Program-made: the position numbers and the translations under genes
The notes under the pieces: model-generated
Told to the model about the DNA's origin: nothing
What the model saw: the letters and a program-made list of their open reading frames with translations, nothing else
Databases searched by the model: none
Source: Arenibacter algicola
GTDB lineage: Bacteria > Bacteroidota > Bacteroidia > Flavobacteriales > Flavobacteriaceae
Length of the DNA: 64,000 nt
Direction of reading: 5' to 3'
Assembly (NCBI RefSeq): GCF_018860365.1
Contig: NZ_JAHKPO010000031.1
Span: 62,001 to 126,000 of the forward strand
In this document: positions 1-64,000 of the stretch, one piece after another
Layout of the letters: every line of letters begins with the position of its first letter
Position numbering within the stretch: position 1 is the first letter of the stretch

Positions 1-181
1 ACAGCTTTTTACGCCAATAGTGGGGGTTAACTACAGGAATTTTCTGGTCTCCTACAACTATTCCTACCAAATGGGGGATGTTAGATTTGACAACGGTGGA
101 TTTCACCAAATTACCCTGGGGTACGATTTTGGACAATCCGAGAAAAGATACGATTGTAAATGTCCGGCAGTTAACTACTAA
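1..181 (+). CDS. PorP/SprF family membrane protein, C-terminal end (partial)
   Basis: Only the last 59 codons lie in the window (frame from base 2, stop TAA at 179-181). The fragment has alternating hydrophobic/polar beta-strand character and ends with a HQITLGYDFG-like strand, the usual close of PorP/SprF outer-membrane proteins that partner T9SS-exported adhesins; it resembles the end of the full-length PorP/SprF gene at 14245-15237. A short Cys-containing tail (DCKCPAVNY) follows the last strand. Family assignment from so little sequence is an inference; upstream sequence would probably show an adhesin gene. Confidence 0.6.
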   Translation, partial: QLFTPIVGVNYRNFLVSYNYSYQMGDVRFDNGGFHQITLGYDFGQSEKRYDCKCPAVNY

Positions 182-358
182 TTCCTAAGTTGCGTTTCGC
201 AGTTGGTATAATTTCCTTTTTTATTGATGAATAGTTCACGGATGTACAATAATTAAATGTTCAATAGATTCGCTAGATCCATTGAACATTTGCTTTATAT
301 CTTTCATTTATTTACAACTTTAAGTAAAGCATAGACAAGACTTTTTTGCCTAAACGGA

Positions 359-1537
359 TTACTCCCAGCTATAATTCTTTTTGGCCGCCTGTTTTTGAAT
401 GGCGGTAAGCATGGCATTCTCCAATTCACCCTTCTCATCATTCTTTTTCTGCGAGGCTATATAGGCTTCCCTTTTGCTGTTCAGGTCTTGGATTTTTTTT
501 TGAATGTCGCTGCGCTCTCTTTTCTTTCCTTCTATGTAAGAAGTAATTTCGGCTTTGGATTTTTCCTTTAACTCCATAGGCAGTTGTTCCTTTTTAATCT
601 TGTCTATGTCAAAATCCTCAGCCTTGGAAGCATCAACTAAGTCCCAGGAGGAATTACTGTAAAGTCTGGACGATTTGCTAACCGCTCTTTTAACCGCAAC
701 AACTTCCTCCATTTCCATGGCATTACTGTCCTGGGCGCTTTGCTGTTGTATTTTTGAGGCACCTAAGGCCCCATAGGAAATATAGGTTTTGTTCAGTTTG
801 GAATTTAATTTTATGATTACATCATCATAAGGGGTGGTTATATGCACCACTTCACGGTTATGGTCAATGGCCATATATTCTCCTCCTGTTTGTTGGGCCC
901 CATTTTTCCATCCCGTATTGATTCCTTGCTCGTAGGCACCACAAAAAATGGTATTTACAATAACATCCTTTTCCTTGGCATTGGCAACGGCATCCTTATA
1001 ATTTAATTTTCCTTGAGTAAAGGGTTCATTGCCGGCAATAAAGATCATCTTTAGCTGGTCGGGATTTTTTCCCCAATCCAATTGGCTCAAAGAAGTTTGG
1101 ATTACTTGCCCGCAATATTCTTCCCCTCCATTGGTGGACAGGGAGAATAGTTTTTCTGATATCTCATCCAGATCACCGCTAAAGCCCAAAACCTGTTGAA
1201 TAAATCCTTCCCTGGAGGATAAATTATCGTTTCCGTATTGGTAGAGGGCAATCTGCAACTGAGGCCTGCCATCGTTGCCGCATTTGGCATTCGTAAATTT
1301 GTTCACAATATCCCATAATTGCGCTTTCGCCTGATTAATTAGTCCGTCCATACTATTGCTGGTATCCAGCAAAAGAGCAATCTTAACCATATTATTGGCC
1401 GGCTTGGAATCTTCCATGACCACTTCGGTGAAAACAGGGTCTTTTAGAGTATTCCCATTATTAAGATCGTTGCCAAAACTTTGGCCCATTCCTAGGGTAA
1501 GAGCCCCTAAAACTAATATTTGCTTTACATTTTTCAT
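359..1537 (-). CDS. Secreted von Willebrand factor A (vWA) domain protein
   Basis: 392 aa. A hydrophobic N-terminus (about residues 1-22) looks like a signal peptide, so the protein is probably periplasmic or surface exposed. The vWA domain spans about 50-250, with a MIDAS DxSxS motif at 58-62 (DTSNS) for divalent cation binding. The later MIDAS acidic position is in an IAGNEPF context rather than the usual TDG. The C-terminal 80 residues are highly charged and probably helical or coiled coil. vWA domains mediate metal-dependent protein contacts; the partner is unknown. The gene is transcribed away from the sensor kinase at 1852, with 314 bp between them. No enzymatic function is suggested. 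Confidence 0.8.
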   Translation of the reverse strand: MKNVKQILVLGALTLGMGQSFGNDLNNGNTLKDPVFTEVVMEDSKPANNMVKIALLLDTSNSMDGLINQAKAQLWDIVNKFTNAKCGNDGRPQLQIALYQYGNDNLSSREGFIQQVLGFSGDLDEISEKLFSLSTNGGEEYCGQVIQTSLSQLDWGKNPDQLKMIFIAGNEPFTQGKLNYKDAVANAKEKDVIVNTIFCGAYEQGINTGWKNGAQQTGGEYMAIDHNREVVHITTPYDDVIIKLNSKLNKTYISYGALGASKIQQQSAQDSNAMEMEEVVAVKRAVSKSSRLYSNSSWDLVDASKAEDFDIDKIKKEQLPMELKEKSKAEITSYIEGKKRERSDIQKKIQDLNSKREAYIASQKKNDEKGELENAMLTAIQKQAAKKNYSWE

Positions 1538-1851
1538 CGGTACTTTATTTTAGTTAAACATTGATTCCTATTTCCCTTTAGTGGTTGGATAATTATGGCT
1601 TACCACTATTTTTAGAGTGTTATGAACCACCATAGTTTTATGTTTTTGGATATTAATTGGTGATATCATAGGTTAAAAGTAGGATCAACATTTTTCAAAA
1701 AAAATAAGCAATGAGTGAACGGGCATTTTGGATGAGGCAACAGGGGTTTTGGATTCGTTAAGCTTATTTTGTGTTTAAAAACTGTGCTATTTATAGGAAT
1801 AAGGCATTTTTTAGTACGGTTTAAATCAATTAAGTTTATCATATATATTGA
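1538..1851. other. Divergent intergenic region without recognised gene
   Basis: 314 bp between the vWA gene (minus) and the sensor kinase (plus). It must hold both promoters, but I found no complete TTG-N19-TAnnTTTG match on either strand, only near matches, and no convincing small ORF or RNA. Confidence 0.5.
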
Positions 1852-4056
1852 ATGGGCATGACCAAATGTTTTTACATATGTTTATTATTGGTGCTGGGTT
1901 CTGTGGCAGGGCATTCCCAAATATCCCAGACCGGGGCTAATTTTGAAGTACAGGGCGTGGTCAAGGAAATGGGGAGTAGCCAAGGCCTTTCCGGAGTGGC
2001 TGTGTCGACCAATAGTGGTGAGTATACACTGACAAATGCTAGAGGGGAATTTAAAGTAAAGGTAGGCATGGGGCAGGAACTTGTCTTTGAGAGTCCCAGT
2101 ATGGAAACCGTTCGGTATAGGGTAACAAGTAAGGACGATTTGGAAATTGTAGTGGAGGCCAATAGCAAGGGTAATATTGGTATAAGCAGAAGTAGTAAAG
2201 GGGAAAGATCGGTCTCTTTGTACAATAGTTATATCGATTCGGCCAATTATTACAAAAAGAGCAATATTCGAAAAAGCATCGATTTTATAACCCAATCACT
2301 TTCCCAATTGGGGATGGGTAATAAAGAACAATTGGCTATAGCGTATTCAACACTAGGTGAGGTATATCAATATCACAAGCAGTACGATTTGGCCATCTCC
2401 AGTTATAAGGATGCCTTGTTGGCCAACAAGACGCTAAAAACATCCTTGATGCTTGGCAAGACCTATGTCTTGAACAAAGAGTACGGGGAAGCTGAAAAGT
2501 TGTTGTTGCCACTGGAGAAAATAACCAATATGGTGCCATTTCAAAGGGTGGAGCTTTACGAGACCCTAGGGGATGCCTATGTTGGATTGGGAGACGTGGA
2601 TAATGCTGTGGCATTTTATGGCGAGGGTCTCAAAATAGCCGATAAGAATCAGATTGCCCCGAAAACCATCGACCTAAATTCAAAAATAGCCACTGCCTAC
2701 GCAAAGGGAAATCGACTTCAGGAAGCAAATGCCTATTTTAATAATTCATTGGAGCTTTCCTCCGGACAAGCGCCACAACGAGCAGTCCAGGAGAAAGAGA
2801 AAGTGGCCGATTTTTACAATCAAAAAAATCAATATGGCCAGGAAATCCAATTGCGCAAAAAGAGTTTGGAGGATTTAAAAAAGATTCCTAAAAATGAGGT
2901 AGCGGGCGGATTATCCATAGAAAACGATTCCATATCGGCCCAAAGAATAAATTATAAAATTGCCAACGCCTATATAGCTCAGGATAAATATGATGAAGCT
3001 ATACCCTATTTGGAAGAGAGTATAAAGGATGCGGATGTTGACGATGATTTGTTGGTCCGGAAAGATGCCACGCGCAAATTATCCGAAGTTTATAAATATA
3101 AGGGTGATTACACCAAAGCTTTGGAGACCTATCAGGAGTACGTAGCCGTTGTAGATACCCTATATGTTAGAAAGGAACAAGAAATAGCCAGAGCGGCTAG
3201 ATTTAATAGGGAGCTTGCCTCCAAGCAAAGTAGAATATCCGGCCTTGAGCAGGAGCGGGAGCTTACCCAAAGTAAATACAGTCTTGCGCTGACGGAGCAG
3301 CAATTGGTGGCAGAAAGTATAAAACGTCAAAATTGGATCATTTATTCCTTGATTTTTGGAATGCTTTTAATGGGGTTGGCGACCTACTTCTTTTACAGGA
3401 GCAATAAGCAACAAAAGTTGGCCAATAATTTATTGGCCCTAAAATCGCTGAGGTCACAAATGAATCCCCATTTTATATTCAACGCCTTAAATTCAGTAAA
3501 TAATTTTATTGCCAAAAGTGATGAAAGAAGTGCAAATAGGTATTTGAGCGATTTTTCAACCCTGATGCGAGCGGTATTGGAAAATTCCGATGAGGATTTT
3601 ATTCCCCTGTCAAAGGAATTGGAATTGCTGGAGCTGTATACCAAGTTGGAGCACTCCCGTTTTTCGGATAAATTCGACTACGCAATTATAGTGGATGAGG
3701 ATATTGATATTGATGCTTTTCAAATACCGCCCATGCTATTGCAACCTTATATAGAAAATGCTATCTGGCATGGTTTGCGCTATAGGGAGGACAAGGGTTT
3801 TCTAAAGATTGAGCTCAAACAGAAAGATAGGCATGCCTTGGAGATTTCTATAACGGACAACGGTATAGGCAGAAAGAATTCGGCGGCCTTAAAGACCCAA
3901 AATCAGAAAAAACAAAAATCCAAGGGTATGGGCAACATCAAAAAGAGAATAGAAATATTGAACGATATGTATAAGGATAAGGTAGATGTTTTTATTTCCG
4001 ATCTGGAAACAAATGGGACCGGTACCAAGGTGCTATTTACTATTAAGAGGGACTGA
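1852..4056 (+). CDS. TPR-containing sensor histidine kinase (LytS/YehU type) with N-terminal beta-sandwich domain
   Basis: 734 aa. Order: signal peptide (1-23), a CarboxypepD_reg-like beta-sandwich (about 30-105, with a GVAVSTNSGEYTLTNARGEF run), TPR repeats (about 140-430), a coiled coil, one transmembrane helix (about 495-517), then a His_kinase (PF06580-type) core with phospho-acceptor His540 in SQMNPHFIFNALNSV and a HATPase_c domain (ITDNGIGRKN N/G box, then a GMGNIKKRI box). The beta-sandwich and TPRs would be periplasmic and the kinase cytoplasmic. It most likely phosphorylates the LytTR regulator 72 bp downstream. The signal sensed is unknown; TPR sensor kinases are common in this phylum, but a carboxypeptidase-regulatory-like domain at the N-terminus is less usual. 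Confidence 0.9.
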   Translation: MGMTKCFYICLLLVLGSVAGHSQISQTGANFEVQGVVKEMGSSQGLSGVAVSTNSGEYTLTNARGEFKVKVGMGQELVFESPSMETVRYRVTSKDDLEIVVEANSKGNIGISRSSKGERSVSLYNSYIDSANYYKKSNIRKSIDFITQSLSQLGMGNKEQLAIAYSTLGEVYQYHKQYDLAISSYKDALLANKTLKTSLMLGKTYVLNKEYGEAEKLLLPLEKITNMVPFQRVELYETLGDAYVGLGDVDNAVAFYGEGLKIADKNQIAPKTIDLNSKIATAYAKGNRLQEANAYFNNSLELSSGQAPQRAVQEKEKVADFYNQKNQYGQEIQLRKKSLEDLKKIPKNEVAGGLSIENDSISAQRINYKIANAYIAQDKYDEAIPYLEESIKDADVDDDLLVRKDATRKLSEVYKYKGDYTKALETYQEYVAVVDTLYVRKEQEIARAARFNRELASKQSRISGLEQERELTQSKYSLALTEQQLVAESIKRQNWIIYSLIFGMLLMGLATYFFYRSNKQQKLANNLLALKSLRSQMNPHFIFNALNSVNNFIAKSDERSANRYLSDFSTLMRAVLENSDEDFIPLSKELELLELYTKLEHSRFSDKFDYAIIVDEDIDIDAFQIPPMLLQPYIENAIWHGLRYREDKGFLKIELKQKDRHALEISITDNGIGRKNSAALKTQNQKKQKSKGMGNIKKRIEILNDMYKDKVDVFISDLETNGTGTKVLFTIKRD

Positions 4057-4128
4057 TAAAAGATAAAAATATTGAGATGGGGAGGTCAAAGAGGCCTTAA
4101 GGGGAGATAATAAACACAAAATTTAAGA

Positions 4129-4860
4129 ATGAAGTTAAACGCCCTAATTGTAGAAGATGAAGCCAATAGCAGGGAAATTCTACGCAATTATTTGGCCAAA
4201 TATTGTCCCTCCGTTAATTTGGTAGGCGAAGCGGCAACCATAAAGGAAGGGCTTGCCCTGATCAATAGCAACGATCTTGATGTGGTATTCCTTGATGTGG
4301 AAATGCCTTTTGGAAATGCTTTCGATTTGTTGGATCAGCTACCGGACCGTAATTTTGAGACCGTTTTTGTCACAGCCTATAATCAGTACGCCGTAGATGC
4401 ACTAAATGCCCATGCTGCCTATTATTTAATGAAGCCCATTAGCATAGATGAGCTTATAAAAGCAGTGGATTACGTTGCTGAAATAAGGGAGAAGGAAAAG
4501 GCGATTGAAGATCGTGTTCTTACCCCTAAGTTTAATAAGGTGGACGGAAAAATAACCCTGCCGCAACAAGATGGCTTCCAGGTGTTGAATGTGGCGGATA
4601 TCCTATATTGTAGGGCAGATGACAATTACACGGAATTGTATTTGGAGAAACATAAAATTCTGGTGAGTAAAACGCTTAAATATTTTGAGGAAGCCTTGTC
4701 CGACTATACCTTTGCCAGGGTCCATAAGTCGTATCTGGTAAATGTAAATGAGATCGTTAAGTATAAAAAGGGCAAGGGTGGCAGTGTGGTAATTTCCAAC
4801 GGCAAGGAGATAATGGTTTCCGCTTCCAAAAAGAAGGATTTGCTGTCGTTTTTTGAATAG
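4129..4860 (+). CDS. LytTR family response regulator
   Basis: 243 aa. The receiver domain (1-120) has the acidic pocket ED near residues 9-10, the phospho-acceptor Asp56 in VVFLDVEMP, and a conserved Lys in LMKPIS. A LytTR DNA-binding domain follows (about 140-243; ILYCRADDNYTELYL and the HKSYLVNVNEI signature). It lies 72 bp after the LytS-type kinase and should be its cognate regulator. LytTR proteins usually bind pairs of imperfect direct repeats; I could not assign target sites here. Confidence 0.93.
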   Translation: MKLNALIVEDEANSREILRNYLAKYCPSVNLVGEAATIKEGLALINSNDLDVVFLDVEMPFGNAFDLLDQLPDRNFETVFVTAYNQYAVDALNAHAAYYLMKPISIDELIKAVDYVAEIREKEKAIEDRVLTPKFNKVDGKITLPQQDGFQVLNVADILYCRADDNYTELYLEKHKILVSKTLKYFEEALSDYTFARVHKSYLVNVNEIVKYKKGKGGSVVISNGKEIMVSASKKKDLLSFFE

Positions 4861-4960
4861 CGTAGATTTGCCCCAAGTGGTAGGTTCCCGGTGTAGTTGG
4901 GTCAATTAAAGAGTAGAATATAAAATAAAACCTGCCCAAATAATTTAAAAATAAATCGAA

Positions 4961-5470
4961 ATGATTAAAACCATAAATGGTAAATCGCCCCAGATAGGAG
5001 AGGATTGTTATATTGCGGAGAATGCCACCATTGTAGGGGATGTAGTTATGGGAAACCAATGCAGCATCTGGTTCAATGCGGTCTTAAGGGGAGATGTTCA
5101 TTATATTAAAATGGGAAATAAGGTGAATGTACAGGATGGTGCCGTTATACATTGCACTTATTTAAAGTCGCCTACCAATATTGGCAATAATGTTTCCATA
5201 GGTCACAATGCCATTGTTCACGGCTGCACCATTCATGATAATGTGTTAATAGGAATGGGGAGTATCGTTATGGATGATTGTGTTGTGGAAAGCAATAGTA
5301 TCATTGCGGCAGGTGCGGTGGTTACCAAGGGAACACATGTGCCTTCAGGTACAGTTTTTGCGGGAATGCCGGCAAAAAAAATTAAGGATATCAGCACCGA
5401 CTTAAGTGTTGGGGAGGTAGAGCGTATCGCCAACGCTTATGTAAAATATTCCGGTTGGTTCAAGGAGTGA
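4961..5470 (+). CDS. Gamma-carbonic anhydrase-like (YrdA/PaaY family) protein
   Basis: 169 aa, the full length for this family. It is a left-handed parallel beta-helix made of hexapeptide repeats (IVGDVV, IWFNAV, GAVIHC, SIGHNA, LIGMGS). The three metal-binding His positions of the gamma-CA family are present: His64, His82 and His87. Whether it hydrates CO2 or acts as another hexapeptide enzyme cannot be told from sequence. The last nine codons are repeated 161 bp downstream, outside the gene, so its 3' end has been duplicated (see the repeat entry). Confidence 0.88.
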   Translation: MIKTINGKSPQIGEDCYIAENATIVGDVVMGNQCSIWFNAVLRGDVHYIKMGNKVNVQDGAVIHCTYLKSPTNIGNNVSIGHNAIVHGCTIHDNVLIGMGSIVMDDCVVESNSIIAAGAVVTKGTHVPSGTVFAGMPAKKIKDISTDLSVGEVERIANAYVKYSGWFKE

Positions 5471-5627
5471 TTTTTTTATTTTTAAATATACTTCAAGGAA
5501 TATTTTCAGGTTTGTATGCTTGTAGAAAGGGAAACCTGGTCTACCTCTCCTTTGGAGAGGTCGGAACTGTCTTTTTCAACGGTTCCGGGTGAGGTGAAAA
5601 TGTAAAATATTCCGGTTGGTTCAAGGA
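5439..5627. repeat. 28-bp direct repeats flanking a palindromic intergenic element
   Basis: The 28 bp at 5439-5466, the end of the carbonic anhydrase gene, recur exactly at 5600-5627. After the first copy the text reads GTGA (stop TGA); after the second it reads ATAA, which would also give Glu then stop. Between the copies are two hairpins: CCTCTCC/GGAGAGG at 5544-5560 and CGGAAC/GTTCCG at 5562-5587. The layout looks like a small palindromic element that entered just after the stop codon with duplication of the target. No gene is seen in the 304 bp from 5471 to 5774. Confidence 0.8.
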
Positions 5628-5735
5628 ATAATATCAAGAAATAATAGGAGCGTTGATCGTGTTGCAGCTGTGGTTTGAAAATCCAAATGAGCAATAATTC
5701 GTAGAATTCCGGATAAACTCCTAATCAAATAATCT

Positions 5736-5743
5736 TATTTTTG
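5736..5743 (+). promoter_or_regulatory. Candidate -7 box for fabD
   Basis: TATTTTTG matches the Bacteroidota TAnnTTTG element 31 bp before the fabD start codon. No TTG lies at the expected -33 distance, so the assignment is tentative. Confidence 0.4.
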
Positions 5744-5774
5744 CACAGATAATAAATAGAATAAAAATAAACAG

Positions 5775-6659
5775 ATGAAAGCATATATTTTTCCAGGACA
5801 GGGAGCGCAATTTGTAGGAATGGGATTGGATCTTTATGAAAAGTACCCCTTGGCTCAAAAAATGTTTGAAACCGCCAATGAAATTTTAGGATTCTCCATT
5901 ACCGATCTTATGTTCGAGGGTACTCCAGAGGATTTGAAGGAAACAAAGGTAACCCAACCTGCTATTTTTTTACATTCGGTGATTATGAGCAAGGTTATGG
6001 GCGATAGCTTTAAACCTGATATGGTGGCAGGGCATTCCTTGGGAGAGTTTTCTGCATTGGTGGCCAATGGAGCCTTGGATTTTGAAGATGGATTGAAATT
6101 GGTGTTCCAGCGGGCTTTGGCCATGCAAAAGGCCTGTGAAATACAACCGAGCACTATGGCGGCGGTTTTGGGATTGGATGATGCCGTTGTGGAAAAAATA
6201 TGTGCAGAGGTTCCAGGTATTGTGGTACCTGCCAATTACAACTGTCCAGGACAACTGGTTATCTCCGGGGAAGTGGAGGCCATAAATATCGCCTGCGAAA
6301 AGTTGAAGGAAGCCGGTGCCCGTAGAGCTTTAGTCTTACCGGTAGGCGGAGCGTTTCACTCGCCCTTAATGGAACCTGCAAGGGAAGAATTGGCTGCGGC
6401 TATAGAAAACACTGTTTTTAATACGCCAAGCTGTGCTATATACCAAAATGTGCCTACTACTGCGGTAAAGGATCCAGAGACCATAAAGGCTAATTTAATA
6501 GCGCAATTGACGGCTCCTGTAAAATGGACGCAAAGTGTGCAGCAAATGGTAGCTGATGGTGCAACGTTATTTACGGAAGTTGGGCCTGGGAAGGTGCTTC
6601 AGGGCTTGGTGAAAAAAATTCATCCAGGAGCTGAAACAGAGTCTGCGAATCTGGAATGA
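5775..6659 (+). CDS. fabD: Malonyl-CoA:ACP transacylase FabD
   Basis: 294 aa, normal length. FabD transfers malonyl from CoA to acyl carrier protein for cytosolic type II fatty acid synthesis. Visible motifs are GQGAQFVGMG near the N-terminus, the nucleophile elbow GHSLGE with Ser88, and the catalytic His195 in GGAFHSPL. The conserved Gln at about 9-11 and the Arg after the elbow region are in the usual context. The gene stands alone on the plus strand with its own candidate promoter, apart from other fab genes. Confidence 0.95.
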   Translation: MKAYIFPGQGAQFVGMGLDLYEKYPLAQKMFETANEILGFSITDLMFEGTPEDLKETKVTQPAIFLHSVIMSKVMGDSFKPDMVAGHSLGEFSALVANGALDFEDGLKLVFQRALAMQKACEIQPSTMAAVLGLDDAVVEKICAEVPGIVVPANYNCPGQLVISGEVEAINIACEKLKEAGARRALVLPVGGAFHSPLMEPAREELAAAIENTVFNTPSCAIYQNVPTTAVKDPETIKANLIAQLTAPVKWTQSVQQMVADGATLFTEVGPGKVLQGLVKKIHPGAETESANLE

Positions 6660-6804
6660 TTCAGGACAGTCTATAATTGCGATTGAGTTCGTTTTAAAAT
6701 TGAATTTGTCAATTCAAGAGATGTTATTTGCGTATTATTGGTCGCCCTAATTTTACAATGATTTTCCTCCTGATGGTTAATAATCTTATCCTAGCAGTTG
6801 GTAT

Positions 6805-9393
6805 ATGGGAATACTCGATAATTATTTTAATTTCATATATCGGTTGAGCCTGAAGCGTTTGCTTCTAATCTTATTTTACCTTTTTCCAATTGACAATTTT
6901 AAAGTTTTACCCTTTGCCATTTATAAGGGTATATATGCCTTTGAATCAGCCAATGGGATTTCAAATAATTTAGAATCTTTAGAAAGGGTGTCTTTTTACT
7001 TGCAGGAAAGAGCAGGTATCACGGTTAGTGCTATTAGCAGAAGTACCAATGAATCTGGGCAAACTGCCTCTTTTACCATAGTGCTCAATTCCCAGCCGAA
7101 GGATAACGTAAAAATTGATTTAAAAAGTAGTGACGAATCCGAAGGTACCATAGAAGTTAAGAATGTGACCTTTACGGAAGCAAATTGGAATATTGCGCAA
7201 ACCATTACCGTAACTGGCGTGGATGATGATCTTGTGGATGGGAATGTTGTTTACAGGATTATCACAGGGAAGGTGGATTCCGAAGATGACAGTTATGGCG
7301 ATTTAAAGGCAGATGATGTATTGGATGTTTCGGTGGTTAATGAGGATAATGACTTGGCAGATTTTATAGTTACACCGCAAACGGTGAGAACTAGAGAAAA
7401 GGGTCCTGCCGTGCAGTTGAGTATTGTATTGACAGCTAGACCAAAAGATGATGTTACCTTGTTTATAGATTCTGGGGATACTTCTGAAGGTGTTGTTTCC
7501 AAGGATGAAATAAAGTTTAAAAAGGACAAGTGGAGCTCCCCCCAGATAGTACGTATAGAACCGGTAGATGATGAGGATATAGATGGTGATGTTACCTATT
7601 TCATAACTATCGGAATCAAGGATAGTGATGATGATTATGAGGATGTGGGTATAAAAACTGTGACCGTAATTAATGTGGATGATGATTTTGATTGCCCTGC
7701 TGTTGAGGCCGCACCTACACTAAATCCGGATGTACCCACTGTTTTTTGCCAGGCTTTCAGTCAAAATTTAGATGAATATAATAGCAGTCCAATACCTTCC
7801 GGTGTAGATTTAATATGGAGTAGTAGTAGCGATTTTAGCATTACGGGTGCCCGATTGGCCAGTTCTGTGGTGAATAATGCAGCATCCTATTACGGATTCT
7901 TTTACAATGAGGGTGCAAATTGTAATAGTCCTCCATTGGAAGTTAATTTGGTGCAGAGTAAAATACCACAGATTATAGGAATTGATCCGGCTACCATTTG
8001 TGGGGCTGGAACAGCTAAATTAAGTGCTACAGTTAGTGAAGGCGGTAGTGTGTATTGGTATGATTCTGCCAATAGTTCCCAAGTTTTGGCCGAAGGAAGC
8101 AGTTTTACGACTCCCTATAACGATCAGAGCAAGGATTACTTTGTGGAAGCATCGGCCAATGGGTGTGCATCAGCGCGTGTTCCGGTTAGGGTCACGGTAA
8201 TTGAAGAATCCAACGCTGGAACTACAGCCAATACCTCGGCCTGCAGTGTAGCTGGAAATGGCGTTTCAAGTGTGGATCTGGACAACACAAGGGATGGTGT
8301 ATCTACTGGTGTTTGGAGTGTTGTTGGGACACCTCCTGGCGCAATAACAATAGGGTCTGGGAATGTGGTTGATTTTTTAGGTGCTTCCAACGGGGATTAT
8401 GTTTTCAGATTTACCACTTCAACCACAAATAATATATGTCCGAAAGCTAGTGTTGACGTGGCTATTACGGTTAGTGAATGTACATTGGACACCGATAATG
8501 ACGGCTTACTGGATGGCGAGGAAACAGTTCTGGGGACCGATATTAACAACCCGGATACGGATGGGGACGGGATACGTGATGGGGTTGAAGTTGGTTCGGA
8601 TGTAAGTAATGCCCTTGATGAAGACGGGGATTCTGTAATAGATGCACTGGAGTCCAATATTCTGGATGCTGATAATGATGGCGTGGTCGACCAACAGGAT
8701 CCTGCAAATGAAGATTCATGTATCCCAATTATGACCGTGGGCTGTGGAATTGATTTTGCGCTAGAGGTAGAAGTGGATAATTCTAATCCAATTGTTGGAG
8801 AGCACATCAAATTTACAATTGTCCTTTACAATTTAACCGTATTGGAGGCTGTAGATATAAGAATAAATGAGTTAATAGATGCCTCCATGGGGTTTCAATA
8901 TATTTCCCATAGGGTAGATAACGGACTGTATGACCCAGCTGCAGGCGTCTGGTTGCTATCGGAAGTTGCAGGGGAAGCAATACATGCCTTGGAAATCCAA
9001 GTTCGCGTTTTGCAGGAGGGGTTTTTTCAAAATACGGCTTCTTTAGTCTCTTCCCAACCTGAAGATGGCAATGTAACCAATAATGTTGCTTCGGTCACGG
9101 TCCATGTTGGGCCCAGATCGGTGGATGCCTGCGGATTTGTTTTCAATCAGATATCACCTAATGCGGATGGGATCAATGATCGGCTAATAGTAAATTGTAT
9201 TCAGGAGTTTTCAAATATTTTTTTGGAAATATTTGACCGGTATGGCAATAAGGTATATTCAGTAAGGGGATATGATAATTCATGGGATGGAAGAGGAGAA
9301 AATGGGGTTTTGCCCAAGGGTACCTATTTTTATATCATGGATTTGGGTGATGGAACGGAAGTCAAAAAAGGATGGATCCAGATTATGGGCTAG
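6805..9393 (+). CDS. T9SS type B-sorted surface protein with Calx-beta-like repeats (862 aa)
   Basis: Order: a hydrophobic but atypical N-terminus (about 15-45), two Calx-beta-like units of about 115 aa (from about 70), Ig-like modules rich in SSSDFSITGARL and Cys, a calcium-binding thrombospondin type 3-like stretch (about 555-630; DTDNDGLLDGEE, DADNDGVVDQQD), a DUF11-like domain (about 650-770), and a CHU_C gliding-motility C-terminal domain (about 775-862; ISPNADGINDRL, then IFDRYGNKVY and KGTYFYIMDLGDG). The last domain is the T9SS type B sorting signal, so the product should be exported and retained at the surface. It is a shorter paralogue of the next gene with only two repeat units. 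The N-terminus lacks a clear signal peptidase site, so the start may be wrong or the signal unusual. Confidence 0.85.
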   Translation: MGILDNYFNFIYRLSLKRLLLILFYLFPIDNFKVLPFAIYKGIYAFESANGISNNLESLERVSFYLQERAGITVSAISRSTNESGQTASFTIVLNSQPKDNVKIDLKSSDESEGTIEVKNVTFTEANWNIAQTITVTGVDDDLVDGNVVYRIITGKVDSEDDSYGDLKADDVLDVSVVNEDNDLADFIVTPQTVRTREKGPAVQLSIVLTARPKDDVTLFIDSGDTSEGVVSKDEIKFKKDKWSSPQIVRIEPVDDEDIDGDVTYFITIGIKDSDDDYEDVGIKTVTVINVDDDFDCPAVEAAPTLNPDVPTVFCQAFSQNLDEYNSSPIPSGVDLIWSSSSDFSITGARLASSVVNNAASYYGFFYNEGANCNSPPLEVNLVQSKIPQIIGIDPATICGAGTAKLSATVSEGGSVYWYDSANSSQVLAEGSSFTTPYNDQSKDYFVEASANGCASARVPVRVTVIEESNAGTTANTSACSVAGNGVSSVDLDNTRDGVSTGVWSVVGTPPGAITIGSGNVVDFLGASNGDYVFRFTTSTTNNICPKASVDVAITVSECTLDTDNDGLLDGEETVLGTDINNPDTDGDGIRDGVEVGSDVSNALDEDGDSVIDALESNILDADNDGVVDQQDPANEDSCIPIMTVGCGIDFALEVEVDNSNPIVGEHIKFTIVLYNLTVLEAVDIRINELIDASMGFQYISHRVDNGLYDPAAGVWLLSEVAGEAIHALEIQVRVLQEGFFQNTASLVSSQPEDGNVTNNVASVTVHVGPRSVDACGFVFNQISPNADGINDRLIVNCIQEFSNIFLEIFDRYGNKVYSVRGYDNSWDGRGENGVLPKGTYFYIMDLGDGTEVKKGWIQIMG

Positions 9394-9640
9394 GGGAAAC
9401 CGGTGTTGGGATTATGAGTCATTTTGGTTAGCATGATTAAGTCTATTTAGGGTCGGAAATAATTGTAATAAACAACTGTAATGATCGCCAAAATGCCTTG
9501 GGGAGCGTTTATTTTAAAACCGCTGACCTTTCTAAGTTTGCTTTTTATCTGATAAATTCATATTTGAGCAGTATTGTTAGGCTTGTGGGGTATTTTTTCT
9601 TAATATTGATTGCCCATTTTTGTAGGGGTGTGGTGTATCT

Positions 9641-12600
9641 ATGCCCTGGTTAAATCTTAGTATGAAAGAACCGGTTATGAAAATAAATTCCCTATATATA
9701 ATACTTTCCAATTTTTTGGATGCTGGAAGACTTAAGTCTTTGTTGCTTATAGGAACCCTTTTATTATTTGCACTTAATGGTTATGCGCAATTGCCTACTA
9801 TTTCCATAGCAAATAACAATAACGGTTTGGAAGGTGGTATAATCCCAGGAAGCTTTACAGTCACGGTGGAGCCAGATTTTTCGTTAGGGTTGGGCAGCGT
9901 GGATGTCAATTATGCAGTTTTGGTCTCAAGTACGGCGACTGCTGGGTCTGACTACACTATTTTGACAGGGCCTGTTACAGTATTTTATTCTAGTTTAGGA
10001 GGTTCCGCAAATATTTCCGTGGATGTGATTGATGATTTTGTTGATGAGGTTGATGAAACTGTTATTGTACTCATTCTAGATGATGCTTTAAATTATGTAA
10101 CCGGGAGTCCTTCCTCGGCGACGGTGACTATAGTAGACAACGATACCGCTGGAGTTACTATATCTCCGATCAGTGGGAATACGACCGAGGCGGGTGGCAC
10201 GGCTACCTTCACAGTGGTCCTGACTAGCCAGCCCACGGCCAATGTGACCATACCCCTTAGCAGCAGCGATACCTCTGAAGGGACGATAGCGGTGGCCAAT
10301 GTGGTCTTCACCGCTGCGAACTGGAACGAAGCCCAGACTGTGACGGTCACGGGGATTGACGATGCCCTGGCAGATGGAGATGTGGTCTATACGATAGATA
10401 CCGGCAATGTGACCTCTGCAGATGCTGGCTATAATGCATTAAATGCAGCAAGTGTTGCAGATGTTTCGGTGACCAATACGGACAACGATGCTGTCGGGGT
10501 TACGGTATCCGCGATCAGCGGTAATACTACGGAGGCGGGCGGCACGGCCACCTTTACGGTGGTTCTGAACAGTCAGCCTACGGCCAATGTGACCATACCC
10601 CTTAGCAGCAGCGATACCTCTGAAGGGACGATAGCGGTGGCCAATGTGGTCTTCACCGCTGCGAACTGGAACGTAGCCCAGACTGTGACGGTCACGGGGA
10701 TTGACGATGCCCTGGCAGATGGAGATGTGGTCTATACGATACTTACCGGCAACGTGACCTCTGTGGACACGGCCTATAATGCATTAAATGCAGCAAGTGT
10801 TGCAGATGTTTCGGTGACCAATACGGACAATGATACGGTCGGCGTAACGGTATCCGCGATCAGCGGTAATACTACGGAGGCGGGCGGCACGGCCACCTTT
10901 ACGGTGGTTCTGAACAGTCAGCCTACGGCCAATGTGACCATACCCCTTAGCAGCAGCGATACCTCTGAAGGGACGATAGCGGTGGCCAATGTGGTCTTCA
11001 CCGCTGCGAACTGGAACGTAGCCCAGACTGTGACGGTCACGGGGATTGACGACGCCCTGGTTGACGGGGATATAGCCTATACGATACTTACCGGCAATGT
11101 GACCTCTGCAGATGCTGGCTATAATGCATTAAATGCAGCAAGTGTTGCAGATGTTTCGGTGACCAATACGGACAACGATGCTGTCGGGGTTGCGGTATCC
11201 GCGATCAGCGGTAATACTACGGAGGCGGGCGGTACGGCCACCTTTACTGTGGTTCTGAACAGTCAGCCTACGGCCAATGTGACCATACCCCTTAGCAGCA
11301 GCGATACCTCTGAAGGGACGATAGCGGTGGCCAATGTGGTCTTCACCGCTGCGAACTGGAACGTAGCCCAGACTGTGACGGTCACAGGGATTGACGATGC
11401 CCTGGTTGACGGGGATATAGTCTATACGATACTTACCGGCAACGTGACCTCTGTGGACACGGCCTATAATGCATTAAATGCAGCAAGTGTTGCAGATGTT
11501 TCGGTGACCAATACGGACAATGATTCGGTCGGCGTTACGGTATCTACGATCAGCGGTAATACAACGGAGGCGGGTGGCACGGCTACCTTCACGGTGGTTC
11601 TGAACAGCCAGCCTACGGCCAATGTGACCATACCCCTTAGCAGTAGCAATACCTCTGAAGGGACTATAGCGGTACTAAATGTAGCTTTCACGCCAGCTAA
11701 CTGGAACGTAGCCCAGACGGTGACGGTGACCGGGGTTGACGATATGGTTGCTGACGGTGACGTTGCTTATAACATAGTTACCGGGAATGTAACCTCTGCG
11801 GATACGAATTATAATGCTCTTACGGCTGCCAATGTTGCGGATGTTGCGGTGATTAATGTGGACAACGACGCGGTCGGGGTTACGGTATCAGCGATAAGTG
11901 GTAATACAACGGAAGCAGGAGGCACAGCTACCTTTACATTGGTTCTGGACAGCCAGCCCACAGGGAATGTAACTATACCCTTGAGCAGTAATAATACTGC
12001 AGAGGGTACACTTGCGGTATCCACAGTGGTCTTCACACCAAGTAACTGGAACGTTGCACAAACGGTGACGGTCACCGGAGTAGATGATATTGTGGTGGAT
12101 GGCGACATTTCCTATGCCATTGTTACCGGTAATGTTACCTCTTCGGACACTGGCTATGACGCACTAAACGCTGGAGGCGTTGCGGATGTTGCAGTAGTTA
12201 ATATTGACGATGATACTGCTGGTATTTCCATAAGCGATGTAACCGTAAATGAAGGGGACGGAACTGCAACTTTTACGGTAATTTTAAATAGAGGTGTGCT
12301 ATTTGGCACTTCGGTGAAATACGAAACCGCCAATAATACGGCCTCGGCGGGATTCGATTATGTTAGCAAATCAGGCACCCTTACCTTTTTGGGCTTAAAT
12401 GGGGAAACAAAGACTGTTGTAATTGATATTTTGGAGGATGTTATTGTAGAAGGCACGGAATCCTTTTATGTAAACCTTTCCAATGTTACTGGGTTTGCCC
12501 AAATAGCAAAGCCACAGGGAGTAGGAACTATAACGGATAATGATAATTGTATTGAAGCTCCATTAATTAACGATACATCAACTATATTTTGTGGTGCCTT

Positions 12601-14236
12601 TACCCAGGATTTGGATGCTTATACGGATACTGCCATACCTTCTGGTTTTGAATTGATATGGAGTAGTAACAGTGATTTTTCAGTTACCGGCGCCAGGTTG
12701 AACACTAGTGTAATAGATTTTGAGGCTACCTTTTATGGCTTTTTGTATAATGAAGGTACGGGCTGTGTTAGTCCGCCGCTGGAAGTTACCCTGGTACGTA
12801 ATGAACCTCCTGAAATATTAAGTACTACTCCAACCACTATTTGCGGACCAGGTATTGCTACAATTAGTGCTACGGTAACTGCAGGAGGTAGCTTGTTTTG
12901 GTTTGCTTCTGAATCAGGTGGGGATTCATTGGAAGAGGGAAGTAGCTTTTCGCCCAATGTCAGTGCAACTACTACTTATTACGTAGAGGCTTTTGCCAAT
13001 GGTTGTTTCTCGGAGCGTGTTGCGGTAACAGTTACTGTTGCGGATCCGGTCGAGACTGGTACAACAACAGCTACTTCGGCTTGTAGTATAAGTGGTGGTG
13101 GAGCAACAACAACCATTGATTTAGATACTACTAGATCGGGAGGAGATACTGGAGTTTGGTCCATTGTAGGCACTCCCCCAACCGAGGTCGCAATAGCTGC
13201 TGGCAATATTGTTGATTTTGAGGGAGCCGCAGACGGGGACTACATTTTTAGATTTACGACGAATACCGCTGTTTCTCCATGTGTTAACGAAAGTGTGGAT
13301 GTGACCATTGCCGTAACTACTTGTACTATGGATAGTGATGGGGATGGCCTTATAGACAGGGACGAAAGAGCTTTGGGCTTAGATCCCAATGATCCGGATA
13401 CGGACGCGGACGGAATCAATGATGGAGATGAAGTAGGGCCCGATGTAAGCAACCCTATTGACACAGATGATGACGGAATAATAGATGCCTTGGATTCCAA
13501 TATCTTGGATTCGGACAATGATGGTGTTGTTGATCAGCTTGATCCCGCCAATGATAATCCCTGTATACCAAATATCTCGGATGCCTGCCAAATTGATCTC
13601 AGTTTAGAGAAAGAGGTAAACTTAGAAAGTGTATTGGTAGGCCGAGAGGTTACTTTTACGATTACCTTAACCAATCTGAGCCAGATTTTGGTCACCAACA
13701 TAGTGGTAAATGATCTTATAGATCCCAACTTAGGGTTTCAATATGTGGGTAGTACGGTCACGAAAGGGACATATGATGAAAATGCCGGGGTATGGCAATT
13801 GGAGGAGATTTTGGCCGATGAGGTGGTCACCTTAACTATTACCGCCGAGGTACCTGAAGTGGGTGTCTATCAGAATACGGCCGCCATTGTGGACTCCTTT
13901 CCAGAGGACTCGGATGCTACCAACAATACGGCTTCCGTTACCGTAACAGTGACACCTAGGTCATCGAGCGAATGTGGATTCCTCTTTAATATGATATCTC
14001 CTGATGGGAATGAAAAAAACGATGCACTCTATATAAATTGTATTCAAGATTACCCCAACAATAGTATTCAGGTTTATGATCGTTACGGAAATGAGGTCTT
14101 CTCGGCCAATGGTTATGACAATACTTGGGAGGGAACTGGAAAAAATGGAGATTTGCCAAAAGGAACCTACTTTTATATCTTGGATTTAGGTGACGGCACG
14201 GAAGTGCGAAAAGGTTGGATCCAAATCATAAGATAA
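9641..14236 (+). CDS. Giant T9SS type B-sorted adhesin-like protein with tandem Calx-beta-like repeats (1531 aa)
   Basis: Possible starts are 9641, 9662 and 9677; the last (MKINSLYII) best fits the signal peptide ending at NGYAQ. Order: one Calx-beta-like domain, six tandem units of 115 aa (about 10150-12219) with NTTEAGGTATFTVVL and TGIDDALADGDVVY, another Calx-beta domain (VNEGDGTATFTVIL), an Ig-like region, thrombospondin type 3-like calcium repeats (DSDGDGLIDRDE, DSDNDGVVDQLD), a DUF11-like domain, and a CHU_C sorting domain (YDRYGNEVF; KGTYFYILDLGDG). Architecture suggests a calcium-stabilised surface fibre or adhesin related in function to SprB; the ligand is unknown. The stop is 8 bp from the PorP/SprF gene, so the genes are likely co-transcribed. 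The repeats are richer in GC than the flanks and almost identical at DNA level. Confidence 0.9.
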   Translation: MPWLNLSMKEPVMKINSLYIILSNFLDAGRLKSLLLIGTLLLFALNGYAQLPTISIANNNNGLEGGIIPGSFTVTVEPDFSLGLGSVDVNYAVLVSSTATAGSDYTILTGPVTVFYSSLGGSANISVDVIDDFVDEVDETVIVLILDDALNYVTGSPSSATVTIVDNDTAGVTISPISGNTTEAGGTATFTVVLTSQPTANVTIPLSSSDTSEGTIAVANVVFTAANWNEAQTVTVTGIDDALADGDVVYTIDTGNVTSADAGYNALNAASVADVSVTNTDNDAVGVTVSAISGNTTEAGGTATFTVVLNSQPTANVTIPLSSSDTSEGTIAVANVVFTAANWNVAQTVTVTGIDDALADGDVVYTILTGNVTSVDTAYNALNAASVADVSVTNTDNDTVGVTVSAISGNTTEAGGTATFTVVLNSQPTANVTIPLSSSDTSEGTIAVANVVFTAANWNVAQTVTVTGIDDALVDGDIAYTILTGNVTSADAGYNALNAASVADVSVTNTDNDAVGVAVSAISGNTTEAGGTATFTVVLNSQPTANVTIPLSSSDTSEGTIAVANVVFTAANWNVAQTVTVTGIDDALVDGDIVYTILTGNVTSVDTAYNALNAASVADVSVTNTDNDSVGVTVSTISGNTTEAGGTATFTVVLNSQPTANVTIPLSSSNTSEGTIAVLNVAFTPANWNVAQTVTVTGVDDMVADGDVAYNIVTGNVTSADTNYNALTAANVADVAVINVDNDAVGVTVSAISGNTTEAGGTATFTLVLDSQPTGNVTIPLSSNNTAEGTLAVSTVVFTPSNWNVAQTVTVTGVDDIVVDGDISYAIVTGNVTSSDTGYDALNAGGVADVAVVNIDDDTAGISISDVTVNEGDGTATFTVILNRGVLFGTSVKYETANNTASAGFDYVSKSGTLTFLGLNGETKTVVIDILEDVIVEGTESFYVNLSNVTGFAQIAKPQGVGTITDNDNCIEAPLINDTSTIFCGAFTQDLDAYTDTAIPSGFELIWSSNSDFSVTGARLNTSVIDFEATFYGFLYNEGTGCVSPPLEVTLVRNEPPEILSTTPTTICGPGIATISATVTAGGSLFWFASESGGDSLEEGSSFSPNVSATTTYYVEAFANGCFSERVAVTVTVADPVETGTTTATSACSISGGGATTTIDLDTTRSGGDTGVWSIVGTPPTEVAIAAGNIVDFEGAADGDYIFRFTTNTAVSPCVNESVDVTIAVTTCTMDSDGDGLIDRDERALGLDPNDPDTDADGINDGDEVGPDVSNPIDTDDDGIIDALDSNILDSDNDGVVDQLDPANDNPCIPNISDACQIDLSLEKEVNLESVLVGREVTFTITLTNLSQILVTNIVVNDLIDPNLGFQYVGSTVTKGTYDENAGVWQLEEILADEVVTLTITAEVPEVGVYQNTAAIVDSFPEDSDATNNTASVTVTVTPRSSSECGFLFNMISPDGNEKNDALYINCIQDYPNNSIQVYDRYGNEVFSANGYDNTWEGTGKNGDLPKGTYFYILDLGDGTEVRKGWIQIIR
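10150..12219 (+). repeat. Six tandem 345-bp coding repeats with a 690-bp higher-order period
   Basis: The phrase GGGATTGACGA or its variant recurs at about 10351, 10696, 11041, 11386, 11731 and 12076, exactly 345 bp apart. Bases 10502-10707 (206 bp) are identical to 10847-11052. The unit tails alternate: units 1 and 3 end with an ADAGYNALN-type tail and units 2 and 4 with a SVDTAYNALN-type tail, giving a dimer period of 690 bp. Units 5 and 6 are diverged. Confidence 0.95.
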
Positions 14237-14244
14237 TATAGATT

Positions 14245-15237
14245 ATGAATTTAAGAATATACAGAATAGGGTATAGAGATATTTTATTGCTTTGTAGCGT
14301 ACTGTTTTTTTCTGCGGGCATGCTTTTTGCTCAGAAAGAACCCCAGTATACCCAGTATATGTACAATATAGGCAGTTTTAACCCTGCCTATGTGGGTACA
14401 GTGGAGACTCCGGATATTACGGGTTTGTACCGTGTGCAATGGTCCGGAATTCCAGGTGCGCCCAGAACCATGCGGTTCGGAGTAAATCTACCCTTGGCCA
14501 ATGAAAAAAATGGCTTGGGATTTAATGTGGTAAGTGATCAATTGGGGCCTACTACCCAAACGTACATAGATGTTGCCTATTCGTTCCAAGTTAAACTAAC
14601 AGAAGAAACTAAGCTGTCCTTTGGCGTGGATGCAGGTGGTTCTTTATTGGATGTGGATTATACGAAAGGCGACTTTGAAGATGAAAATGAGCCCTTGTTG
14701 AATAATGCGGATACCTTTAATAAATTTTATCCTACTGTAGGTGCCGGTATATTTATGTATCAGGAAAACTGGTACTTAGGATTGTCCGTTCCCAACTTTT
14801 TAACCTCTGGCTTGTACGCGGATGAAGTGGCCAATATTGTGGAGGACAAGATGCAGTTTAATTTTATAGGGGGCTATGTTTTTGATTTTTCCGAAGGCCT
14901 CAAATTTAAACCGGCTTTCTTAATGAACTATTTAAATGGTTCGCCTTTAAACTTAAATTTATCTGCAAATTTTTTAATTAGCGATGTCGTAACTTTAGGG
15001 GCCTCCTATAGATTGGATAACGCTATAAGCGGTTTGGCCGGATTGCAGATTTCCAATAGTCTATTTCTAGGGTATTCCTATGATTACAATACCAATGGAC
15101 TTGGGGAGTACAGTCAGGGTTCACATGAGGTAATATTGAAGTTTTATTTAGGAAAGGGAAGTAGCAAAGTTAAAAAGGAGAGTAATAGAGATCAAAAAGG
15201 GAAACCTAAACAAATAGATACCCCTAGGTTTTTCTAA
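14245..15237 (+). CDS. PorP/SprF family type IX secretion system membrane protein
   Basis: 330 aa with a signal peptide (about 1-29, ending FAQ) and the family opening QYTQYMYNIGSFNPAYVGT, followed by many amphipathic beta-strands and a closing EVILKFYLG strand. PorP/SprF proteins are outer-membrane beta-barrels that help deliver or anchor T9SS-exported surface adhesins, as SprF does for SprB. The spacing (8 bp from the adhesin, 7 bp to the OmpA protein) makes a dedicated partner for the upstream adhesin likely. A Lys-rich tail (about 300-330) follows the barrel. Confidence 0.93.
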   Translation: MNLRIYRIGYRDILLLCSVLFFSAGMLFAQKEPQYTQYMYNIGSFNPAYVGTVETPDITGLYRVQWSGIPGAPRTMRFGVNLPLANEKNGLGFNVVSDQLGPTTQTYIDVAYSFQVKLTEETKLSFGVDAGGSLLDVDYTKGDFEDENEPLLNNADTFNKFYPTVGAGIFMYQENWYLGLSVPNFLTSGLYADEVANIVEDKMQFNFIGGYVFDFSEGLKFKPAFLMNYLNGSPLNLNLSANFLISDVVTLGASYRLDNAISGLAGLQISNSLFLGYSYDYNTNGLGEYSQGSHEVILKFYLGKGSSKVKKESNRDQKGKPKQIDTPRFF

Positions 15238-15244
15238 AATTAAT

Positions 15245-17182
15245 ATGAACATGAAGTTTAAATTAACAATTGTATTTTTTATCCTTTTGTCATCCTTCGT
15301 TTTTGCACAGCAAAAAAAATCTAAGGGGGATATACTGTTTTTTGAATATTCCTATAATCAGGCCATTGTAGAATATCAAAAGGAATTAAGGGACGGGGTA
15401 CTTAGCAATAAACAATATTTGAACCTAGCGGATTCCTATATGAAGATTGGCAACTTTAAAAAGGCCTCTGAAATTTATGTGAATGTTTTTCAGAAAGACA
15501 CTACTATGTCTTCTTTCCATTTTAATAAAATGCTACAATCTTTGTCCAAAACATCTGAAATTGAAAAGGTTAGGGCTTATTTGTCTACAAAAAAGGATGA
15601 ATTGGCCCCGGAATTATTGGAAAACGCGGATTTTAATTATGAATTGATAGCAACCAACACTAATGAGGAGTTAGATTTTGAGATATTTAATATAAGTGGA
15701 AATAGTCCGCAGGCCGACTTTTCCCCTGCTTTTTATAAGGAAAAGTTATTGTTTTCCAGTAGCAGGCCTGATGGCACCAAGAGGATTTATAATCCTTCTG
15801 GTGAATCGTATCTAAATATATATGAGTCCAACATTGAGGCTCAGGGCGACATAAAAAGGCCTCAGGTTTTTAAAGGCATATCCAATACCAATTTTCATCG
15901 TGCAACGCCTTATTATTCTGAGGAGCTCAATTATATATTTTATGTACTTTCCAATGCCGATGGGGAGGTTTTACAGTTTAGTGAAAACGGTAAAAACACT
16001 TTGGCCATGGGGAGGATTGATGAAAGTGGGGCTTTTCAGTTCATATTAAGAGATTTAAACACTTCTTTTTATTATCCCTTTTACGAAGCAAGTAAAGGAA
16101 AATTATTTTTTGCAGCAAATTTTGAAGACGGTTATGGCGGCACGGATATTTATTATGTGTACACCAACAATGGGCTTATTATGTCTGCTCCGGTAAATTT
16201 AGGTCCAAGAATTAATACCCCTGGTAATGAAATAGCGCCTTATATTTTTGAAAACAGCCTCTATTTTTCTTCGGATATTTTTTATGGGCTGGGAGGAATG
16301 GATATTTATAAATCCAATATTATTTCCGATAACAGTTTTAGTATTCCTATAAACCTTGGAGAGGGTATTAATTCTTCCAAGGACGACTTTGGGTTAATTA
16401 TTAGGAATAATGATACTAATGGGCTATTGGGTTATTTTTCGTCCAATAGGGATGGCGGTAAGGGCAATGACGATATATATGGCTTTAATGTTACCGAAAA
16501 GCCTGGATTAAAAACCTTGGCCCTTAAAGGGAGAGTGGTGAATCTTACCTCCAATAATGGGATATCGAAGGCCCAAATCCGATTGTTGGACAAGAACGGA
16601 GAGCTTGTTAAGGAGGTGTTTACTAATGAAAATGGTGATTATAGCGTTGAGGTTCCTTTTCAAGATATCGTTACTATTGAATCGACTAAAGAAAAACATT
16701 CAATATTTTCTATGACCTATCAGGGCAAGGAATTGGACGAAATCCAAAATAAAGCTTTTAATATGGGCATTAAATTTTTGGACGATCTGGTAGAGGAACA
16801 AGAGGACCAAACCGTAGTGAAATTGAAAAAGTTCTATTTTGATAAGGGAAAGAGCAATATCAATTCAGACATTGCCCAAGAATTGGATAAGGTTGTAGAC
16901 CTTATTGAGAGATTTCCCCAATTACAGCTTAGGATAGAATCCCATACCGATAGTAGGGGAGGGGGAAGTTACAATTTTACCTTGTCACAAAAAAGATCGG
17001 ATGCCATTAAAGATTATCTTATGCAACAAGGAGTGCCAGCAGGGAATATACTCTATTCCGTTGGTTATGGGGAAGATAAACTACTAAACGGGTGTAAGAA
17101 TGGTGTTTTTTGTTTGGATATGCTACACAATAAGAATGAGCGATCATTAATAGTTGTGCTTAATTACAATCTCTTGTATTAA
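15245..17182 (+). CDS. OmpA family protein with TPR and PD40-type beta-propeller
   Basis: 645 aa. Signal peptide (about 1-22, FVFAQ), TPR-like helices (about 30-130), a PD40/WD40-like propeller (about 150-400; SSRPDGTKRIYN, FAANFEDGYGGTDIYYV, SSNRDGGKGNDDIY), a CarboxypepD_reg-like sandwich (about 427-500), and an OmpA C-terminal peptidoglycan-binding domain (about 528-645; ESHTDSRGGGSYNFTLSQKR). This architecture is typical of the peptidoglycan-linked protein encoded with PorP/SprF and a CHU_C adhesin, and it probably tethers the complex to the cell wall. It is the third gene of the unit starting at 9641. Confidence 0.92.
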   Translation: MNMKFKLTIVFFILLSSFVFAQQKKSKGDILFFEYSYNQAIVEYQKELRDGVLSNKQYLNLADSYMKIGNFKKASEIYVNVFQKDTTMSSFHFNKMLQSLSKTSEIEKVRAYLSTKKDELAPELLENADFNYELIATNTNEELDFEIFNISGNSPQADFSPAFYKEKLLFSSSRPDGTKRIYNPSGESYLNIYESNIEAQGDIKRPQVFKGISNTNFHRATPYYSEELNYIFYVLSNADGEVLQFSENGKNTLAMGRIDESGAFQFILRDLNTSFYYPFYEASKGKLFFAANFEDGYGGTDIYYVYTNNGLIMSAPVNLGPRINTPGNEIAPYIFENSLYFSSDIFYGLGGMDIYKSNIISDNSFSIPINLGEGINSSKDDFGLIIRNNDTNGLLGYFSSNRDGGKGNDDIYGFNVTEKPGLKTLALKGRVVNLTSNNGISKAQIRLLDKNGELVKEVFTNENGDYSVEVPFQDIVTIESTKEKHSIFSMTYQGKELDEIQNKAFNMGIKFLDDLVEEQEDQTVVKLKKFYFDKGKSNINSDIAQELDKVVDLIERFPQLQLRIESHTDSRGGGSYNFTLSQKRSDAIKDYLMQQGVPAGNILYSVGYGEDKLLNGCKNGVFCLDMLHNKNERSLIVVLNYNLLY

Positions 17183-17251
17183 GAGTATTTTGTAATATTC
17201 TAAATTCTTTGCCTTCGGCTTTGTGGTATATAATGAAGGACCATTGTAAGG

Positions 17252-17473
17252 TTACCTTGCTAAATTACAAGCACTACAGTCCTTGATTTCGCCGTAATAG
17301 GTTTCCCTGTATTTATGGAGAGTCCTCACGGGAATACCGAAAACCACTTCTTTTATATACGTCACCCGTGTGTATAAGATCCCCATTTTGGAATTATAAC
17401 GCTTTTCGTTCCTTGTATTTCTCTTTATACGTATCAATTTCATTATTCTGCGCTTCTTCTTCATATCGTACAA
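17252..17473 (-). CDS. Small basic conserved-looking hypothetical protein
   Basis: 73 aa at most; a start at 17443 (MKLIRIKRNT) would give 63 aa. Very basic N-terminus, then IYTRV/VVFGIPVRTLHKYRETYYGEIKDCSACNLAR-type sequence ending with a CxxC pair. The LHKYRETYYGE segment resembles small uncharacterised flavobacterial proteins I recall, but I cannot verify this. The CxxC and basic head could allow metal or nucleic acid binding; no function is assigned. It converges with the OmpA gene. Confidence 0.55.
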   Translation of the reverse strand: MYDMKKKRRIMKLIRIKRNTRNEKRYNSKMGILYTRVTYIKEVVFGIPVRTLHKYRETYYGEIKDCSACNLAR

Positions 17474-17582
17474 AGATTAAAGATAGAATTTCCAAAAGCA
17501 AATTTTGGGTGTTAAGTCTTTATTAAACACTTAGAAATGACCTAGATCCACTAATATGAATGTTGTTTATAGATGCTTTCTA

Positions 17583-18842
17583 TTAAAACAATAGCATCCA
17601 ACAATAATAAATGGAAAAGAGGGTGAGAAAGATTATACCGAGATAGGTTAATATTTGCAGGTTTCTGTTGGGCCTGTCTTTTACCGGTATTTCGAGGCTC
17701 GTGACGTTCTTTAGATTCATGTACCCTATGATTGGTGCCATAACAAATGAAACAAAAGTGGCCAGGGCAACGAGGATCCCCATATTGGCAGAAAAGATAC
17801 TTATGACCATAAAATTTATTACAGCAAGCAACAACACTCCGATAGTAAAGCCTTTATTTTTTATAACCTCCTTTTCAGGGAACAGCAAGCTCAAGATGTC
17901 AACGCTTACCCGGCTAAGAGCATCGTGCGCTGTAATGCAGGTACTAAACATGGTGGCAAACGCGGCTATTGCTATTAAAATATAAGCCCAGGATCCAATA
18001 TTAACAGTAAACAGTTGAACCAGTTGGTCTGCAAAAACTACTGCGCTATTACTCAATTCCGTGTTAGTTCCATAGAGGGTAAACCAGCCAATAATCATAA
18101 AAAAAATGGCCAAAATAGCTGTTGTAAAATAACCGAATTTAAATTCTTGGAGGGCCTCTTTTAGAGTGGGTTTTTGTTTGGAATTCTTAAATTTTTCAAT
18201 GCTCCAAAGACTTATCCAACCAGAGGCCTCGACAGCTGTTGGCATCCATCCCATTAGACCTATTAGAAAAAGGATTCCCACTTCATTGAAAATTGTGGGT
18301 GTTTCAAAGTTTTCTACTGCAGTAACCTTCCCATTGAAGATTACCAAAATTGTTGTGACCAAAAGGGCCGAAAATAAAATGGATATCACATACTTCAGTG
18401 AGATTTCCAGAAATTTATATCGTCCAACGATAAGTAGAACGCAGATTAGTATAAAAAGTCCGCCGGCTACAACACTTACAGGTGTATTGGCTAATTGAAA
18501 AAGATTTATTAGTAATCCGGAGGTAACCACATAGAGCGCGGCTAGAATGGTGAAGGTACTGAATAAGGTAATAATGGCATAGAAGATTAGATAAGCCTTG
18601 CCACGATTAAGATAACCTTCTATAAGTGTTTTGTTGGTAATATTCGTATATCTCACCCCAAATTCAAAAAAAGGATACTTCAAGATATTTGCCAATATAA
18701 TGGGAATAACCATAATCCACCCATATTGTGCTCCTGCCTTGGTGGATAACACTAAATGGGAAGTTCCTATGGCCGTACTGGCAAAAAGCAGGCCAGGACC
18801 AAGGTTTTTAATTAGATTTTGTATGGAAGCCACAATTGACAT
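17583..18842 (-). CDS. Nramp-family divalent metal transporter homologue (divergent)
   Basis: 419 aa, about 11 transmembrane helices, in the inner membrane. The first helix reads NLGPGLLFASTAIGTSHLV, recognisably the Nramp TM1 region but without the DPGN metal-binding motif. TM6 has GWMPTAVEASGW, keeping the Met-Pro but lacking the following His of canonical MntH. Nramp relatives with altered TM1/TM6 motifs may move other substrates than Mn2+/Fe2+, or use a different mechanism, so substrate is open. The start at 18842 (MSIVASIQNL) gives the usual short N-tail. The gap to the next minus-strand gene is 23 bp, so they may be co-transcribed. Confidence 0.85.
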   Translation of the reverse strand: MSIVASIQNLIKNLGPGLLFASTAIGTSHLVLSTKAGAQYGWIMVIPIILANILKYPFFEFGVRYTNITNKTLIEGYLNRGKAYLIFYAIITLFSTFTILAALYVVTSGLLINLFQLANTPVSVVAGGLFILICVLLIVGRYKFLEISLKYVISILFSALLVTTILVIFNGKVTAVENFETPTIFNEVGILFLIGLMGWMPTAVEASGWISLWSIEKFKNSKQKPTLKEALQEFKFGYFTTAILAIFFMIIGWFTLYGTNTELSNSAVVFADQLVQLFTVNIGSWAYILIAIAAFATMFSTCITAHDALSRVSVDILSLLFPEKEVIKNKGFTIGVLLLAVINFMVISIFSANMGILVALATFVSFVMAPIIGYMNLKNVTSLEIPVKDRPNRNLQILTYLGIIFLTLFSIYYCWMLLF

Positions 18843-18865
18843 AGCGGGAGTAAATATAGCTAAGT

Positions 18866-19501
18866 TTACTTGATTTCAATTTTGTCCCCAAAGAATTTTG
18901 GTTGGGTATTGAGTGCTAAATCAATAAACACTTTTACGCGGGCAAAATATTCCCTTATTTGTACTTTTAAACCGTGTTTTATGGAAAGATCTTCAGCATT
19001 GTAACCTATGGCAAACAATCCTTTTTGCTCTGCTATATAAATAGCGCGTTCGTTATGGAATTTTTGGGAAATAATGGTGACACTGTCCAATCCGAAAATA
19101 AACTTAGCCCTGACCATAGAATCCAAAGTGCGAAAACCCGCATAATCCAAAAAGATCTTTTCGCTGGGAATACCTCCTTTTACAAGATCTTTTTTGAAAA
19201 CGGTAGGTTCATTGTAGTATTGCGTACTGTTATCCCCACTGACCAATACATAATCTATTTTTCCGGCCTTATATAGTTCCAGGGTTGCTTTGATTCTATT
19301 CGTATAATAGGGGTTGGGGCCTCCCCCAACAAGTCTGTTGGAAGTGCCTAAGACAAGGCCCACCCTGTTTTTGGGGATATTTTCAACACTCCAGTAAGTC
19401 CTGTTTTCGGCCGCTTTTTTAATGACTTTGTTACAAGAAAGCAATATGACATATGTGGATAATATCCCTATAAGAATCGCAATGCCAATTTTCTTAATCA
19501 T
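18866..19501 (-). CDS. SanA/ElyC/YdcF-type (DUF218) membrane protein
   Basis: 211 aa. One N-terminal membrane anchor (about 5-24) and a DUF218 domain (about 45-200) with VGLVLGTSNRLVGGGPNPYY, DYVLVSGDN and TIISQKFHNERAIYIA. E. coli SanA and ElyC of this fold affect envelope integrity and peptidoglycan precursor handling; the biochemical activity is unsettled. It precedes the Nramp-like gene by 23 bp on the same strand. Confidence 0.85.
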   Translation of the reverse strand: MIKKIGIAILIGILSTYVILLSCNKVIKKAAENRTYWSVENIPKNRVGLVLGTSNRLVGGGPNPYYTNRIKATLELYKAGKIDYVLVSGDNSTQYYNEPTVFKKDLVKGGIPSEKIFLDYAGFRTLDSMVRAKFIFGLDSVTIISQKFHNERAIYIAEQKGLFAIGYNAEDLSIKHGLKVQIREYFARVKVFIDLALNTQPKFFGDKIEIK

Positions 19502-19616
19502 TCGTCAATATAATCAATATAAAAAAAATAAATCAAAGCTTACCCTTGGCCGGAACGTATGCGGTTTTGTTCAATCTTATTTAGGATATTAGGCAATAAT
19601 AGTAATAATAAATACC

Positions 19617-19653
19617 AAAAAAAATAAACCCCAACTTTAATTTAGTTGGGGTT
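19617..19653 (-). terminator. Rho-independent terminator of the CHRD-like lipoprotein gene
   Basis: Read on the minus strand: a 10-bp stem AACCCCAACT/AGTTGGGGTT with a 7-nt loop, then a T-rich tail, beginning 28 bp after the stop codon at 19681. Confidence 0.85.
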
Positions 19654-19680
19654 GAAATAGTTGTTTAAAATCTATAAAAT

Positions 19681-20133
19681 TTAATTGGCATTGGCACCAA
19701 TATTACCTTGAGTAATAATTATTTCAAGATGCTCCTCGTTTTGATGAATCTTAATATGACCATCAAATTTAAGCAATTGTTCGTAGGTAATGGGTGTGCC
19801 ATCATCCAACGTAGTTACAATTGTGCTACTGGATTCGCAATCGCAATCAATCGGTTCTAGTGTTATCGCAATTTCACCACCTGTTGCCGCATTGTTAAAA
19901 TAAATAAAAGCAGGATGCACGTCTGTCGAAGAACCGTTTATCTCCAATAGAACGGTAGTTGATCCGTCTTCATTCTTTTTAAAGGTAACTTTACCTGTAA
20001 TTTTGGAATTGGAAACAGAGCTCAGTGTGTACACTTTAACACTTGTGGAAGATTTTGCAGTAGAATCATCTTTGCTACATCCAGTAATAATTAAAGAGAT
20101 AGATATCAAGAATAAGTAAACGTATTTTTTCAT
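19681..20133 (-). CDS. Small lipoprotein with CHRD-like fold
   Basis: 150 aa. Signal peptide with lipobox LIITGC, lipid-modified Cys19. The mature part is a beta-rich domain with KITGKVTFKKNEDGSTTVLL, HPAFIYFNNAATGG and a C-terminal GHIKIHQNEEHLEIIITQGNIGAN, resembling the CHRD superfamily (spacing of G..V, H.A.I, H). Two Cys occur in DCDCES. Function unknown; probably envelope-located. A clear terminator follows. Confidence 0.75.
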   Translation of the reverse strand: MKKYVYLFLISISLIITGCSKDDSTAKSSTSVKVYTLSSVSNSKITGKVTFKKNEDGSTTVLLEINGSSTDVHPAFIYFNNAATGGEIAITLEPIDCDCESSSTIVTTLDDGTPITYEQLLKFDGHIKIHQNEEHLEIIITQGNIGANAN

Positions 20134-20451
20134 TTTATGGAGGATTTATATGTCAAATTTTCAGAAATAGTTAGTACAATATTCTATAAATACTTTTATC
20201 GGTATAAATAATCGATGAATTGTAAATAAATGTTCATGTACGGTGCATTTCATCCAAGATTATCCCCTTTTATAGGGAAGGTCTAATCTGGTTAAATAAA
20301 AATAAGAGTGGACTTTATTCTGTATTAAAGTAATGAGGTCTTGGTTGGTTTCGTATATATAAGCCTCTCTAAACTAAGGTTGATAACTATAAAGTTGGGG
20401 CGTAGATTTTTAAAAACCTTAAAAGGCAAAAATTGAGATGGTCCTACCTAC
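20134..20451. other. Intergenic region, nothing recognised
   Basis: 318 bp between the CHRD-like lipoprotein start and the stop of the 34-aa gene. AT-rich; a weak CCC-TTTTAT-AGGG hairpin and a CCTTAAAAGG palindrome are present, but no consensus promoter or ORF that I can support. Confidence 0.4.
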
Positions 20452-20556
20452 TTATGATTTTTTAGACTTCTTTTCTCTTTTTGCAGCTTTCTTTTCCTTG
20501 GCGGATAAAACTGGCTCCTTTTTCACATTCTTTTTTGCGTCTTGACTCTTTGCCAT
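20452..20556 (-). CDS. Lysine-rich 34-aa small protein
   Basis: ATG at 20554-20556, stop TAA at 20452-20454. The peptide begins MAKSQDAKKNVKKEP and ends EKKAAKREKKSKKS; about 40% Lys, with no Cys or aromatic residue. Strong codon structure and the MAKSQDAKK head resemble small conserved flavobacterial peptides, but I cannot confirm homologues. Such peptides may bind RNA or ribosomes; this is only a guess from charge. Confidence 0.6.
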   Translation of the reverse strand: MAKSQDAKKNVKKEPVLSAKEKKAAKREKKSKKS

Positions 20557-20705
20557 AGCGTTTGTTTTTATCAAAGATACTCAATAATCACACCGCTATT
20601 ATCTTGGAATCGATTTTTGTGCAAAAGCAAGGGCAAAATAAATTTTGGATAAAGTGCCTAAAGACTAAAACCAATATCGATTAACCTAGATGGAATAGGC
20701 TATTG

Positions 20706-21551
20706 TTACAGCGCTGTACGTTTTTTGGCCATTAGTTTTCCGATTACCTTTTTCAGTTTCTTGGGTTTATCGGCGTACTTTTCCAAATCAATAATTTCTA
20801 CTTTTCTGAAGTCTACCGGGTGACTTTCACTTTGTAAGGAAATACTTCCGGACTTTAGGAGTTCTCCCTGCTCTGATCCCTTAATTGGATCAAGTTGGGG
20901 TTTGGTATAACGCATAACTTCTTCTCCATTTACGTAGTGGACAATTAAAGAGTCCCTTAAAACAAGGACTTCTACCCTTGTCCATTGATCTCCGTGGTAG
21001 GTCTTGGAGGTGGAATTGATGCAGTGTTGTTTTATAATTTTTCCATCTTTTACAAATTGGGTGCCCGGGGTGCATAAATTGGCCGTAGAACGTTCGTCTT
21101 TTCCATTGCCTCCCAGTAACTGCACTTCAATGGAATTTGGGAAATCCTGGTCTACCGTCATGGTTACCGGATCTTGGCCATGAACCATTATACCACTGTT
21201 TCTATAGGCCCAACCCGGTCCTCCCTTAACTTGATCGCCAACAAATCTATATTCAACCCCAATTAAATAGGATGAAAATGGTTCCTTGTAAAATAGATGT
21301 CCAAATTGTTCATCAAATTTGCTGTATTCATCATATCTTACTTGAATATTTCCGTCGTTCACCTGAAAAGTATTACCGAAATTATCATTTAATTCATGGT
21401 GTCTTATTTTTATTTGCCAGTCATTTAAATCCTTTCCGTTGAACAGCTGTTTCCACTTCATATTTTTTTGTGCTGAACATTCAGTGGAGATTATACCTAG
21501 ACCAATGATGCAGAAAATAGTGATAAGTGCTTTGTTGAATTGGACTTTCAT
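20706..21551 (-). CDS. Secreted DUF1080 (3-keto-disaccharide hydrolase-like) protein
   Basis: 281 aa. Signal peptide (about 1-27; TECSAQ, also readable as a near-lipobox). The DUF1080 concanavalin-like domain begins WKQLFNGKDLNDWQIK and contains GWAYRNSGIMVHGQDP, DFPNSIEVQLLGG and GSISLQSESHPVDFRKVEI, all characteristic. Members act on sugars or 3-keto-glycosides in the periplasm or at the surface; substrate here is not predictable. It is isolated, not beside oxidoreductases of a 3-keto pathway. Confidence 0.88.
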   Translation of the reverse strand: MKVQFNKALITIFCIIGLGIISTECSAQKNMKWKQLFNGKDLNDWQIKIRHHELNDNFGNTFQVNDGNIQVRYDEYSKFDEQFGHLFYKEPFSSYLIGVEYRFVGDQVKGGPGWAYRNSGIMVHGQDPVTMTVDQDFPNSIEVQLLGGNGKDERSTANLCTPGTQFVKDGKIIKQHCINSTSKTYHGDQWTRVEVLVLRDSLIVHYVNGEEVMRYTKPQLDPIKGSEQGELLKSGSISLQSESHPVDFRKVEIIDLEKYADKPKKLKKVIGKLMAKKRTAL

Positions 21552-21696
21552 AAATTGAATTATTGTTTGAAGGGTCTAAAATAGTATTTTAAATTAATAG
21601 TCAAGTCTGAAAATACTGGGCATTTGTGTTTTATCTTAAAATGTTGTTGGTATTCGGTTAATTGGGTAAGCTACCTAAACGCTCTATTCGTTTTCG

Positions 21697-21945
21697 CCCA
21701 AATAAATTTGGCTCATCGTCCAAAATAAAAACGCCCATGGCTTCCACTTTGGTATAACTAATAAGGGGTTATGTCATATTACAGTGGCGGGAATTACCTC
21801 ACTTCGTTCGGTGAGTCCCGGTCGAACATGTTGATAAGAAAAGACCAGTCCTTGCAGGACTACTATTTTTGCTTCCTGCATTTTTACCCAAATAAATTTG
21901 GCAAAAATGAAGGCACAAAAAAACCAAAGCTTTCACTTTGGTCTT
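21697..21945. repeat. Imperfect direct duplication beside tRNA-Leu
   Basis: Copy A (about 21697-21753) and copy B (about 21887-21942) share CCCAAATAAATTTGGC exactly and a trailing GCTTYCACTTTGGT. Copy B contains the functional terminator of tRNA-Leu. Confidence 0.6.
21916..21942 (-). terminator. Terminator of the tRNA-Gly/tRNA-Leu unit
   Basis: On the minus strand: ACCAAAG/CTTTGGT stem (7 bp, 6-nt loop) followed by a T7 run, starting 14 nt after the tRNA-Leu 3' end. Confidence 0.85.
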
Positions 21946-21955
21946 TCTTCATTTG

Positions 21956-22039
21956 TACTCGAGGCGGGACTTGAACCCGCACGGACTAATGTCCATTGGA
22001 TTTTAAGTCCAACGTGTCTACCAATTCCACCACTCGAGC
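21956..22039 (-). tRNA. tRNA-Leu (anticodon TAA)
   Basis: 84 nt, class II with a long variable arm. The acceptor arm is GCTCGAG/CTCGAGT (G1-U72 wobble). The anticodon loop in the ACTTAAAATC context reads TAA. The T arm is GCGGG-TTCAAGT-CCCGC. CCA is not encoded (ACA follows). Confidence 0.95.
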
Positions 22040-22070
22040 CTAACTGCTCAGAGCAGTAGAGATTTTACAA

Positions 22071-22146
22071 TGGAGCGAAAAACGGGATTCGAACCCGCGA
22101 CCTCCACCTTGGCAAGGTGGCGCTCTACCAACTGAGCTATTTTCGC
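22071..22146 (-). tRNA. tRNA-Gly (anticodon GCC), CCA encoded
   Basis: 73 nt plus encoded CCA (22071-22073). Acceptor GCGAAAA/TTTTCGC, D arm GCTC-AGTTGGTA-GAGC, anticodon stem CCACC/GGTGG with loop TTGCCAA, T arm GCGGG/CCCGT with TTCGAAT. It is transcribed ahead of tRNA-Leu, 31 nt apart counting the CCA. Confidence 0.96.
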
Positions 22147-22186
22147 ATTTTATATAATGAACGTGCATCCTTTTCAGATGCGGGAG

Positions 22187-22215
22187 CAAATTTAATATAA
22201 TTCTATAAAAAGCAA
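22187..22215 (-). promoter_or_regulatory. Promoter of the tRNA-Gly/tRNA-Leu unit
   Basis: On the minus strand TTG (22213-22215), 18-bp spacer, TAAATTTG (22187-22194): full match to the Bacteroidota -33/-7 consensus. The -7 box lies 40 bp upstream of the mature tRNA-Gly 5' end. Confidence 0.8.
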
Positions 22216-22312
22216 AGAACTTTTCGCTAAAAAGAATCAAAATATTTATAATGTGCGCAAGGTGAATATTTTAGATGGGATTTATAGACCAAATGGCTCC
22301 CCGGTACATCCC

Positions 22313-25003
22313 CTAAGCATTTTTCTTTTTAGTGAGCAAACGCTTAATTTCATTAAGTTTCATCAAAGCTTCCACAGGGGTTAAGGTGTTGATATCCAGA
22401 TGGGTGATTTCTTCTTTAATCTGTTCCAATAGAGGATCGTCCAAATTAAAAAAGCTTAGTTGCATTTCATTTTGGACCAATTGCAGTTTATCGGAAAGCT
22501 CTTCGCTGGAATGTGATTTTTCCAGTTTCTTAAGGATTTTATTGGCTTTGTGGATTACCTGTTGCGGCATACCGGCCATTTTGGCCACGTGTATACCGAA
22601 ACTGTGCTCACTGCCGCCCGGGGTAAGTTTTCGTAAAAAGAGCACATTGTCCTTTAGTTCTTTCACTGAGACATTGTAGTTCTTGATACGTGTAAATGTG
22701 GAGGTCATTTCATTGAGCTCGTGGTAATGCGTGGCAAATAATGTTTTCGCTTTGGCGGGATGCTCATGTAGATATTCCGAAATGGCCCAGGCAATGGAGA
22801 TGCCATCATAAGTGCTGGTGCCCCTACCTATCTCATCCAAAAGAACCAGACTGCGTTCAGATAGGTTGTTTAGAATGGAAGCGGTTTCGTTCATTTCCAC
22901 CATAAAGGTAGATTCTCCCATAGAGATATTATCACTGGCACCAACCCGTGTAAATATTTTGTCCACATAACCAATTTTGGCAGTATCGGCCGGTACAAAA
23001 CTTCCCATCTGGGCCAACAACACAATGAGGGCTGTTTGTCTTAAGATAGCCGATTTACCACTCATGTTGGGGCCGGTGATCATAATGATCTGTTGTTCGT
23101 CCCTATTTAAGGTAACATCATTGGATATGTAGGCTTCGCCCAAAGGCAATTGCTTTTCAATGACGGGATGCCTGCCTCCAATGATGGATAGTTCGGTGGA
23201 ATCGTCCATGTCCGGGGAAACATAATTGTTCTCCTTGGCCAATTGGGTAAAGCCACAGAGGCAGTCCAACTGCGCGATCTGAAAGGCATTATTTTGTACG
23301 GGGGCTATATATTCCTGCATCCAGACCACCAACTGTGAAAACAACTGCTGCTCCAAACTTAGAATGCGCTCTTCTGCCCCTAATATTTTAGCTTCGTATT
23401 CCTTGAGCTCTTCGGTAATATATCGTTCGGCATTGACCAAGGTCTGCTTTCGGATCCAATCTTCCGGAACTTTGTCCTTATGGGTATTCCTTACTTCTAT
23501 ATAATAACCAAAGACATTGTTGGAGGCTATTTTCAGGGAACTAATACCCGTGCGTTGGGTTTCTCTTTCCAACATCTTATCCAGATAGTCCTTGCCGGAA
23601 AAGGCCAGTCCCCTAAGTTCGTCCAATTCTGCGGAATAGCCCTTGGCAATGGTACTGCCTTTCAGCATATTTACCGGTGCTTCCTCGCTGACCATTTCTT
23701 TGATCTTGCTTCTCAGCATATCGCAGGTATGCAATTGGTCCCCAATAAGGTTCAGGGCTTCGTTCTTGCTTTTGGTAGTGATCTGCTTTATGGGGACAAT
23801 GGCCTCCAAGGAATTTTTAAGCTGTACAACTTCCTTCGGATTTATTTTTCCCGTGGCTACCTTGGAAATTAATCTTTCCAGATCGCCGATTAATTTTATG
23901 CCGCTCTGTAATTTATGATGGGCGGCTTCGTTTTCGGTTAAATGGGTAATTACCTGATGTCTTCTTCGTATTTTTTCGATATTCTTCAAAGGAAGCGCCA
24001 ACCATCTTTTCAACATTCTACCGCCCATGGGCGAAATAGTCTTGTCTATGACGTCTAAAAGGGTAACCGCATTTTGATTGTTGGAATGGTAAAGTTCCAG
24101 GTTTCTTATAGTAAACCGGTCCATCCAAATATGTTCCTCTTCTGCAATGCGCTGAAGGGTGTTGATATGCTGTAATTGCCTATGCTGTGTGTCTGAAAGG
24201 TAATGTAGTACAACCCCGGCTGCTACTATACCATGGGCCAAATGGTCTACTCCAAAACCTTTTAGGCTTTTTGTTTTAAAATGATTGGTGAGTGTCTCCA
24301 GGGCATAATCGTCCTGGAAGATCCAATCTTCTGTAAAAAAGGTATGGAAGTTTTTGCCAAAGACCTCCAAAAATTCCTTTTTATTGGCTTTTGATACCAA
24401 TACCTCGTTCGGAGAGAAATTTTGGAGCAATTTGTCTATCTGTTCCTCATTGCCTTCCGAAGTTAAAAATTCGCCTGTGGATATATCCACAAAGGATATC
24501 CCCAATCTTTTTCGTCCAAAATGAACCGCACATAAAAAATTGTTGGTCTTGGCCGAAAGGATATCGTCGTTCATGGCCACCCCAGGGGTAACCAATTCCG
24601 TAACGCCCCTTTTTACTATGGTCTTGGTAAGTTTCGGGTCTTCCAACTGGTCGCATATGGCTACCCGTTGCCCCGCTTTTACCAGTTTTGGTAAATAGGT
24701 ATTTAGGGAGTGGTGCGGAAAACCGGCAAGTTCTGTTCTGTCACCACCATTGTTCCGATGGGTAAGAATAATGCCCAGTATTTTTGAAGCCTTTACGGCG
24801 TCTTCCCCAAAAGTCTCATAAAAATCCCCAACACGGAACAATAATAGGGCATCAGGATATTTCACCTTAATGGTATTGTACTGCTTCATTAAAGGGGTTA
24901 CCTTTTTTGTTTTTCCCGAGTCTGCCAAAAGCGATTTTATTAACTTATTTTTGCATTCCTTTCCTAAACAACGAATGTAAGGTTTATCTACTGGAATGTA
25001 CAC
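22313..25003 (-). CDS. mutS: DNA mismatch repair protein MutS
   Basis: 896 aa from the first ATG. Flavobacterial MutS usually starts shortly before [11 protein letters not shown] (here residue about 33), so the first 25-30 residues may not be translated; a TTG at codon 25-26 (LADSGKTKK) is an alternative. Mismatch-binding domain has the Phe-x-Glu motif in [11 protein letters not shown]. The C-terminal ATPase has Walker A GPNMSGKS, Walker [17 protein letters not shown], and the ATHYHEL His motif. MutS recognises mismatches and recruits MutL in the cytoplasm. It is divergent from the methyltransferase gene with 86-95 bp between starts. Confidence 0.97.
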
Positions 25004-25098
25004 TATTGTTGATATTTTGGGGATAACTTTATGTCGTTTTGGGCTAGGTAATGTCCTAGGGAAAGTTGGGGAAAGAGTGAAAATTAAAATTGGATTAC

Positions 25099-25629
25099 AT
25101 GCGAAAACTGGAGAATAGCGAATTGGACCGACTTAATGTAGACGAGTTTAAACAGGTGGAAAAAACGCCGATTTGTATTGTGTTGGACAATGTGCGGAGC
25201 TTGAACAATATTGGGTCGGTATTTAGAACGGCCGATGCCTTTTTGATCGAAAAGATATACCTGTGTGGAATTACCGCAACCCCGCCACACAAGGAAATAC
25301 ATAAAACTGCATTAGGGGCTACGGATAGTGTTGCTTGGGAATATAGGGAGAGTACCTTGGAACTTTTGAAGGAATTAAGGGCAGAGGGCTATACCTCACT
25401 TTCTGTGGAACAAGCTGAGAATGCAGTTATGTTGAACGACTTTAAGGTAGAAGAAAATAAAAAGTATGCCCTAATTTTTGGCAACGAGGTAAAGGGGGTT
25501 TCCCAAGAAGTAGTCTCAGGTAGCGATCTGGTCTTGGAAATTCCGCAGTACGGTACAAAACATTCCCTTAATATTTCGGTTAGTGTGGGTATTGTGGTTT
25601 GGGACCTCTGGGCGAAATTGAAAGGGTGA
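25099..25629 (+). CDS. SpoU/TrmH family RNA 2'-O-methyltransferase
   Basis: 176 aa from ATG 25099 (MRKLENSEL); an ATG at 25090 adds three residues. All three SPOUT motifs are present: [13 protein letters not shown] (motif 1 Asn/Arg), [10 protein letters not shown] (motif 2), and [18 protein letters not shown] (motif 3, trefoil knot SAM site). There is no N-terminal L30-like domain, so it is a minimal form. RNA target, tRNA or rRNA, cannot be fixed from sequence. Confidence 0.92.
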
Positions 25630-25662
25630 AATCAAATAAAAGAGGAACTTGTTTAAAACCAA

Positions 25663-25686
25663 AAACCCAACCGATTGGCTGGGTTT
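25663..25686 (+). terminator. Hairpin after the SpoU gene, possible terminator
   Basis: AAACCCA-ACC/GGC-TGGGTTT stem with one non-pair and a 4-nt loop, 34 bp after the stop codon. No strong T run on either strand, so weak. Confidence 0.5.
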
Positions 25687-25831
25687 GGCAATATATAGTT
25701 TGAGTTAGTTAGTTTAAAACCTTAAAGTTTTTTGTCGAATTTTTTGATGTTCATCCGGCTTAAAACCAGTTTAATGGAGGCGCAAGTAAATAAATTGATT
25801 TGTCCTGTGCAAATAATATGTATAAATTATC

Positions 25832-26977
25832 TTAAAATGAGAGTTTCACCGCATATTTCTGGATTTGGTCCAGAATCACTTCGTAATCGGCCGGGTTTGC
25901 CACAAAATCTAATTCACTAATATCCAAAACTAGATTATTTTGCTCGGGAAAACTCCTTATATAATCAAAATACCCTCGGTTTAGCTGCTCCAAATATTCT
26001 GGCGCTATATTTTGTTCGTACTCCCTTCCCCTTTGCTTTATATTCTGTAGTAATCGTTCCGTGTTTTGGTATAGGTAAATGTATATTTTCGGCTTTTTTA
26101 TCTCTTTGTACATTAGGTTAAAGAGCTTTCTGTACAGTTTAAATTCCTCTTCCTGAAGGGTGACCTTGGCGAAAATTAGGGATTTGTTGATGTCGTAGTC
26201 ACTTACCATAAAGTTCTTGAACAGATCAAACTGGGAAGTATCGTCCATAAATTGCTGATACCGATCGGCAAGAAAGGACATTTCCAAGGGAAAGGCAAAC
26301 CTACCCTGATCTTCATAAAACTTGGGCAGGAAAGGGTTGTCCGCAAATCGTTCCATGACCAATTTTGCATTAAAATCCTGTCCAATCTTATGGGCCAAGG
26401 TTGTTTTTCCCGCACCAATATTACCTTCAATGGCAATATATTCCAATTGGGAGAAAAGCTGTGATCTGTTCGTATATAGCTTATGGGGCGTTTTGGTAAT
26501 ATTGCTTTTATCCTTACATTCCTGTAATAGGTTTCTGGTATCCTTATTTAGAATTGGATGATAGAACTGCGGAGCTATGTCCGCCAATGGTCTAAGTACA
26601 AACCGTCTCAGTTGTAGGTTGGGGTGGGGAATGGTCAGTAAATCGGTATTTATTATTTCCTTATCAAAATATAGTATATCAATATCTACGGTCCTGGAAG
26701 AGTAGCCTGTCCCTTTATTCCTCTCCCTGCCCAACTTTGTTTCTATTTCCAGTAATTTCTCCAAAAGAGCGGAAGGGGTAAGTGTGGTTTCTACCGTAAT
26801 GCACGCATTGAAGAAATTGTCACCTTCAAAACCCCATGCTGGCGTTTCATATACTGGGGATGTTTTTACCACTTCGCCAACACTGGCTTGGATTAAAAAT
26901 ACCACCTCCTGCAAATGGTTGAGTTTGTCCCCAAGATTGCTTCCAAGTGAAAGATATGTTGTTGTGGTCTTGTTCAT
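25832..26977 (-). CDS. folK: Fusion: HPPK (FolK) plus deoxynucleoside kinase
   Basis: 381 aa, two enzymes in one reading frame. Residues 1-160 are 6-hydroxymethyl-7,8-dihydropterin pyrophosphokinase, which transfers pyrophosphate from ATP in folate synthesis: YLSLGSNLGD, the VYETPAWG loop, RTVDIDILYFD (95-105) and PHPNLQLRRFVLRPL. Residues about 178-381 are a deoxynucleoside kinase of the dNK/dGK-dCK fold: P-loop GNIGAGKTT (185-193), the MERFADNPFL segment, a SDYDINKSL run, and the LID-like KQRGREYEQ. This kinase salvages deoxynucleosides to dNMPs. Both halves look intact, so it is a true fusion, linking pterin and nucleotide metabolism. A -7 box lies at 26997-27004. Confidence 0.95.
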   Translation of the reverse strand: MNKTTTTYLSLGSNLGDKLNHLQEVVFLIQASVGEVVKTSPVYETPAWGFEGDNFFNACITVETTLTPSALLEKLLEIETKLGRERNKGTGYSSRTVDIDILYFDKEIINTDLLTIPHPNLQLRRFVLRPLADIAPQFYHPILNKDTRNLLQECKDKSNITKTPHKLYTNRSQLFSQLEYIAIEGNIGAGKTTLAHKIGQDFNAKLVMERFADNPFLPKFYEDQGRFAFPLEMSFLADRYQQFMDDTSQFDLFKNFMVSDYDINKSLIFAKVTLQEEEFKLYRKLFNLMYKEIKKPKIYIYLYQNTERLLQNIKQRGREYEQNIAPEYLEQLNRGYFDYIRSFPEQNNLVLDISELDFVANPADYEVILDQIQKYAVKLSF

Positions 26978-26996
26978 AATAGGCGAGCAAAGTAAA

Positions 26997-27004
26997 CAAA
27001 AGTA
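26997..27004 (-). promoter_or_regulatory. Candidate -7 box for the folK-dNK fusion
   Basis: Minus-strand TACTTTTG, 19 bp upstream of the start codon. No TTG at standard spacing, so tentative. Confidence 0.4.
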
Positions 27005-27107
27005 ATTAACTTCATAAAGGGAAATACCAAAAACTGGTCCAATTTTTAATGGCCTTTTTTAAATTGTGGATAAGGTGGTTATAGGGTATAAATTTCAAGA
27101 TTTATAA

Positions 27108-27136
27108 TTGCAACAATGCTACATTGGTTATCTTTG
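27108..27136 (+). promoter_or_regulatory. sppA promoter
   Basis: TTG at 27108-27110, 18-bp spacer, TATCTTTG at 27129-27136: consensus Bacteroidota promoter 26 bp ahead of the sppA ATG. Confidence 0.75.
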
Positions 27137-27162
27137 CAAGTTATTAGCAATACATACGAGGA

Positions 27163-28923
27163 ATGAACTTTTTAAGAAATTTATTAGCTGCAATTATAGG
27201 ATGTCTCATCGCTTTTGCAATCATGTTTGTCATGTTTCTTGTTTTAGCGGCCCTCATCGGTCAAGGTGAGGATACCGTAGTGGTCAAGGATAATTCAGTT
27301 TTGGAAATTCAATTACAGACCCCGATCAATGATTATGTGGGAATGGACGAATCCAATCCCTTTGCCGGACTTTTCAATGTAAACCAAGGATTGGACGATA
27401 TATTGCATGCCATTCGAGTTGCCAAGGAAGACAATAAAATTAAAGGGATTAGCTTAAACAATAATGTGCTTATGGCCGGTTTGTCCCAAACACAGGCCAT
27501 TCGGGATGTCTTGACCGATTTTGGTGAAAGTGGGAAGTTTATATATGCCTATGGGGACTTTTATACTCAGAAGGATTATTATTTGGCAAGTGTGGCCAAT
27601 GAGGTATACCTTAATCCCGTTGGTGCCTTGGACTTTAAAGGATTGTCTACCGAGGTATTGTTTTTTAAGGATCTACAGGAAAAGTCTGGTATTAAAATGG
27701 AGGTCATTCGGCATGGGAAGTATAAGAGTGCGGTAGAGCCTTTTTTGGCCAACGAAATGAGTGAGGCCAATAGGACACAGATCAAGGAGCTGTTGGATGC
27801 TTTATGGCAATCTATGCTTACCAACATTTCGGAAAGTAGGGAAATCTCCGTTGAGGATTTGAACCATATCGCGGATACCTTGGGTACCCGGACCTCAAAA
27901 TACGCAACTTTATCAGGGTTGATCGATGAGGTGGTATATTTTGATGAATATGAAAGCATGATTAAGGAAAAGATGGGGGTAGAGTCGGCAGAAGATATCA
28001 ACTATGTTCCTATATCCGATTATATACGAACAGCCGGCAAGATAAGAATCAATAGTGGCAAGAATAAAATTGCGGTAATCTATGCCCAAGGTGAAATCTG
28101 GTACGGGGAAGGTGGCTCCGATGTAATTGGTCAAGGAATTATTAATGACGCCCTAAAAAAAGCTAGGGAAGATGAGGATGTAAAGGCAATAGTGTTGAGG
28201 GTAAATTCCCCTGGCGGTAGTGCATTGGCCTCCGATATTATTTGGCACGAGATCGAAGTTACCAAGCAATCCAAACCAGTGGTGGTTTCCATGGGCGATG
28301 TTGCTGCTTCGGGAGGTTATTACATTGCGGCGGGAGCCGATAAGATTTTCGCAGAACCTACTACCATTACCGGGTCTATCGGAGTTTTTGGAACTATTCC
28401 CAATATAAGTGAACTGGCCGAAAATATAGGGGTCAATGCAGAACAGGTGGGGACCAATAAAAATTCGGTGGACTATTCACTTTTTGAACCTATGGGCGAT
28501 AATTATAGGAGCAATGTTCTGGAGGGGATCGAGGCCACTTATGAAACATTTTTGGAGAAGGTGGCCCAGGGCCGTGGAATTACCATGGCACAGGCCGATA
28601 GTGTTGCCCAAGGTAGGGTATGGAGTGGGGTAGATGCAAAGCGTTTGGGACTGGTAGACGAATTGGGCGGACTGGATGAGGCTATTGCAGCGGCTGCTAA
28701 AATGGTGGATTTGGACAACTATGGAATAAGAAAACTTCCTAAGTACAAATCGGATTTTGAGAAGTTAATGGAAGATTTGGGGGGTGCCACAACCAAAAGC
28801 AAGGAAAGCATTATAAAAGAAGAAATCGGTGCAGAGGCATATGCCATTTTAAAGGAGATAAAATCCGCGATGGAAAATAAGGGGATTCAGGCCAGAATGC
28901 CTTTTACCTTAAATATCAGATAG
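27163..28923 (+). CDS. sppA: Signal peptide peptidase SppA, 67K type
   Basis: 586 aa, the two-domain (long) form. An N-terminal transmembrane helix (about 7-34) anchors it to the inner membrane with the catalytic part outside. The Ser-Lys dyad is visible: Lys188 in RHGKYKSAVEPF in the first half and Ser383 in GDVAASGGYYIA in the second half. SppA degrades remnant signal peptides and other membrane peptides. The gene has its own promoter and a strong terminator at 28955, so it is monocistronic. Confidence 0.95.
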   Translation: MNFLRNLLAAIIGCLIAFAIMFVMFLVLAALIGQGEDTVVVKDNSVLEIQLQTPINDYVGMDESNPFAGLFNVNQGLDDILHAIRVAKEDNKIKGISLNNNVLMAGLSQTQAIRDVLTDFGESGKFIYAYGDFYTQKDYYLASVANEVYLNPVGALDFKGLSTEVLFFKDLQEKSGIKMEVIRHGKYKSAVEPFLANEMSEANRTQIKELLDALWQSMLTNISESREISVEDLNHIADTLGTRTSKYATLSGLIDEVVYFDEYESMIKEKMGVESAEDINYVPISDYIRTAGKIRINSGKNKIAVIYAQGEIWYGEGGSDVIGQGIINDALKKAREDEDVKAIVLRVNSPGGSALASDIIWHEIEVTKQSKPVVVSMGDVAASGGYYIAAGADKIFAEPTTITGSIGVFGTIPNISELAENIGVNAEQVGTNKNSVDYSLFEPMGDNYRSNVLEGIEATYETFLEKVAQGRGITMAQADSVAQGRVWSGVDAKRLGLVDELGGLDEAIAAAAKMVDLDNYGIRKLPKYKSDFEKLMEDLGGATTKSKESIIKEEIGAEAYAILKEIKSAMENKGIQARMPFTLNIR

Positions 28924-28954
28924 GAAATATTTAATCCAAAAAAGGATTGAGACC

Positions 28955-28992
28955 AAAAGACCGTTCAAAAACATTTGGACGGTCTTTTTTTT
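28955..28992 (+). terminator. Rho-independent terminator of sppA
   Basis: Stem AAAAGACCGTTCAAA/TTTGGACGGTCTTTT (one G-T pair), 4-nt loop, T8 run, 32 bp after the stop. Confidence 0.92.
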
Positions 28993-29205
28993 GATTTTTA
29001 ATTTATCGGATCCTTTGGTTTTAAGCACCATAATCTTAATTTTTGCCCAAAAGTTTTGGATGTTTCAAATAGCAGGGCCACTTTTTGCAGTAAGCATCAA
29101 TTGAACCAATACTTGGATTTTTGTGATACGTCCAAAATCACATCTTTATGCGATTTCGGAAAGAGATTATGTTCTTTAGGTTTAACACAAATTAAATCAT
29201 TAGGT

Positions 29206-30102
29206 ATGATGACTAAAACAACTTTGGTTTATATAATTTTCTTATGTTCCTGTTTTGTTGCCTTAGGACAGAAATCATTGGATGAAATTAAGAAGGAATA
29301 TGACAGTTTAACAATAAACAGCAATTATGGCAACAATCCGGATACCGGAAAATATTATGACATCCGGGGCTTCAAAATGTATTGCGAAACTTATGGTGAA
29401 GGGCATCCATTGCTTTTAATTCACGGTAACGGGGCAAGTATCAGTGCCTTTGTTAAACAAATACCCTTCTTTTCAAAAAAGTATAAGGTTATTGTAGCCG
29501 ATAGCAGAAATCACGGTAAATCTGTAGATAAGTTGGATTCCCTTTCCTATGAAATGATGGCAGATGATTACGCCGCCTTACTTTCCCAAATGAAAATTGA
29601 TTCCGCTTATGTTTTGGGATGGAGTGACGGAGGTGTAAATGGTTTGCTATTGGCGATAAGACACCCCGAAAAAGTAAAAAAATTGGCTGTAACAGGAGCC
29701 AACCTGCAACCGGATTCTACGGCAGTTTCACCGGATGTATTGAAAAGGGTTGCCAAGACCTATAATATGTTTGAGAAAATGTTTAGTGCAAAAGACGCTA
29801 AAACACCACTGGATTCCATAGTTTATAAGTATATAAAGCTATTGGTGGAACAGCCCAATATAACAGTGGAGCAACTACATAATATAACCGCACCTACATT
29901 GGTTATCGGAGGAGATCACGATGTTATTAAACCAGATCATACCTTAAAAATATTTCACAATATTCCTAATTCATATTTGTGGATTTTGCCCAATTCCGGG
30001 CATTATACATTGGTGACCCATACAGATGAATTTAATAAAGTTGCCGATGATTTTTTTACCACAAAATACAGGATAATAGAGGATAGGGGTAGGGAGTTTT
30101 AG
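29206..30102 (+). CDS. Secreted alpha/beta hydrolase
   Basis: 298 aa from ATG 29206, which gives a clear signal peptide (MMTKTTLVYIIFLCSCFVALGQ); an in-frame extension to 29056 has no signal and was not used. The hydrolase core (about 55-298) has the oxyanion loop LLIHGNG, nucleophile Ser140 in LGWSDGG, acid Asp in VIGGDHDVI, and a final His in SGHYTL. Probably a periplasmic esterase; substrate unknown. The bidirectional terminator at 30152 follows. Confidence 0.88.
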   Translation: MMTKTTLVYIIFLCSCFVALGQKSLDEIKKEYDSLTINSNYGNNPDTGKYYDIRGFKMYCETYGEGHPLLLIHGNGASISAFVKQIPFFSKKYKVIVADSRNHGKSVDKLDSLSYEMMADDYAALLSQMKIDSAYVLGWSDGGVNGLLLAIRHPEKVKKLAVTGANLQPDSTAVSPDVLKRVAKTYNMFEKMFSAKDAKTPLDSIVYKYIKLLVEQPNITVEQLHNITAPTLVIGGDHDVIKPDHTLKIFHNIPNSYLWILPNSGHYTLVTHTDEFNKVADDFFTTKYRIIEDRGREF

Positions 30103-30151
30103 TTTTAGAAACCTAGGTTTCGCATTTAAGCCTTGAAATTGCTATAATAAA

Positions 30152-30182
30152 AAGGCCGTCCCACTATTTGTGGAACGGCCTT
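30152..30182. terminator. Bidirectional terminator between convergent genes
   Basis: AAGGCCGTCCCAC/GTGGAACGGCCTT stem (one mismatch), 4-nt loop, between the hydrolase (+) and the OmpA gene (-). Confidence 0.85.
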
Positions 30183-30206
30183 ACTCTATTTGGGTTTAAT
30201 TATTTA

Positions 30207-32285
30207 TTAGTTTTTCACCAAGTTTATTTCTACCCGTCTGTTTTCTGCACGCCCTGCTTTGTACATGTTGGTGGCTATAGGTTTGCTTTCTCCATATCCA
30301 ATGGAAGTCAATCTAGAGCTGTTGATACCCTTTTCAATTAAGAAGTTCTTAACGGCAAGTGCCCTTTCCTCCGATAGCTTTTGATTAAGTGGTACACTTC
30401 CGATACTGTCCGTATGCCCTTCAATGCTAAATTTTGCATTAGGGTATTCGTTAAGGATCTTTATAATATCTACTAGGACATTGGTAGATTCTATTTTAAT
30501 GGTGGACTTGCCAGAGTTGAACAAAATAGTCTTGGCATACTCGTTTAGAGTTTTTTGAACCTCCTCGGTAACTTCTGGACATCCGTTGTTGGCAACCGTT
30601 CCAGCTACATCAGGGCAATTGTCATCTTTATCCAATACACCGTCACCATCTGTATCGGGCCAAGGGCATCCGTTGTTTTCCAAAACACCTGCTTCTTCAG
30701 GACAATTGTCGTCCTTATCCAATACACCATCATTGTCGGTATCTTCCCAAGGACATCCTTTGTTTTCTACAGGTCCTGCTTCCTCAGGACAGTTGTCATC
30801 TTTGTCCAACACTTGGTCGCCATCCGTATCTTTCCAGGGACAACCATTGTTTTCCACAGGTCCGGGAACCTCTGGACATCCATCAACCTTATCCAACACA
30901 CCGTCCTCGTCCTTATCTTTTGGTCTGGATTGGTAAATAGGAATTTTTAATCCGGCATAAACATCCGCACCTTTGGAGTTGTCACTGGTCAAAACTGTTA
31001 AAATGGAACCAGAACCAATATACAGTGGCCCTGCCCTAAGGCCAGCTCCCCACTGGATACCTAAGTTTTGTACATAGCTAACGGGAGAATAAAAACTAAA
31101 CCATTTGCTTTCGAACCTAGGGGTAAGAGATACAATATTGGCAATACTATTGGTATTGGTATTGCTTTTTGAAGTTATTGATAAATCGGTATTTAGATTC
31201 ATATAAAAGTGATTGTTTATGTTCCAATCAGCATTTAGATGCAAGGCTGTAGGTAAAACTGCTTTTGATGCGTTTCCAGACCTGATTTGTGTGTAAAGGT
31301 TGTTCAACTTGTCCTCAAAACCTTCTTCGTTATCAAAATCGTCTTCGCTAATAGAATTGGTAATGTCATAGGCCTCTTCGCTCCCTTTATATTTAAGGCT
31401 ACCCAAGTCCGTTAAGGATAGGCCAAATTTCAATTTGTATTTGTTGATGTCCTTTGGAGCGTAGGGATTGCCATCCTTGTCAGTTACTGTATAGTCTGCA
31501 AAATTGGGCCTCCATTCGTAAATGAAACCTAGGTCTACTCCAAAGCCGTCCGCACTCTTGACAAATTCGTAGTCTTCAAAATCGTTCGTAATGTTGTCAC
31601 TGTTGCCATAGGATATTTCACCTTGGGAATCAATGCTTCCTGTGGTTCCGGAACCATCTGCATCATAATCTATAATTATATTCCTTCCACTGGAATAGGC
31701 GTTGCCATATCCCATTAGGTATTTTAAGGAGATACCTCCCTTAAGAAAATGTTGTTCCTCGTTCATTAGCACTGTGGCATAGGTGATTCCTGTTTCTGCC
31801 CAGGCATTGGCGCTCATCTGATAGTCGCCTTCGTTTACATTGAAATCTTCATTTTCGTCGAACTCATTGGAAATATTGTCATAGGTATCTCCATTAATAT
31901 CGTTTACATTAAAAAATACCCTTCCCCTGGTGAAAACTGCCAATGAGTTCCTGGAATTAATGTTGAACATAAATGATGGTCCCAAGATATCAACATTGCC
32001 ATAAGCACTATTTGCATTTTTTGGGGATTTTGTTCCATCATCATCAAAATCAAAATCGTCTTTAATAAGGTCCCCGAATTTTGCACCATAATAGTCGTTT
32101 CCAATGAGTCCACTAACCCCAATAAGGTTAATGTCCGTTTTAAACCTGGAATCAACAATATTCGCGGGATTGGAAATTAGGCCGTGCACCCCATTGTAAT
32201 TGTCAGTTCCAAAACCAATGTAAGATTGGCCCTGTACCGTTGCGGCAATTAAAATAATGAATGCTGTTAAAATGCTTTTGTTCAT
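30207..32285 (-). CDS. DUF5723/OmpA outer-membrane protein with TSP3 calcium repeats
   Basis: 692 aa. Signal peptide (about 1-19), a large DUF5723-like beta-barrel or beta-rich part (about 20-445; [20 protein letters not shown]), then four thrombospondin type 3 units (about 455-565), each with DKDxDGVLDKxDxCP and a ENNGCPW-type end, and an OmpA peptidoglycan-binding domain (about 575-692; [30 protein letters not shown]). It should span the outer membrane and hold peptidoglycan. The Asp-rich repeats form a rigid calcium-dependent linker. It is monocistronic. Confidence 0.92.
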
Positions 32286-32421
32286 GCTTAAAAATTTAGT
32301 TTATTTCTTTTTTATTGTTAATCGACCCCTGTTCTCGTAAATTTGGTTTTTTCAAGGGCCAAATTGTAGGAACGCTTTAATTGGGATTAAATTATAATAT
32401 GTTAAAATTTTTAATTTTTCT

Positions 32422-33147
32422 ATGGGAAAATCGGTCTTAAAGGAAGAGGATAAGAAGTTGGCTTTTAGGATTTACCTCTACTTGGGAGCTTTGTTCATTA
32501 CCTCCTTGGTTGTTTCCAATCTAATTTTTCAAAAGTTTTTTTATTGGAGGCCTTTTGGGGAAGTTTCGGTTTTAGGAGCTTCGTTATTTGAAATCTCGGT
32601 GGGTATTTTGCCCTATCCCCTTACCTTTTTGATTACGGACCTTATTTCGGAAATTTATGGCAGAAAAAAGGCAAACCAAATTGTTACTGCGGGAATTTTT
32701 GCATCCTTTTTTTCCATGGGGATTGTATTGCTGGCCAACTTGGTCCCTGCATTGCCGAATTCGCCAGTTAGTGATGAGGTGTTTAGCCATGTTTTTGCAT
32801 TATCTCCAATTGCCGTTCTTGCATCAATGTTGGCCTATCTTTTTGCTCAGTACATAGATATAGGTATTTATCATTTCTGGAAAAAATTGACCGACGGGAA
32901 ACATCTTTGGCTACGTAATAATTTTTCTACTTTTCTTTCCCAATTCATAGATACCTTTACGGTAGTGGGCCTTCTGTGTGTATTTGAAGTGTTGCCATGG
33001 TCCATGTTCTACGGACTCGTTGTCAGTGGTTTTATTTTTAAGGTAATTGTGGCCTTCTTCGACACCCCTTTTCTGTATTTTTTCGTATATCTATTTAGAA
33101 GGCGGTTTAATTTGAAAGTAAACCAGGAAATTGATCTTGAGGCATAA
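32422..33147 (+). CDS. Queuosine precursor transporter (YhhQ/VUT family)
   Basis: 241 aa, about six transmembrane helices. Family hallmarks include FGEVSVLGASLFEISVGILPYPLTFLITDLISEIYGRK-like text (split here into VLGASLFEI and TFLITDLISEIYGRK), NFSTFLSQFIDTF, and VVSGFIFKVIVAF. YhhQ imports preQ0/preQ1 or queuine for tRNA queuosine. Neighbours do not add evidence, so substrate is inferred from family. Confidence 0.9.
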   Translation: MGKSVLKEEDKKLAFRIYLYLGALFITSLVVSNLIFQKFFYWRPFGEVSVLGASLFEISVGILPYPLTFLITDLISEIYGRKKANQIVTAGIFASFFSMGIVLLANLVPALPNSPVSDEVFSHVFALSPIAVLASMLAYLFAQYIDIGIYHFWKKLTDGKHLWLRNNFSTFLSQFIDTFTVVGLLCVFEVLPWSMFYGLVVSGFIFKVIVAFFDTPFLYFFVYLFRRRFNLKVNQEIDLEA

Positions 33148-33474
33148 TAAAACTTGCTTTTTGCTGTTCTAATCGAGTAGGCTAATATTTTAATTATAAT
33201 ATAGGTGAACTAGTTGGGGCGACAGTATTCAAATTGTGTTTTATTTCGATGTTAAATTTTGTTTAAACTAGGTGGGAATTTTGATTTTACTTGGTGATAT
33301 ATCGTAGAATTGCGTCAATATTTAAAGGTATACGTTTAATCTTATGGCCAATTTCTATTTAATATTGGACCATATGCCTAAATGTAAAAGAAAAGATTGC
33401 TCATAAAAGGGGTGAATTGCTCCTGTCCGGCCTAAAATTGATTGTATTGCTTATAATATTATAAATAGTAACAG
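33148..33474. other. Intergenic region, nothing recognised
   Basis: 327 bp, AT-rich, before the AsmA-like gene. I found no ORF with gene-like character and no clean TAnnTTTG -7 box near the start at 33475. Confidence 0.4.
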
Positions 33475-36216
33475 ATGAAAAAGAAAATTTTAAAGATTGT
33501 TGGTGGTTTATTTTTGGTAGTGATTTTACTACTTATTGCCGCCCCGTTTTTCTTAAAAGGTAAAATTGCGGGTATCATCAAGGATAAGGTAAATAATAGT
33601 ATTAATGCTACTTTTGATTTCTCAGAGGCCGATTTAACTCTTTTCAGAAGTTTTCCCAATGCCACGATTACCTTGGATAAAATAACACTTATAAATAAGG
33701 CTCCCTTTGAGGGCGATACCCTTTTTGCCTCTAATAAGGTAACCTTGGACATGTCTATTAAGGAACTCTTTAAGGATGCCAATGAGCCCATTGCAATAAA
33801 AAGTTTAATCCTCGATGGTCCGTTGTTAAATGTAAAAGTGGATAAGGAGGAAAATGCCAACTATGATATTGCCATTAATGATGGAACTTCTCCAGACGTA
33901 ACTGCGGATACATCCTCTTCCGAAGGAGGATTTACCTTGTCCATGGAATCCTACGCAATTAATAATGCGGCCATAAAATATGATGACCTTTCCAGTGGCA
34001 TGTACTTTGCCATTACAGAAATGAACCATAGCGGTAAGGGAGATCTTTCCTTGGAAAATTCTGAACTCGACACAGAGACCAGTGGTTTGGTTTCTTTTGT
34101 AATGGATAGTACGCAATATCTGAACAAGAACCCGGTTCAATTAAAGGCCCTTATAGGTGTAGATTTAAAGGAAAGCAAGTATACCTTTTTAAAGAATGAG
34201 GCCATGGTAAATCAACTGGCCTTGGTGTTTGAGGGGTTTGTGAAATTGAATGAGGACAACCAGGAGGTAAATATTAGCTTTAAAACGCCTTCTTCCGACT
34301 TTAAAAACTTTTTGGCAGTTATTCCAGAGGCTTATTCCAAGGATATTGCACAGGTGTCCACAACTGGAAACTTTACCGTTGCCGGTGAATTTAAAGGGAT
34401 TGTGGATGATGATCACATTCCCCAGTTCAAAATCGATATAAATTCTGATAACGCCTCCTTTAAATACCCTGATTTGCCAAAATCGGTCCGAAACGTATTT
34501 ATAGATACCGAAATTTCAAACAATACTGGTATTACGGAAGATACCTATGTGGATATCCGTAAGTTATCCTTTATGATAGACGAGGACAAATTTAATATGG
34601 TTGCCAAAATAAGTGACCTTATGGGTAATACCAAGGTGAATGCCAAGATAGATGGTAAGATGAATTTGGCAAATATCTCCAAAGCTTATCCGGTGCCGGC
34701 CGATTTAAATTTAAAGGGAATTTTAAATGCCGATATTTCTACTGCTTTCGATATGGCATCCATAGAAAAAAAGAAGTATGAGAATACGAAGACCAACGGT
34801 ACCCTAAATTTAAAGGACTTTGAATATAAGTCAGATGAATTCCCCAACCCTATTATTTTAAAAAGTACTTCGGTTACTTTTAATCCGGCCACGGTAACCC
34901 TAAACAAATTGGAAGGGGCAACTGGCAAGACCGATTTTGATGCCTCCGGGACTATCAATAATCTACTGGGATTTATGTTCAACAATGAAAATGTCGAGGG
35001 CAACTTCAATCTAAAGTCCAACACTTTTGCCATTAATGATTTTATGGTGGCTGAAACAACTACTGGGAACAGTGGGGGAGAAAAGGGGTCTCCAACGACA
35101 TCCACAGAGGAAAAAATAAAGATACCTTCCTTTTTGGATTGTACCATAAATGCTAGCGCCAACACTGTAATTTATGACAATCTTACCTTGAAAGATGTCA
35201 AAGGAACTCTTCGAATTAAGGACGAGAAGGCAATTCTGACCAATATGACATCTTCTATATTTGATGGTAAATTGGCCTTGAACGGTGAGGTGTCCACCAA
35301 GGATGCTACACCTACCTTTGCCATGAAATTGGGGATGGAAAGTTTTAAGATAGCAGAGACCTTCAAGGCCTTGGAAATGTTTAGGACATTGGCGCCTATA
35401 GCTAAGATTCTTCAGGGAACTTTAAATTCAGATGTACAGATATCAGGAAGTTTAAAGGATGATTTTACTCCCAATTTAAATACCATTTCCGGTAATATTT
35501 TGGCCGAGTTGATGACCAACCAAATTGATGCCAAAAGTGCACCTTTACTTAGTGAACTGGATAGTAAGCTAAGTTTTTTGAATCTTGAAAAATTAAATTT
35601 AAAGGATTTGAAAACGGCATTGACGTTCGAGGACGGTGTGGTAAAGGTTAAGCCATTTACGATTAAATATCAAGATTTTGCCATAAATATAGCCGGTAGC
35701 CACACTTTCGACCAAAAATTGAACTATGCGGCTACTATTGAAGTGCCTGCCAAGTATTTGGGAAAGGATATTAATAACATTATAGCAAGGATTGACGAAA
35801 AGTCATTGGAAAATTTAACTATCCCCGTTACTGCCAATATTGGCGGAGGTTATACCAATCCTACAGTTACTACAGACCTTACTTCTGGCATAAAAAATCT
35901 AACGGCACAGCTTGTGGAGATCGAAAAACAAAAATTGATCAATAAGGGTAAGGACAAGGCCAAGGATTTTATAGGTGATCTTATTGCAAAAAACCAGAAA
36001 GCTACGGACTCTACCAAAAAAGAAAACCAGGAGAAAACCCAAGATGTCATAGGAGGTCTTTTGGGAGCTGCCACAAAAAAAACGGATTCTACCGTAAAAA
36101 CAGATTCCACTACTACGGCCAAAAAGGAAGCTCAGAAAGAAGTAGCTAAAAAAATTATAGGAGGACTATTTAGTAAGAAAAAGGAGGAAGAAAAGAAAAA
36201 AGATAGTGTGCAGTAA
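33475..36216 (+). CDS. AsmA-like envelope protein
   Basis: 913 aa. One N-terminal transmembrane helix (about 5-26, KIVGGLFLVVILLLIAAPFF), then a long periplasmic beta-rich region with AsmA_N character (about 30-200; LTLFRSFPNATITLDKITL) and an AsmA-like C-terminal half containing LNSDVQISGSLKDDF. The last 60 residues are Lys-rich and low complexity (KKKEEEKKK), with tandem GGLL/GGLF phrases. AsmA/TamB relatives form grooves that carry phospholipids toward the outer membrane; role here is inferred from that family. No partner genes are adjacent. Confidence 0.88.
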   Translation: MKKKILKIVGGLFLVVILLLIAAPFFLKGKIAGIIKDKVNNSINATFDFSEADLTLFRSFPNATITLDKITLINKAPFEGDTLFASNKVTLDMSIKELFKDANEPIAIKSLILDGPLLNVKVDKEENANYDIAINDGTSPDVTADTSSSEGGFTLSMESYAINNAAIKYDDLSSGMYFAITEMNHSGKGDLSLENSELDTETSGLVSFVMDSTQYLNKNPVQLKALIGVDLKESKYTFLKNEAMVNQLALVFEGFVKLNEDNQEVNISFKTPSSDFKNFLAVIPEAYSKDIAQVSTTGNFTVAGEFKGIVDDDHIPQFKIDINSDNASFKYPDLPKSVRNVFIDTEISNNTGITEDTYVDIRKLSFMIDEDKFNMVAKISDLMGNTKVNAKIDGKMNLANISKAYPVPADLNLKGILNADISTAFDMASIEKKKYENTKTNGTLNLKDFEYKSDEFPNPIILKSTSVTFNPATVTLNKLEGATGKTDFDASGTINNLLGFMFNNENVEGNFNLKSNTFAINDFMVAETTTGNSGGEKGSPTTSTEEKIKIPSFLDCTINASANTVIYDNLTLKDVKGTLRIKDEKAILTNMTSSIFDGKLALNGEVSTKDATPTFAMKLGMESFKIAETFKALEMFRTLAPIAKILQGTLNSDVQISGSLKDDFTPNLNTISGNILAELMTNQIDAKSAPLLSELDSKLSFLNLEKLNLKDLKTALTFEDGVVKVKPFTIKYQDFAINIAGSHTFDQKLNYAATIEVPAKYLGKDINNIIARIDEKSLENLTIPVTANIGGGYTNPTVTTDLTSGIKNLTAQLVEIEKQKLINKGKDKAKDFIGDLIAKNQKATDSTKKENQEKTQDVIGGLLGAATKKTDSTVKTDSTTTAKKEAQKEVAKKIIGGLFSKKKEEEKKKDSVQ

Positions 36217-36282
36217 ACAACTTCTAGAAGGTCTAAAACCCTAAGTGAAATATTTAGATTGGCTTTAGGCCGGAAATTTATG

Positions 36283-36316
36283 GGTGCATACTAAATCAGA
36301 GGAAGTAGTATGCACC
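36283..36316. terminator. Hairpin between convergent AsmA-like and merR genes
   Basis: Exact 11-bp stem GGTGCATACTA/TAGTATGCACC with a 12-nt loop. The T-tracts are short, so termination in both directions is likely but not certain. Confidence 0.6.
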
Positions 36317-36374
36317 TATTTAATGTATGGCTAAAATCGTTGTTACATTGGTTAAACCGATCTGAGGGAGGATC

Positions 36375-37262
36375 CTAATCCTGAGCTGATGATATAACTT
36401 CCTCCAAAACTGTAATTAAATCCTTGGGACTTTTAAGGTAGGTTACCATATTATCATTGTTTTCAGTTTCAAGATTAATTGGACTTCCAGAGAACAAAAG
36501 TGGTGTTTTGGTCTCCGATGATAATCTAAGAACCTTGTCTTCAACCACGGAAGGGGTTGTGGTAACAAAAAAGGTTAGTAGATAATTGGGGTTTACCAAC
36601 TCGGCCATGGTCTTTACATTATCATAGGGCACATTCTGTCCCAGGTAAAAAACCCTCCATCCTAGTTGTTTGGCAATAAAGTGAGCCAATAATAGGCCAA
36701 TCTCATGATTTTCGCCTTCGGCCAGGAACATTATTATCTTTGGAGCATTCTTTGGTGCAATAGGTAGTAAATCTATGGCCGAACATATTTTTTGACGGAT
36801 CAGGTTGGAAACAAAATGTTCCTGTGCCGGCATAATTTTATTGATACCCCAAAGAACTCCAACTTTATGTAGAAATGGATAAATTACCTCGGTAAAGGTG
36901 GTTAGAATGCCATTTTTTAATACCTGGGATTTGATAATGTTGTCAAATTCCTGTTCATCCAAATTAATCATACTCAATACCAAGGCCTTCACATCAGCGT
37001 CTTGGTTAGACTCGATCAAGGCGTCTTCAATCATTTTGTTGATTTCCTCGTCCGTCATCTTGCCTATAGTAGATAAACGCACACCTTGACTTCTTAGTAT
37101 ACTTATGTTTAATAACTTCTTTAATTGAGCATCCGTATAGAACCGGATGTTGGTATCTGTTCTTTCCGGTACTAAAAAATCATATCTACTTTCCCATTTT
37201 CTCAGGGTATGTGAATTGATACCTGTTAGTGAAACTACCTGCGCCATGGAATATCTGCTCAT
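36375..37262 (-). CDS. CarH/LitR-like MerR regulator with cobalamin-binding photoreceptor domain
   Basis: 295 aa. A MerR winged helix (1-70; YSMAQVVSLTGINSHTLRKWESRY) is followed by a B12-binding helical bundle and Rossmann part. Trp138 then nine residues then Glu148-His149 gives the Wx9EH motif known to cap adenosylcobalamin in CarH. The lower-ligand motif reads E184-N-H186-E-I-G, that is ExHxxG rather than DxHxxG; His186 is kept. In CarH, light breaks the Co-C bond and the DNA-bound tetramer falls apart, derepressing carotenoid genes. The divergent fasciclin gene, crtB, crtZ and photolyase fit this role. Light response here is inference. Confidence 0.9.
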   Translation of the reverse strand: MSRYSMAQVVSLTGINSHTLRKWESRYDFLVPERTDTNIRFYTDAQLKKLLNISILRSQGVRLSTIGKMTDEEINKMIEDALIESNQDADVKALVLSMINLDEQEFDNIIKSQVLKNGILTTFTEVIYPFLHKVGVLWGINKIMPAQEHFVSNLIRQKICSAIDLLPIAPKNAPKIIMFLAEGENHEIGLLLAHFIAKQLGWRVFYLGQNVPYDNVKTMAELVNPNYLLTFFVTTTPSVVEDKVLRLSSETKTPLLFSGSPINLETENNDNMVTYLKSPKDLITVLEEVISSAQD

Positions 37263-37330
37263 ATTGCTGTCTAATAAATTACAGGGTAAAGTTAAACAAA
37301 TATTTCAGAGGAGGAGGCTTTTAAATGTTT

Positions 37331-37350
37331 TTGTCTAAAAATTTATACAA
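37331..37350. promoter_or_regulatory. Imperfect 20-bp palindrome, candidate CarH-like operator
   Basis: Half sites TTGTCTAAAA and TTGTATAAAT (reverse complement of the right half) agree at 8 of 10 positions. The site lies 5 bp upstream of the -33 TTG of the fasciclin promoter and about 70 bp before the merR start, so it could control both divergent genes. Binding is inferred. Confidence 0.5.
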
Positions 37351-37355
37351 AAAAG

Positions 37356-37385
37356 TTGGACAAAGAAATTAAATGTTTATATTTG
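37356..37385 (+). promoter_or_regulatory. Consensus promoter of the fasciclin lipoprotein gene
   Basis: TTG at 37356-37358, exactly 19 bp, then TATATTTG at 37378-37385. This fully fits the Bacteroidota housekeeping consensus; the ATG is at 37414. Such a strong match suggests high expression when not repressed. Confidence 0.85.
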
Positions 37386-37413
37386 TCAAAGTATTAACCT
37401 AAAATAATTAGAC

Positions 37414-39423
37414 ATGAAAAGAATTGGCATTTATTTTTTAGCATTATTCAGTTCTATGTTATTTGTTGTATCATGTAGTAATGACGATGACAATGACATA
37501 ATTGATGAGCCCACTTTGAAGACCATTGTGGAAACAGCTCAGGACACGGACATTTTAAGTAGCTTGGTTGCTGCTTTGGCAAAGGCGGATGAAAACGCAG
37601 ATTCAGATTTGATAGGAGCATTGAGCGGCAATGGTCCCTTTACGGTTTTTGCACCGACCAATGGTGCTTTTACTGCGCTATTGGCCAGTCTGGATGGATT
37701 TGATAGTTTAAGCGACTTTGATACTCCTGAGAAAAGGGAGATCCTTGCTGCTATTTTGAAGTACCACGTAGTAGTTGGAGCAGCAGCTACTTCCAGTTCT
37801 TTGACCAATGGTCAAGAATTTACCACTCTGCAAGGTGAAAAAATTACTGTCAGAATTGACGGCGATGTTTATATTCAAGATCCGACCGATACGGATGCAA
37901 AAGTGGGGCCTGCGGATGTTTCGGCTTCCAATGGTATAGTGCATGTTATAGATAAAGTTTTGATCCCTCAGGAAGTTTTGGATGCCCTAAACCCAGAACC
38001 AATGCCGAACATAGTAGAATTGGCAATGGACACAGACTTTTTATCACTTTTAGTTGGAGCTCTTGTACAGGCCGATGCCGGTTTGGTAGACCTGTTACAG
38101 ACAGATGGTCCCTTTACAGTGTTCGCACCTACCGATACCGCCTTTGCGGCCCTATTGGATGCTTTGGGTGATGATTACAACAGCTTGGCCGATTTTGACA
38201 CTACTGAAGAAAAAGCGTTGTTGGCACAGATTTTAAAATATCACGTAGTTGCCGGAACTGCAGCCTTTTCGGGAGATTTGTCCAATGAACAAATGATAGA
38301 GACCGCCCAGGGAGAATCCGTAACGGTAAGTTTGACTGGTGGAGTTTTTATTCAGGATAAAACCGATGTGGACGCAACTGTAGCACCAGCTGATATCGCT
38401 GCTAGTAATGGAGTAGTACATGTAATTGATAAAGTATTATTGCCACAGGAGGCATTGGATGCTCTAATGCCACCAACACCAAATATTGTGGAATTGGCAA
38501 TGGACACCGATTTTCTATCTATTTTGGTAGGAGCTTTGGTACAGGCCGATGCCGGTTTGGTAGACCTGTTACAGACAGATGGTCCTTTTACAGTGTTCGC
38601 ACCTACCGATACTGCCTTTGCAGCCTTGTTGGAAGCATTGGGTGATGATTACAACAGCTTGGCCGATTTTGATACTACTGAGGAAAAAGCATTGTTGGCG
38701 CAGATTTTAAAATATCACGTAGTTGCTGGAACAGCGGCCTATTCCACAGATCTGTCCAATGGACAAATGGTAGAGACTGCCCAGGGTGAATCTGTAACTG
38801 TTAATTTAACAGGTGGGGTGTTCATTCAGGATAAAACCGATGTGGACGCAACTGTAGCACCAGCTGATATCGCTGCTAGTAATGGAGTAGTACATGTAAT
38901 TGATAAAGTATTATTGCCACAGGAGGCATTGGATGCTCTAATGCCACCAACACCAAATATTGTGGAATTGGCAATGGACACCGAATTTCTATCTATTTTG
39001 GTAGGAGCATTGGTACAGGCAGATGCCGGTTTGGTAGACCTGTTACAGACAGAAGGTCCCTTTACAGTGTTCGCACCTACCGATACCGCCTTTGCTGCCC
39101 TATTGGATGCATTGGGTGATGATTACAACGGTTTGGGCGATTTCGATACTCCCGAGGAAAAAGCATTGTTGGCACAGATTTTAAAATATCACGTAATTGC
39201 CGGAACAGCGGCCTATTCCACAGATCTGTCCAATGGACAAATGGTAGAGACCGCCCAGGGCGAATCCGTAACTGTTAACTTAACAGGTGGGGTGTTCATT
39301 CAGGATAAAACCGATGTGGACGCAGCTGTAGCACCAGCTGATATCGCTGCTAGTAACGGAGTAGTACATGTAATTGATAAAGTATTGTTACCACAAGAGG
39401 CAATAGATGCCCTATTGCATTAA
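37414..39423 (+). CDS. Lipoprotein with four fasciclin (FAS1) domains
   Basis: 669 aa. Lipobox FVVSC with lipid-modified Cys21, then an Asp-rich stretch (SNDDDND), suggesting envelope or surface localisation. Four FAS1 domains: about 35-190, 195-355, 355-512 and 512-669, each with IVELAMDTDFLSLLVGAL, FAPTDTAFAALL (H1 box) and VVHVIDKVLLP (H2 box). Domains 2-4 share a 158-aa period and near-identical DNA; domain 1 is diverged. The gene is divergent from the B12 regulator and is followed by a terminator and then crtB. FAS1 domains often mediate adhesion, but FAS1 carotenoid-binding proteins (for example algal AstaP) exist; given the neighbours, carotenoid binding is a testable idea. Confidence 0.93.
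   Translation: MKRIGIYFLALFSSMLFVVSCSNDDDNDIIDEPTLKTIVETAQDTDILSSLVAALAKADENADSDLIGALSGNGPFTVFAPTNGAFTALLASLDGFDSLSDFDTPEKREILAAILKYHVVVGAAATSSSLTNGQEFTTLQGEKITVRIDGDVYIQDPTDTDAKVGPADVSASNGIVHVIDKVLIPQEVLDALNPEPMPNIVELAMDTDFLSLLVGALVQADAGLVDLLQTDGPFTVFAPTDTAFAALLDALGDDYNSLADFDTTEEKALLAQILKYHVVAGTAAFSGDLSNEQMIETAQGESVTVSLTGGVFIQDKTDVDATVAPADIAASNGVVHVIDKVLLPQEALDALMPPTPNIVELAMDTDFLSILVGALVQADAGLVDLLQTDGPFTVFAPTDTAFAALLEALGDDYNSLADFDTTEEKALLAQILKYHVVAGTAAYSTDLSNGQMVETAQGESVTVNLTGGVFIQDKTDVDATVAPADIAASNGVVHVIDKVLLPQEALDALMPPTPNIVELAMDTEFLSILVGALVQADAGLVDLLQTEGPFTVFAPTDTAFAALLDALGDDYNGLGDFDTPEEKALLAQILKYHVIAGTAAYSTDLSNGQMVETAQGESVTVNLTGGVFIQDKTDVDAAVAPADIAASNGVVHVIDKVLLPQEAIDALLH
38005..39420 (+). 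repeat. Three 474-bp tandem coding repeats
   Basis: PN-IVELAMDT starts recur at 38005, 38479 and 38953, exactly 474 bp apart. Bases 38350-38510 (161 bp) are identical to 38824-38984. Confidence 0.95.
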
Positions 39424-39456
39424 GATTAGGGTTAGTGCTTTATTTTGGTTACCGAG

Positions 39457-39496
39457 ACTGACGGCCATTAAATGGTCGTCAGTTTCACTTTATTCT
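39457..39496 (+). terminator. Terminator after the fasciclin gene
   Basis: ACTGACGGCCAT/ATGGTCGTCAGT stem (one G-T pair) with a 3-nt loop, then a T-rich tract. It separates the fasciclin transcript from crtB, so crtB needs readthrough or its own promoter. Confidence 0.75.
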
Positions 39497-39537
39497 TTAT
39501 CATATTGGTATTATTTAAAAATTAAATATCTTAAATT

Positions 39538-40374
39538 TTGAAAGCGCTCTTCGATTCTTCCAGTATAAAATGTAGTAAATTGGTTACCCATACCTATAGT
39601 ACTTCCTTTTCTTTGGGTATTAGGCTGTTTTCGCCTAAAATAAGACCGGTAATCTACGCCATTTATGGTTTTGTTAGGTATGCTGATGAGATTGTGGATT
39701 CCTTTCACGATTATGATCAAGAAGAATTACTAACGGAATTTATCAAAGAATATAAACTTTCCTTAAAAAGAAAAATTAGTTTAAATCCTATTATAAATTC
39801 GTTTCAGGAGGTAGTGCATAAATATGAACTTTATGAATACGCCGATGTTTTTTTGGAACGTATGAAGTATGATCTTGAGGTTTCTGAATATACGACCAAG
39901 GAGGCTTACGAAAATTATATCTATGGATCGGCCGATGTGGTGGGTCTCATGTGTTTAAGGGTTTTTGTAGACAATGATGACGAGAAATTCAATTCCCTTC
40001 AATCTTCGGCAAAATACCTGGGCTCCGCCTTTCAAAAGGTAAATTTTTTGAGGGATATAAAACAGGATCTTGAAAGTTTGGGCAGGTCCTATTTTCCCAA
40101 TGTACAGCAAAAGGAATTGACCGATGAGGTAAAAAGGGAAATCATCACAGAAATTGAGGAGGACTTTAAAAAAGCCTATAAAGGTTTGGTTCAATTACCT
40201 ATAGAAAGTAGGTTAGGGGTCTATATTGCCTATAAGTATTATTCCAACCTGCTGAAAAAACTAAAAAACACCAAATCCGAAAAAATACTGAGCGGCAGAA
40301 TTCATATATCCAATCCTATGAAAATGGTGATATTGGCCAAGGGCTATGTGAGGTACAAGTTAAACGCTATTTAA
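39538..40374 (+). CDS. crtB: Phytoene synthase CrtB (squalene/phytoene synthase family)
   Basis: 278 aa. It starts at TTG 39538, which gives the family N-terminus MKALFDSSSIKCSKLVTHTYSTSFSLGIR; no ATG preserves it. Substrate-binding Asp-rich motifs are YADEIVD (first) and FLRDIKQD (second); YIYGSADVVGLMCL lies between. CrtB condenses two geranylgeranyl-PP into phytoene, the first step to carotenoids such as zeaxanthin. The gene opens the crtB-crtZ pair; crtI and crtY are not in this window. Confidence 0.92.
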   Translation: MKALFDSSSIKCSKLVTHTYSTSFSLGIRLFSPKIRPVIYAIYGFVRYADEIVDSFHDYDQEELLTEFIKEYKLSLKRKISLNPIINSFQEVVHKYELYEYADVFLERMKYDLEVSEYTTKEAYENYIYGSADVVGLMCLRVFVDNDDEKFNSLQSSAKYLGSAFQKVNFLRDIKQDLESLGRSYFPNVQQKELTDEVKREIITEIEEDFKKAYKGLVQLPIESRLGVYIAYKYYSNLLKKLKNTKSEKILSGRIHISNPMKMVILAKGYVRYKLNAI

Positions 40375-40694
40375 CTTGAGCTCGATTTTAATTTTAATGC
40401 AAATAATTGATTGTCAATTAATTAAAATCAATGTTTTTGTCTCCTCGAGCGCAGTCGAGAGGTTTTAGGCAGTTATATTTTTAAATTGAAGTCTCTCCCG
40501 ATAACTATCGGGATGCGCCTGCCTGCGGAAGGCAGGATCGACCGGACAACATTACCCCAAACAACCTATTAACAATTAAAAATCAATCGAAATCACCTCC
40601 TTTAGGTATTGTGTTTCTAGGGATAAGTAGTTTAGTCATTAAGTATAAGGACTTTCCTTTAGTCTCAGATTGGAACAAAATCCTTAAATAAGAA
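40375..40694. other. Palindrome-rich intergenic region between crtB and crtZ
   Basis: 320 bp, no gene. It holds three stacked palindromes at 40443-40536 (next entry). The remainder is AT-rich and shows no clean promoter consensus for crtZ. Confidence 0.6.
40443..40536. repeat. Cluster of extragenic palindromes (REP-like)
   Basis: Three short inverted repeats: CCTCGA..TCGAGAGG at 40443-40462, TCCCGATA/TATCGGGA at 40496-40513 (8 bp, 2-nt loop), and CCTGCC/GGCAGG at 40518-40536. GC-rich against AT-rich surroundings. Such elements recur in flavobacterial genomes in my recollection; I cannot count copies here. Confidence 0.65.
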
Positions 40695-41171
40695 ATGAGT
40701 GATATTAAAAAAAGGCAAATGGAAATAGTATTGTATATTCTTACAACTGTGTTGACTTTTATAGTGATGGAAGTGGTAACCTGGTGTACCCACAAATTTG
40801 TGATGCACGGTTTTTTGTGGGTTTTGCATGCCGACCACCATGAACCTAAGTACCCCCATGTTTTTGAAAAAAACGATGCCTTTTTCGTGATTTTTGCCAT
40901 TCCAAGTATTGCGCTTTTTTATTTCGGAGTAACCCCAGCCCTTAACTATTTATTCTTTATTGGTCTGGGGATCCTATTTTATGGTATGGCATATTTTTTG
41001 GTTCATGATGTATTAATTCACCAAAGATTTAAATGGTTTAAAAACATCAAGAACAGGTATTTGCTGGGGTTAAGGAAGGCACACAAAATTCATCATAAAA
41101 ATATGGGCAAGGAAGAAGGGGAATGTTTCGGGATGCTGCTGGTGCCCAAAAAATACTTCAGACAAAATTAA
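40695..41171 (+). CDS. crtZ: Beta-carotene hydroxylase CrtZ-like (fatty acid hydroxylase superfamily)
   Basis: 158 aa, four hydrophobic helices. The di-iron His motifs are present: HKFVMH, HADHH, HDVLIHQ and KAHKIHH. CrtZ adds hydroxyl groups to the beta-rings of carotene to make zeaxanthin in the cell membrane. Its place beside crtB supports the carotenoid role. It starts 320 bp after crtB, so the two may be separately controlled. Confidence 0.9.
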   Translation: MSDIKKRQMEIVLYILTTVLTFIVMEVVTWCTHKFVMHGFLWVLHADHHEPKYPHVFEKNDAFFVIFAIPSIALFYFGVTPALNYLFFIGLGILFYGMAYFLVHDVLIHQRFKWFKNIKNRYLLGLRKAHKIHHKNMGKEEGECFGMLLVPKKYFRQN

Positions 41172-41304
41172 ATTTAGACTCTCTCTTTTCCAGAAAGGTT
41201 CACTTTATCCTCGTTTAAACGAGCTAAACTCCATAACCATGGTTAACGCTAAATCAAAAAAATCATTTAAGGGGATTTAAAGATTTGGGAAACTGCTTTT
41301 GTTT

Positions 41305-42639
41305 TTAGGAATCAATTCCAATTTTATACGCTTTCAATGCTCTTTCCCTGGCAAATTTGTGCTCAACTATTGGGTCTGGGTATTCAAAGGAGTCAAATTC
41401 AGGAATCCACTTTCTTACATACTTATAATCCTTGTCAAACTTTTTTTGCTGTGATAAGGGGTTGAAAATTCTAAAGTAGGGAGCTGCATCACATCCTGTT
41501 CCGGCAGCCCATTGCCAGTTTCCATTGTTGGAGGATAATTCATAATCCAATAATTTTTTGGCAAAATAACTTTCTCCCCACGTCCAGTCTATCAATAAAT
41601 GTTTGCAGAGAAAGCCGGCAGTAATCATCCGTACCCGATTGTGCATAAAACCGGTTTTGTTAAGCTGCCTCATGCCGGCATCCACCATGGGATATCCCGT
41701 TTTTCCTTCACACCAAAGTCTAAACTCTTCCTTGTTGTTCCTCCATTGGATACCATCATATTTGGATCTGAAATTTTGGGTTACAACATGGGGAAAATGA
41801 AATAGAATTTGCATAAAGAATTCCCTCCAAATGAGTTCACTTAAAAAAACGGCATGCTTTTTATCAATCTGGGCAATTACCTGTCTTACGCTTATGGTTC
41901 CAAATCTTAAATGGGGACTGAGGTGACTGGTGATGTCTTCGTACGGGAAATCCCTTTGGTCCGCATAAAGATGTAATTGGGTCAGGTCAAAGTCCTGTAC
42001 CTCAATATCCGATTTTTTAAAACCGATATTTTCCAAAGATAAGTATGGGTAATCTCCTTTAATAAGGTTGTCCAGTTTGGGGGTCCTAAGTGATATGTTA
42101 TTTTCCTCCTCAAATTTCGCGAGCCATTTATTCTTATAGGGCGTAAAAACCGTATAGGGTTCTTCATCGCCTTTTACAATTTCGTTTTCCTCGAATATTA
42201 CTTGATCCTTAAAACTAAAAAAGGGGATATCCTTTTCGGCCAGCATTTCGGAAATTTCCTTATCCCTGCCAATGGCGTAAGGTTCGTAGTCACGGTTGGT
42301 ATAAACGGCAACTATATTAAATTTGGAAATCAAATCCTTCCAAATTGATACCGGTTCGCCGTCCAAACACAAAATGTCCGAGCCATGGTTTTTTAAGGTT
42401 TCTTTTATTTTAAGAATTGTTTGACGGATGAAATTTACTCTGGCGTCATCTTCGGGCAATTCGTTTAAAATAAGGCGATCATAAATAAATATGGGCAAAA
42501 CGGTGATGTCCTTGCCCAATGCTTCTGCCAGTGCCGTGTTATCTTCTATTCGAAGGTCTCTTCTAAACCAAAAAATAGAAATTGGGCTTTGGTCCTTGGA
42601 TAAGGTGGGAATGTGTTCATTACTCATATTTGGTGCCAT
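41305..42639 (-). CDS. phr: Deoxyribodipyrimidine photolyase
   Basis: 444 aa from 42639; an ATG at 42627 (MSNEHIPT) is also possible. The N-terminal Rossmann antenna-binding domain starts SIFWFRRDLRIEDNTAL. The C-terminal FAD domain has GYPMVDAGMRQLNKTGFMHNR-type residues, the LLIDWTWGESYFAKKLLDYE segment, and NWQWAAGTGCDAAPYFRIFNP; the photolyase-like Asn/Trp context suggests a class I CPD photolyase rather than a cryptochrome. It repairs UV pyrimidine dimers using blue light. Next to carotenoid genes and a light-type regulator it belongs to the same stress theme. It converges with crtZ. Confidence 0.93.
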   Translation of the reverse strand: MAPNMSNEHIPTLSKDQSPISIFWFRRDLRIEDNTALAEALGKDITVLPIFIYDRLILNELPEDDARVNFIRQTILKIKETLKNHGSDILCLDGEPVSIWKDLISKFNIVAVYTNRDYEPYAIGRDKEISEMLAEKDIPFFSFKDQVIFEENEIVKGDEEPYTVFTPYKNKWLAKFEEENNISLRTPKLDNLIKGDYPYLSLENIGFKKSDIEVQDFDLTQLHLYADQRDFPYEDITSHLSPHLRFGTISVRQVIAQIDKKHAVFLSELIWREFFMQILFHFPHVVTQNFRSKYDGIQWRNNKEEFRLWCEGKTGYPMVDAGMRQLNKTGFMHNRVRMITAGFLCKHLLIDWTWGESYFAKKLLDYELSSNNGNWQWAAGTGCDAAPYFRIFNPLSQQKKFDKDYKYVRKWIPEFDSFEYPDPIVEHKFARERALKAYKIGIDS

Positions 42640-42813
42640 TGTATTAATTGGAAATAAATTATTATGAGTTTAGGTTTAAGGGTCTAAACCGATAAGGAAT
42701 AGGGATTGAATAAACCAGCCTTCTTATCCCAATTGGTAATTTTGGGGTAATCCAACTACAAGGACAATTTAATGATAAATGGCATGAAAATCAATGTTTT
42801 CCACGTATATGAT

Positions 42814-43608
42814 CTACTTCACTTCCAAACTAACAACGTATCCTTCACTTCCCCTGACATTAAAGACCGTACTGTCTTCAAAAATTAGATATTGCCCTTT
42901 TATGCCTTTTAAGACTCCGCTATAGGTTGGTGTTTTGTCCAGGTTAAGACTTTTTACTTTTTGAGGGTATTGTAGCACGGGAAATTCTAGATGGGTCTCT
43001 GTATTGCTCTCTATATAATATGTGGCCGCCTCTTCCGGAATGTATTTTTTTAATTTATTTCTATATTCCACAAGGTCTTCATCATCTACATTGTTGGTCA
43101 ACATTTTACGCCAGTTGGTCTTGTCACCGATGTGCTCCTTTAAAGCAACCTCCGTAACACCGGCCAAATAACGATTGGGGACTTCAACAATTTCTATAGC
43201 CTCATGGGCACCTTGGTCTATCCATCTAGTGGGTACCTGCGATTTGCGTGTTACGCCTACTTTGATATTGCTGGAATTGGCAAGATAAACGATGTGCGGC
43301 TGTAACTGAACCTTTTTTTCATATTCTAGATCACGGTCTTCCTTGCCCAGATGTGCCGTACTTAATTCCGGCCTCATGATCCAATCCCCGGCTGTAGGAA
43401 TTTCATAAAAGCAGGTTCTGCAGAAACCTTGTCTGAAAATTGGGCGATCTTCCCCGCAATTTAGACATTGATATTTTATAAAGGAAATTGTAAGTTCCTT
43501 GTTCAATACCTGGTTCAGATTTAAAAAGTCACCATCAAATATTAGGTAATATTGAATGGGATCTGCCAGTTCGGTTTGCATTTTTCTTAAAACTCCTTGA
43601 TACTGCAT
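42814..43608 (-). CDS. DUF2797 protein with zinc ribbon and GIY-YIG-like core
   Basis: 264 aa. Cys pairs CLNCGEDRPIFRQGFCRTCF (about 47-66) form a probable zinc site. The middle has YLANSSNIKVGVTRKSQVPTRWIDQGA, a GIY-YIG-like beta-sheet with the Arg/Gly but not proven nuclease residues. DUF2797 function is unknown; GIY-YIG resemblance hints at nucleic acid processing. It is divergent from the GH3 gene, with a TTGTAAA-T-TTTACAA palindrome at 43771-43785 between them. Confidence 0.85.
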   Translation of the reverse strand: MQYQGVLRKMQTELADPIQYYLIFDGDFLNLNQVLNKELTISFIKYQCLNCGEDRPIFRQGFCRTCFYEIPTAGDWIMRPELSTAHLGKEDRDLEYEKKVQLQPHIVYLANSSNIKVGVTRKSQVPTRWIDQGAHEAIEIVEVPNRYLAGVTEVALKEHIGDKTNWRKMLTNNVDDEDLVEYRNKLKKYIPEEAATYYIESNTETHLEFPVLQYPQKVKSLNLDKTPTYSGVLKGIKGQYLIFEDSTVFNVRGSEGYVVSLEVK

Positions 43609-43770
43609 ATTTTTTCTGCTTAACGTAAAATCAATTTGAATATGAATTCAATTAAAGCTATTTTTAGCCGATTTAATTTAGAGCTTGTTTAGGAATTTAT
43701 AGTTATAATTTTTATATGTCATTTTTGATACTTTTTTAAGGTAAATTTATAATCCTAGCAACGGCTAGTG

Positions 43771-43785
43771 TTGTAAATTTTACAA
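43771..43785. promoter_or_regulatory. Perfect 15-bp palindrome in a divergent intergenic region
   Basis: TTGTAAA T TTTACAA, 7-bp arms around one base, about 100 bp before the GH3 start. It could be an operator or a hairpin; no factor is identified. Confidence 0.4.
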
Positions 43786-43884
43786 GATATTGTGCAAAAA
43801 CAGGCATAAAAAAAGCATTCATAAATTCTATAACAGGCACTTAGCTCAAAACCCTGCTTTAAACAGCGATAAAGATACCTAAAA

Positions 43885-45399
43885 ATGCCAATAACATTAT
43901 TCAATTCCATTGCTTCTTGGCTGTTGAAAAAGCGATATCATCAGATTGAACTTTTTTTAAAGTACCCTGAGGAGGTGCAGGATGAGGTGTTGCACCAGTT
44001 ATTGTCCTTTGCCGAGGATACCGAAATGGGAAGGAAGTACGATTTTGAATCTATTGCCAGTTATGAAACCTTTGCAGAGCGGGTACCTATAGTCTCCTAT
44101 GAGGAGGTGGAACCTATGATAGAGCGTTCTAGAAGGGGGGAGCAAAATATCTTTTGGCCCACAACCATTAAGTGGTTCGCTAAGAGTAGTGGTACTACAA
44201 ATGCTAAGAGCAAGTTTATACCCGTTAGTTCCGAGGCTTTGGAGGATTGCCATTATAAATCCAGTAAGGATCTGCTCTGTCTATATTTAAACAACAATGA
44301 AAACTCGCAGTTGTTTACGGGCAAGAGCTTGCGATTGGGCGGGAGTAAGGAACTCTATCAGGATAATGGTACTGTTTTTGGTGATCTCTCTGCCATTCTT
44401 ATAGATAATATGCCTTTCTGGGCAGAACTGAGTAGTACCCCTAGTAACAAGGTGTCCCTAATGAGCGAATGGGAGACTAAGTTACAGGCCATCATCCGGG
44501 AAAGTGTTCAGGAAAACGTAACCAGCTTGGCCGGAGTGCCATCATGGATGTTAGTGCTCCTAAATAATGTCCTGGAGCAAACAGGAAAGGAGCACCTTTT
44601 TACGGTTTGGGAAAATTTGGAAGTATATTTTCATGGAGGGGTAAGCTTTAACCCCTATAAGGATCAATATTCCAGGCTCTTACCGCGCAAAAACTTTAAT
44701 TACTATGAAATCTACAATGCTTCCGAAGGATTTTTTGCCATTCAGGATAGAAATAATGCGGACGATCTTTTACTGATGCTGGATTATGGAATTTTCTATG
44801 AATTTATTCCTATGGAAACTTACGGTACAAGTGAGCAGATCACCTTGCCGTTATGGAATGTGAAGGTGGATAGGAACTATGCGGTAATAATTACTACCAA
44901 TGCGGGTCTGTGGAGGTATAAAATAGGTGATACGGTGAGGTTTACCTCTACCAATCCCTATAGGATCAAGATTACCGGAAGAACCAAACATCATATTAAT
45001 GTATTCGGGGAAGAGTTGATCATAGAAAATGCTGAAGAAGCCTTGAAGACCATTTGTAAAAAAACGGGGTCCGAAATAAAGGACTATACGGTGGCGCCGA
45101 TATTTATGGAAGGCAAGGAAAAAGGTGCCCATGAGTGGATAATAGAGTTTAGAAAGGCTCCCGAAGAACTGGCTTATTTTACCGAAATTCTAGATAATGC
45201 ACTAAAATCCTTGAATTCTGATTATGAGGCCAAGCGTTATAACAACATTACTTTAAAACTTCCCAAAGTACATATTGCCAGGGAAAACCTATTCTATGAC
45301 TGGCTAAAATCAAAAGATAAGTTGGGAGGGCAGCATAAAATTCCAAGATTGTCCAATAAAAGGGATTATATCGAGGAATTGCTTCAGATGAACAAATAA
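43885..45399 (+). CDS. GH3-like acyl-acid amido synthetase
   Basis: 504 aa. GH3-family adenylating-enzyme motifs: SSGTTNAKSKFIP (101-113, phosphate-binding), YNASEGFFAIQ (acyl-adenylate site), and YKIGDTVRF (ATP/AMP hinge). In plants GH3 proteins join amino acids to jasmonate or auxin; bacterial homologues such as this are of unknown substrate, and amide formation with an acyl group is only inferred. The gene precedes a small hydrolase by 74 bp on the same strand, perhaps one operon. Confidence 0.88.
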   Translation: MPITLFNSIASWLLKKRYHQIELFLKYPEEVQDEVLHQLLSFAEDTEMGRKYDFESIASYETFAERVPIVSYEEVEPMIERSRRGEQNIFWPTTIKWFAKSSGTTNAKSKFIPVSSEALEDCHYKSSKDLLCLYLNNNENSQLFTGKSLRLGGSKELYQDNGTVFGDLSAILIDNMPFWAELSSTPSNKVSLMSEWETKLQAIIRESVQENVTSLAGVPSWMLVLLNNVLEQTGKEHLFTVWENLEVYFHGGVSFNPYKDQYSRLLPRKNFNYYEIYNASEGFFAIQDRNNADDLLLMLDYGIFYEFIPMETYGTSEQITLPLWNVKVDRNYAVIITTNAGLWRYKIGDTVRFTSTNPYRIKITGRTKHHINVFGEELIIENAEEALKTICKKTGSEIKDYTVAPIFMEGKEKGAHEWIIEFRKAPEELAYFTEILDNALKSLNSDYEAKRYNNITLKLPKVHIARENLFYDWLKSKDKLGGQHKIPRLSNKRDYIEELLQMNK

Positions 45400-45473
45400 A
45401 TGTGATTAAAACGGTCAATATGTTCAATTTAGAGGTATTAAATGTTTCCCTTTAACAATTTATACTTTTTATT

Positions 45474-46022
45474 ATGGCGAACAGATTAGTGATATTATCA
45501 GATATGTGGGGTTCTAAAAAAGGGCTATGGATTACCTCCTATTTGGGTTATTTGCAACAATATTATGATATTACCTTTTATGATTGTCAGCATTTGGCAA
45601 ATATAAGTTTGGAGGTAAATTCTCCTGAAAATATCCACAAGGAATTTATTGATGGGGGAGTGGAAACTGCGGTTGCCCATTTGCTTAAAAAGGAAACGGA
45701 GCCCAGTCATTATTTGACTTTTGGTATTGGTGGTTCCATAGCCTGGAAAGCTGCGCTTAAAGGCTTGCCCTTAAAATCGTTATATACTACTTCCAGTACC
45801 AGATTGCGTTTTGAGAGCGAGAGGCCGGCAGCAGCGGGTATTAAACTGCTTTATGGACAAAATGATGAGTTTAGGCCATTATCTACATGGTCTGATCAAA
45901 TTGGTGTAGATGTTGAAGTTGTGAAGGGTTTTGGGCATGAACTCTACACCGATGAGAAAATTATCAGCAAGGTCTGCCAAGATTTATTGGCCAAGGTTAT
46001 GCAAAAACAATATGTAGCTTAA
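45474..46022 (+). CDS. Small alpha/beta hydrolase-like protein
   Basis: 182 aa. The fold is suggested by ILSDMWGSKKGLWITSYL, a GIGGSIAWKAAL strand-turn-helix near the nucleophile site, and a C-terminal FGHELY His motif. The nucleophile elbow reads FGIGGSIAW, which departs from GxSxG, so catalysis is doubtful. No substrate is known. It follows the GH3 gene and ends at the bidirectional hairpin at 46070. Confidence 0.65.
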   Translation: MANRLVILSDMWGSKKGLWITSYLGYLQQYYDITFYDCQHLANISLEVNSPENIHKEFIDGGVETAVAHLLKKETEPSHYLTFGIGGSIAWKAALKGLPLKSLYTTSSTRLRFESERPAAAGIKLLYGQNDEFRPLSTWSDQIGVDVEVVKGFGHELYTDEKIISKVCQDLLAKVMQKQYVA

Positions 46023-46069
46023 CACCTGCGTTTCCATCTTATTTATGGAAAACAATTTATAGGTTTTAT

Positions 46070-46109
46070 AAAAGTTAAAAGCAGTCTTAAGAGACTGCTT
46101 TTAACTTTT
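46070..46109. terminator. Bidirectional terminator with 18-bp perfect stem spanning the clpX stop
   Basis: AAAAGTTAAAAGCAGTCT (46070-46087) pairs exactly with 46092-46109, loop TAAG. The clpX stop codon sits at 46087-46089, so the 3' arm encodes the last clpX codons. A T run lies on each outer side. Confidence 0.9.
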
Positions 46110-47322
46110 TAATGGTTTCAAAGGATAATTTCTCTTCGGCATAAGGTTTTGTTACCTTAAACTCCTTTTCGTTAGAACTTGGGAATTCGAACATTGCGTC
46201 TGTGAAAATGGCTTCACATAAGGAGCGCAAACCTCTTGCTCCCAACTTATATTCTATGGCCTTTTCTACAATATAGTCCAACGCCTGTTCCGTAATCTTA
46301 AAGGAAATTCCATCCATCTTAAACAATTTTTCATATTGTTTAATTATGGCGTTCTTGGGCTCTGTTAAAATGGCCCTTAGGGTTTCCTTGTCCAATGGAT
46401 TCATATGGGTGAGTACAGGTAGTCTACCAATAATCTCCGGTATTAATCCAAAGTCCTTTAAATCCTTAGGTACAATGTATTGTAGAATATTTTCGTTGTC
46501 TACCTTTTCTTCAGCTTTGGATGCGCTATAGCCTACGGCCTGCATGTTCAGCCTTTTGGTGATATGCCTTTCAATTCCATCAAAGGCACCTCCGGCAATG
46601 AATAGAATATTTTCTGTATTTACTTCTATAAATTTTTGATCTGGGTGCTTTCTACCTCCTTTGGGCGGAACATTAACCACTGTTCCTTCCAATAGTTTAA
46701 GAAGTCCTTGTTGAACTCCTTCCCCTGATACATCGCGAGTAATTGAAGGATTGTCGCTCTTACGTGCAATCTTATCAATTTCATCTATAAAGACGATACC
46801 GCGTTCTGCCTTTTCCAAATTGTAATCTGCTGCCTGCAATAGGCGGGTAAGTATACTTTCTACATCCTCCCCAACATAACCGGCTTCAGTAAGTACGGTA
46901 GCGTCAACAATGGCCAAAGGTACATTGAGCATCTTGGCAATGGTTTTAGCCATAAGGGTCTTTCCGGTCCCGGTTTGGCCTACCATTACAATATTACTCT
47001 TTTGGATCTCTATATCGTCTTCCTTGCTTTTTGGTTGTAGAAGTCTTTTGTAATGGTTGTACACAGCAACGGACATTACTTTTTTGGTACGGTCCTGGCC
47101 AATAATATAGGTGTCCAAAAATTCCTTTATTTCCAAAGGTTTCTTCAATGTTAATTCGGAGGAAAGATCATTGTTTTTGGTCTGTTTGGATTCTTCGGCG
47201 ACAATACCGTGTGCCTGCTCTATACAACGATCGCATATATGCGCATCAAGACCTGCAATCAATAGATTGGTTTCTGGTTTCTTTCTACCACAAAAAGAGC
47301 ATTCTAAATTTTCTTTTGCCAT
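46087..47322 (-). CDS. clpX: ATP-dependent Clp protease ATPase subunit ClpX
   Basis: 411 aa, normal length. N-terminal C4 zinc-binding domain (about 7-40; [10 protein letters not shown]...CDRCIEQAH), Walker A GQTGTGKT, Walker [13 protein letters not shown], the pore-loop GYVGED-like motif, an [19 protein letters not shown] block, and [14 protein letters not shown]. ClpX unfolds tagged proteins and feeds them to ClpP. It is 97 bp downstream of clpP, order tig-clpP-clpX. Its C-terminal codons form part of a terminator hairpin. Confidence 0.97.
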
Positions 47323-47419
47323 ATCATTTTATCACTTTCAATAATAGTAACGAAATAATCCACACTTTGGTGCATCCGTACAGAATGGAACCCGGATTTT
47401 TCGAATCTTTTAGTCGTCT

Positions 47420-48100
47420 CTAGTCCTTATCCCTTACCAAGATCTCATCGATCATGCCATATTCCTTGGCTTCGTCTGCTTTCATCCAGTAATCCCTATC
47501 ACTATCGTCACTTACTTTTTCAAGGGGTTGTCCAGAATGTTGTGCAATGATTTGGTACAATTCGTCTTTAAGTTTTAGGATCTCTCTGGCTGTAATTTCA
47601 ATATCACTGGCCTGGCCCTGTGCGCCGCCAAGTGGTTGATGGATCATTACCCTGGAATGGGTCAGTCCACTACGCTTTCCTTTTGCTCCGGCACATAGGA
47701 GTACGGCTCCCATAGAGGCAGCCATTCCTGTGCATATGGTAGCCACATCGGGTTTAATGAACTGCATGGTGTCATAGATTCCCAAACCGGCATAAACACT
47801 TCCACCTGGGGAATTGATATATATCTGTATGTCCTTGGAAGCATCCGTGCTTTCCAAAAATAATAACTGTGCTTGTACAATGTTGGCAACTTGGTCATTG
47901 ATCCCTGTTCCGAGAAAAATGATCCGGTCCATCATTAATCGCGAAAAAACATCCATTGCTACTGCATTTAGCTGTCTTTCTTCAATAATGTTTGGAGTAA
48001 GGTTGGTGGGGTACATACTACTTAAAATAGTATCGTAATACATGCTATTTATTCCCTGATGTTTAATAGCATAGTTTTTGAATTCTTTCCCGTAATCCAT
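47420..48100 (-). CDS. clpP: ATP-dependent Clp protease proteolytic subunit ClpP
   Basis: 226 aa, somewhat longer than the usual ~200 at the N-terminus. Catalytic Ser129 (GMAASMGA), His154 (VMIHQPLGG) and an Asp in [10 protein letters not shown] are all present; [15 protein letters not shown] near the start marks the mature region. Together with ClpX it forms the cytoplasmic ClpXP protease. It follows tig, separated by an attenuator-like hairpin. Confidence 0.97.
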
Positions 48101-48125
48101 ATTTTAATCAATAGTTTTATAAGAT

Positions 48126-48158
48126 AAAAAAAGTGTCGAAAATCAACTCTTCGACACT
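48126..48158 (-). terminator. Terminator-like hairpin between tig and clpP
   Basis: On the minus strand: AGTGTCGAA/TTCGACACT 9-bp stem with a 9-nt loop and a T run (48126-48131). It lies 84 bp after the tig stop and only 25 bp before the clpP ATG, so it can terminate tig or attenuate clpP. Confidence 0.8.
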
Positions 48159-48242
48159 GTAAATATACTTATTTTTAGTGAAACTTTATTTTATTGGCTC
48201 CTATCGAAGCGTATTTAAAATGTAAGGTTCAACTAATTTGAA

Positions 48243-49565
48243 TTACCCGTATACTTCCTTAACAAAGTCTTCGTAAGTAACTTCTTTCGTTTTTAAATTT
48301 GCCTTTTCCTTATAAAGGGTCAAAAGCTTTTGGCTCATCAATTGTTCTGAAAGACGTTTTACCTCATCTTGGTTGGAAAGTACCCTTGCGGCAATATTAT
48401 CCAACTCCTCCTCTTTAGGGTCCAACTGACCAAATTGCGCCATTTGTTGCTTAATAAAGCCTTTTGCAAATTCTTTTAGCTCATCAAACTGTATCTGAAT
48501 ACCGTTTTCTTGAATAATCTTGCCTTCAATTAGTTGGTAACGCAGGCCTTTTTCCGATTTTTCAAATTCTTCGTTCGCTTCTTCCTCGGTCAATTGTTTT
48601 TCCCCGGTCATCTGAATCCATTTGGTCAAAAATTCCGTAGGAAGGTCAAATTTGATGTTGTCTATAAAATGTTCTGTAACATCATTTAATAATTTCTGAT
48701 CGGACTGTTGCTCAAATTGCTTTTCCGAATCTTCCTTGATTCGTTCTTTAAGCTCTTTTTCAGAGGTAACAACATCCTTCCCGAACAACTTGTCGAAAAG
48801 TTCCTGATCCAATTTTGCTGGTTCTTTTTCGTTAATTTCCTCAATGGTGAAAGTAACTTCGATATCTAATTTTTCGGATTTTTCACCATCGATACCCAAA
48901 GAACTGCCCAATAAATAATCCTCTTTGAACAATCCCTTTGTGTTTAAGGTAACTACATCGCCCACTTTTTTGCCCAAAAGACTGTCCAATGCTTTTTTGC
49001 TTTTTATTTTTTCGATCTCGATTACCGTCTTATTGTCTATTTCCTCTGCCTCGTTCTTAAAAACACCGTTTACATCATCCTTTTTTCCAACTTCGGTCTT
49101 GTTGATCAATTTTCCGTATTGCTTTTGAATACGCTCCACCTGCTCATCGACCATTTTTTTGTCGGCAACAATTTTGTAGTGCGTTATGGCTTTTTTCGAC
49201 TTAAGGTCTACATTGAAATTAGGGGCAAGTCCCAATTCAAATTCAAATGCAAATTCTTCAGAATCCCAGTTAAAGTTGTCCTGTTGTTTTGGAAGTGGAT
49301 TTCCTAGAACATCCAATTTTTCTTCTGTAAGATATTTGTTGAGATTGTCTTGTAACAGTTTGTTTACCTCATCTACCAAAACGGCTTTTCCGTATTGTTT
49401 CTTGATCAATCCCATGGGCACCTGACCTTTTCTGAAACCTGGTATATTTGCTTGTTTTCTGTAGTCCTTTAAGATTGTTTCTACCTTATCGAAGTAATCG
49501 TCCTTGGTTACCGCAACTTTTACTACTGCATTTAATTCGTCAATCTGCTCTTTAGTGATGTTCAT
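48243..49565 (-). CDS. tig: Trigger factor
   Basis: 440 aa from ATG 49565 (MNITKEQIDEL); an in-frame ATG 66 bp upstream exists but would add a poor 22-residue extension that overlaps the promoter -7 box. Ribosome-binding signature GFRKGQVPMGLIKKQYG lies near residue 35-60, a PPIase-like middle (about 150-240) seems short and divergent, and a long helical C-domain follows. It is a ribosome-associated folding chaperone in the cytosol. It heads the tig-clpP-clpX group. Confidence 0.95.
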   Translation of the reverse strand: MNITKEQIDELNAVVKVAVTKDDYFDKVETILKDYRKQANIPGFRKGQVPMGLIKKQYGKAVLVDEVNKLLQDNLNKYLTEEKLDVLGNPLPKQQDNFNWDSEEFAFEFELGLAPNFNVDLKSKKAITHYKIVADKKMVDEQVERIQKQYGKLINKTEVGKKDDVNGVFKNEAEEIDNKTVIEIEKIKSKKALDSLLGKKVGDVVTLNTKGLFKEDYLLGSSLGIDGEKSEKLDIEVTFTIEEINEKEPAKLDQELFDKLFGKDVVTSEKELKERIKEDSEKQFEQQSDQKLLNDVTEHFIDNIKFDLPTEFLTKWIQMTGEKQLTEEEANEEFEKSEKGLRYQLIEGKIIQENGIQIQFDELKEFAKGFIKQQMAQFGQLDPKEEELDNIAARVLSNQDEVKRLSEQLMSQKLLTLYKEKANLKTKEVTYEDFVKEVYG

Positions 49566-49600
49566 TTCTATATCTAATTTTACTAAAATAAAATGGGATG

Positions 49601-49631
49601 CAAAAGTAGTACATTTTCTAATCTCCAACAA
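49601..49631 (-). promoter_or_regulatory. tig promoter
   Basis: On the minus strand: overlapping TTG motifs (49626-49631), 17 or 20 bp spacer, TACTTTTG at 49601-49608, then the start codon at 49565. Good consensus fit. Confidence 0.7.
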
Positions 49632-49663
49632 GTTTTTAAATTACTGAATGTCAAAAAGGTACC

Positions 49664-50014
49664 CTAGATATTTTTGTCATCATTTAGAAATGAATAAAAT
49701 ATAGATTGCAGAAAGGAAAGCAAAAGGCTAAAAAGCAATGCCCACCAAATATTATTTACATGAAAGCCATCAATAAAGTAGTCGCCCAAAAGGATAATTA
49801 TAGCGTTGATTATGAGCAGGAACAACCCTAAGGTAAGGATAGTGACCGGCAAGGTTAGGATGACCAGGATGGGTTTTACAATAAAATTCAGCAAACTTAG
49901 AACAATGGCTACAATAATGGCGGTGGTATACGAGTCCACACCCACCCCGGGCAGTATTTTTGCTAAAATAACCACTGCTATGGCACTCAGGAGAATTCTT
50001 AAAATCAGGTTCAT
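49664..50014 (-). CDS. YvlD/phage-holin-4-like membrane protein
   Basis: 116 aa, about four transmembrane helices. It carries the family phrase VVILAKILPGVGVDSYTTAI, IVKPILVILTLPVTILTLGLF and INAIIILLGDYFIDGF. The label holin reflects an old family name; there are no lysis genes near, and these YvlD-like proteins are chromosomal membrane proteins of unknown role. It is upstream of tig on the same strand but separately promoted. Confidence 0.85.
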   Translation of the reverse strand: MNLILRILLSAIAVVILAKILPGVGVDSYTTAIIVAIVLSLLNFIVKPILVILTLPVTILTLGLFLLIINAIIILLGDYFIDGFHVNNIWWALLFSLLLSFLQSIFYSFLNDDKNI

Positions 50015-50168
50015 GTTTTACTTTTTTTGGTTAATGGAATGTTTTTTCAATGAAATTATCCCTTTAAAAGTAAACAATTATTTTGTCTGTTGAGGGGGTA
50101 ATATTCATGGTTTTTACGAATGGGTATAGAATTTCCCTGCAAATTTTATTAAGTAAAAAAGGAATTGT

Positions 50169-50936
50169 CTATTTGATAAATAGAATAGATTTTTCAAAAA
50201 ATTGGGTTGGATTCTCCGCATGAAGCCAGTGTCCGGCCTTGTCTATTGTTTCGACCGTGGCCAAAGGGAAATGCCTTTTTATAACCGATAAATCATTTGG
50301 GGTAATATACTCCGATCTGTCTCCCCTTAAAAAAAGTGTTGGTCCTGTGTAAGTGTCCGTAGATCCTATATTTTCGCCAATTTCTTCCATTTTTTCACTT
50401 AAAACTTCAAGATTGAAGCGGAAACCCAATACCCCCTTTTCTGCCCAATACAAATTCTTTAGCAAAAACTGACGGATCCCTACGTTTTTGATGTATTTGG
50501 ACAATTGTTCATCCGCGTCATTTCGAGAGCTAATATTTTTAATATCCAAGGCGTTTAGACCGTTAATTATATCCTGGTGATGGGGTGGATAAAATTTGGG
50601 GGCAATATCTGCTACAATTAACTTTTTTGTTAATTGGGGATAGCGGCAGGCGAAAAGCATGGCCGTTTTTCCTCCCATGGAATGTCCAAGAATAATGGCG
50701 TCTCCCAAATGGTGGTAGTCCATGTAATGTTTTACATCTTCTGCCAATAAATCATAATTGAACTCGGTGGAGTGAAAACTTTTTCCATGGTTGCGCAAAT
50801 CCAGTAAGTGTACTTGAAAGCCTTCTTCGGCATATTTGGAGCCCATGGATTTCCAATTGTCGGACATGCCCAAAAAACCATGTAGTATAATAATAGGTTG
50901 TCCTTCCCCTAAAATATTGGAATGCAATACCGGCAT
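50169..50936 (-). CDS. YbfF-like alpha/beta hydrolase
   Basis: 255 aa. Oxyanion IIILHGFLG, nucleophile Ser86 in LGHSMGGK, acid Asp in LRGDRSEYI, and His in KAGHWLHAENP. Length and motifs fit small esterases near E. coli YbfF, acting on short acyl esters or thioesters. Its start overlaps the pdxJ stop by one base (TAATG), so it is translated after pdxJ from one message. Confidence 0.9.
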   Translation of the reverse strand: MPVLHSNILGEGQPIIILHGFLGMSDNWKSMGSKYAEEGFQVHLLDLRNHGKSFHSTEFNYDLLAEDVKHYMDYHHLGDAIILGHSMGGKTAMLFACRYPQLTKKLIVADIAPKFYPPHHQDIINGLNALDIKNISSRNDADEQLSKYIKNVGIRQFLLKNLYWAEKGVLGFRFNLEVLSEKMEEIGENIGSTDTYTGPTLFLRGDRSEYITPNDLSVIKRHFPLATVETIDKAGHWLHAENPTQFFEKSILFIK

Positions 50937-51649
50937 TATTTTAATTTGTTTAGGTACATATTAATTACATTTTCCAGGCCTAGATACAGGGATTCGCATA
51001 TTAGGGCATGACCAATGGAAACTTCCAGCAAGTGGGGTATGTTTTCTTTGAAATATTTTATGTTATCCAAACTAAGGTCGTGTCCTGCATTTATGCCCAA
51101 TCCTAATTGATGGGCTGTTTTGGCAGCTTCCGTAAAAGCTACAACCCCCTTCTTGTTTCCTTTGGCATATTCGTGTGCATAGCTTTCGGTATATAGTTCA
51201 ATGCGGTCGGCACCTGTCAATGCGGCACCTTTGACCATTTCAATATTGGCGTCCACAAAAATAGAAGTTCTTATTCCGTTGTCTTTAAACGTGGATATTG
51301 CTTCCTTTAGAAAATCCCTGTGTTTTATGGTGTCCCATCCGGCGTTGGACGTAATGGCGTTAACAGCATCGGGGACTAGGGTGACTTGTGTGGGTTTTAC
51401 CTCCAAAACCAAATCCATAAAAGATTGTATGGGATTTCCTTCTATGTTGAATTCGGTGCGGACCAATTTCTTTAAGTCCCTTGCATCTTGGTATTTTATA
51501 TGTCTTTCATCAGGTCTTGGGTGTATGGTGATGCCTTCAGCTCCAAAATCTTCAATATCTTTGGCTACTTTTAACAGGTCGGGTACATTTCCTCCACGTG
51601 AATTTCTTAATGTTGCAATTTTATTTACATTAACGCTAAGCTTTGTCAT
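50936..51649 (-). CDS. pdxJ: Pyridoxine 5'-phosphate synthase PdxJ
   Basis: 237 aa, normal length. PdxJ joins 3-amino-2-oxopropyl phosphate and 1-deoxyxylulose 5-phosphate to pyridoxine 5'-phosphate. Visible features: [15 protein letters not shown], the [12 protein letters not shown] block with catalytic His/Glu, [12 protein letters not shown], and [13 protein letters not shown]. It is a TIM barrel of the DXP-dependent vitamin B6 route. Overlap with the next hydrolase suggests co-translation. Confidence 0.96.
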
Positions 51650-51672
51650 AGGATTTTGGTATGTTTAAAAAG

Positions 51673-51680
51673 CAAAAATA
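51673..51680 (-). promoter_or_regulatory. Candidate pdxJ -7 box
   Basis: Minus-strand TATTTTTG, 23 bp before the pdxJ start; no -33 TTG at 19 bp, so tentative. Confidence 0.4.
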
Positions 51681-51939
51681 CAAATTAGGCATACCTTTTG
51701 CTGTTTTTATTATGAAGAATTCGTTTTTCAAGCTCGGTTAAACCATTGTGAAAAAATATAGACAACTGGGTTTAAGTGGTTTTTGAGGGCTTTTGGAATA
51801 GAAAGGTTTTGGAGTATTGATAATTTATCGGGATTGTTTTTTAACAGCTCGCAAAAGCTAGGTCTTTTTGTAAATAATACTTTGGAAGATTCGGGTTCTT
51901 AGAAATTTTTATTAGTATTTTGCGTTATAATATGAAGTT

Positions 51940-52596
51940 ATGAACATTCAAAACAACATAATTGTCACATTGCCGATTTTTAAAGTGGGTGATTCCTTGA
52001 AAAAAGTGATCAAATTCTTTAATGAATCTACCTATTCCCATGTTGCAGTGGTAGAAGGGAATGTTTTTATTGGGGTTTTGGGTGAAAATGATCTTGATAA
52101 TTATGAAAAGGACAAGAGGATAGAGGATTATCGATATAACCTGGAAACTTTTTTTGTTAGAAAGGAAACTTCTTGGCTGGATGTCCTGGAAATATTTTCA
52201 AAGAACGAGGCAAACCTTTTGCCCGTCTTGGATGATAATGGCCTTGTTTTAGGGTATTACGACCTTATAGATATTGTTGATGAGTTTATAGATACGCCAT
52301 TTTTTACAGAACCAGGTGGAATCCTCGTCTTGGCAAAGGGTTTAAAGGATTACTCCTTTAGCGAAATTGCCCAAATAGTGGAAAGTAACAATGTTAAATT
52401 GATTGGCGGGTTTATTACGGATATCCGAAACGACGTTATTCAGATCACTATTAAAATAGGTACAACACATTTAAATGAAATTATACAGTCTTTCAGAAGG
52501 TATAACTACACCATACTTTACGGTAATAACGACGATCAATTTATAGAGGATTTAAAACAGAGATCTGATTATTTGGATAAATATCTAAATGTTTAA
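51940..52596 (+). CDS. CBS domain protein
   Basis: 218 aa. Two CBS domains (about 1-130) with STYSHVAVVEGNVFIGVLGENDL and NEANLLPVLDDNGLVLGYYDL, followed by an ACT-like alpha/beta tail (about 140-218; VLAKGLKDYSFSEIAQIVESN). CBS pairs usually sense adenine nucleotides, and here the gene is 5 bp before nadK, so a link to NAD(P) or ATP balance is reasonable but inferred. Confidence 0.9.
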   Translation: MNIQNNIIVTLPIFKVGDSLKKVIKFFNESTYSHVAVVEGNVFIGVLGENDLDNYEKDKRIEDYRYNLETFFVRKETSWLDVLEIFSKNEANLLPVLDDNGLVLGYYDLIDIVDEFIDTPFFTEPGGILVLAKGLKDYSFSEIAQIVESNNVKLIGGFITDIRNDVIQITIKIGTTHLNEIIQSFRRYNYTILYGNNDDQFIEDLKQRSDYLDKYLNV

Positions 52597-52601
52597 CTCC
52601 T

Positions 52602-53483
52602 ATGAAAGTTGCCATTTACGGACTTACTTGCCAGAATAACGTTTTGGATTACATTGTGGAGTTATTGGATGAACTTCATAAAGAAAATGCTGAAATCTAC
52701 TTTGAAAAAGAGTTTTACAGTTTAATTATGGCCAAACGTAATGTGGGCGAATTCTCCATATTTACGGACTCTAATGGCCTTGACGCCCATTTTGATATGT
52801 TTGTGAGTTTTGGTGGCGATGGCACCATCTTAAGGGCTACGACCTATGTTCGTGACCTAGGAATACCTATTGTAGGAGTAAATACGGGCAGACTGGGATT
52901 TTTATCCACATTTAGAAAAGAAGATGTGCGCAAGGTAGTAAAGGAATTCGTTTCGGGGGCATATACCATTGTAGAGCGCAGTCTGGTGGAGGTAAGTGCA
53001 CAATCCGATATTCCTGAATTTAAGATATTGAACTTTGCGTTGAATGAGATTACGGTGAGCAGGAAGGATACCACTTCCATGATTACTGTAGAAACACATT
53101 TGAACGATGAATACCTAACATCCTATTGGGCAGATGGGTTAATTGTGGCAACGCCCACCGGATCTACCGGGTATTCACTTAGCTGTGGTGGTCCTGTAAT
53201 TGCCCCTACTGCAAAATCATTGATACTTACTCCTATTGCACCCCATAACCTAAATGCAAGACCTTTGGTAATTTCGGATGATACCGTTATTAGGCTCAAG
53301 GTTTCCGGGAGGGAAGAAAGTCATTTGGTGTCTTTGGATTCCAGGATAGCTACCGTGGCCAGCGGCAAGGAGATTTTTATTAAAAAAGCTCCATTTACCA
53401 TTAAAATGATCGAATATACTTCCGAAAGTTTTCTAAAAACACTACGAAATAAATTATTGTGGGGCGAAGACAAGCGTAATTGA
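52602..53483 (+). CDS. nadK: NAD kinase
   Basis: 293 aa. It phosphorylates NAD to NADP in the cytosol. Motifs: GGDGT at 71-75 with TILRATTYVRD, NTGRLGFLS, and the second block WADGLIVATPTGSTGYSLSCGGP. It is translated right after the CBS gene (5 bp gap) and lies upstream of porG, a conserved flavobacterial order. Confidence 0.96.
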   Translation: MKVAIYGLTCQNNVLDYIVELLDELHKENAEIYFEKEFYSLIMAKRNVGEFSIFTDSNGLDAHFDMFVSFGGDGTILRATTYVRDLGIPIVGVNTGRLGFLSTFRKEDVRKVVKEFVSGAYTIVERSLVEVSAQSDIPEFKILNFALNEITVSRKDTTSMITVETHLNDEYLTSYWADGLIVATPTGSTGYSLSCGGPVIAPTAKSLILTPIAPHNLNARPLVISDDTVIRLKVSGREESHLVSLDSRIATVASGKEIFIKKAPFTIKMIEYTSESFLKTLRNKLLWGEDKRN

Positions 53484-53575
53484 TTGTTTTTGGGCGACAA
53501 TAAAAAGGAACAAAATCTGTTTATCAAGTGAGAACATGAATGTAATAATTTACTAGTCTAAACTGCTGAAATTGT

Positions 53576-53583
53576 TATATTTG
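53576..53583 (+). promoter_or_regulatory. Candidate -7 box for porG
   Basis: TATATTTG, 16 bp before the porG ATG. At -33 spacing the sequence is TAG rather than TTG, so moderate support. Confidence 0.5.
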
Positions 53584-53599
53584 CAAACTTTTATAAATA

Positions 53600-54286
53600 A
53601 TGAGGTTATTTTTTGCGGCAATTCTTCTTTTCATTTTTAATGAAATAAAGGGACAAACATACGAGATTGGCCTATTTGCGGGTGGAACCAATAATATTGG
53701 GGATGTTGGAAGGTCTAATTTTATTTTACCTTCGGGTCCTGCATTTGGTGGTTTGTTTAAATGGAACAAGAGTAAACGCTATGCTTGGAGGGCCAGTATT
53801 ATTTATGGAGAATTTACAGCGGATGATTCCAAATCGGACATACCGTCCCGACAACAACGGAATTTTATAATGGACAATAATGTTCTGGAGGCTTCCGCAG
53901 GTTTGGAGTTTAATTTTGTGGAATATAATTTACATCGTTTGGGACCGGCCTTTACACCATATCTATATACTGGTGTTACATATTTTAGATATGGATACCA
54001 TTATTTTGATGCGGCGCAATTGCAGGATGTTGGACAGAAAGATGGATCATTTGCTGTGCCTATGACGGTCGGAGCTAAATTAAGAATTAGTCAGTTTTTT
54101 ATTGTTGGAGCTGAAATAGGGGCCAGATATACCTTTACGGATAATTTGGATGCCAGTAATCCTGAAGGTTCCAATTATGAAGAATTTAGATTTGGAAATA
54201 TTTTTAGTGATGATTGGTATGTGTTCTCCGGGGTTACGCTAACGTATACCTTTGGAAGAAAACCTTGCCAGGATTGTTTTCAGTAG
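53600..54286 (+). CDS. porG: PorG-like DUF6089 outer-membrane protein of the type IX secretion system
   Basis: 228 aa. Signal peptide (about 1-18), then an 8-strand-like beta-barrel with YEIGLFAGGTNNIGDVG at the start and TYTFGRKPCQDCF at the end. DUF6089/PorG members belong to the T9SS outer-membrane machinery. The nadK-porG-uppS-bamA order supports this. It connects to the T9SS-exported proteins elsewhere in the window. Confidence 0.87.
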   Translation: MRLFFAAILLFIFNEIKGQTYEIGLFAGGTNNIGDVGRSNFILPSGPAFGGLFKWNKSKRYAWRASIIYGEFTADDSKSDIPSRQQRNFIMDNNVLEASAGLEFNFVEYNLHRLGPAFTPYLYTGVTYFRYGYHYFDAAQLQDVGQKDGSFAVPMTVGAKLRISQFFIVGAEIGARYTFTDNLDASNPEGSNYEEFRFGNIFSDDWYVFSGVTLTYTFGRKPCQDCFQ

Positions 54287-54317
54287 TGTTAAAAATAATA
54301 GTTTGGAAGAATTAAAG

Positions 54318-55034
54318 ATGAAATCATTGCCAAGACACTTAGCCATAATTATGGATGGTAATGGTAGATGGGCAAAAGAAAAAGGAAAATTAAGGGTCTT
54401 TGGCCATGAGCAAGGGGTGAAGACCGTTAGAAGAACTGTGGAGGACTGTGCTAGAATTGGTTTGGAGTTTCTTACTTTGTACACTTTTTCCACCGAGAAT
54501 TGGAACAGGCCCAAATTGGAAGTGGATACTTTAATGCGGTTATTGGTTTCTTCTCTTAAAAAGGAACTGAAAACCTTGAATAATAATAATATTAAGTTAA
54601 ATACCATTGGTAATATAGCTTCCTTACCAAATAGTGCGCATAAGGAATTGTTGGATGTAATGGAGAAAACTAGTGCCAATACCGGTATGACCTTGACGCT
54701 TGCCCTTAGTTATGGGTCTCGGGAAGAGATAAAAAATGCCGTACAACAGATATGTGTCAAAGTTAAAAATAATATAATTTCTCCCGAAAATATTGACGAA
54801 ACCATTATTAATAACCATCTTTACACGCAAAATTTACCAGATGTAGACTTGTTGATCCGTACCAGTGGAGAGCATAGGATCAGTAATTTCTTACTATGGC
54901 AAATTGCATATGCGGAATTGTATTTTATTGATGTATTTTGGCCGGATTTTTCGGAACAGCATTTATTGGAAGCCATTAAAAATTACCAGAACAGAGAACG
55001 AAGATTTGGAAAAACTAGCGAACAACTCACCTAG
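54318..55034 (+). CDS. uppS: Isoprenyl transferase (undecaprenyl-PP synthase)
   Basis: 238 aa from ATG 54318 (MKSLPRHLAIIMDG). An ATG at 54252 would overlap porG by 35 bp; a TTG at 54303 is another option. Catalytic Asp13 sits in MDGNGRWAK; LLIRTSGEHRISNFLLWQ and the RFGKT end are standard. The enzyme builds the C55 lipid carrier for cell wall precursors in the cytoplasm. It is directly upstream of bamA (4 bp). Confidence 0.94.
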   Translation: MKSLPRHLAIIMDGNGRWAKEKGKLRVFGHEQGVKTVRRTVEDCARIGLEFLTLYTFSTENWNRPKLEVDTLMRLLVSSLKKELKTLNNNNIKLNTIGNIASLPNSAHKELLDVMEKTSANTGMTLTLALSYGSREEIKNAVQQICVKVKNNIISPENIDETIINNHLYTQNLPDVDLLIRTSGEHRISNFLLWQIAYAELYFIDVFWPDFSEQHLLEAIKNYQNRERRFGKTSEQLT

Positions 55035-55038
55035 CGAC

Positions 55039-57618
55039 ATGAAAAGGTTCATGTCCCTTGAACTTTTTATTACACTTTTATTCTTAATTTTTACTACAGT
55101 TATCTCGGCGCAGGATACTTCCTATGAAGATGGTAAACGGTATATACTTGGAGGATTGGAAGTTACCGGATTGCAAAGTTACAACGAACAGACTGTAAAG
55201 ACCTACACGGGTTTAAGGATAGGGCAGCCCATTACCGTTCCCGGCGATGAAATTAGCGCCGTCATCAATAAATTATGGGGATTGGAACTGTTTACGGACA
55301 TAAGCTTCTATATTACCAATATTGAAGGTGAGAATGTATTTCTTGAACTTAATATAATTGAGAGGCCAACTCTTTCCAATGTAACCGTTTATGGTGTTAA
55401 AAAAAGAAAGATAGATGAAATCTTAAAGGATACCGATCTTAAAAAGGGTAAAAAGATAACCGAGAGTTTGATCGCCAATTCCAAGAATTATATCCAGAAC
55501 AAATACAAAAAGAAAGGATATCTTAACGCCAAGGTTACCATTGCTACGGCAAAGGATACGACCGATGCCAATACACAGGCTATGGTCATAAATGTTAAAC
55601 AGGGAGATAAGGTTAAGATCAACAATATTGTCTTTGAAGGTAACGAGCAGTTGTCCAACAAACAGCTTAGCAAGGCCATGAAAAAGACCAAGAAAAGAAA
55701 ATTCTACCGTTTCTGGAAGAAGTCCAAATATATACAGGAAGATTATAAAACGGATCTGGTTTCCCTTGTGGACAAATATGCCGAAAAAGGTTTTAGGGAT
55801 GCCCGTATTATTTCGGATACTTTTGTAAAGGTTTCCGACGATCTTATCGATGTGAAGATCAAGGTAGAAGAAGGGAACAAGTATTATTTTGGTGATATAG
55901 ATTTTGTTGGAAATACGATTTATACGGACCGTCAACTTGGACAGGTTCTGGGAGTTAAAAAGGGAGATACCTATAATGGGGTTTTGTTGCGCAAACGTAT
56001 AGCGGATGACACGAAGCCAGATGCAGAGGACCTCACCAATTTATATCAAAATAACGGTTATTTGTTCTCCAGTATAAACCCTGTGGAGATTTCTGCGGAG
56101 AATGATACCATCAATTTTGAAATTAGAATTATTGAAGGTAAAGAGACCTTTCTAGATCACGTTACCGTAATTGGTAATGATAAGACCAATGACCACGTTA
56201 TTTTTAGGGAACTGCGTACAAGGCCTGGCCAACGTTATAATAAATCGGACATCATTAGAAGTATTAGGGAATTGGGACAATTGGGATTCTTTGATGCGGA
56301 ACAGATAAAGCCGGATATCCAAAATCCTGATCCAAATGCAGGAACAGTGGATATCGCATATAACTTGGTGGAAGCTGGCTCCAGCCAGATAGAGCTCCAG
56401 GGTGGTTATGGAGGAGGTGGTTTCATTGGTACATTGGGACTGTCCTTTAGTAACTTCTCCATGAAAAATTTATTTAAAGGGGAGGCTTATAAGCCGGTCC
56501 CCATGGGGGATGGGCAAACCTTTGCCCTGCGTTTGCAAGCCAGTAGGACCTATAGGGTGTATAGTTTAAATTTCTCCGAGCCTTGGTTGGGAGGTAAAAA
56601 ACCGGTAAGGTTCAATATGTCCTTGTCCAGAACACAACAGTTTTATTATAACCCTTATGTAAGTAACAAACCAGATAAAAGCAAGCAGTTTTCCATCACT
56701 GGAATTTCGGCAGGGCTGGCAAAAAGGGTACAATGGCCAGATGATTTCTTTACCATTTCCCACTCTTTGGGGTATCAGTTATACAATTTCCAGGATTATA
56801 ATTTAGGGCTTTTCAATTTCGGGAACGGAAAATCGAACTCCATAGCATACACCCTTGGAATCTCTAGGGATGCTACCGGTGGTGGTCGTATTTATCCAAG
56901 ATCGGGATCCAATTTTGCCCTTACAGCCAAATTTACCCCTCCTTTTTCTTTGTTCAATAATATAGACTATAAGCAACTCAATGAAGATCAGGAAGTAGCC
57001 ATTGAGGAGTTGGATAGTGATGAAATAGAGCGCATAGATCAAGAACGCTTTAGGTGGCTGGAATTCTACAAGGTTAACTTTAAAGGTGATTGGTATACCA
57101 CCTTGGTAGACAAATTGGTTTTAAGGACCAATGCCGAATTTGGATTTTTGGGAACTTATAACGAAGATGTAGGAAAGGTTCCATTCGAAAGATTTTATGT
57201 TGGGGGTGACGGTATGGGTTCCTACACATTGGACGGCAGGGATGTTATTTCTTTAAGAGGTTATGAGAATCAATCCTTAACACCTTATAGTACAGATCCA
57301 TTAAGTGGTGGACAAGTACAGGACGGTGGAGTTGTGTATAATAAATATTCCTTGGAGCTTAGATATCCTTTGACGCTAAAACCGTCTGCTTCCATTTACG
57401 GGCAGGTATTTTTAGAGGCAGGGAACGCCTTCAACAATTTTCAAGACTTTAATCCGTTTGAGTTAAAAAGATCTGCCGGAGTGGGACTACGTATTTTTAT
57501 GCCAGCATTTGGATTATTGGGAATTGATTTTGGATATGGATTTGATCAAGATTATAACCCCAATTCATCCGGACCTAGCGGTTGGCAAACCCACTTCATC
57601 ATTGGACAACAGTTTTAA
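55039..57618 (+). CDS. bamA: Outer-membrane protein assembly factor BamA
   Basis: 859 aa from ATG 55039, chosen because it gives a signal peptide (MKRFMSLELFITLLFLI...SAQ); the frame is open further upstream inside uppS but that is not used. POTRA domains occupy about 25-425, then a beta-barrel with the conserved surface motif GDGMGSYTLDG and closing FIIGQQF strand. BamA inserts beta-barrels in the outer membrane; it is last in nadK-porG-uppS-bamA and followed by two Skp/OmpH chaperones. Confidence 0.95.
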   Translation: MKRFMSLELFITLLFLIFTTVISAQDTSYEDGKRYILGGLEVTGLQSYNEQTVKTYTGLRIGQPITVPGDEISAVINKLWGLELFTDISFYITNIEGENVFLELNIIERPTLSNVTVYGVKKRKIDEILKDTDLKKGKKITESLIANSKNYIQNKYKKKGYLNAKVTIATAKDTTDANTQAMVINVKQGDKVKINNIVFEGNEQLSNKQLSKAMKKTKKRKFYRFWKKSKYIQEDYKTDLVSLVDKYAEKGFRDARIISDTFVKVSDDLIDVKIKVEEGNKYYFGDIDFVGNTIYTDRQLGQVLGVKKGDTYNGVLLRKRIADDTKPDAEDLTNLYQNNGYLFSSINPVEISAENDTINFEIRIIEGKETFLDHVTVIGNDKTNDHVIFRELRTRPGQRYNKSDIIRSIRELGQLGFFDAEQIKPDIQNPDPNAGTVDIAYNLVEAGSSQIELQGGYGGGGFIGTLGLSFSNFSMKNLFKGEAYKPVPMGDGQTFALRLQASRTYRVYSLNFSEPWLGGKKPVRFNMSLSRTQQFYYNPYVSNKPDKSKQFSITGISAGLAKRVQWPDDFFTISHSLGYQLYNFQDYNLGLFNFGNGKSNSIAYTLGISRDATGGGRIYPRSGSNFALTAKFTPPFSLFNNIDYKQLNEDQEVAIEELDSDEIERIDQERFRWLEFYKVNFKGDWYTTLVDKLVLRTNAEFGFLGTYNEDVGKVPFERFYVGGDGMGSYTLDGRDVISLRGYENQSLTPYSTDPLSGGQVQDGGVVYNKYSLELRYPLTLKPSASIYGQVFLEAGNAFNNFQDFNPFELKRSAGVGLRIFMPAFGLLGIDFGYGFDQDYNPNSSGPSGWQTHFIIGQQF

Positions 57619-57717
57619 TATATAGAAATGTGCAATTGTTTTATATGTTAAATGGTTCATTCTAAAATATTTAGTTATTTTGGCACGATATTTTCTATAG
57701 TATAAAAAGAAGATAGC

Positions 57718-58563
57718 ATGGGAATTAAATCAAAAGTACTTTTGTTTCTGGCGGCAACTATGTTTGTAGCTACTATTTCGGCACAAAGGTCCATTAGGAT
57801 AGGTTATGTGGATATGGAATATATCCTGGAGAATGTAGAGGAGTACAGGGAGGCCAATGAGCAATTGGCGGCCAAAGTGCAGAAATGGAAATTGGAGCTG
57901 GATAAGGAGAAGGGGATTATTGATCAGATGAAGAAGGATTTAATGGCGGAGAAAGTGCTGTTGACAGAGGAGTTGATTTCCGAGAGACAGGAAGAGATCC
58001 AAATTTTGGAAAAGGAGATGTTCGATTATCAACAGGATAGATTTGGTCCGGAAGGAGATCTGGTGCTTCAGAAAAGAAGATTGATACAGCCAATTCAGGA
58101 TCAGGTTTTCAATGAAGTGCAGAAAATTGGTGCAAATAAAAAATATGATTTTATTTTTGATAAATCGGCAGATGTTGTAATGTTGTATTCCGAGAAAAGA
58201 CACGATATTAGCGATCTTGTTTTGAGGGGGATTTCGAGGACTAGAAAAATAAGCGCACCTAAGAATAGGCAAAATGCAAGAAGTAGTTTCGAAGATATAG
58301 AGGATGAGGAAACGGAAGAAAATATAAGTGATGCTATTTTAGAGCGTCAGGAGAGGGCAAAGCAGGCGGAAGAGGCGAGGACCAAGACAGCAGAGGAAAA
58401 CCGGGCAGAACAGCTCAGGATTCGCGAAGAACGTAAAAAGGCGTACGAAGAAAGAAGGAAAAAGTTGTTGGAAGAAAGGGAGGCCAAAAGAAAGAAGGAA
58501 TTAGAGGAAAGAAATGGTAAAAATGACTCTGAGGAAGAGGATAGTACAAAGGACAATCAATAA
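57718..58563 (+). CDS. OmpH/Skp family periplasmic chaperone (long form)
   Basis: 281 aa. Signal peptide (about 1-23), an OmpH core (about 25-175) with IRIGYVDMEYILENVEEYREAN and a long coiled coil, then an unusual highly charged C-terminal tail (about 185-281; repeated REERKKAYEERRKK type text) absent from classic Skp. Skp-like trimers carry unfolded OMPs to BamA, which is just upstream. Confidence 0.9.
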   Translation: MGIKSKVLLFLAATMFVATISAQRSIRIGYVDMEYILENVEEYREANEQLAAKVQKWKLELDKEKGIIDQMKKDLMAEKVLLTEELISERQEEIQILEKEMFDYQQDRFGPEGDLVLQKRRLIQPIQDQVFNEVQKIGANKKYDFIFDKSADVVMLYSEKRHDISDLVLRGISRTRKISAPKNRQNARSSFEDIEDEETEENISDAILERQERAKQAEEARTKTAEENRAEQLRIREERKKAYEERRKKLLEEREAKRKKELEERNGKNDSEEEDSTKDNQ

Positions 58564-58639
58564 TATTAAATTAAGCTTAAACCAAATTACATTTATATAA
58601 CTAAATCTTTAAATTAACACTCAAACATTAATTAAAATC

Positions 58640-59149
58640 ATGAAACAAATTAAAAAAATAGCAGTAGCCATAGTTTTGTTCGTAGCAGCTACTAGTTTTG
58701 TTAATGCACAGGCAAAAATTGCACATATAGATGTACAGAAATTGTTGTCTGAAATGCCGGAGATGAAAGCAGCCGAAGCGGAACTTAAGAAATTACAGGA
58801 AACGTATAGGGCGGATATTGAAAGTTCCATGACCGAACTTCAAAATAAGTATACCCAATATAAAAATGAATCATCTTCAAAGTCTGAAGAAGAAAATCAG
58901 AAAAGAGCTTTGGAACTTCAAGGTTTTGAAAAAAATATTGGTGAGGCACAACAGACTGCCCAACAAGAATTACAAAAGAAACAAGGTGAGCTTTTAGGTC
59001 CTATCACAGAAAAGGCCAAAAAAGCTATCGAGTCTGTGGCGGCTGCCCAAGGAATAGACTACGTAATGGATGCTACCCAAGGTAGTGGGCTTATCGTAGC
59101 CAAGGGGAAGGATATTTTGCCAGAGGTCAAGAAGCAATTAGGTTTCTAA
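58640..59149 (+). CDS. OmpH/Skp family periplasmic chaperone (short form)
   Basis: 169 aa, the normal Skp length. Signal peptide (about 1-24; FVNAQ), AKIAHIDVQKLLSEMPEM head, coiled-coil arms, IDYVMDATQGSGLIVA end. A paralogue of the preceding gene, 76 bp apart, without its charged tail. Both should serve OMP transport to BamA. A strong terminator follows. Confidence 0.93.
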   Translation: MKQIKKIAVAIVLFVAATSFVNAQAKIAHIDVQKLLSEMPEMKAAEAELKKLQETYRADIESSMTELQNKYTQYKNESSSKSEEENQKRALELQGFEKNIGEAQQTAQQELQKKQGELLGPITEKAKKAIESVAAAQGIDYVMDATQGSGLIVAKGKDILPEVKKQLGF

Positions 59150-59169
59150 TCCAGCAATAAAATGTTTTA

Positions 59170-59199
59170 AAAAAAGCCATGCATTCGCATGGCTTTTTT
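59170..59199 (+). terminator. Terminator after the skp/ompH pair
   Basis: AAAAAAGCCATGC/GCATGGCTTTTTT with a 4-nt loop and T6 run, 20 bp after the stop codon. Confidence 0.93.
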
Positions 59200-59305
59200 C
59201 TTTGGTCATATTGTGGTTTAGGGTATTTGTAGATGGTAAACCGTTGGAATTACGTAAATGGCACTCCCAACAAACATCTCCTTGCGATGTTGCTAAGGAG
59301 ATTTA

Positions 59306-62300
59306 TTATTCCTCCGTTGCTATCTTTAGGGTCTCCAAATAGGCTACCAAATCCACTAAGTCCGTCTCCGGCATTATATTGGCCAAGCCTTCTGTCATTA
59401 ATGATTGTTCCAGGGCTTCCTGTTCTGCAATATCCTGCAATTCCACGGTCTTTTGGGCGCCTCCCATCATCTTTATGGTTATTTCATCCTCTGTCCTGCT
59501 TAAAATGTATCCGGTATAGGTTTTCCCATCTTTCATTTTAAAAGAGTAACCTTCAAAACCAAAATTGATTCCGGCACTGGGATATATAATATTGGAGTAT
59601 AAAAATTGCTTCGATAGTTTATTGCCTATATCCGACAATTCGGGTCCAAATTCAATTCCTGAGCCAGCAGCCAAGTGACAGGAACTGCAATAGGTGCTGT
59701 AAACTTCCATGCCGTGGGTAGCATTGCCCTTACGTTCTACCAATTTTGAAATGTCCAATGTTCCATCTCCTTGAGGGGTTAGGAATTTAGGGGCGTTGGT
59801 TCTGATCTCCTTGTTCCAACTGTTCATGAGTTTTAATACAGTAGTTGTTTTGTATTCTTCCGCCAATCTGTCCTCCTTAAGCATTTGGTATAGTTCTTCT
59901 TGCCCGGATCCGGTATTGCCCAGGGTTTCAATCATTTTTCTGGTAAGTGCATGGCCTAATTTCTTGGAGGTAATGTTCTCCTTTAGCATTGCAATGGCGG
60001 TTGGATTGGATATTCCATTTAGCCTTTCCAGTACGGCGATCTTGGAAGATTCAGGTTCCTGGGAATGAAGGAAGGTGTCGATCAATGTGGCGCCGTTATT
60101 ATTGAGTAAAAGGTTTGCGGCTTCCTTGCCAATATCTGTGTTGGACCCGTTGGCCAATACTCGAAACAAGGCCTCATTCTGGTTCTTTAACTCTAGGTTT
60201 TTGATTGTCATGATCCATTCTGGTGTTCCTTCAATTTTGGGAAGCACTTCTTTGACCATTTTAATATGTTTGGGTGAGCTATACACAAATTTGGCATCCA
60301 TTTGCCCAACTGCGTATCCCTGAATTTGGTTTTTAAGGGGGTGGTTCCTAGTCAGCATGTCCATTAGGTAATTGTCTTTATCGGGATGATCCTTAAAATC
60401 GAGGGCCCTAAAATAGGAAGCCAATTTGGTAGGCGGTACAGTTTGGTCTTTAATTAGGGATACCAACAGCGGAACCGATTCTAAGGCCCGGATACGCCAA
60501 ACTATTTCTTTTCCGGCCTCACTTTGCCAGTTATCTCCAACCCTGTTTCTCCAAGCGTTAAAATATAGCTCAGGGAATTTATCCGCCCCGATACCCAGTG
60601 CTTCCAAATACCATCTATCGCCAGCAGTATGTTGAGCGGCCAAATTGGCCCATTGCTCTGCTGCTGCTTCTGTGCCTATAAACCTTAGTGCAATAGCCGC
60701 TTCCCTTAGGACTTGTGGCGATTTATCATTTGCTAAGAGGGATAAGTATTTCTCCAGACTTTCTTTGCCTTTAAACCTTGCCATTCGGATGCCCTGCATT
60801 CTAAATTTGGGGTCTTCATCCGATAATGCCATTTCTATGTAGTCGTTGCTTTTGGAAGGAATATACAACCCAATCCACAATGCCCGGGCTTTGGCTATAC
60901 CTCCTTTGGTTGTTAATTTCGTTAAAAGGGGTTGGGCAGCTTCGCCCATGGAATGCAATTTTTGCCACGACTGATAAAAGAGGTCCATGTTTCCGGAAAG
61001 TAGTCCTTTAACCGCTCCATCCTCGGTCTTGGGGTCTATAGCAATAGCTTTATATTCCTGGCCAGTGGACAATCGGTAAATTCTTCCCCGTGCTATGTCT
61101 TCCGCCTTGTGCCCGCCAACGCCTCCATCATACCAATCGGAAATAAAAAGAGAGCCATCTGGCGCAATGGTAACATCGTCCGGTCTAAACCAATCATCTT
61201 TACTTTTTACCAGATTTTCAATTTTGGCCGTATAACCTGCCTTCGATTCGTCTACAATATAAGTACGAACTACATTATGGCCGGGTTCGGCGTGTATGGG
61301 ATGATTTTGAAATTTTTGTGGCAACATATAGTCTTCATATACAAGCATGCCGCAAGGGGATCCCGATCCGGTCTGAAGCATATTTGGGACGGTTCCCGGA
61401 TCGTTTAAATGCCAATGTCTTTTGGGGATGTCATTATCCCATCCCGTTCTTCTTTCTCTCCAGCTGGTACCTGTTAGCAAATCCTTATATCCATAATTGC
61501 CGTATTCCATAACATAGTTTATCCGCGTTCCCCGGTTACCATCATCGTCATTATCGGATTGCCATAAACCGCCATAGGAGTCAATGGCAATTTCATAAGG
61601 GTTTCTGAAATTATGCCCTAGGATTTCCAGATTGGTTCCGTCCATGTTCATTCTAAAGGCCATCCCTTCCCGGTAAGGCTTGCCATTGGCCACAATTTCC
61701 TGGCCGTGCAGGTCCATAACTACATCACTATTTTTGTCCAATAGTTGTTTGCCATTATTACCGAAGTTGAAATAAAGTCTGCCATCGGGACCAAAGACAA
61801 AAGCATGTACCCCATGATCGTGGTCTACGCCTTCTATGCCTTGGAACAGGATTTCTTTAGAATCCGGGAGATCATCCCCATCCTCATCCGTAAAGATAAA
61901 AACGTTGGGACTTACGGAGATGATTACTTTATTTCCCAGCACGGCTATGCCCAAGGCGGCATTGATGTCCTCTCCTTGGTAGAAAACCTTGGAAGTGTCC
62001 GCTTGGCCATCTCCATTGGTGTCCTCCAGTATTAAGATTCGATCTCCGCTATCGTTATATGTATTATCCGGATTGGCAAACAATCTGTAATTCCTAGCTT
62101 CACAAACCCATATTCTGCCTTTGGCATCTATAGCCATGTTGGTAGGGTTTGTGACCATAGGTTCCGAAGCAAATAGCCCAAGATTTAATCCTTCCGCTAC
62201 CTCCATTGAGGACAGGGCATATTCGGGATTTCTTTTATCCTGTTCTGAAAGCGATAGGAAATCGATATTGGTTTTTGGTTGGTCCTTGCAAGAGGAAAGG

Positions 62301-62356
62301 GAACCCAAGGTCATTATAATTGCTAAGGTTTTGTTGGCAATTTGGTTTTGAAGCAT
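59306..62356 (-). CDS. PVC-type cytochrome c lipoprotein with beta-propeller and HEAT repeats
   Basis: 1016 aa from ATG 62356 (MLQNQIANKT), which gives a lipoprotein signal peptide with LSSC; a 17-aa upstream extension was rejected. Order: beta-propeller of the glucose/sorbosone dehydrogenase-like type (about 40-430; AIDAKGRIWVCEARNYR, VTIAPDGSLFISDWYDGG), HEAT-like helices (about 480-860), and a cytochrome c domain with the heme site C-S-S-C-H at 890-894 and a later Met. Similar proteins are typical of Planctomycetes and occur in Bacteroidota. It is likely an envelope dehydrogenase or sugar oxidase passing electrons; the substrate is unknown. Confidence 0.9.
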   Translation of the reverse strand: MLQNQIANKTLAIIMTLGSLSSCKDQPKTNIDFLSLSEQDKRNPEYALSSMEVAEGLNLGLFASEPMVTNPTNMAIDAKGRIWVCEARNYRLFANPDNTYNDSGDRILILEDTNGDGQADTSKVFYQGEDINAALGIAVLGNKVIISVSPNVFIFTDEDGDDLPDSKEILFQGIEGVDHDHGVHAFVFGPDGRLYFNFGNNGKQLLDKNSDVVMDLHGQEIVANGKPYREGMAFRMNMDGTNLEILGHNFRNPYEIAIDSYGGLWQSDNDDDGNRGTRINYVMEYGNYGYKDLLTGTSWRERRTGWDNDIPKRHWHLNDPGTVPNMLQTGSGSPCGMLVYEDYMLPQKFQNHPIHAEPGHNVVRTYIVDESKAGYTAKIENLVKSKDDWFRPDDVTIAPDGSLFISDWYDGGVGGHKAEDIARGRIYRLSTGQEYKAIAIDPKTEDGAVKGLLSGNMDLFYQSWQKLHSMGEAAQPLLTKLTTKGGIAKARALWIGLYIPSKSNDYIEMALSDEDPKFRMQGIRMARFKGKESLEKYLSLLANDKSPQVLREAAIALRFIGTEAAAEQWANLAAQHTAGDRWYLEALGIGADKFPELYFNAWRNRVGDNWQSEAGKEIVWRIRALESVPLLVSLIKDQTVPPTKLASYFRALDFKDHPDKDNYLMDMLTRNHPLKNQIQGYAVGQMDAKFVYSSPKHIKMVKEVLPKIEGTPEWIMTIKNLELKNQNEALFRVLANGSNTDIGKEAANLLLNNNGATLIDTFLHSQEPESSKIAVLERLNGISNPTAIAMLKENITSKKLGHALTRKMIETLGNTGSGQEELYQMLKEDRLAEEYKTTTVLKLMNSWNKEIRTNAPKFLTPQGDGTLDISKLVERKGNATHGMEVYSTYCSSCHLAAGSGIEFGPELSDIGNKLSKQFLYSNIIYPSAGINFGFEGYSFKMKDGKTYTGYILSRTEDEITIKMMGGAQKTVELQDIAEQEALEQSLMTEGLANIMPETDLVDLVAYLETLKIATEE

Positions 62357-62689
62357 GTGAACGTTTTTGGTTGTTGCTCCACAATTTACCAAAAAAACCT
62401 GCATCATTTTAAAAATATGGGACTAGGCTATTGGGAAAATAGATATAAGCAGGCTGGCCAAAGATTCACTACATCAATGATGTTGCTTGTTGATGTTGGG
62501 GAGGGGCTTAATTGAACTTGACATCAAAATAATGAAAACAATGGAGGAAAAGCAGTATTTTAGTTAGCAGGATCAATTAGGGGAAATATCTGAAATGAGG
62601 TTTTTTTTGGAAGATATAAGGGTTATTCTTGCCTATAAATTGTTCTGAAATTCATGAATTATAATAGCAACTATTAACTTTTGAAATAG

Positions 62690-63853
62690 ATGAAAAAATT
62701 ATTCGGTCTTATTGCAATTTCATTTTTTGGTTTAATGGTCCATGGTCAGGATAGCATGTTGTGTGTTGGAAGTTATTGGACCGAGGATGAGGCAAATATT
62801 GTTATGAAAAAATTCGCCTCCGAATGGAACGACTTGGAATCCTGGGAACAAAGGGCCTTAAGAATTAAGAAGGGTATTATAGAGGGTATGCAATTGGACA
62901 AGATGCCGGAAATAACGGGTAATTTCAATCCCATTATTAGAAATACCAGGGTTATGGATGGTTATATTGTAGAAAATATTGCTATAGAGAGTTTTCCAGG
63001 TTTCTTTGTTACGGGCAACCTGTATAGGCCTATAAAAGAAAATAGCAAGTACGCGGCCATCCTGAGTCCGCATGGTCATATGAAGGATAAAAGGTATACG
63101 GATTACATTCAATGGCGTTGTGCTGCATTGGCCAGAATGGGGGCTGTAGTTTTTGCCTATGACATGGTGGGTTATGCGGAAAGTACCCAGGTAAACCATA
63201 AGATGCCGATAGCTTTGCTATTACAGACCTGGAATAGTAAACGGGTCTTGGAATATTTGCTTTCCAGGCCGGATGTGGATCCAGAACGTGTAGGGATGAC
63301 AGGTGCCTCTGGAGGCGGTACGCAAACCTTTGTTTTAACGGCTATAGATGATCGAATAAAAGTAGCGGCACCTGTGGTACAGGTTTCTGCCCACTTTTTT
63401 GGAGGATGTGTTTGTGAGAGTGGAATGCCAATACACAAAAGTGCCGACCACCAAACCAATAATGTGGAAATAGCTGCCCTTTGCGCCCCAAGACCTTTAT
63501 TGTTGGTGTCAGATGGTTCCGATTGGACGCGAAACACACCAAGAATAGAGTATCCTTACATACAAAAGGTATATGCGCTTTATAATGCCGAACACAAAGT
63601 GGAAAATGTTCATCTACCGGCCGAAAGGCACGATTACGGGTATAATAAAAGAACGGCTCTCTACAATTTTTTTGACCATCACCTAGATCTAAATACCGGC
63701 AAAATACCGTACGCTGAGGGTTATAAGGAAGATTTTGTTACTATTTTGCCCCCGGAAGATTTGATGGTTTTTAGCAAGGATAATCCTAGGCCCAAGAATG
63801 CCCTAGTGGGAGATGAGGCCGTTATGGCGTATTTGAAAATATCAGTAGATTAA
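62690..63853 (+). CDS. Secreted alpha/beta hydrolase, acetyl xylan esterase-like
   Basis: 387 aa. Signal peptide (about 1-19; MVHGQ). Catalytic Ser207 lies in GMTGASGGG, with an oxyanion region LSPHGHMKDKRYTDY, an acid within the C-terminal half and a His in ERHDYGYNKR. The GASGGG elbow is common in carbohydrate esterases and related peptidases. It is divergent from the cytochrome gene and 5 bp upstream of a sulfurtransferase. Substrate likely a carbohydrate ester, by inference only. Confidence 0.85.
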   Translation: MKKLFGLIAISFFGLMVHGQDSMLCVGSYWTEDEANIVMKKFASEWNDLESWEQRALRIKKGIIEGMQLDKMPEITGNFNPIIRNTRVMDGYIVENIAIESFPGFFVTGNLYRPIKENSKYAAILSPHGHMKDKRYTDYIQWRCAALARMGAVVFAYDMVGYAESTQVNHKMPIALLLQTWNSKRVLEYLLSRPDVDPERVGMTGASGGGTQTFVLTAIDDRIKVAAPVVQVSAHFFGGCVCESGMPIHKSADHQTNNVEIAALCAPRPLLLVSDGSDWTRNTPRIEYPYIQKVYALYNAEHKVENVHLPAERHDYGYNKRTALYNFFDHHLDLNTGKIPYAEGYKEDFVTILPPEDLMVFSKDNPRPKNALVGDEAVMAYLKISVD

Positions 63854-63858
63854 AATAT

Positions 63859-64000
63859 ATGGAAATGAATGGTATGATAGTGTCTGCCGCTTGGCTGAAT
63901 GAAAATTTGGAAATGCCCGAAATCATAATCTTGGATGCTCGTTTACGATATGATCCAGCATCTTCAGAATTAGATGACCTTAGGATAAAAGGAGCCCGTA
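63859..64000 (+). CDS. Sulfurtransferase (rhodanese family), N-terminal part, cut by window end
   Basis: 47 codons from ATG 63859. The start MNGMIVSAAWLNENLEMPEI and the ILDARLRYDPASSELDDLRIKGAR segment match the N-terminus of two-domain rhodanese or 3-mercaptopyruvate sulfurtransferases, where the ILDAR strand precedes the GA(R/H) turn. The catalytic Cys region is beyond the window. It follows the hydrolase by 5 bp and is probably in its operon. Confidence 0.75.
   Translation, partial: MEMNGMIVSAAWLNENLEMPEIIILDARLRYDPASSELDDLRIKGAR

Follow-up and report, generated by a model that had tools for sequence, protein, structure and literature searches.

Three conserved inverted pairs of CarH-type units between a CarH-type regulator gene and a fasciclin gene in Arenibacter form a putative triple operator

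Gene arrangement and promoters at the locus

We analyzed a stretch of 64 kb from the genome of Arenibacter algicola (in the following called the window), in which a 151-bp intergenic region separates two divergent genes. The gene on the reverse strand (36375-37262) encodes a CarH/LitR-type MerR regulator of 295 amino acids with a B12-binding domain (Pfam MerR_1, 1.2e-15; B12-binding_2, 9.1e-09). Both matches lie above the Pfam cut-offs, consistent with a preliminary description of this DNA that had placed a divergent CarH-like regulator next to the region. On the forward strand, the first gene behind the promoter (37414-39423) encodes a fasciclin (FAS1) repeat protein of 669 amino acids (Pfam Fasciclin in four stretches, 6.3e-120), whose N-terminus looks lipoprotein-like by eye. 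Downstream on the same strand lie a crtB-like gene of the phytoene/squalene synthase family (39538-40374; Pfam SQS_PSY, 4e-42) and a gene for a hydroxylase of the fatty-acid/carotenoid hydroxylase type (40695-41171; Pfam FA_hydroxylase, 5.6e-14), for which no NCBIfam match was found. A gene of the DNA photolyase/cryptochrome family (41305-42639, reverse strand; Pfam FAD_binding_7, 6.4e-76, and DNA_photolyase, 4.6e-39) is convergent to the hydroxylase gene and lies near the cluster in 10 of the 11 named Arenibacter loci; the remaining locus is truncated by the end of its contig.

The fasciclin gene is preceded on the forward strand by a promoter of the Bacteroidota type (37356-37385), consisting of TTG at 37356-37358, a spacer of 19 nt and TATATTTG at 37378-37385. 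We take it to be a good promoter, judged by the Bacteroidota consensus. Its N19 spacer is present in all 12 Arenibacter genomes compared, and the arrangement TTG-N17..22-TANNTTTG occurs in 32 of the 39 ortholog loci introduced below. The promoter on the regulator side is weak, with AATATTTG rather than TANNTTTG in the window, where no full promoter motif was found on this side.

Three inverted unit pairs in the intergenic region

The intergenic region contains three inverted pairs of the 11-bp CarH-type unit nnnnTnnACAn, each 33 bp long, which we call the putative operators O1, O2 and O3; all six half-sites in the window fit the unit. O1 (37267-37299) begins 4 bp ahead of the regulator start codon and reaches the -7-like motif of the regulator gene, a position corresponding to the leader of this gene. 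The fasciclin promoter has its -33 TTG within the right unit of O2 (37331-37363), and in O3 (37383-37415) the left unit overlaps the -7 element TATATTTG and the right unit overlaps the fasciclin start codon. Both promoter elements of the fasciclin gene are therefore located in operator pairs, -33 in O2 and -7 in O3, and the two pairs together reach the start codon.

In an alignment of the intergenic regions of the 12 Arenibacter genomes, six blocks of 8 bp are conserved at 0.90 to 1.0, besides the -7 element at 1.0. O1 is 33 bp long in all 12 genomes (core conservation 0.896 left and 0.99 right), O2 is 33 bp in ten and 32 bp in two (0.958, the mean majority fraction of the left core at 37331-37338, and 0.948), and O3 has a length of 33 bp in 11 genomes and of 32 bp in the remaining one (0.958 and 1.0); over the 12 genomes, 33 of 36 pairs measure 33 bp and three measure 32 bp. 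The middles of O1 (0.88) and O3 (0.84) are fairly conserved, that of O2 (0.755) is not. As palindromes the pairs are imperfect, with five to nine of the ten outer bases complementary in the 12 genomes. The published CarH unit nnnnTnnACAn is matched by 69 of the 72 Arenibacter half-sites, and its positions T5, A8 and C9 are present in all 72. Roughly, the operator pattern reads TTGTCTAACTT-N10/11-AAGTTAGACAA, with a length of 32-33 bp and unit centers 21-22 bp apart. Base frequencies over all pairs gave no third conserved unit in the 10-11 bp middles, which are mainly characterized by A/T richness. O2 and O3 are likewise separated by a constant gap of 19-20 bp, as promoter spacing would force for neighboring pairs at a promoter. 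Which units to pair is therefore decided from O1, O2 and those loci in which the start codon is shifted.

A strict criterion of 14 of 16 core bases at 33 bp, chosen after the pairs had been seen, yielded the three pairs in the intergenic region and none elsewhere in the 64 kb; in 20,000 shuffles of the intergenic region, no shuffle ever contained more than one such pair. Searching the 5.75-Mb genome for TTGTCYAA-N17-TTRGACAA, we obtained O2 as the only exact match. Two mismatches gave 19 places, O1 and O3 among them, and up to three mismatches gave 220 matches versus 145 for the reversed pattern, so that further weak sites are possible. We do not claim any further target within a genome-wide regulon from these counts.

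The preliminary description had proposed a different element as operator, the 20-bp palindrome TTGTCTAAAAATTTATACAA at 37331-37350. Its half-sites do form eight of ten complementary pairs, and it ends 5 bp before the fasciclin -33 TTG, both as described. However, when the 151-bp intergenic region was shuffled 2,000 times with a first-order Markov model, 24% of the shuffles contained at least one zero-spacer 20-mer of equal quality (mean 0.29), and the window holds 49 of them. When the related intergenic regions were aligned, a palindrome with eight of ten pairs was present in one of the 12 Arenibacter genomes, the window's own, whereas the promoter was present in all 12, an outcome that the preliminary description had named as refuting its proposal. 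The right arm (37341-37350) is conserved at 0.75, little above the 0.62 and 0.71 of two spacers, and fits the loose unit nnnnTnnACAn in the window's genome alone among the 12. Conservation instead assigns AAGTTGGACAA at 37353-37363 to the left arm as its partner; the left arm is the left unit of the 33-bp O2, one of the three pairs. On the evidence of the shuffles, the 12 genomes and the right arm, we rejected the palindrome as an operator, a role for which we see practically no chance; it looks like a chance match, with its left arm alone belonging to O2. Inverted repeats with spacers of 0-10 bp are in excess in the intergenic region (12 versus a shuffle mean of 3.4, with 3% of 300 shuffles reaching 12), which fits the larger 33-bp inverted pairs.

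Co-occurrence of the pairs with the regulator gene

Orthologs of the regulator in the 11 named Arenibacter genomes share 74-93% identity. Among 18 congeneric genomes, 12 have the regulator and six have a paralog only. Allowing one mismatch at most, we found 26 matches to the pair in these 18 genomes. Nineteen of them adjoin the regulator gene, and such near-perfect pairs lie next to it in all 12 genomes that have it. The other seven near-perfect matches (four in genomes with the regulator, three in genomes without) compare with five control matches.

A search of 397 genomes of the family identified the regulator at an E-value of 1e-60 or better in 28 genomes, 26 of them from other genera. These 26 and locus L071 constitute a distant set of 27 loci with 46-56% identity, giving 39 ortholog loci together with the 12 from Arenibacter. 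Loci L032-L042 were left out beside L060-L070, which come from the same genus with matching identities, and were taken as identical genomes. L121 also stands for its duplicate L072 in the profile, promoter and plain-unit counts, and both were kept in the 40 rows referred to below.

With a profile derived from the Arenibacter units alone, we detected 55 inverted pairs with a length of 32 or 33 bp among the 27 distant loci and two pairs at other distances between 20 and 59 bp, where shuffles gave 0.00-0.02 per distance; two of the 27 loci (L007 and L008) had no pair at the profile threshold. With the plain published unit, every one of the 39 loci (12/12 Arenibacter and 27/27 distant) has one or more pairs of 32 or 33 bp. 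Three pairs were found in 28 of the 39, namely in ten of the 12 Arenibacter and 18 of the 27 distant loci, while seven distant loci had two pairs and two had one. Tandem same-strand units at 11 bp were absent from the 12 Arenibacter and the 27 distant loci, with 0.41 and 0.76 expected, respectively.

Characteristics of the regulator protein

The best PDB sequence matches of the regulator were 3whp, named only as a probable transcriptional regulator, and Thermus thermophilus CarH (5c8d). An AlphaFold2 model (pLDDT 85, pTM 0.80) matched best to the fold of full-length T. thermophilus CarH (5c8d/5c8e; E 1.5e-15 for 5c8d), with a TM score of ~0.55 and an rmsd above 10, indicating that the domains agree better than their placement. 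Against the NCBIfam CarH equivalog NF052513, the regulator scored 98.7 bits, below the cut-off of 400 bits, and is therefore named CarH-type rather than CarH; this cut-off was reached by none of 247 Bacteroidota genomes and none of 14 control genomes.

Residues W138, E148, H149 and H186 are invariant in 25 sequences, paralog included, and the alignment identifies them as the counterparts of W131, E141, H142 and H177 in T. thermophilus CarH, which bind AdoCbl according to the accessible part of the respective study (PMC11796333). In contrast, His132 of T. thermophilus CarH is absent in all 40 rows, with G in 34 and T in six. The same excerpt reports that illuminated T. thermophilus CarH fails to form monomers when it carries the H132A exchange and that this position varies in other light-responsive proteins (PMC11796333), so that His132 is not a strict criterion. 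Judged by the missing histidine, the light response of the regulator may differ from that of CarH.

A putative triple operator and alternative explanations

The sequences show three conserved pairs of fixed geometry that overlap the promoter and co-occur with the regulator gene, as well as conserved AdoCbl residues in the regulator. We consider it probable that the region is a triple operator for the adjoining CarH-type regulator, with AdoCbl-dependent repression in the dark and release by light. We infer that the regulator binds and represses, that light and B12 govern this control, that the regulator represses its own gene and that the downstream genes are co-transcribed; for binding, the direction of control and the light dependence, we rely on the family to which the regulator belongs. 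Unit centers 21-22 bp apart correspond to about two helical turns, which would put both DNA-binding domains on the same face of the double helix. With adenosylcobalamin and in the absence of light, the regulator would occupy O2 and O3, so that the fasciclin gene would be blocked at its -33, its -7 and its start region, and the regulator would also sit on O1 in the leader of its own gene, leading to self-repression. Light would then undo the cobalamin-dependent assembly and release the fasciclin, crtB and hydroxylase genes together with the regulator gene. The poor consensus of the regulator's own promoter weakens the claim of self-repression. The preliminary description had judged the position of its site suitable for repression of both divergent promoters, and the layout of O1-O3 fits control of both genes.

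The regulator might also bind the three pairs in another role, as an activator or a light-independent switch, for instance in response to B12 supply or as a MerR activator acting on a 19-bp spacer. The spacer found in all 12 Arenibacter genomes has the length quoted for MerR-activated promoters in the available text of PMC9478572, and His132 is lost. However, the units lie outside the spacer, cover -33 and -7 and reach the start codon, which is a blocking layout. Spacers of about 19 bp are, moreover, usual for Bacteroidota TTG/TANNTTTG promoters, and we regard such a role as unlikely.

If another protein, such as the paralogous CarH, bound the repeats, the neighboring regulator would be a bystander. 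The upstream regions of the paralog share the geometry of the pairs, and the right unit of O1, AAGTTAAACAA, resembles paralog-type units. Yet the six congeners with the paralog but without the regulator hold only three scattered near-perfect pairs, and six genomes with the regulator as their sole CarH match (G014, G028, G098, G040, G032 and G025) keep at least one pair, which makes this explanation very improbable. We attach hardly any credence to the pairs being RNA hairpins in 5′ leaders instead of DNA operators: O3 and O1 are mostly inside the expected leaders, but O2 lies before the -7, and O3 overlaps the -7 with its left arm, which places the beginning of this arm ahead of the transcription start expected from the promoter position.

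Comparison with known operators

The CarH operator is taken as a series of tandem direct repeats. In the accessible part of PMC9304148, the operators of Thermus and Bacillus CarH consist of three or four nnnnTnnACAn units in the same direction, every 11 bp. The T. thermophilus and Bacillus megaterium systems resemble the one described here in the 11-bp unit, one copy of which lies there over -35 or -10 (PMC9304148), and in a CarH-type regulator with the AdoCbl residues (PMC11796333); unlike the systems as described in these excerpts, each operator here has two facing units with a middle of 10-11 bp, and three operators are arranged in a divergent region. Since no 11-bp tandem was found here, the binding mode must differ. 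For Myxococcus xanthus and relatives, the CarA/CarH operator at Pcrt is ~55 bp long and is described as two inverted repeats or as five 11-bp repeats or pseudorepeats, one repeat overlapping the -35, and operator design is called plastic; unlike here, fixed inverted pairs of 32-33 bp and a triplication are unreported in the part of the article available (PMC9304148).

If the region is indeed a triple operator of the CarH-type regulator, the inverted use of the CarH unit would mean that the assembly of cobalamin domains can present the DNA-binding domains in another orientation. It would also provide a simple sequence rule for finding candidate light- or B12-controlled promoters in Flavobacteriaceae. 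CarH is already in use as a green-light switch. Facing half-sites of the TGTnA...TnACA sense, as in the window, are found in the TnrA/GlnR and classical MerR dyads as well, which measure ~17-22 bp end to end and involve a coiled-coil dimer. Unlike these dyads, the pairs described here are 32-33 bp long and are associated with a cobalamin domain.

In the open-licence literature searched, to the extent that its texts were accessible, we found no precedent for CarH operators of Flavobacteriaceae or for a link between fasciclin and CarH. Compared with that literature, the layout as a putative triple operator is new, while the 11-bp unit itself was already known. MliR of Bizionia is another kind of MerR protein, and cobalamin and CarH are absent from the main text as available (PMC9478572). 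For a Chryseobacterium with light-induced carotenoids, the accessible portion of the report states that car or lit genes were not found (PMC7064467).

The fasciclin gene and its carotenoid neighbors

The divergent reading frame is a fasciclin match in 37 of the 40 rows (the window; L003-L011, L060-L071 and L116-L132). In L072 and L121, which represent one species, and in L126, it starts like a phytoene desaturase, with the pairs still present; the one in L072 scores as crtI family. Among 11 distant loci with longer flanks, eight have crtI, crtB and the hydroxylase gene consecutively on the divergent side, seven of them behind the fasciclin gene. L109 carries these three genes on the strand of the regulator, the sequence of L104 breaks off within crtI, and no crt gene was found in the 18 kb of L110. 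All 11 named Arenibacter loci have crtB behind the fasciclin gene, and crtI was found at none of these fasciclin-crtB loci. The carotenoid set of the window likewise lacks crtI. A second carotenoid set in the window's genome comprises crtI and a second crtB (L133, 1498-4164; G000:C15 near 20130), and the reading frame after this crtI-crtB resembles the hydroxylase of the window by eye. No strict operator pair was found for this second set in the 4.2 kb covered by L133.

The fasciclin protein matched, among other fasciclin structures, that of the carotenoid-binding AstaP (8c18, E 7.6e-14), but animal fasciclins such as TGF-beta-induced protein outscored it. According to the available part of PMC10147662, green algae form AstaP as a fasciclin protein that binds carotenoids and is inducible by stress, and an AstaP homolog from cyanobacteria did not bind carotenoids. 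From its gene neighborhood, the fasciclin protein may bind carotenoids. The frequent pairing with a fasciclin gene suggests a light-induced surface protein, possibly a carotenoid-binding one. For flavobacterial CarH-type proteins more generally, we see about even chances that they use the 11-bp unit with facing domains 21-22 bp apart, in three clamps over a divergent region, with a fasciclin that may bind carotenoids like AstaP as first target.

Paralogous and distant CarH-type loci

As in the window, an inverted pair of nnnnTnnACAn units is present upstream of genes of the paralogous CarH family of Flavobacteriaceae, namely in 34 of 38 regions (17 of 18 loci within the genus and 17 of 20 in other genera). 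The distance is 32 bp in 32 of these 34 pairs, and 30 of the pairs begin 36-37 bp before the reference start and so extend over the -7 region and the start codon of the paralog gene. The right arm is partly coding, so that arm conservation is not independent evidence here. The paralog cores are mostly TTAAACA and TGAACA versus TTAGACA in the family of the window, and there is usually one pair per promoter.

We also considered 28 other CarH-type loci, drawn from 40 places of a Bacteroidota scan and leaving out L147 and L152 as copies of loci already used; in seven of the 28, the start codon was not found near the expected place. These loci contain six tandem 11-bp pairs (0.27 expected), in L136, L145, L146 and L154, as well as eight inverted pairs of 32 or 33 bp in length, where 0.39 were expected; these eight are spread over seven loci, one of which belongs to the window's family. 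Both tandem and inverted designs seem to exist in Bacteroidota, and the detector sees both. L136, L145 and L146 are far CarH-type relatives with 22-26% identity, and their upstream tandem 11-bp direct repeats correspond to the classical CarH design.

In L111, the paralogous CarH gene clusters with genes for TetR, ABC1 kinase, DUF2867, DUF2805 and GTP cyclohydrolase I. Inverted unit pairs of 32 bp lie there at 4582-4613, 8139-8170 and 9287-9318, before the genes for CarH and TetR and a reading frame of 143 amino acids. The paralog clusters of two other Arenibacter genomes (L114 and L115) likewise have three pairs with similar spacing.
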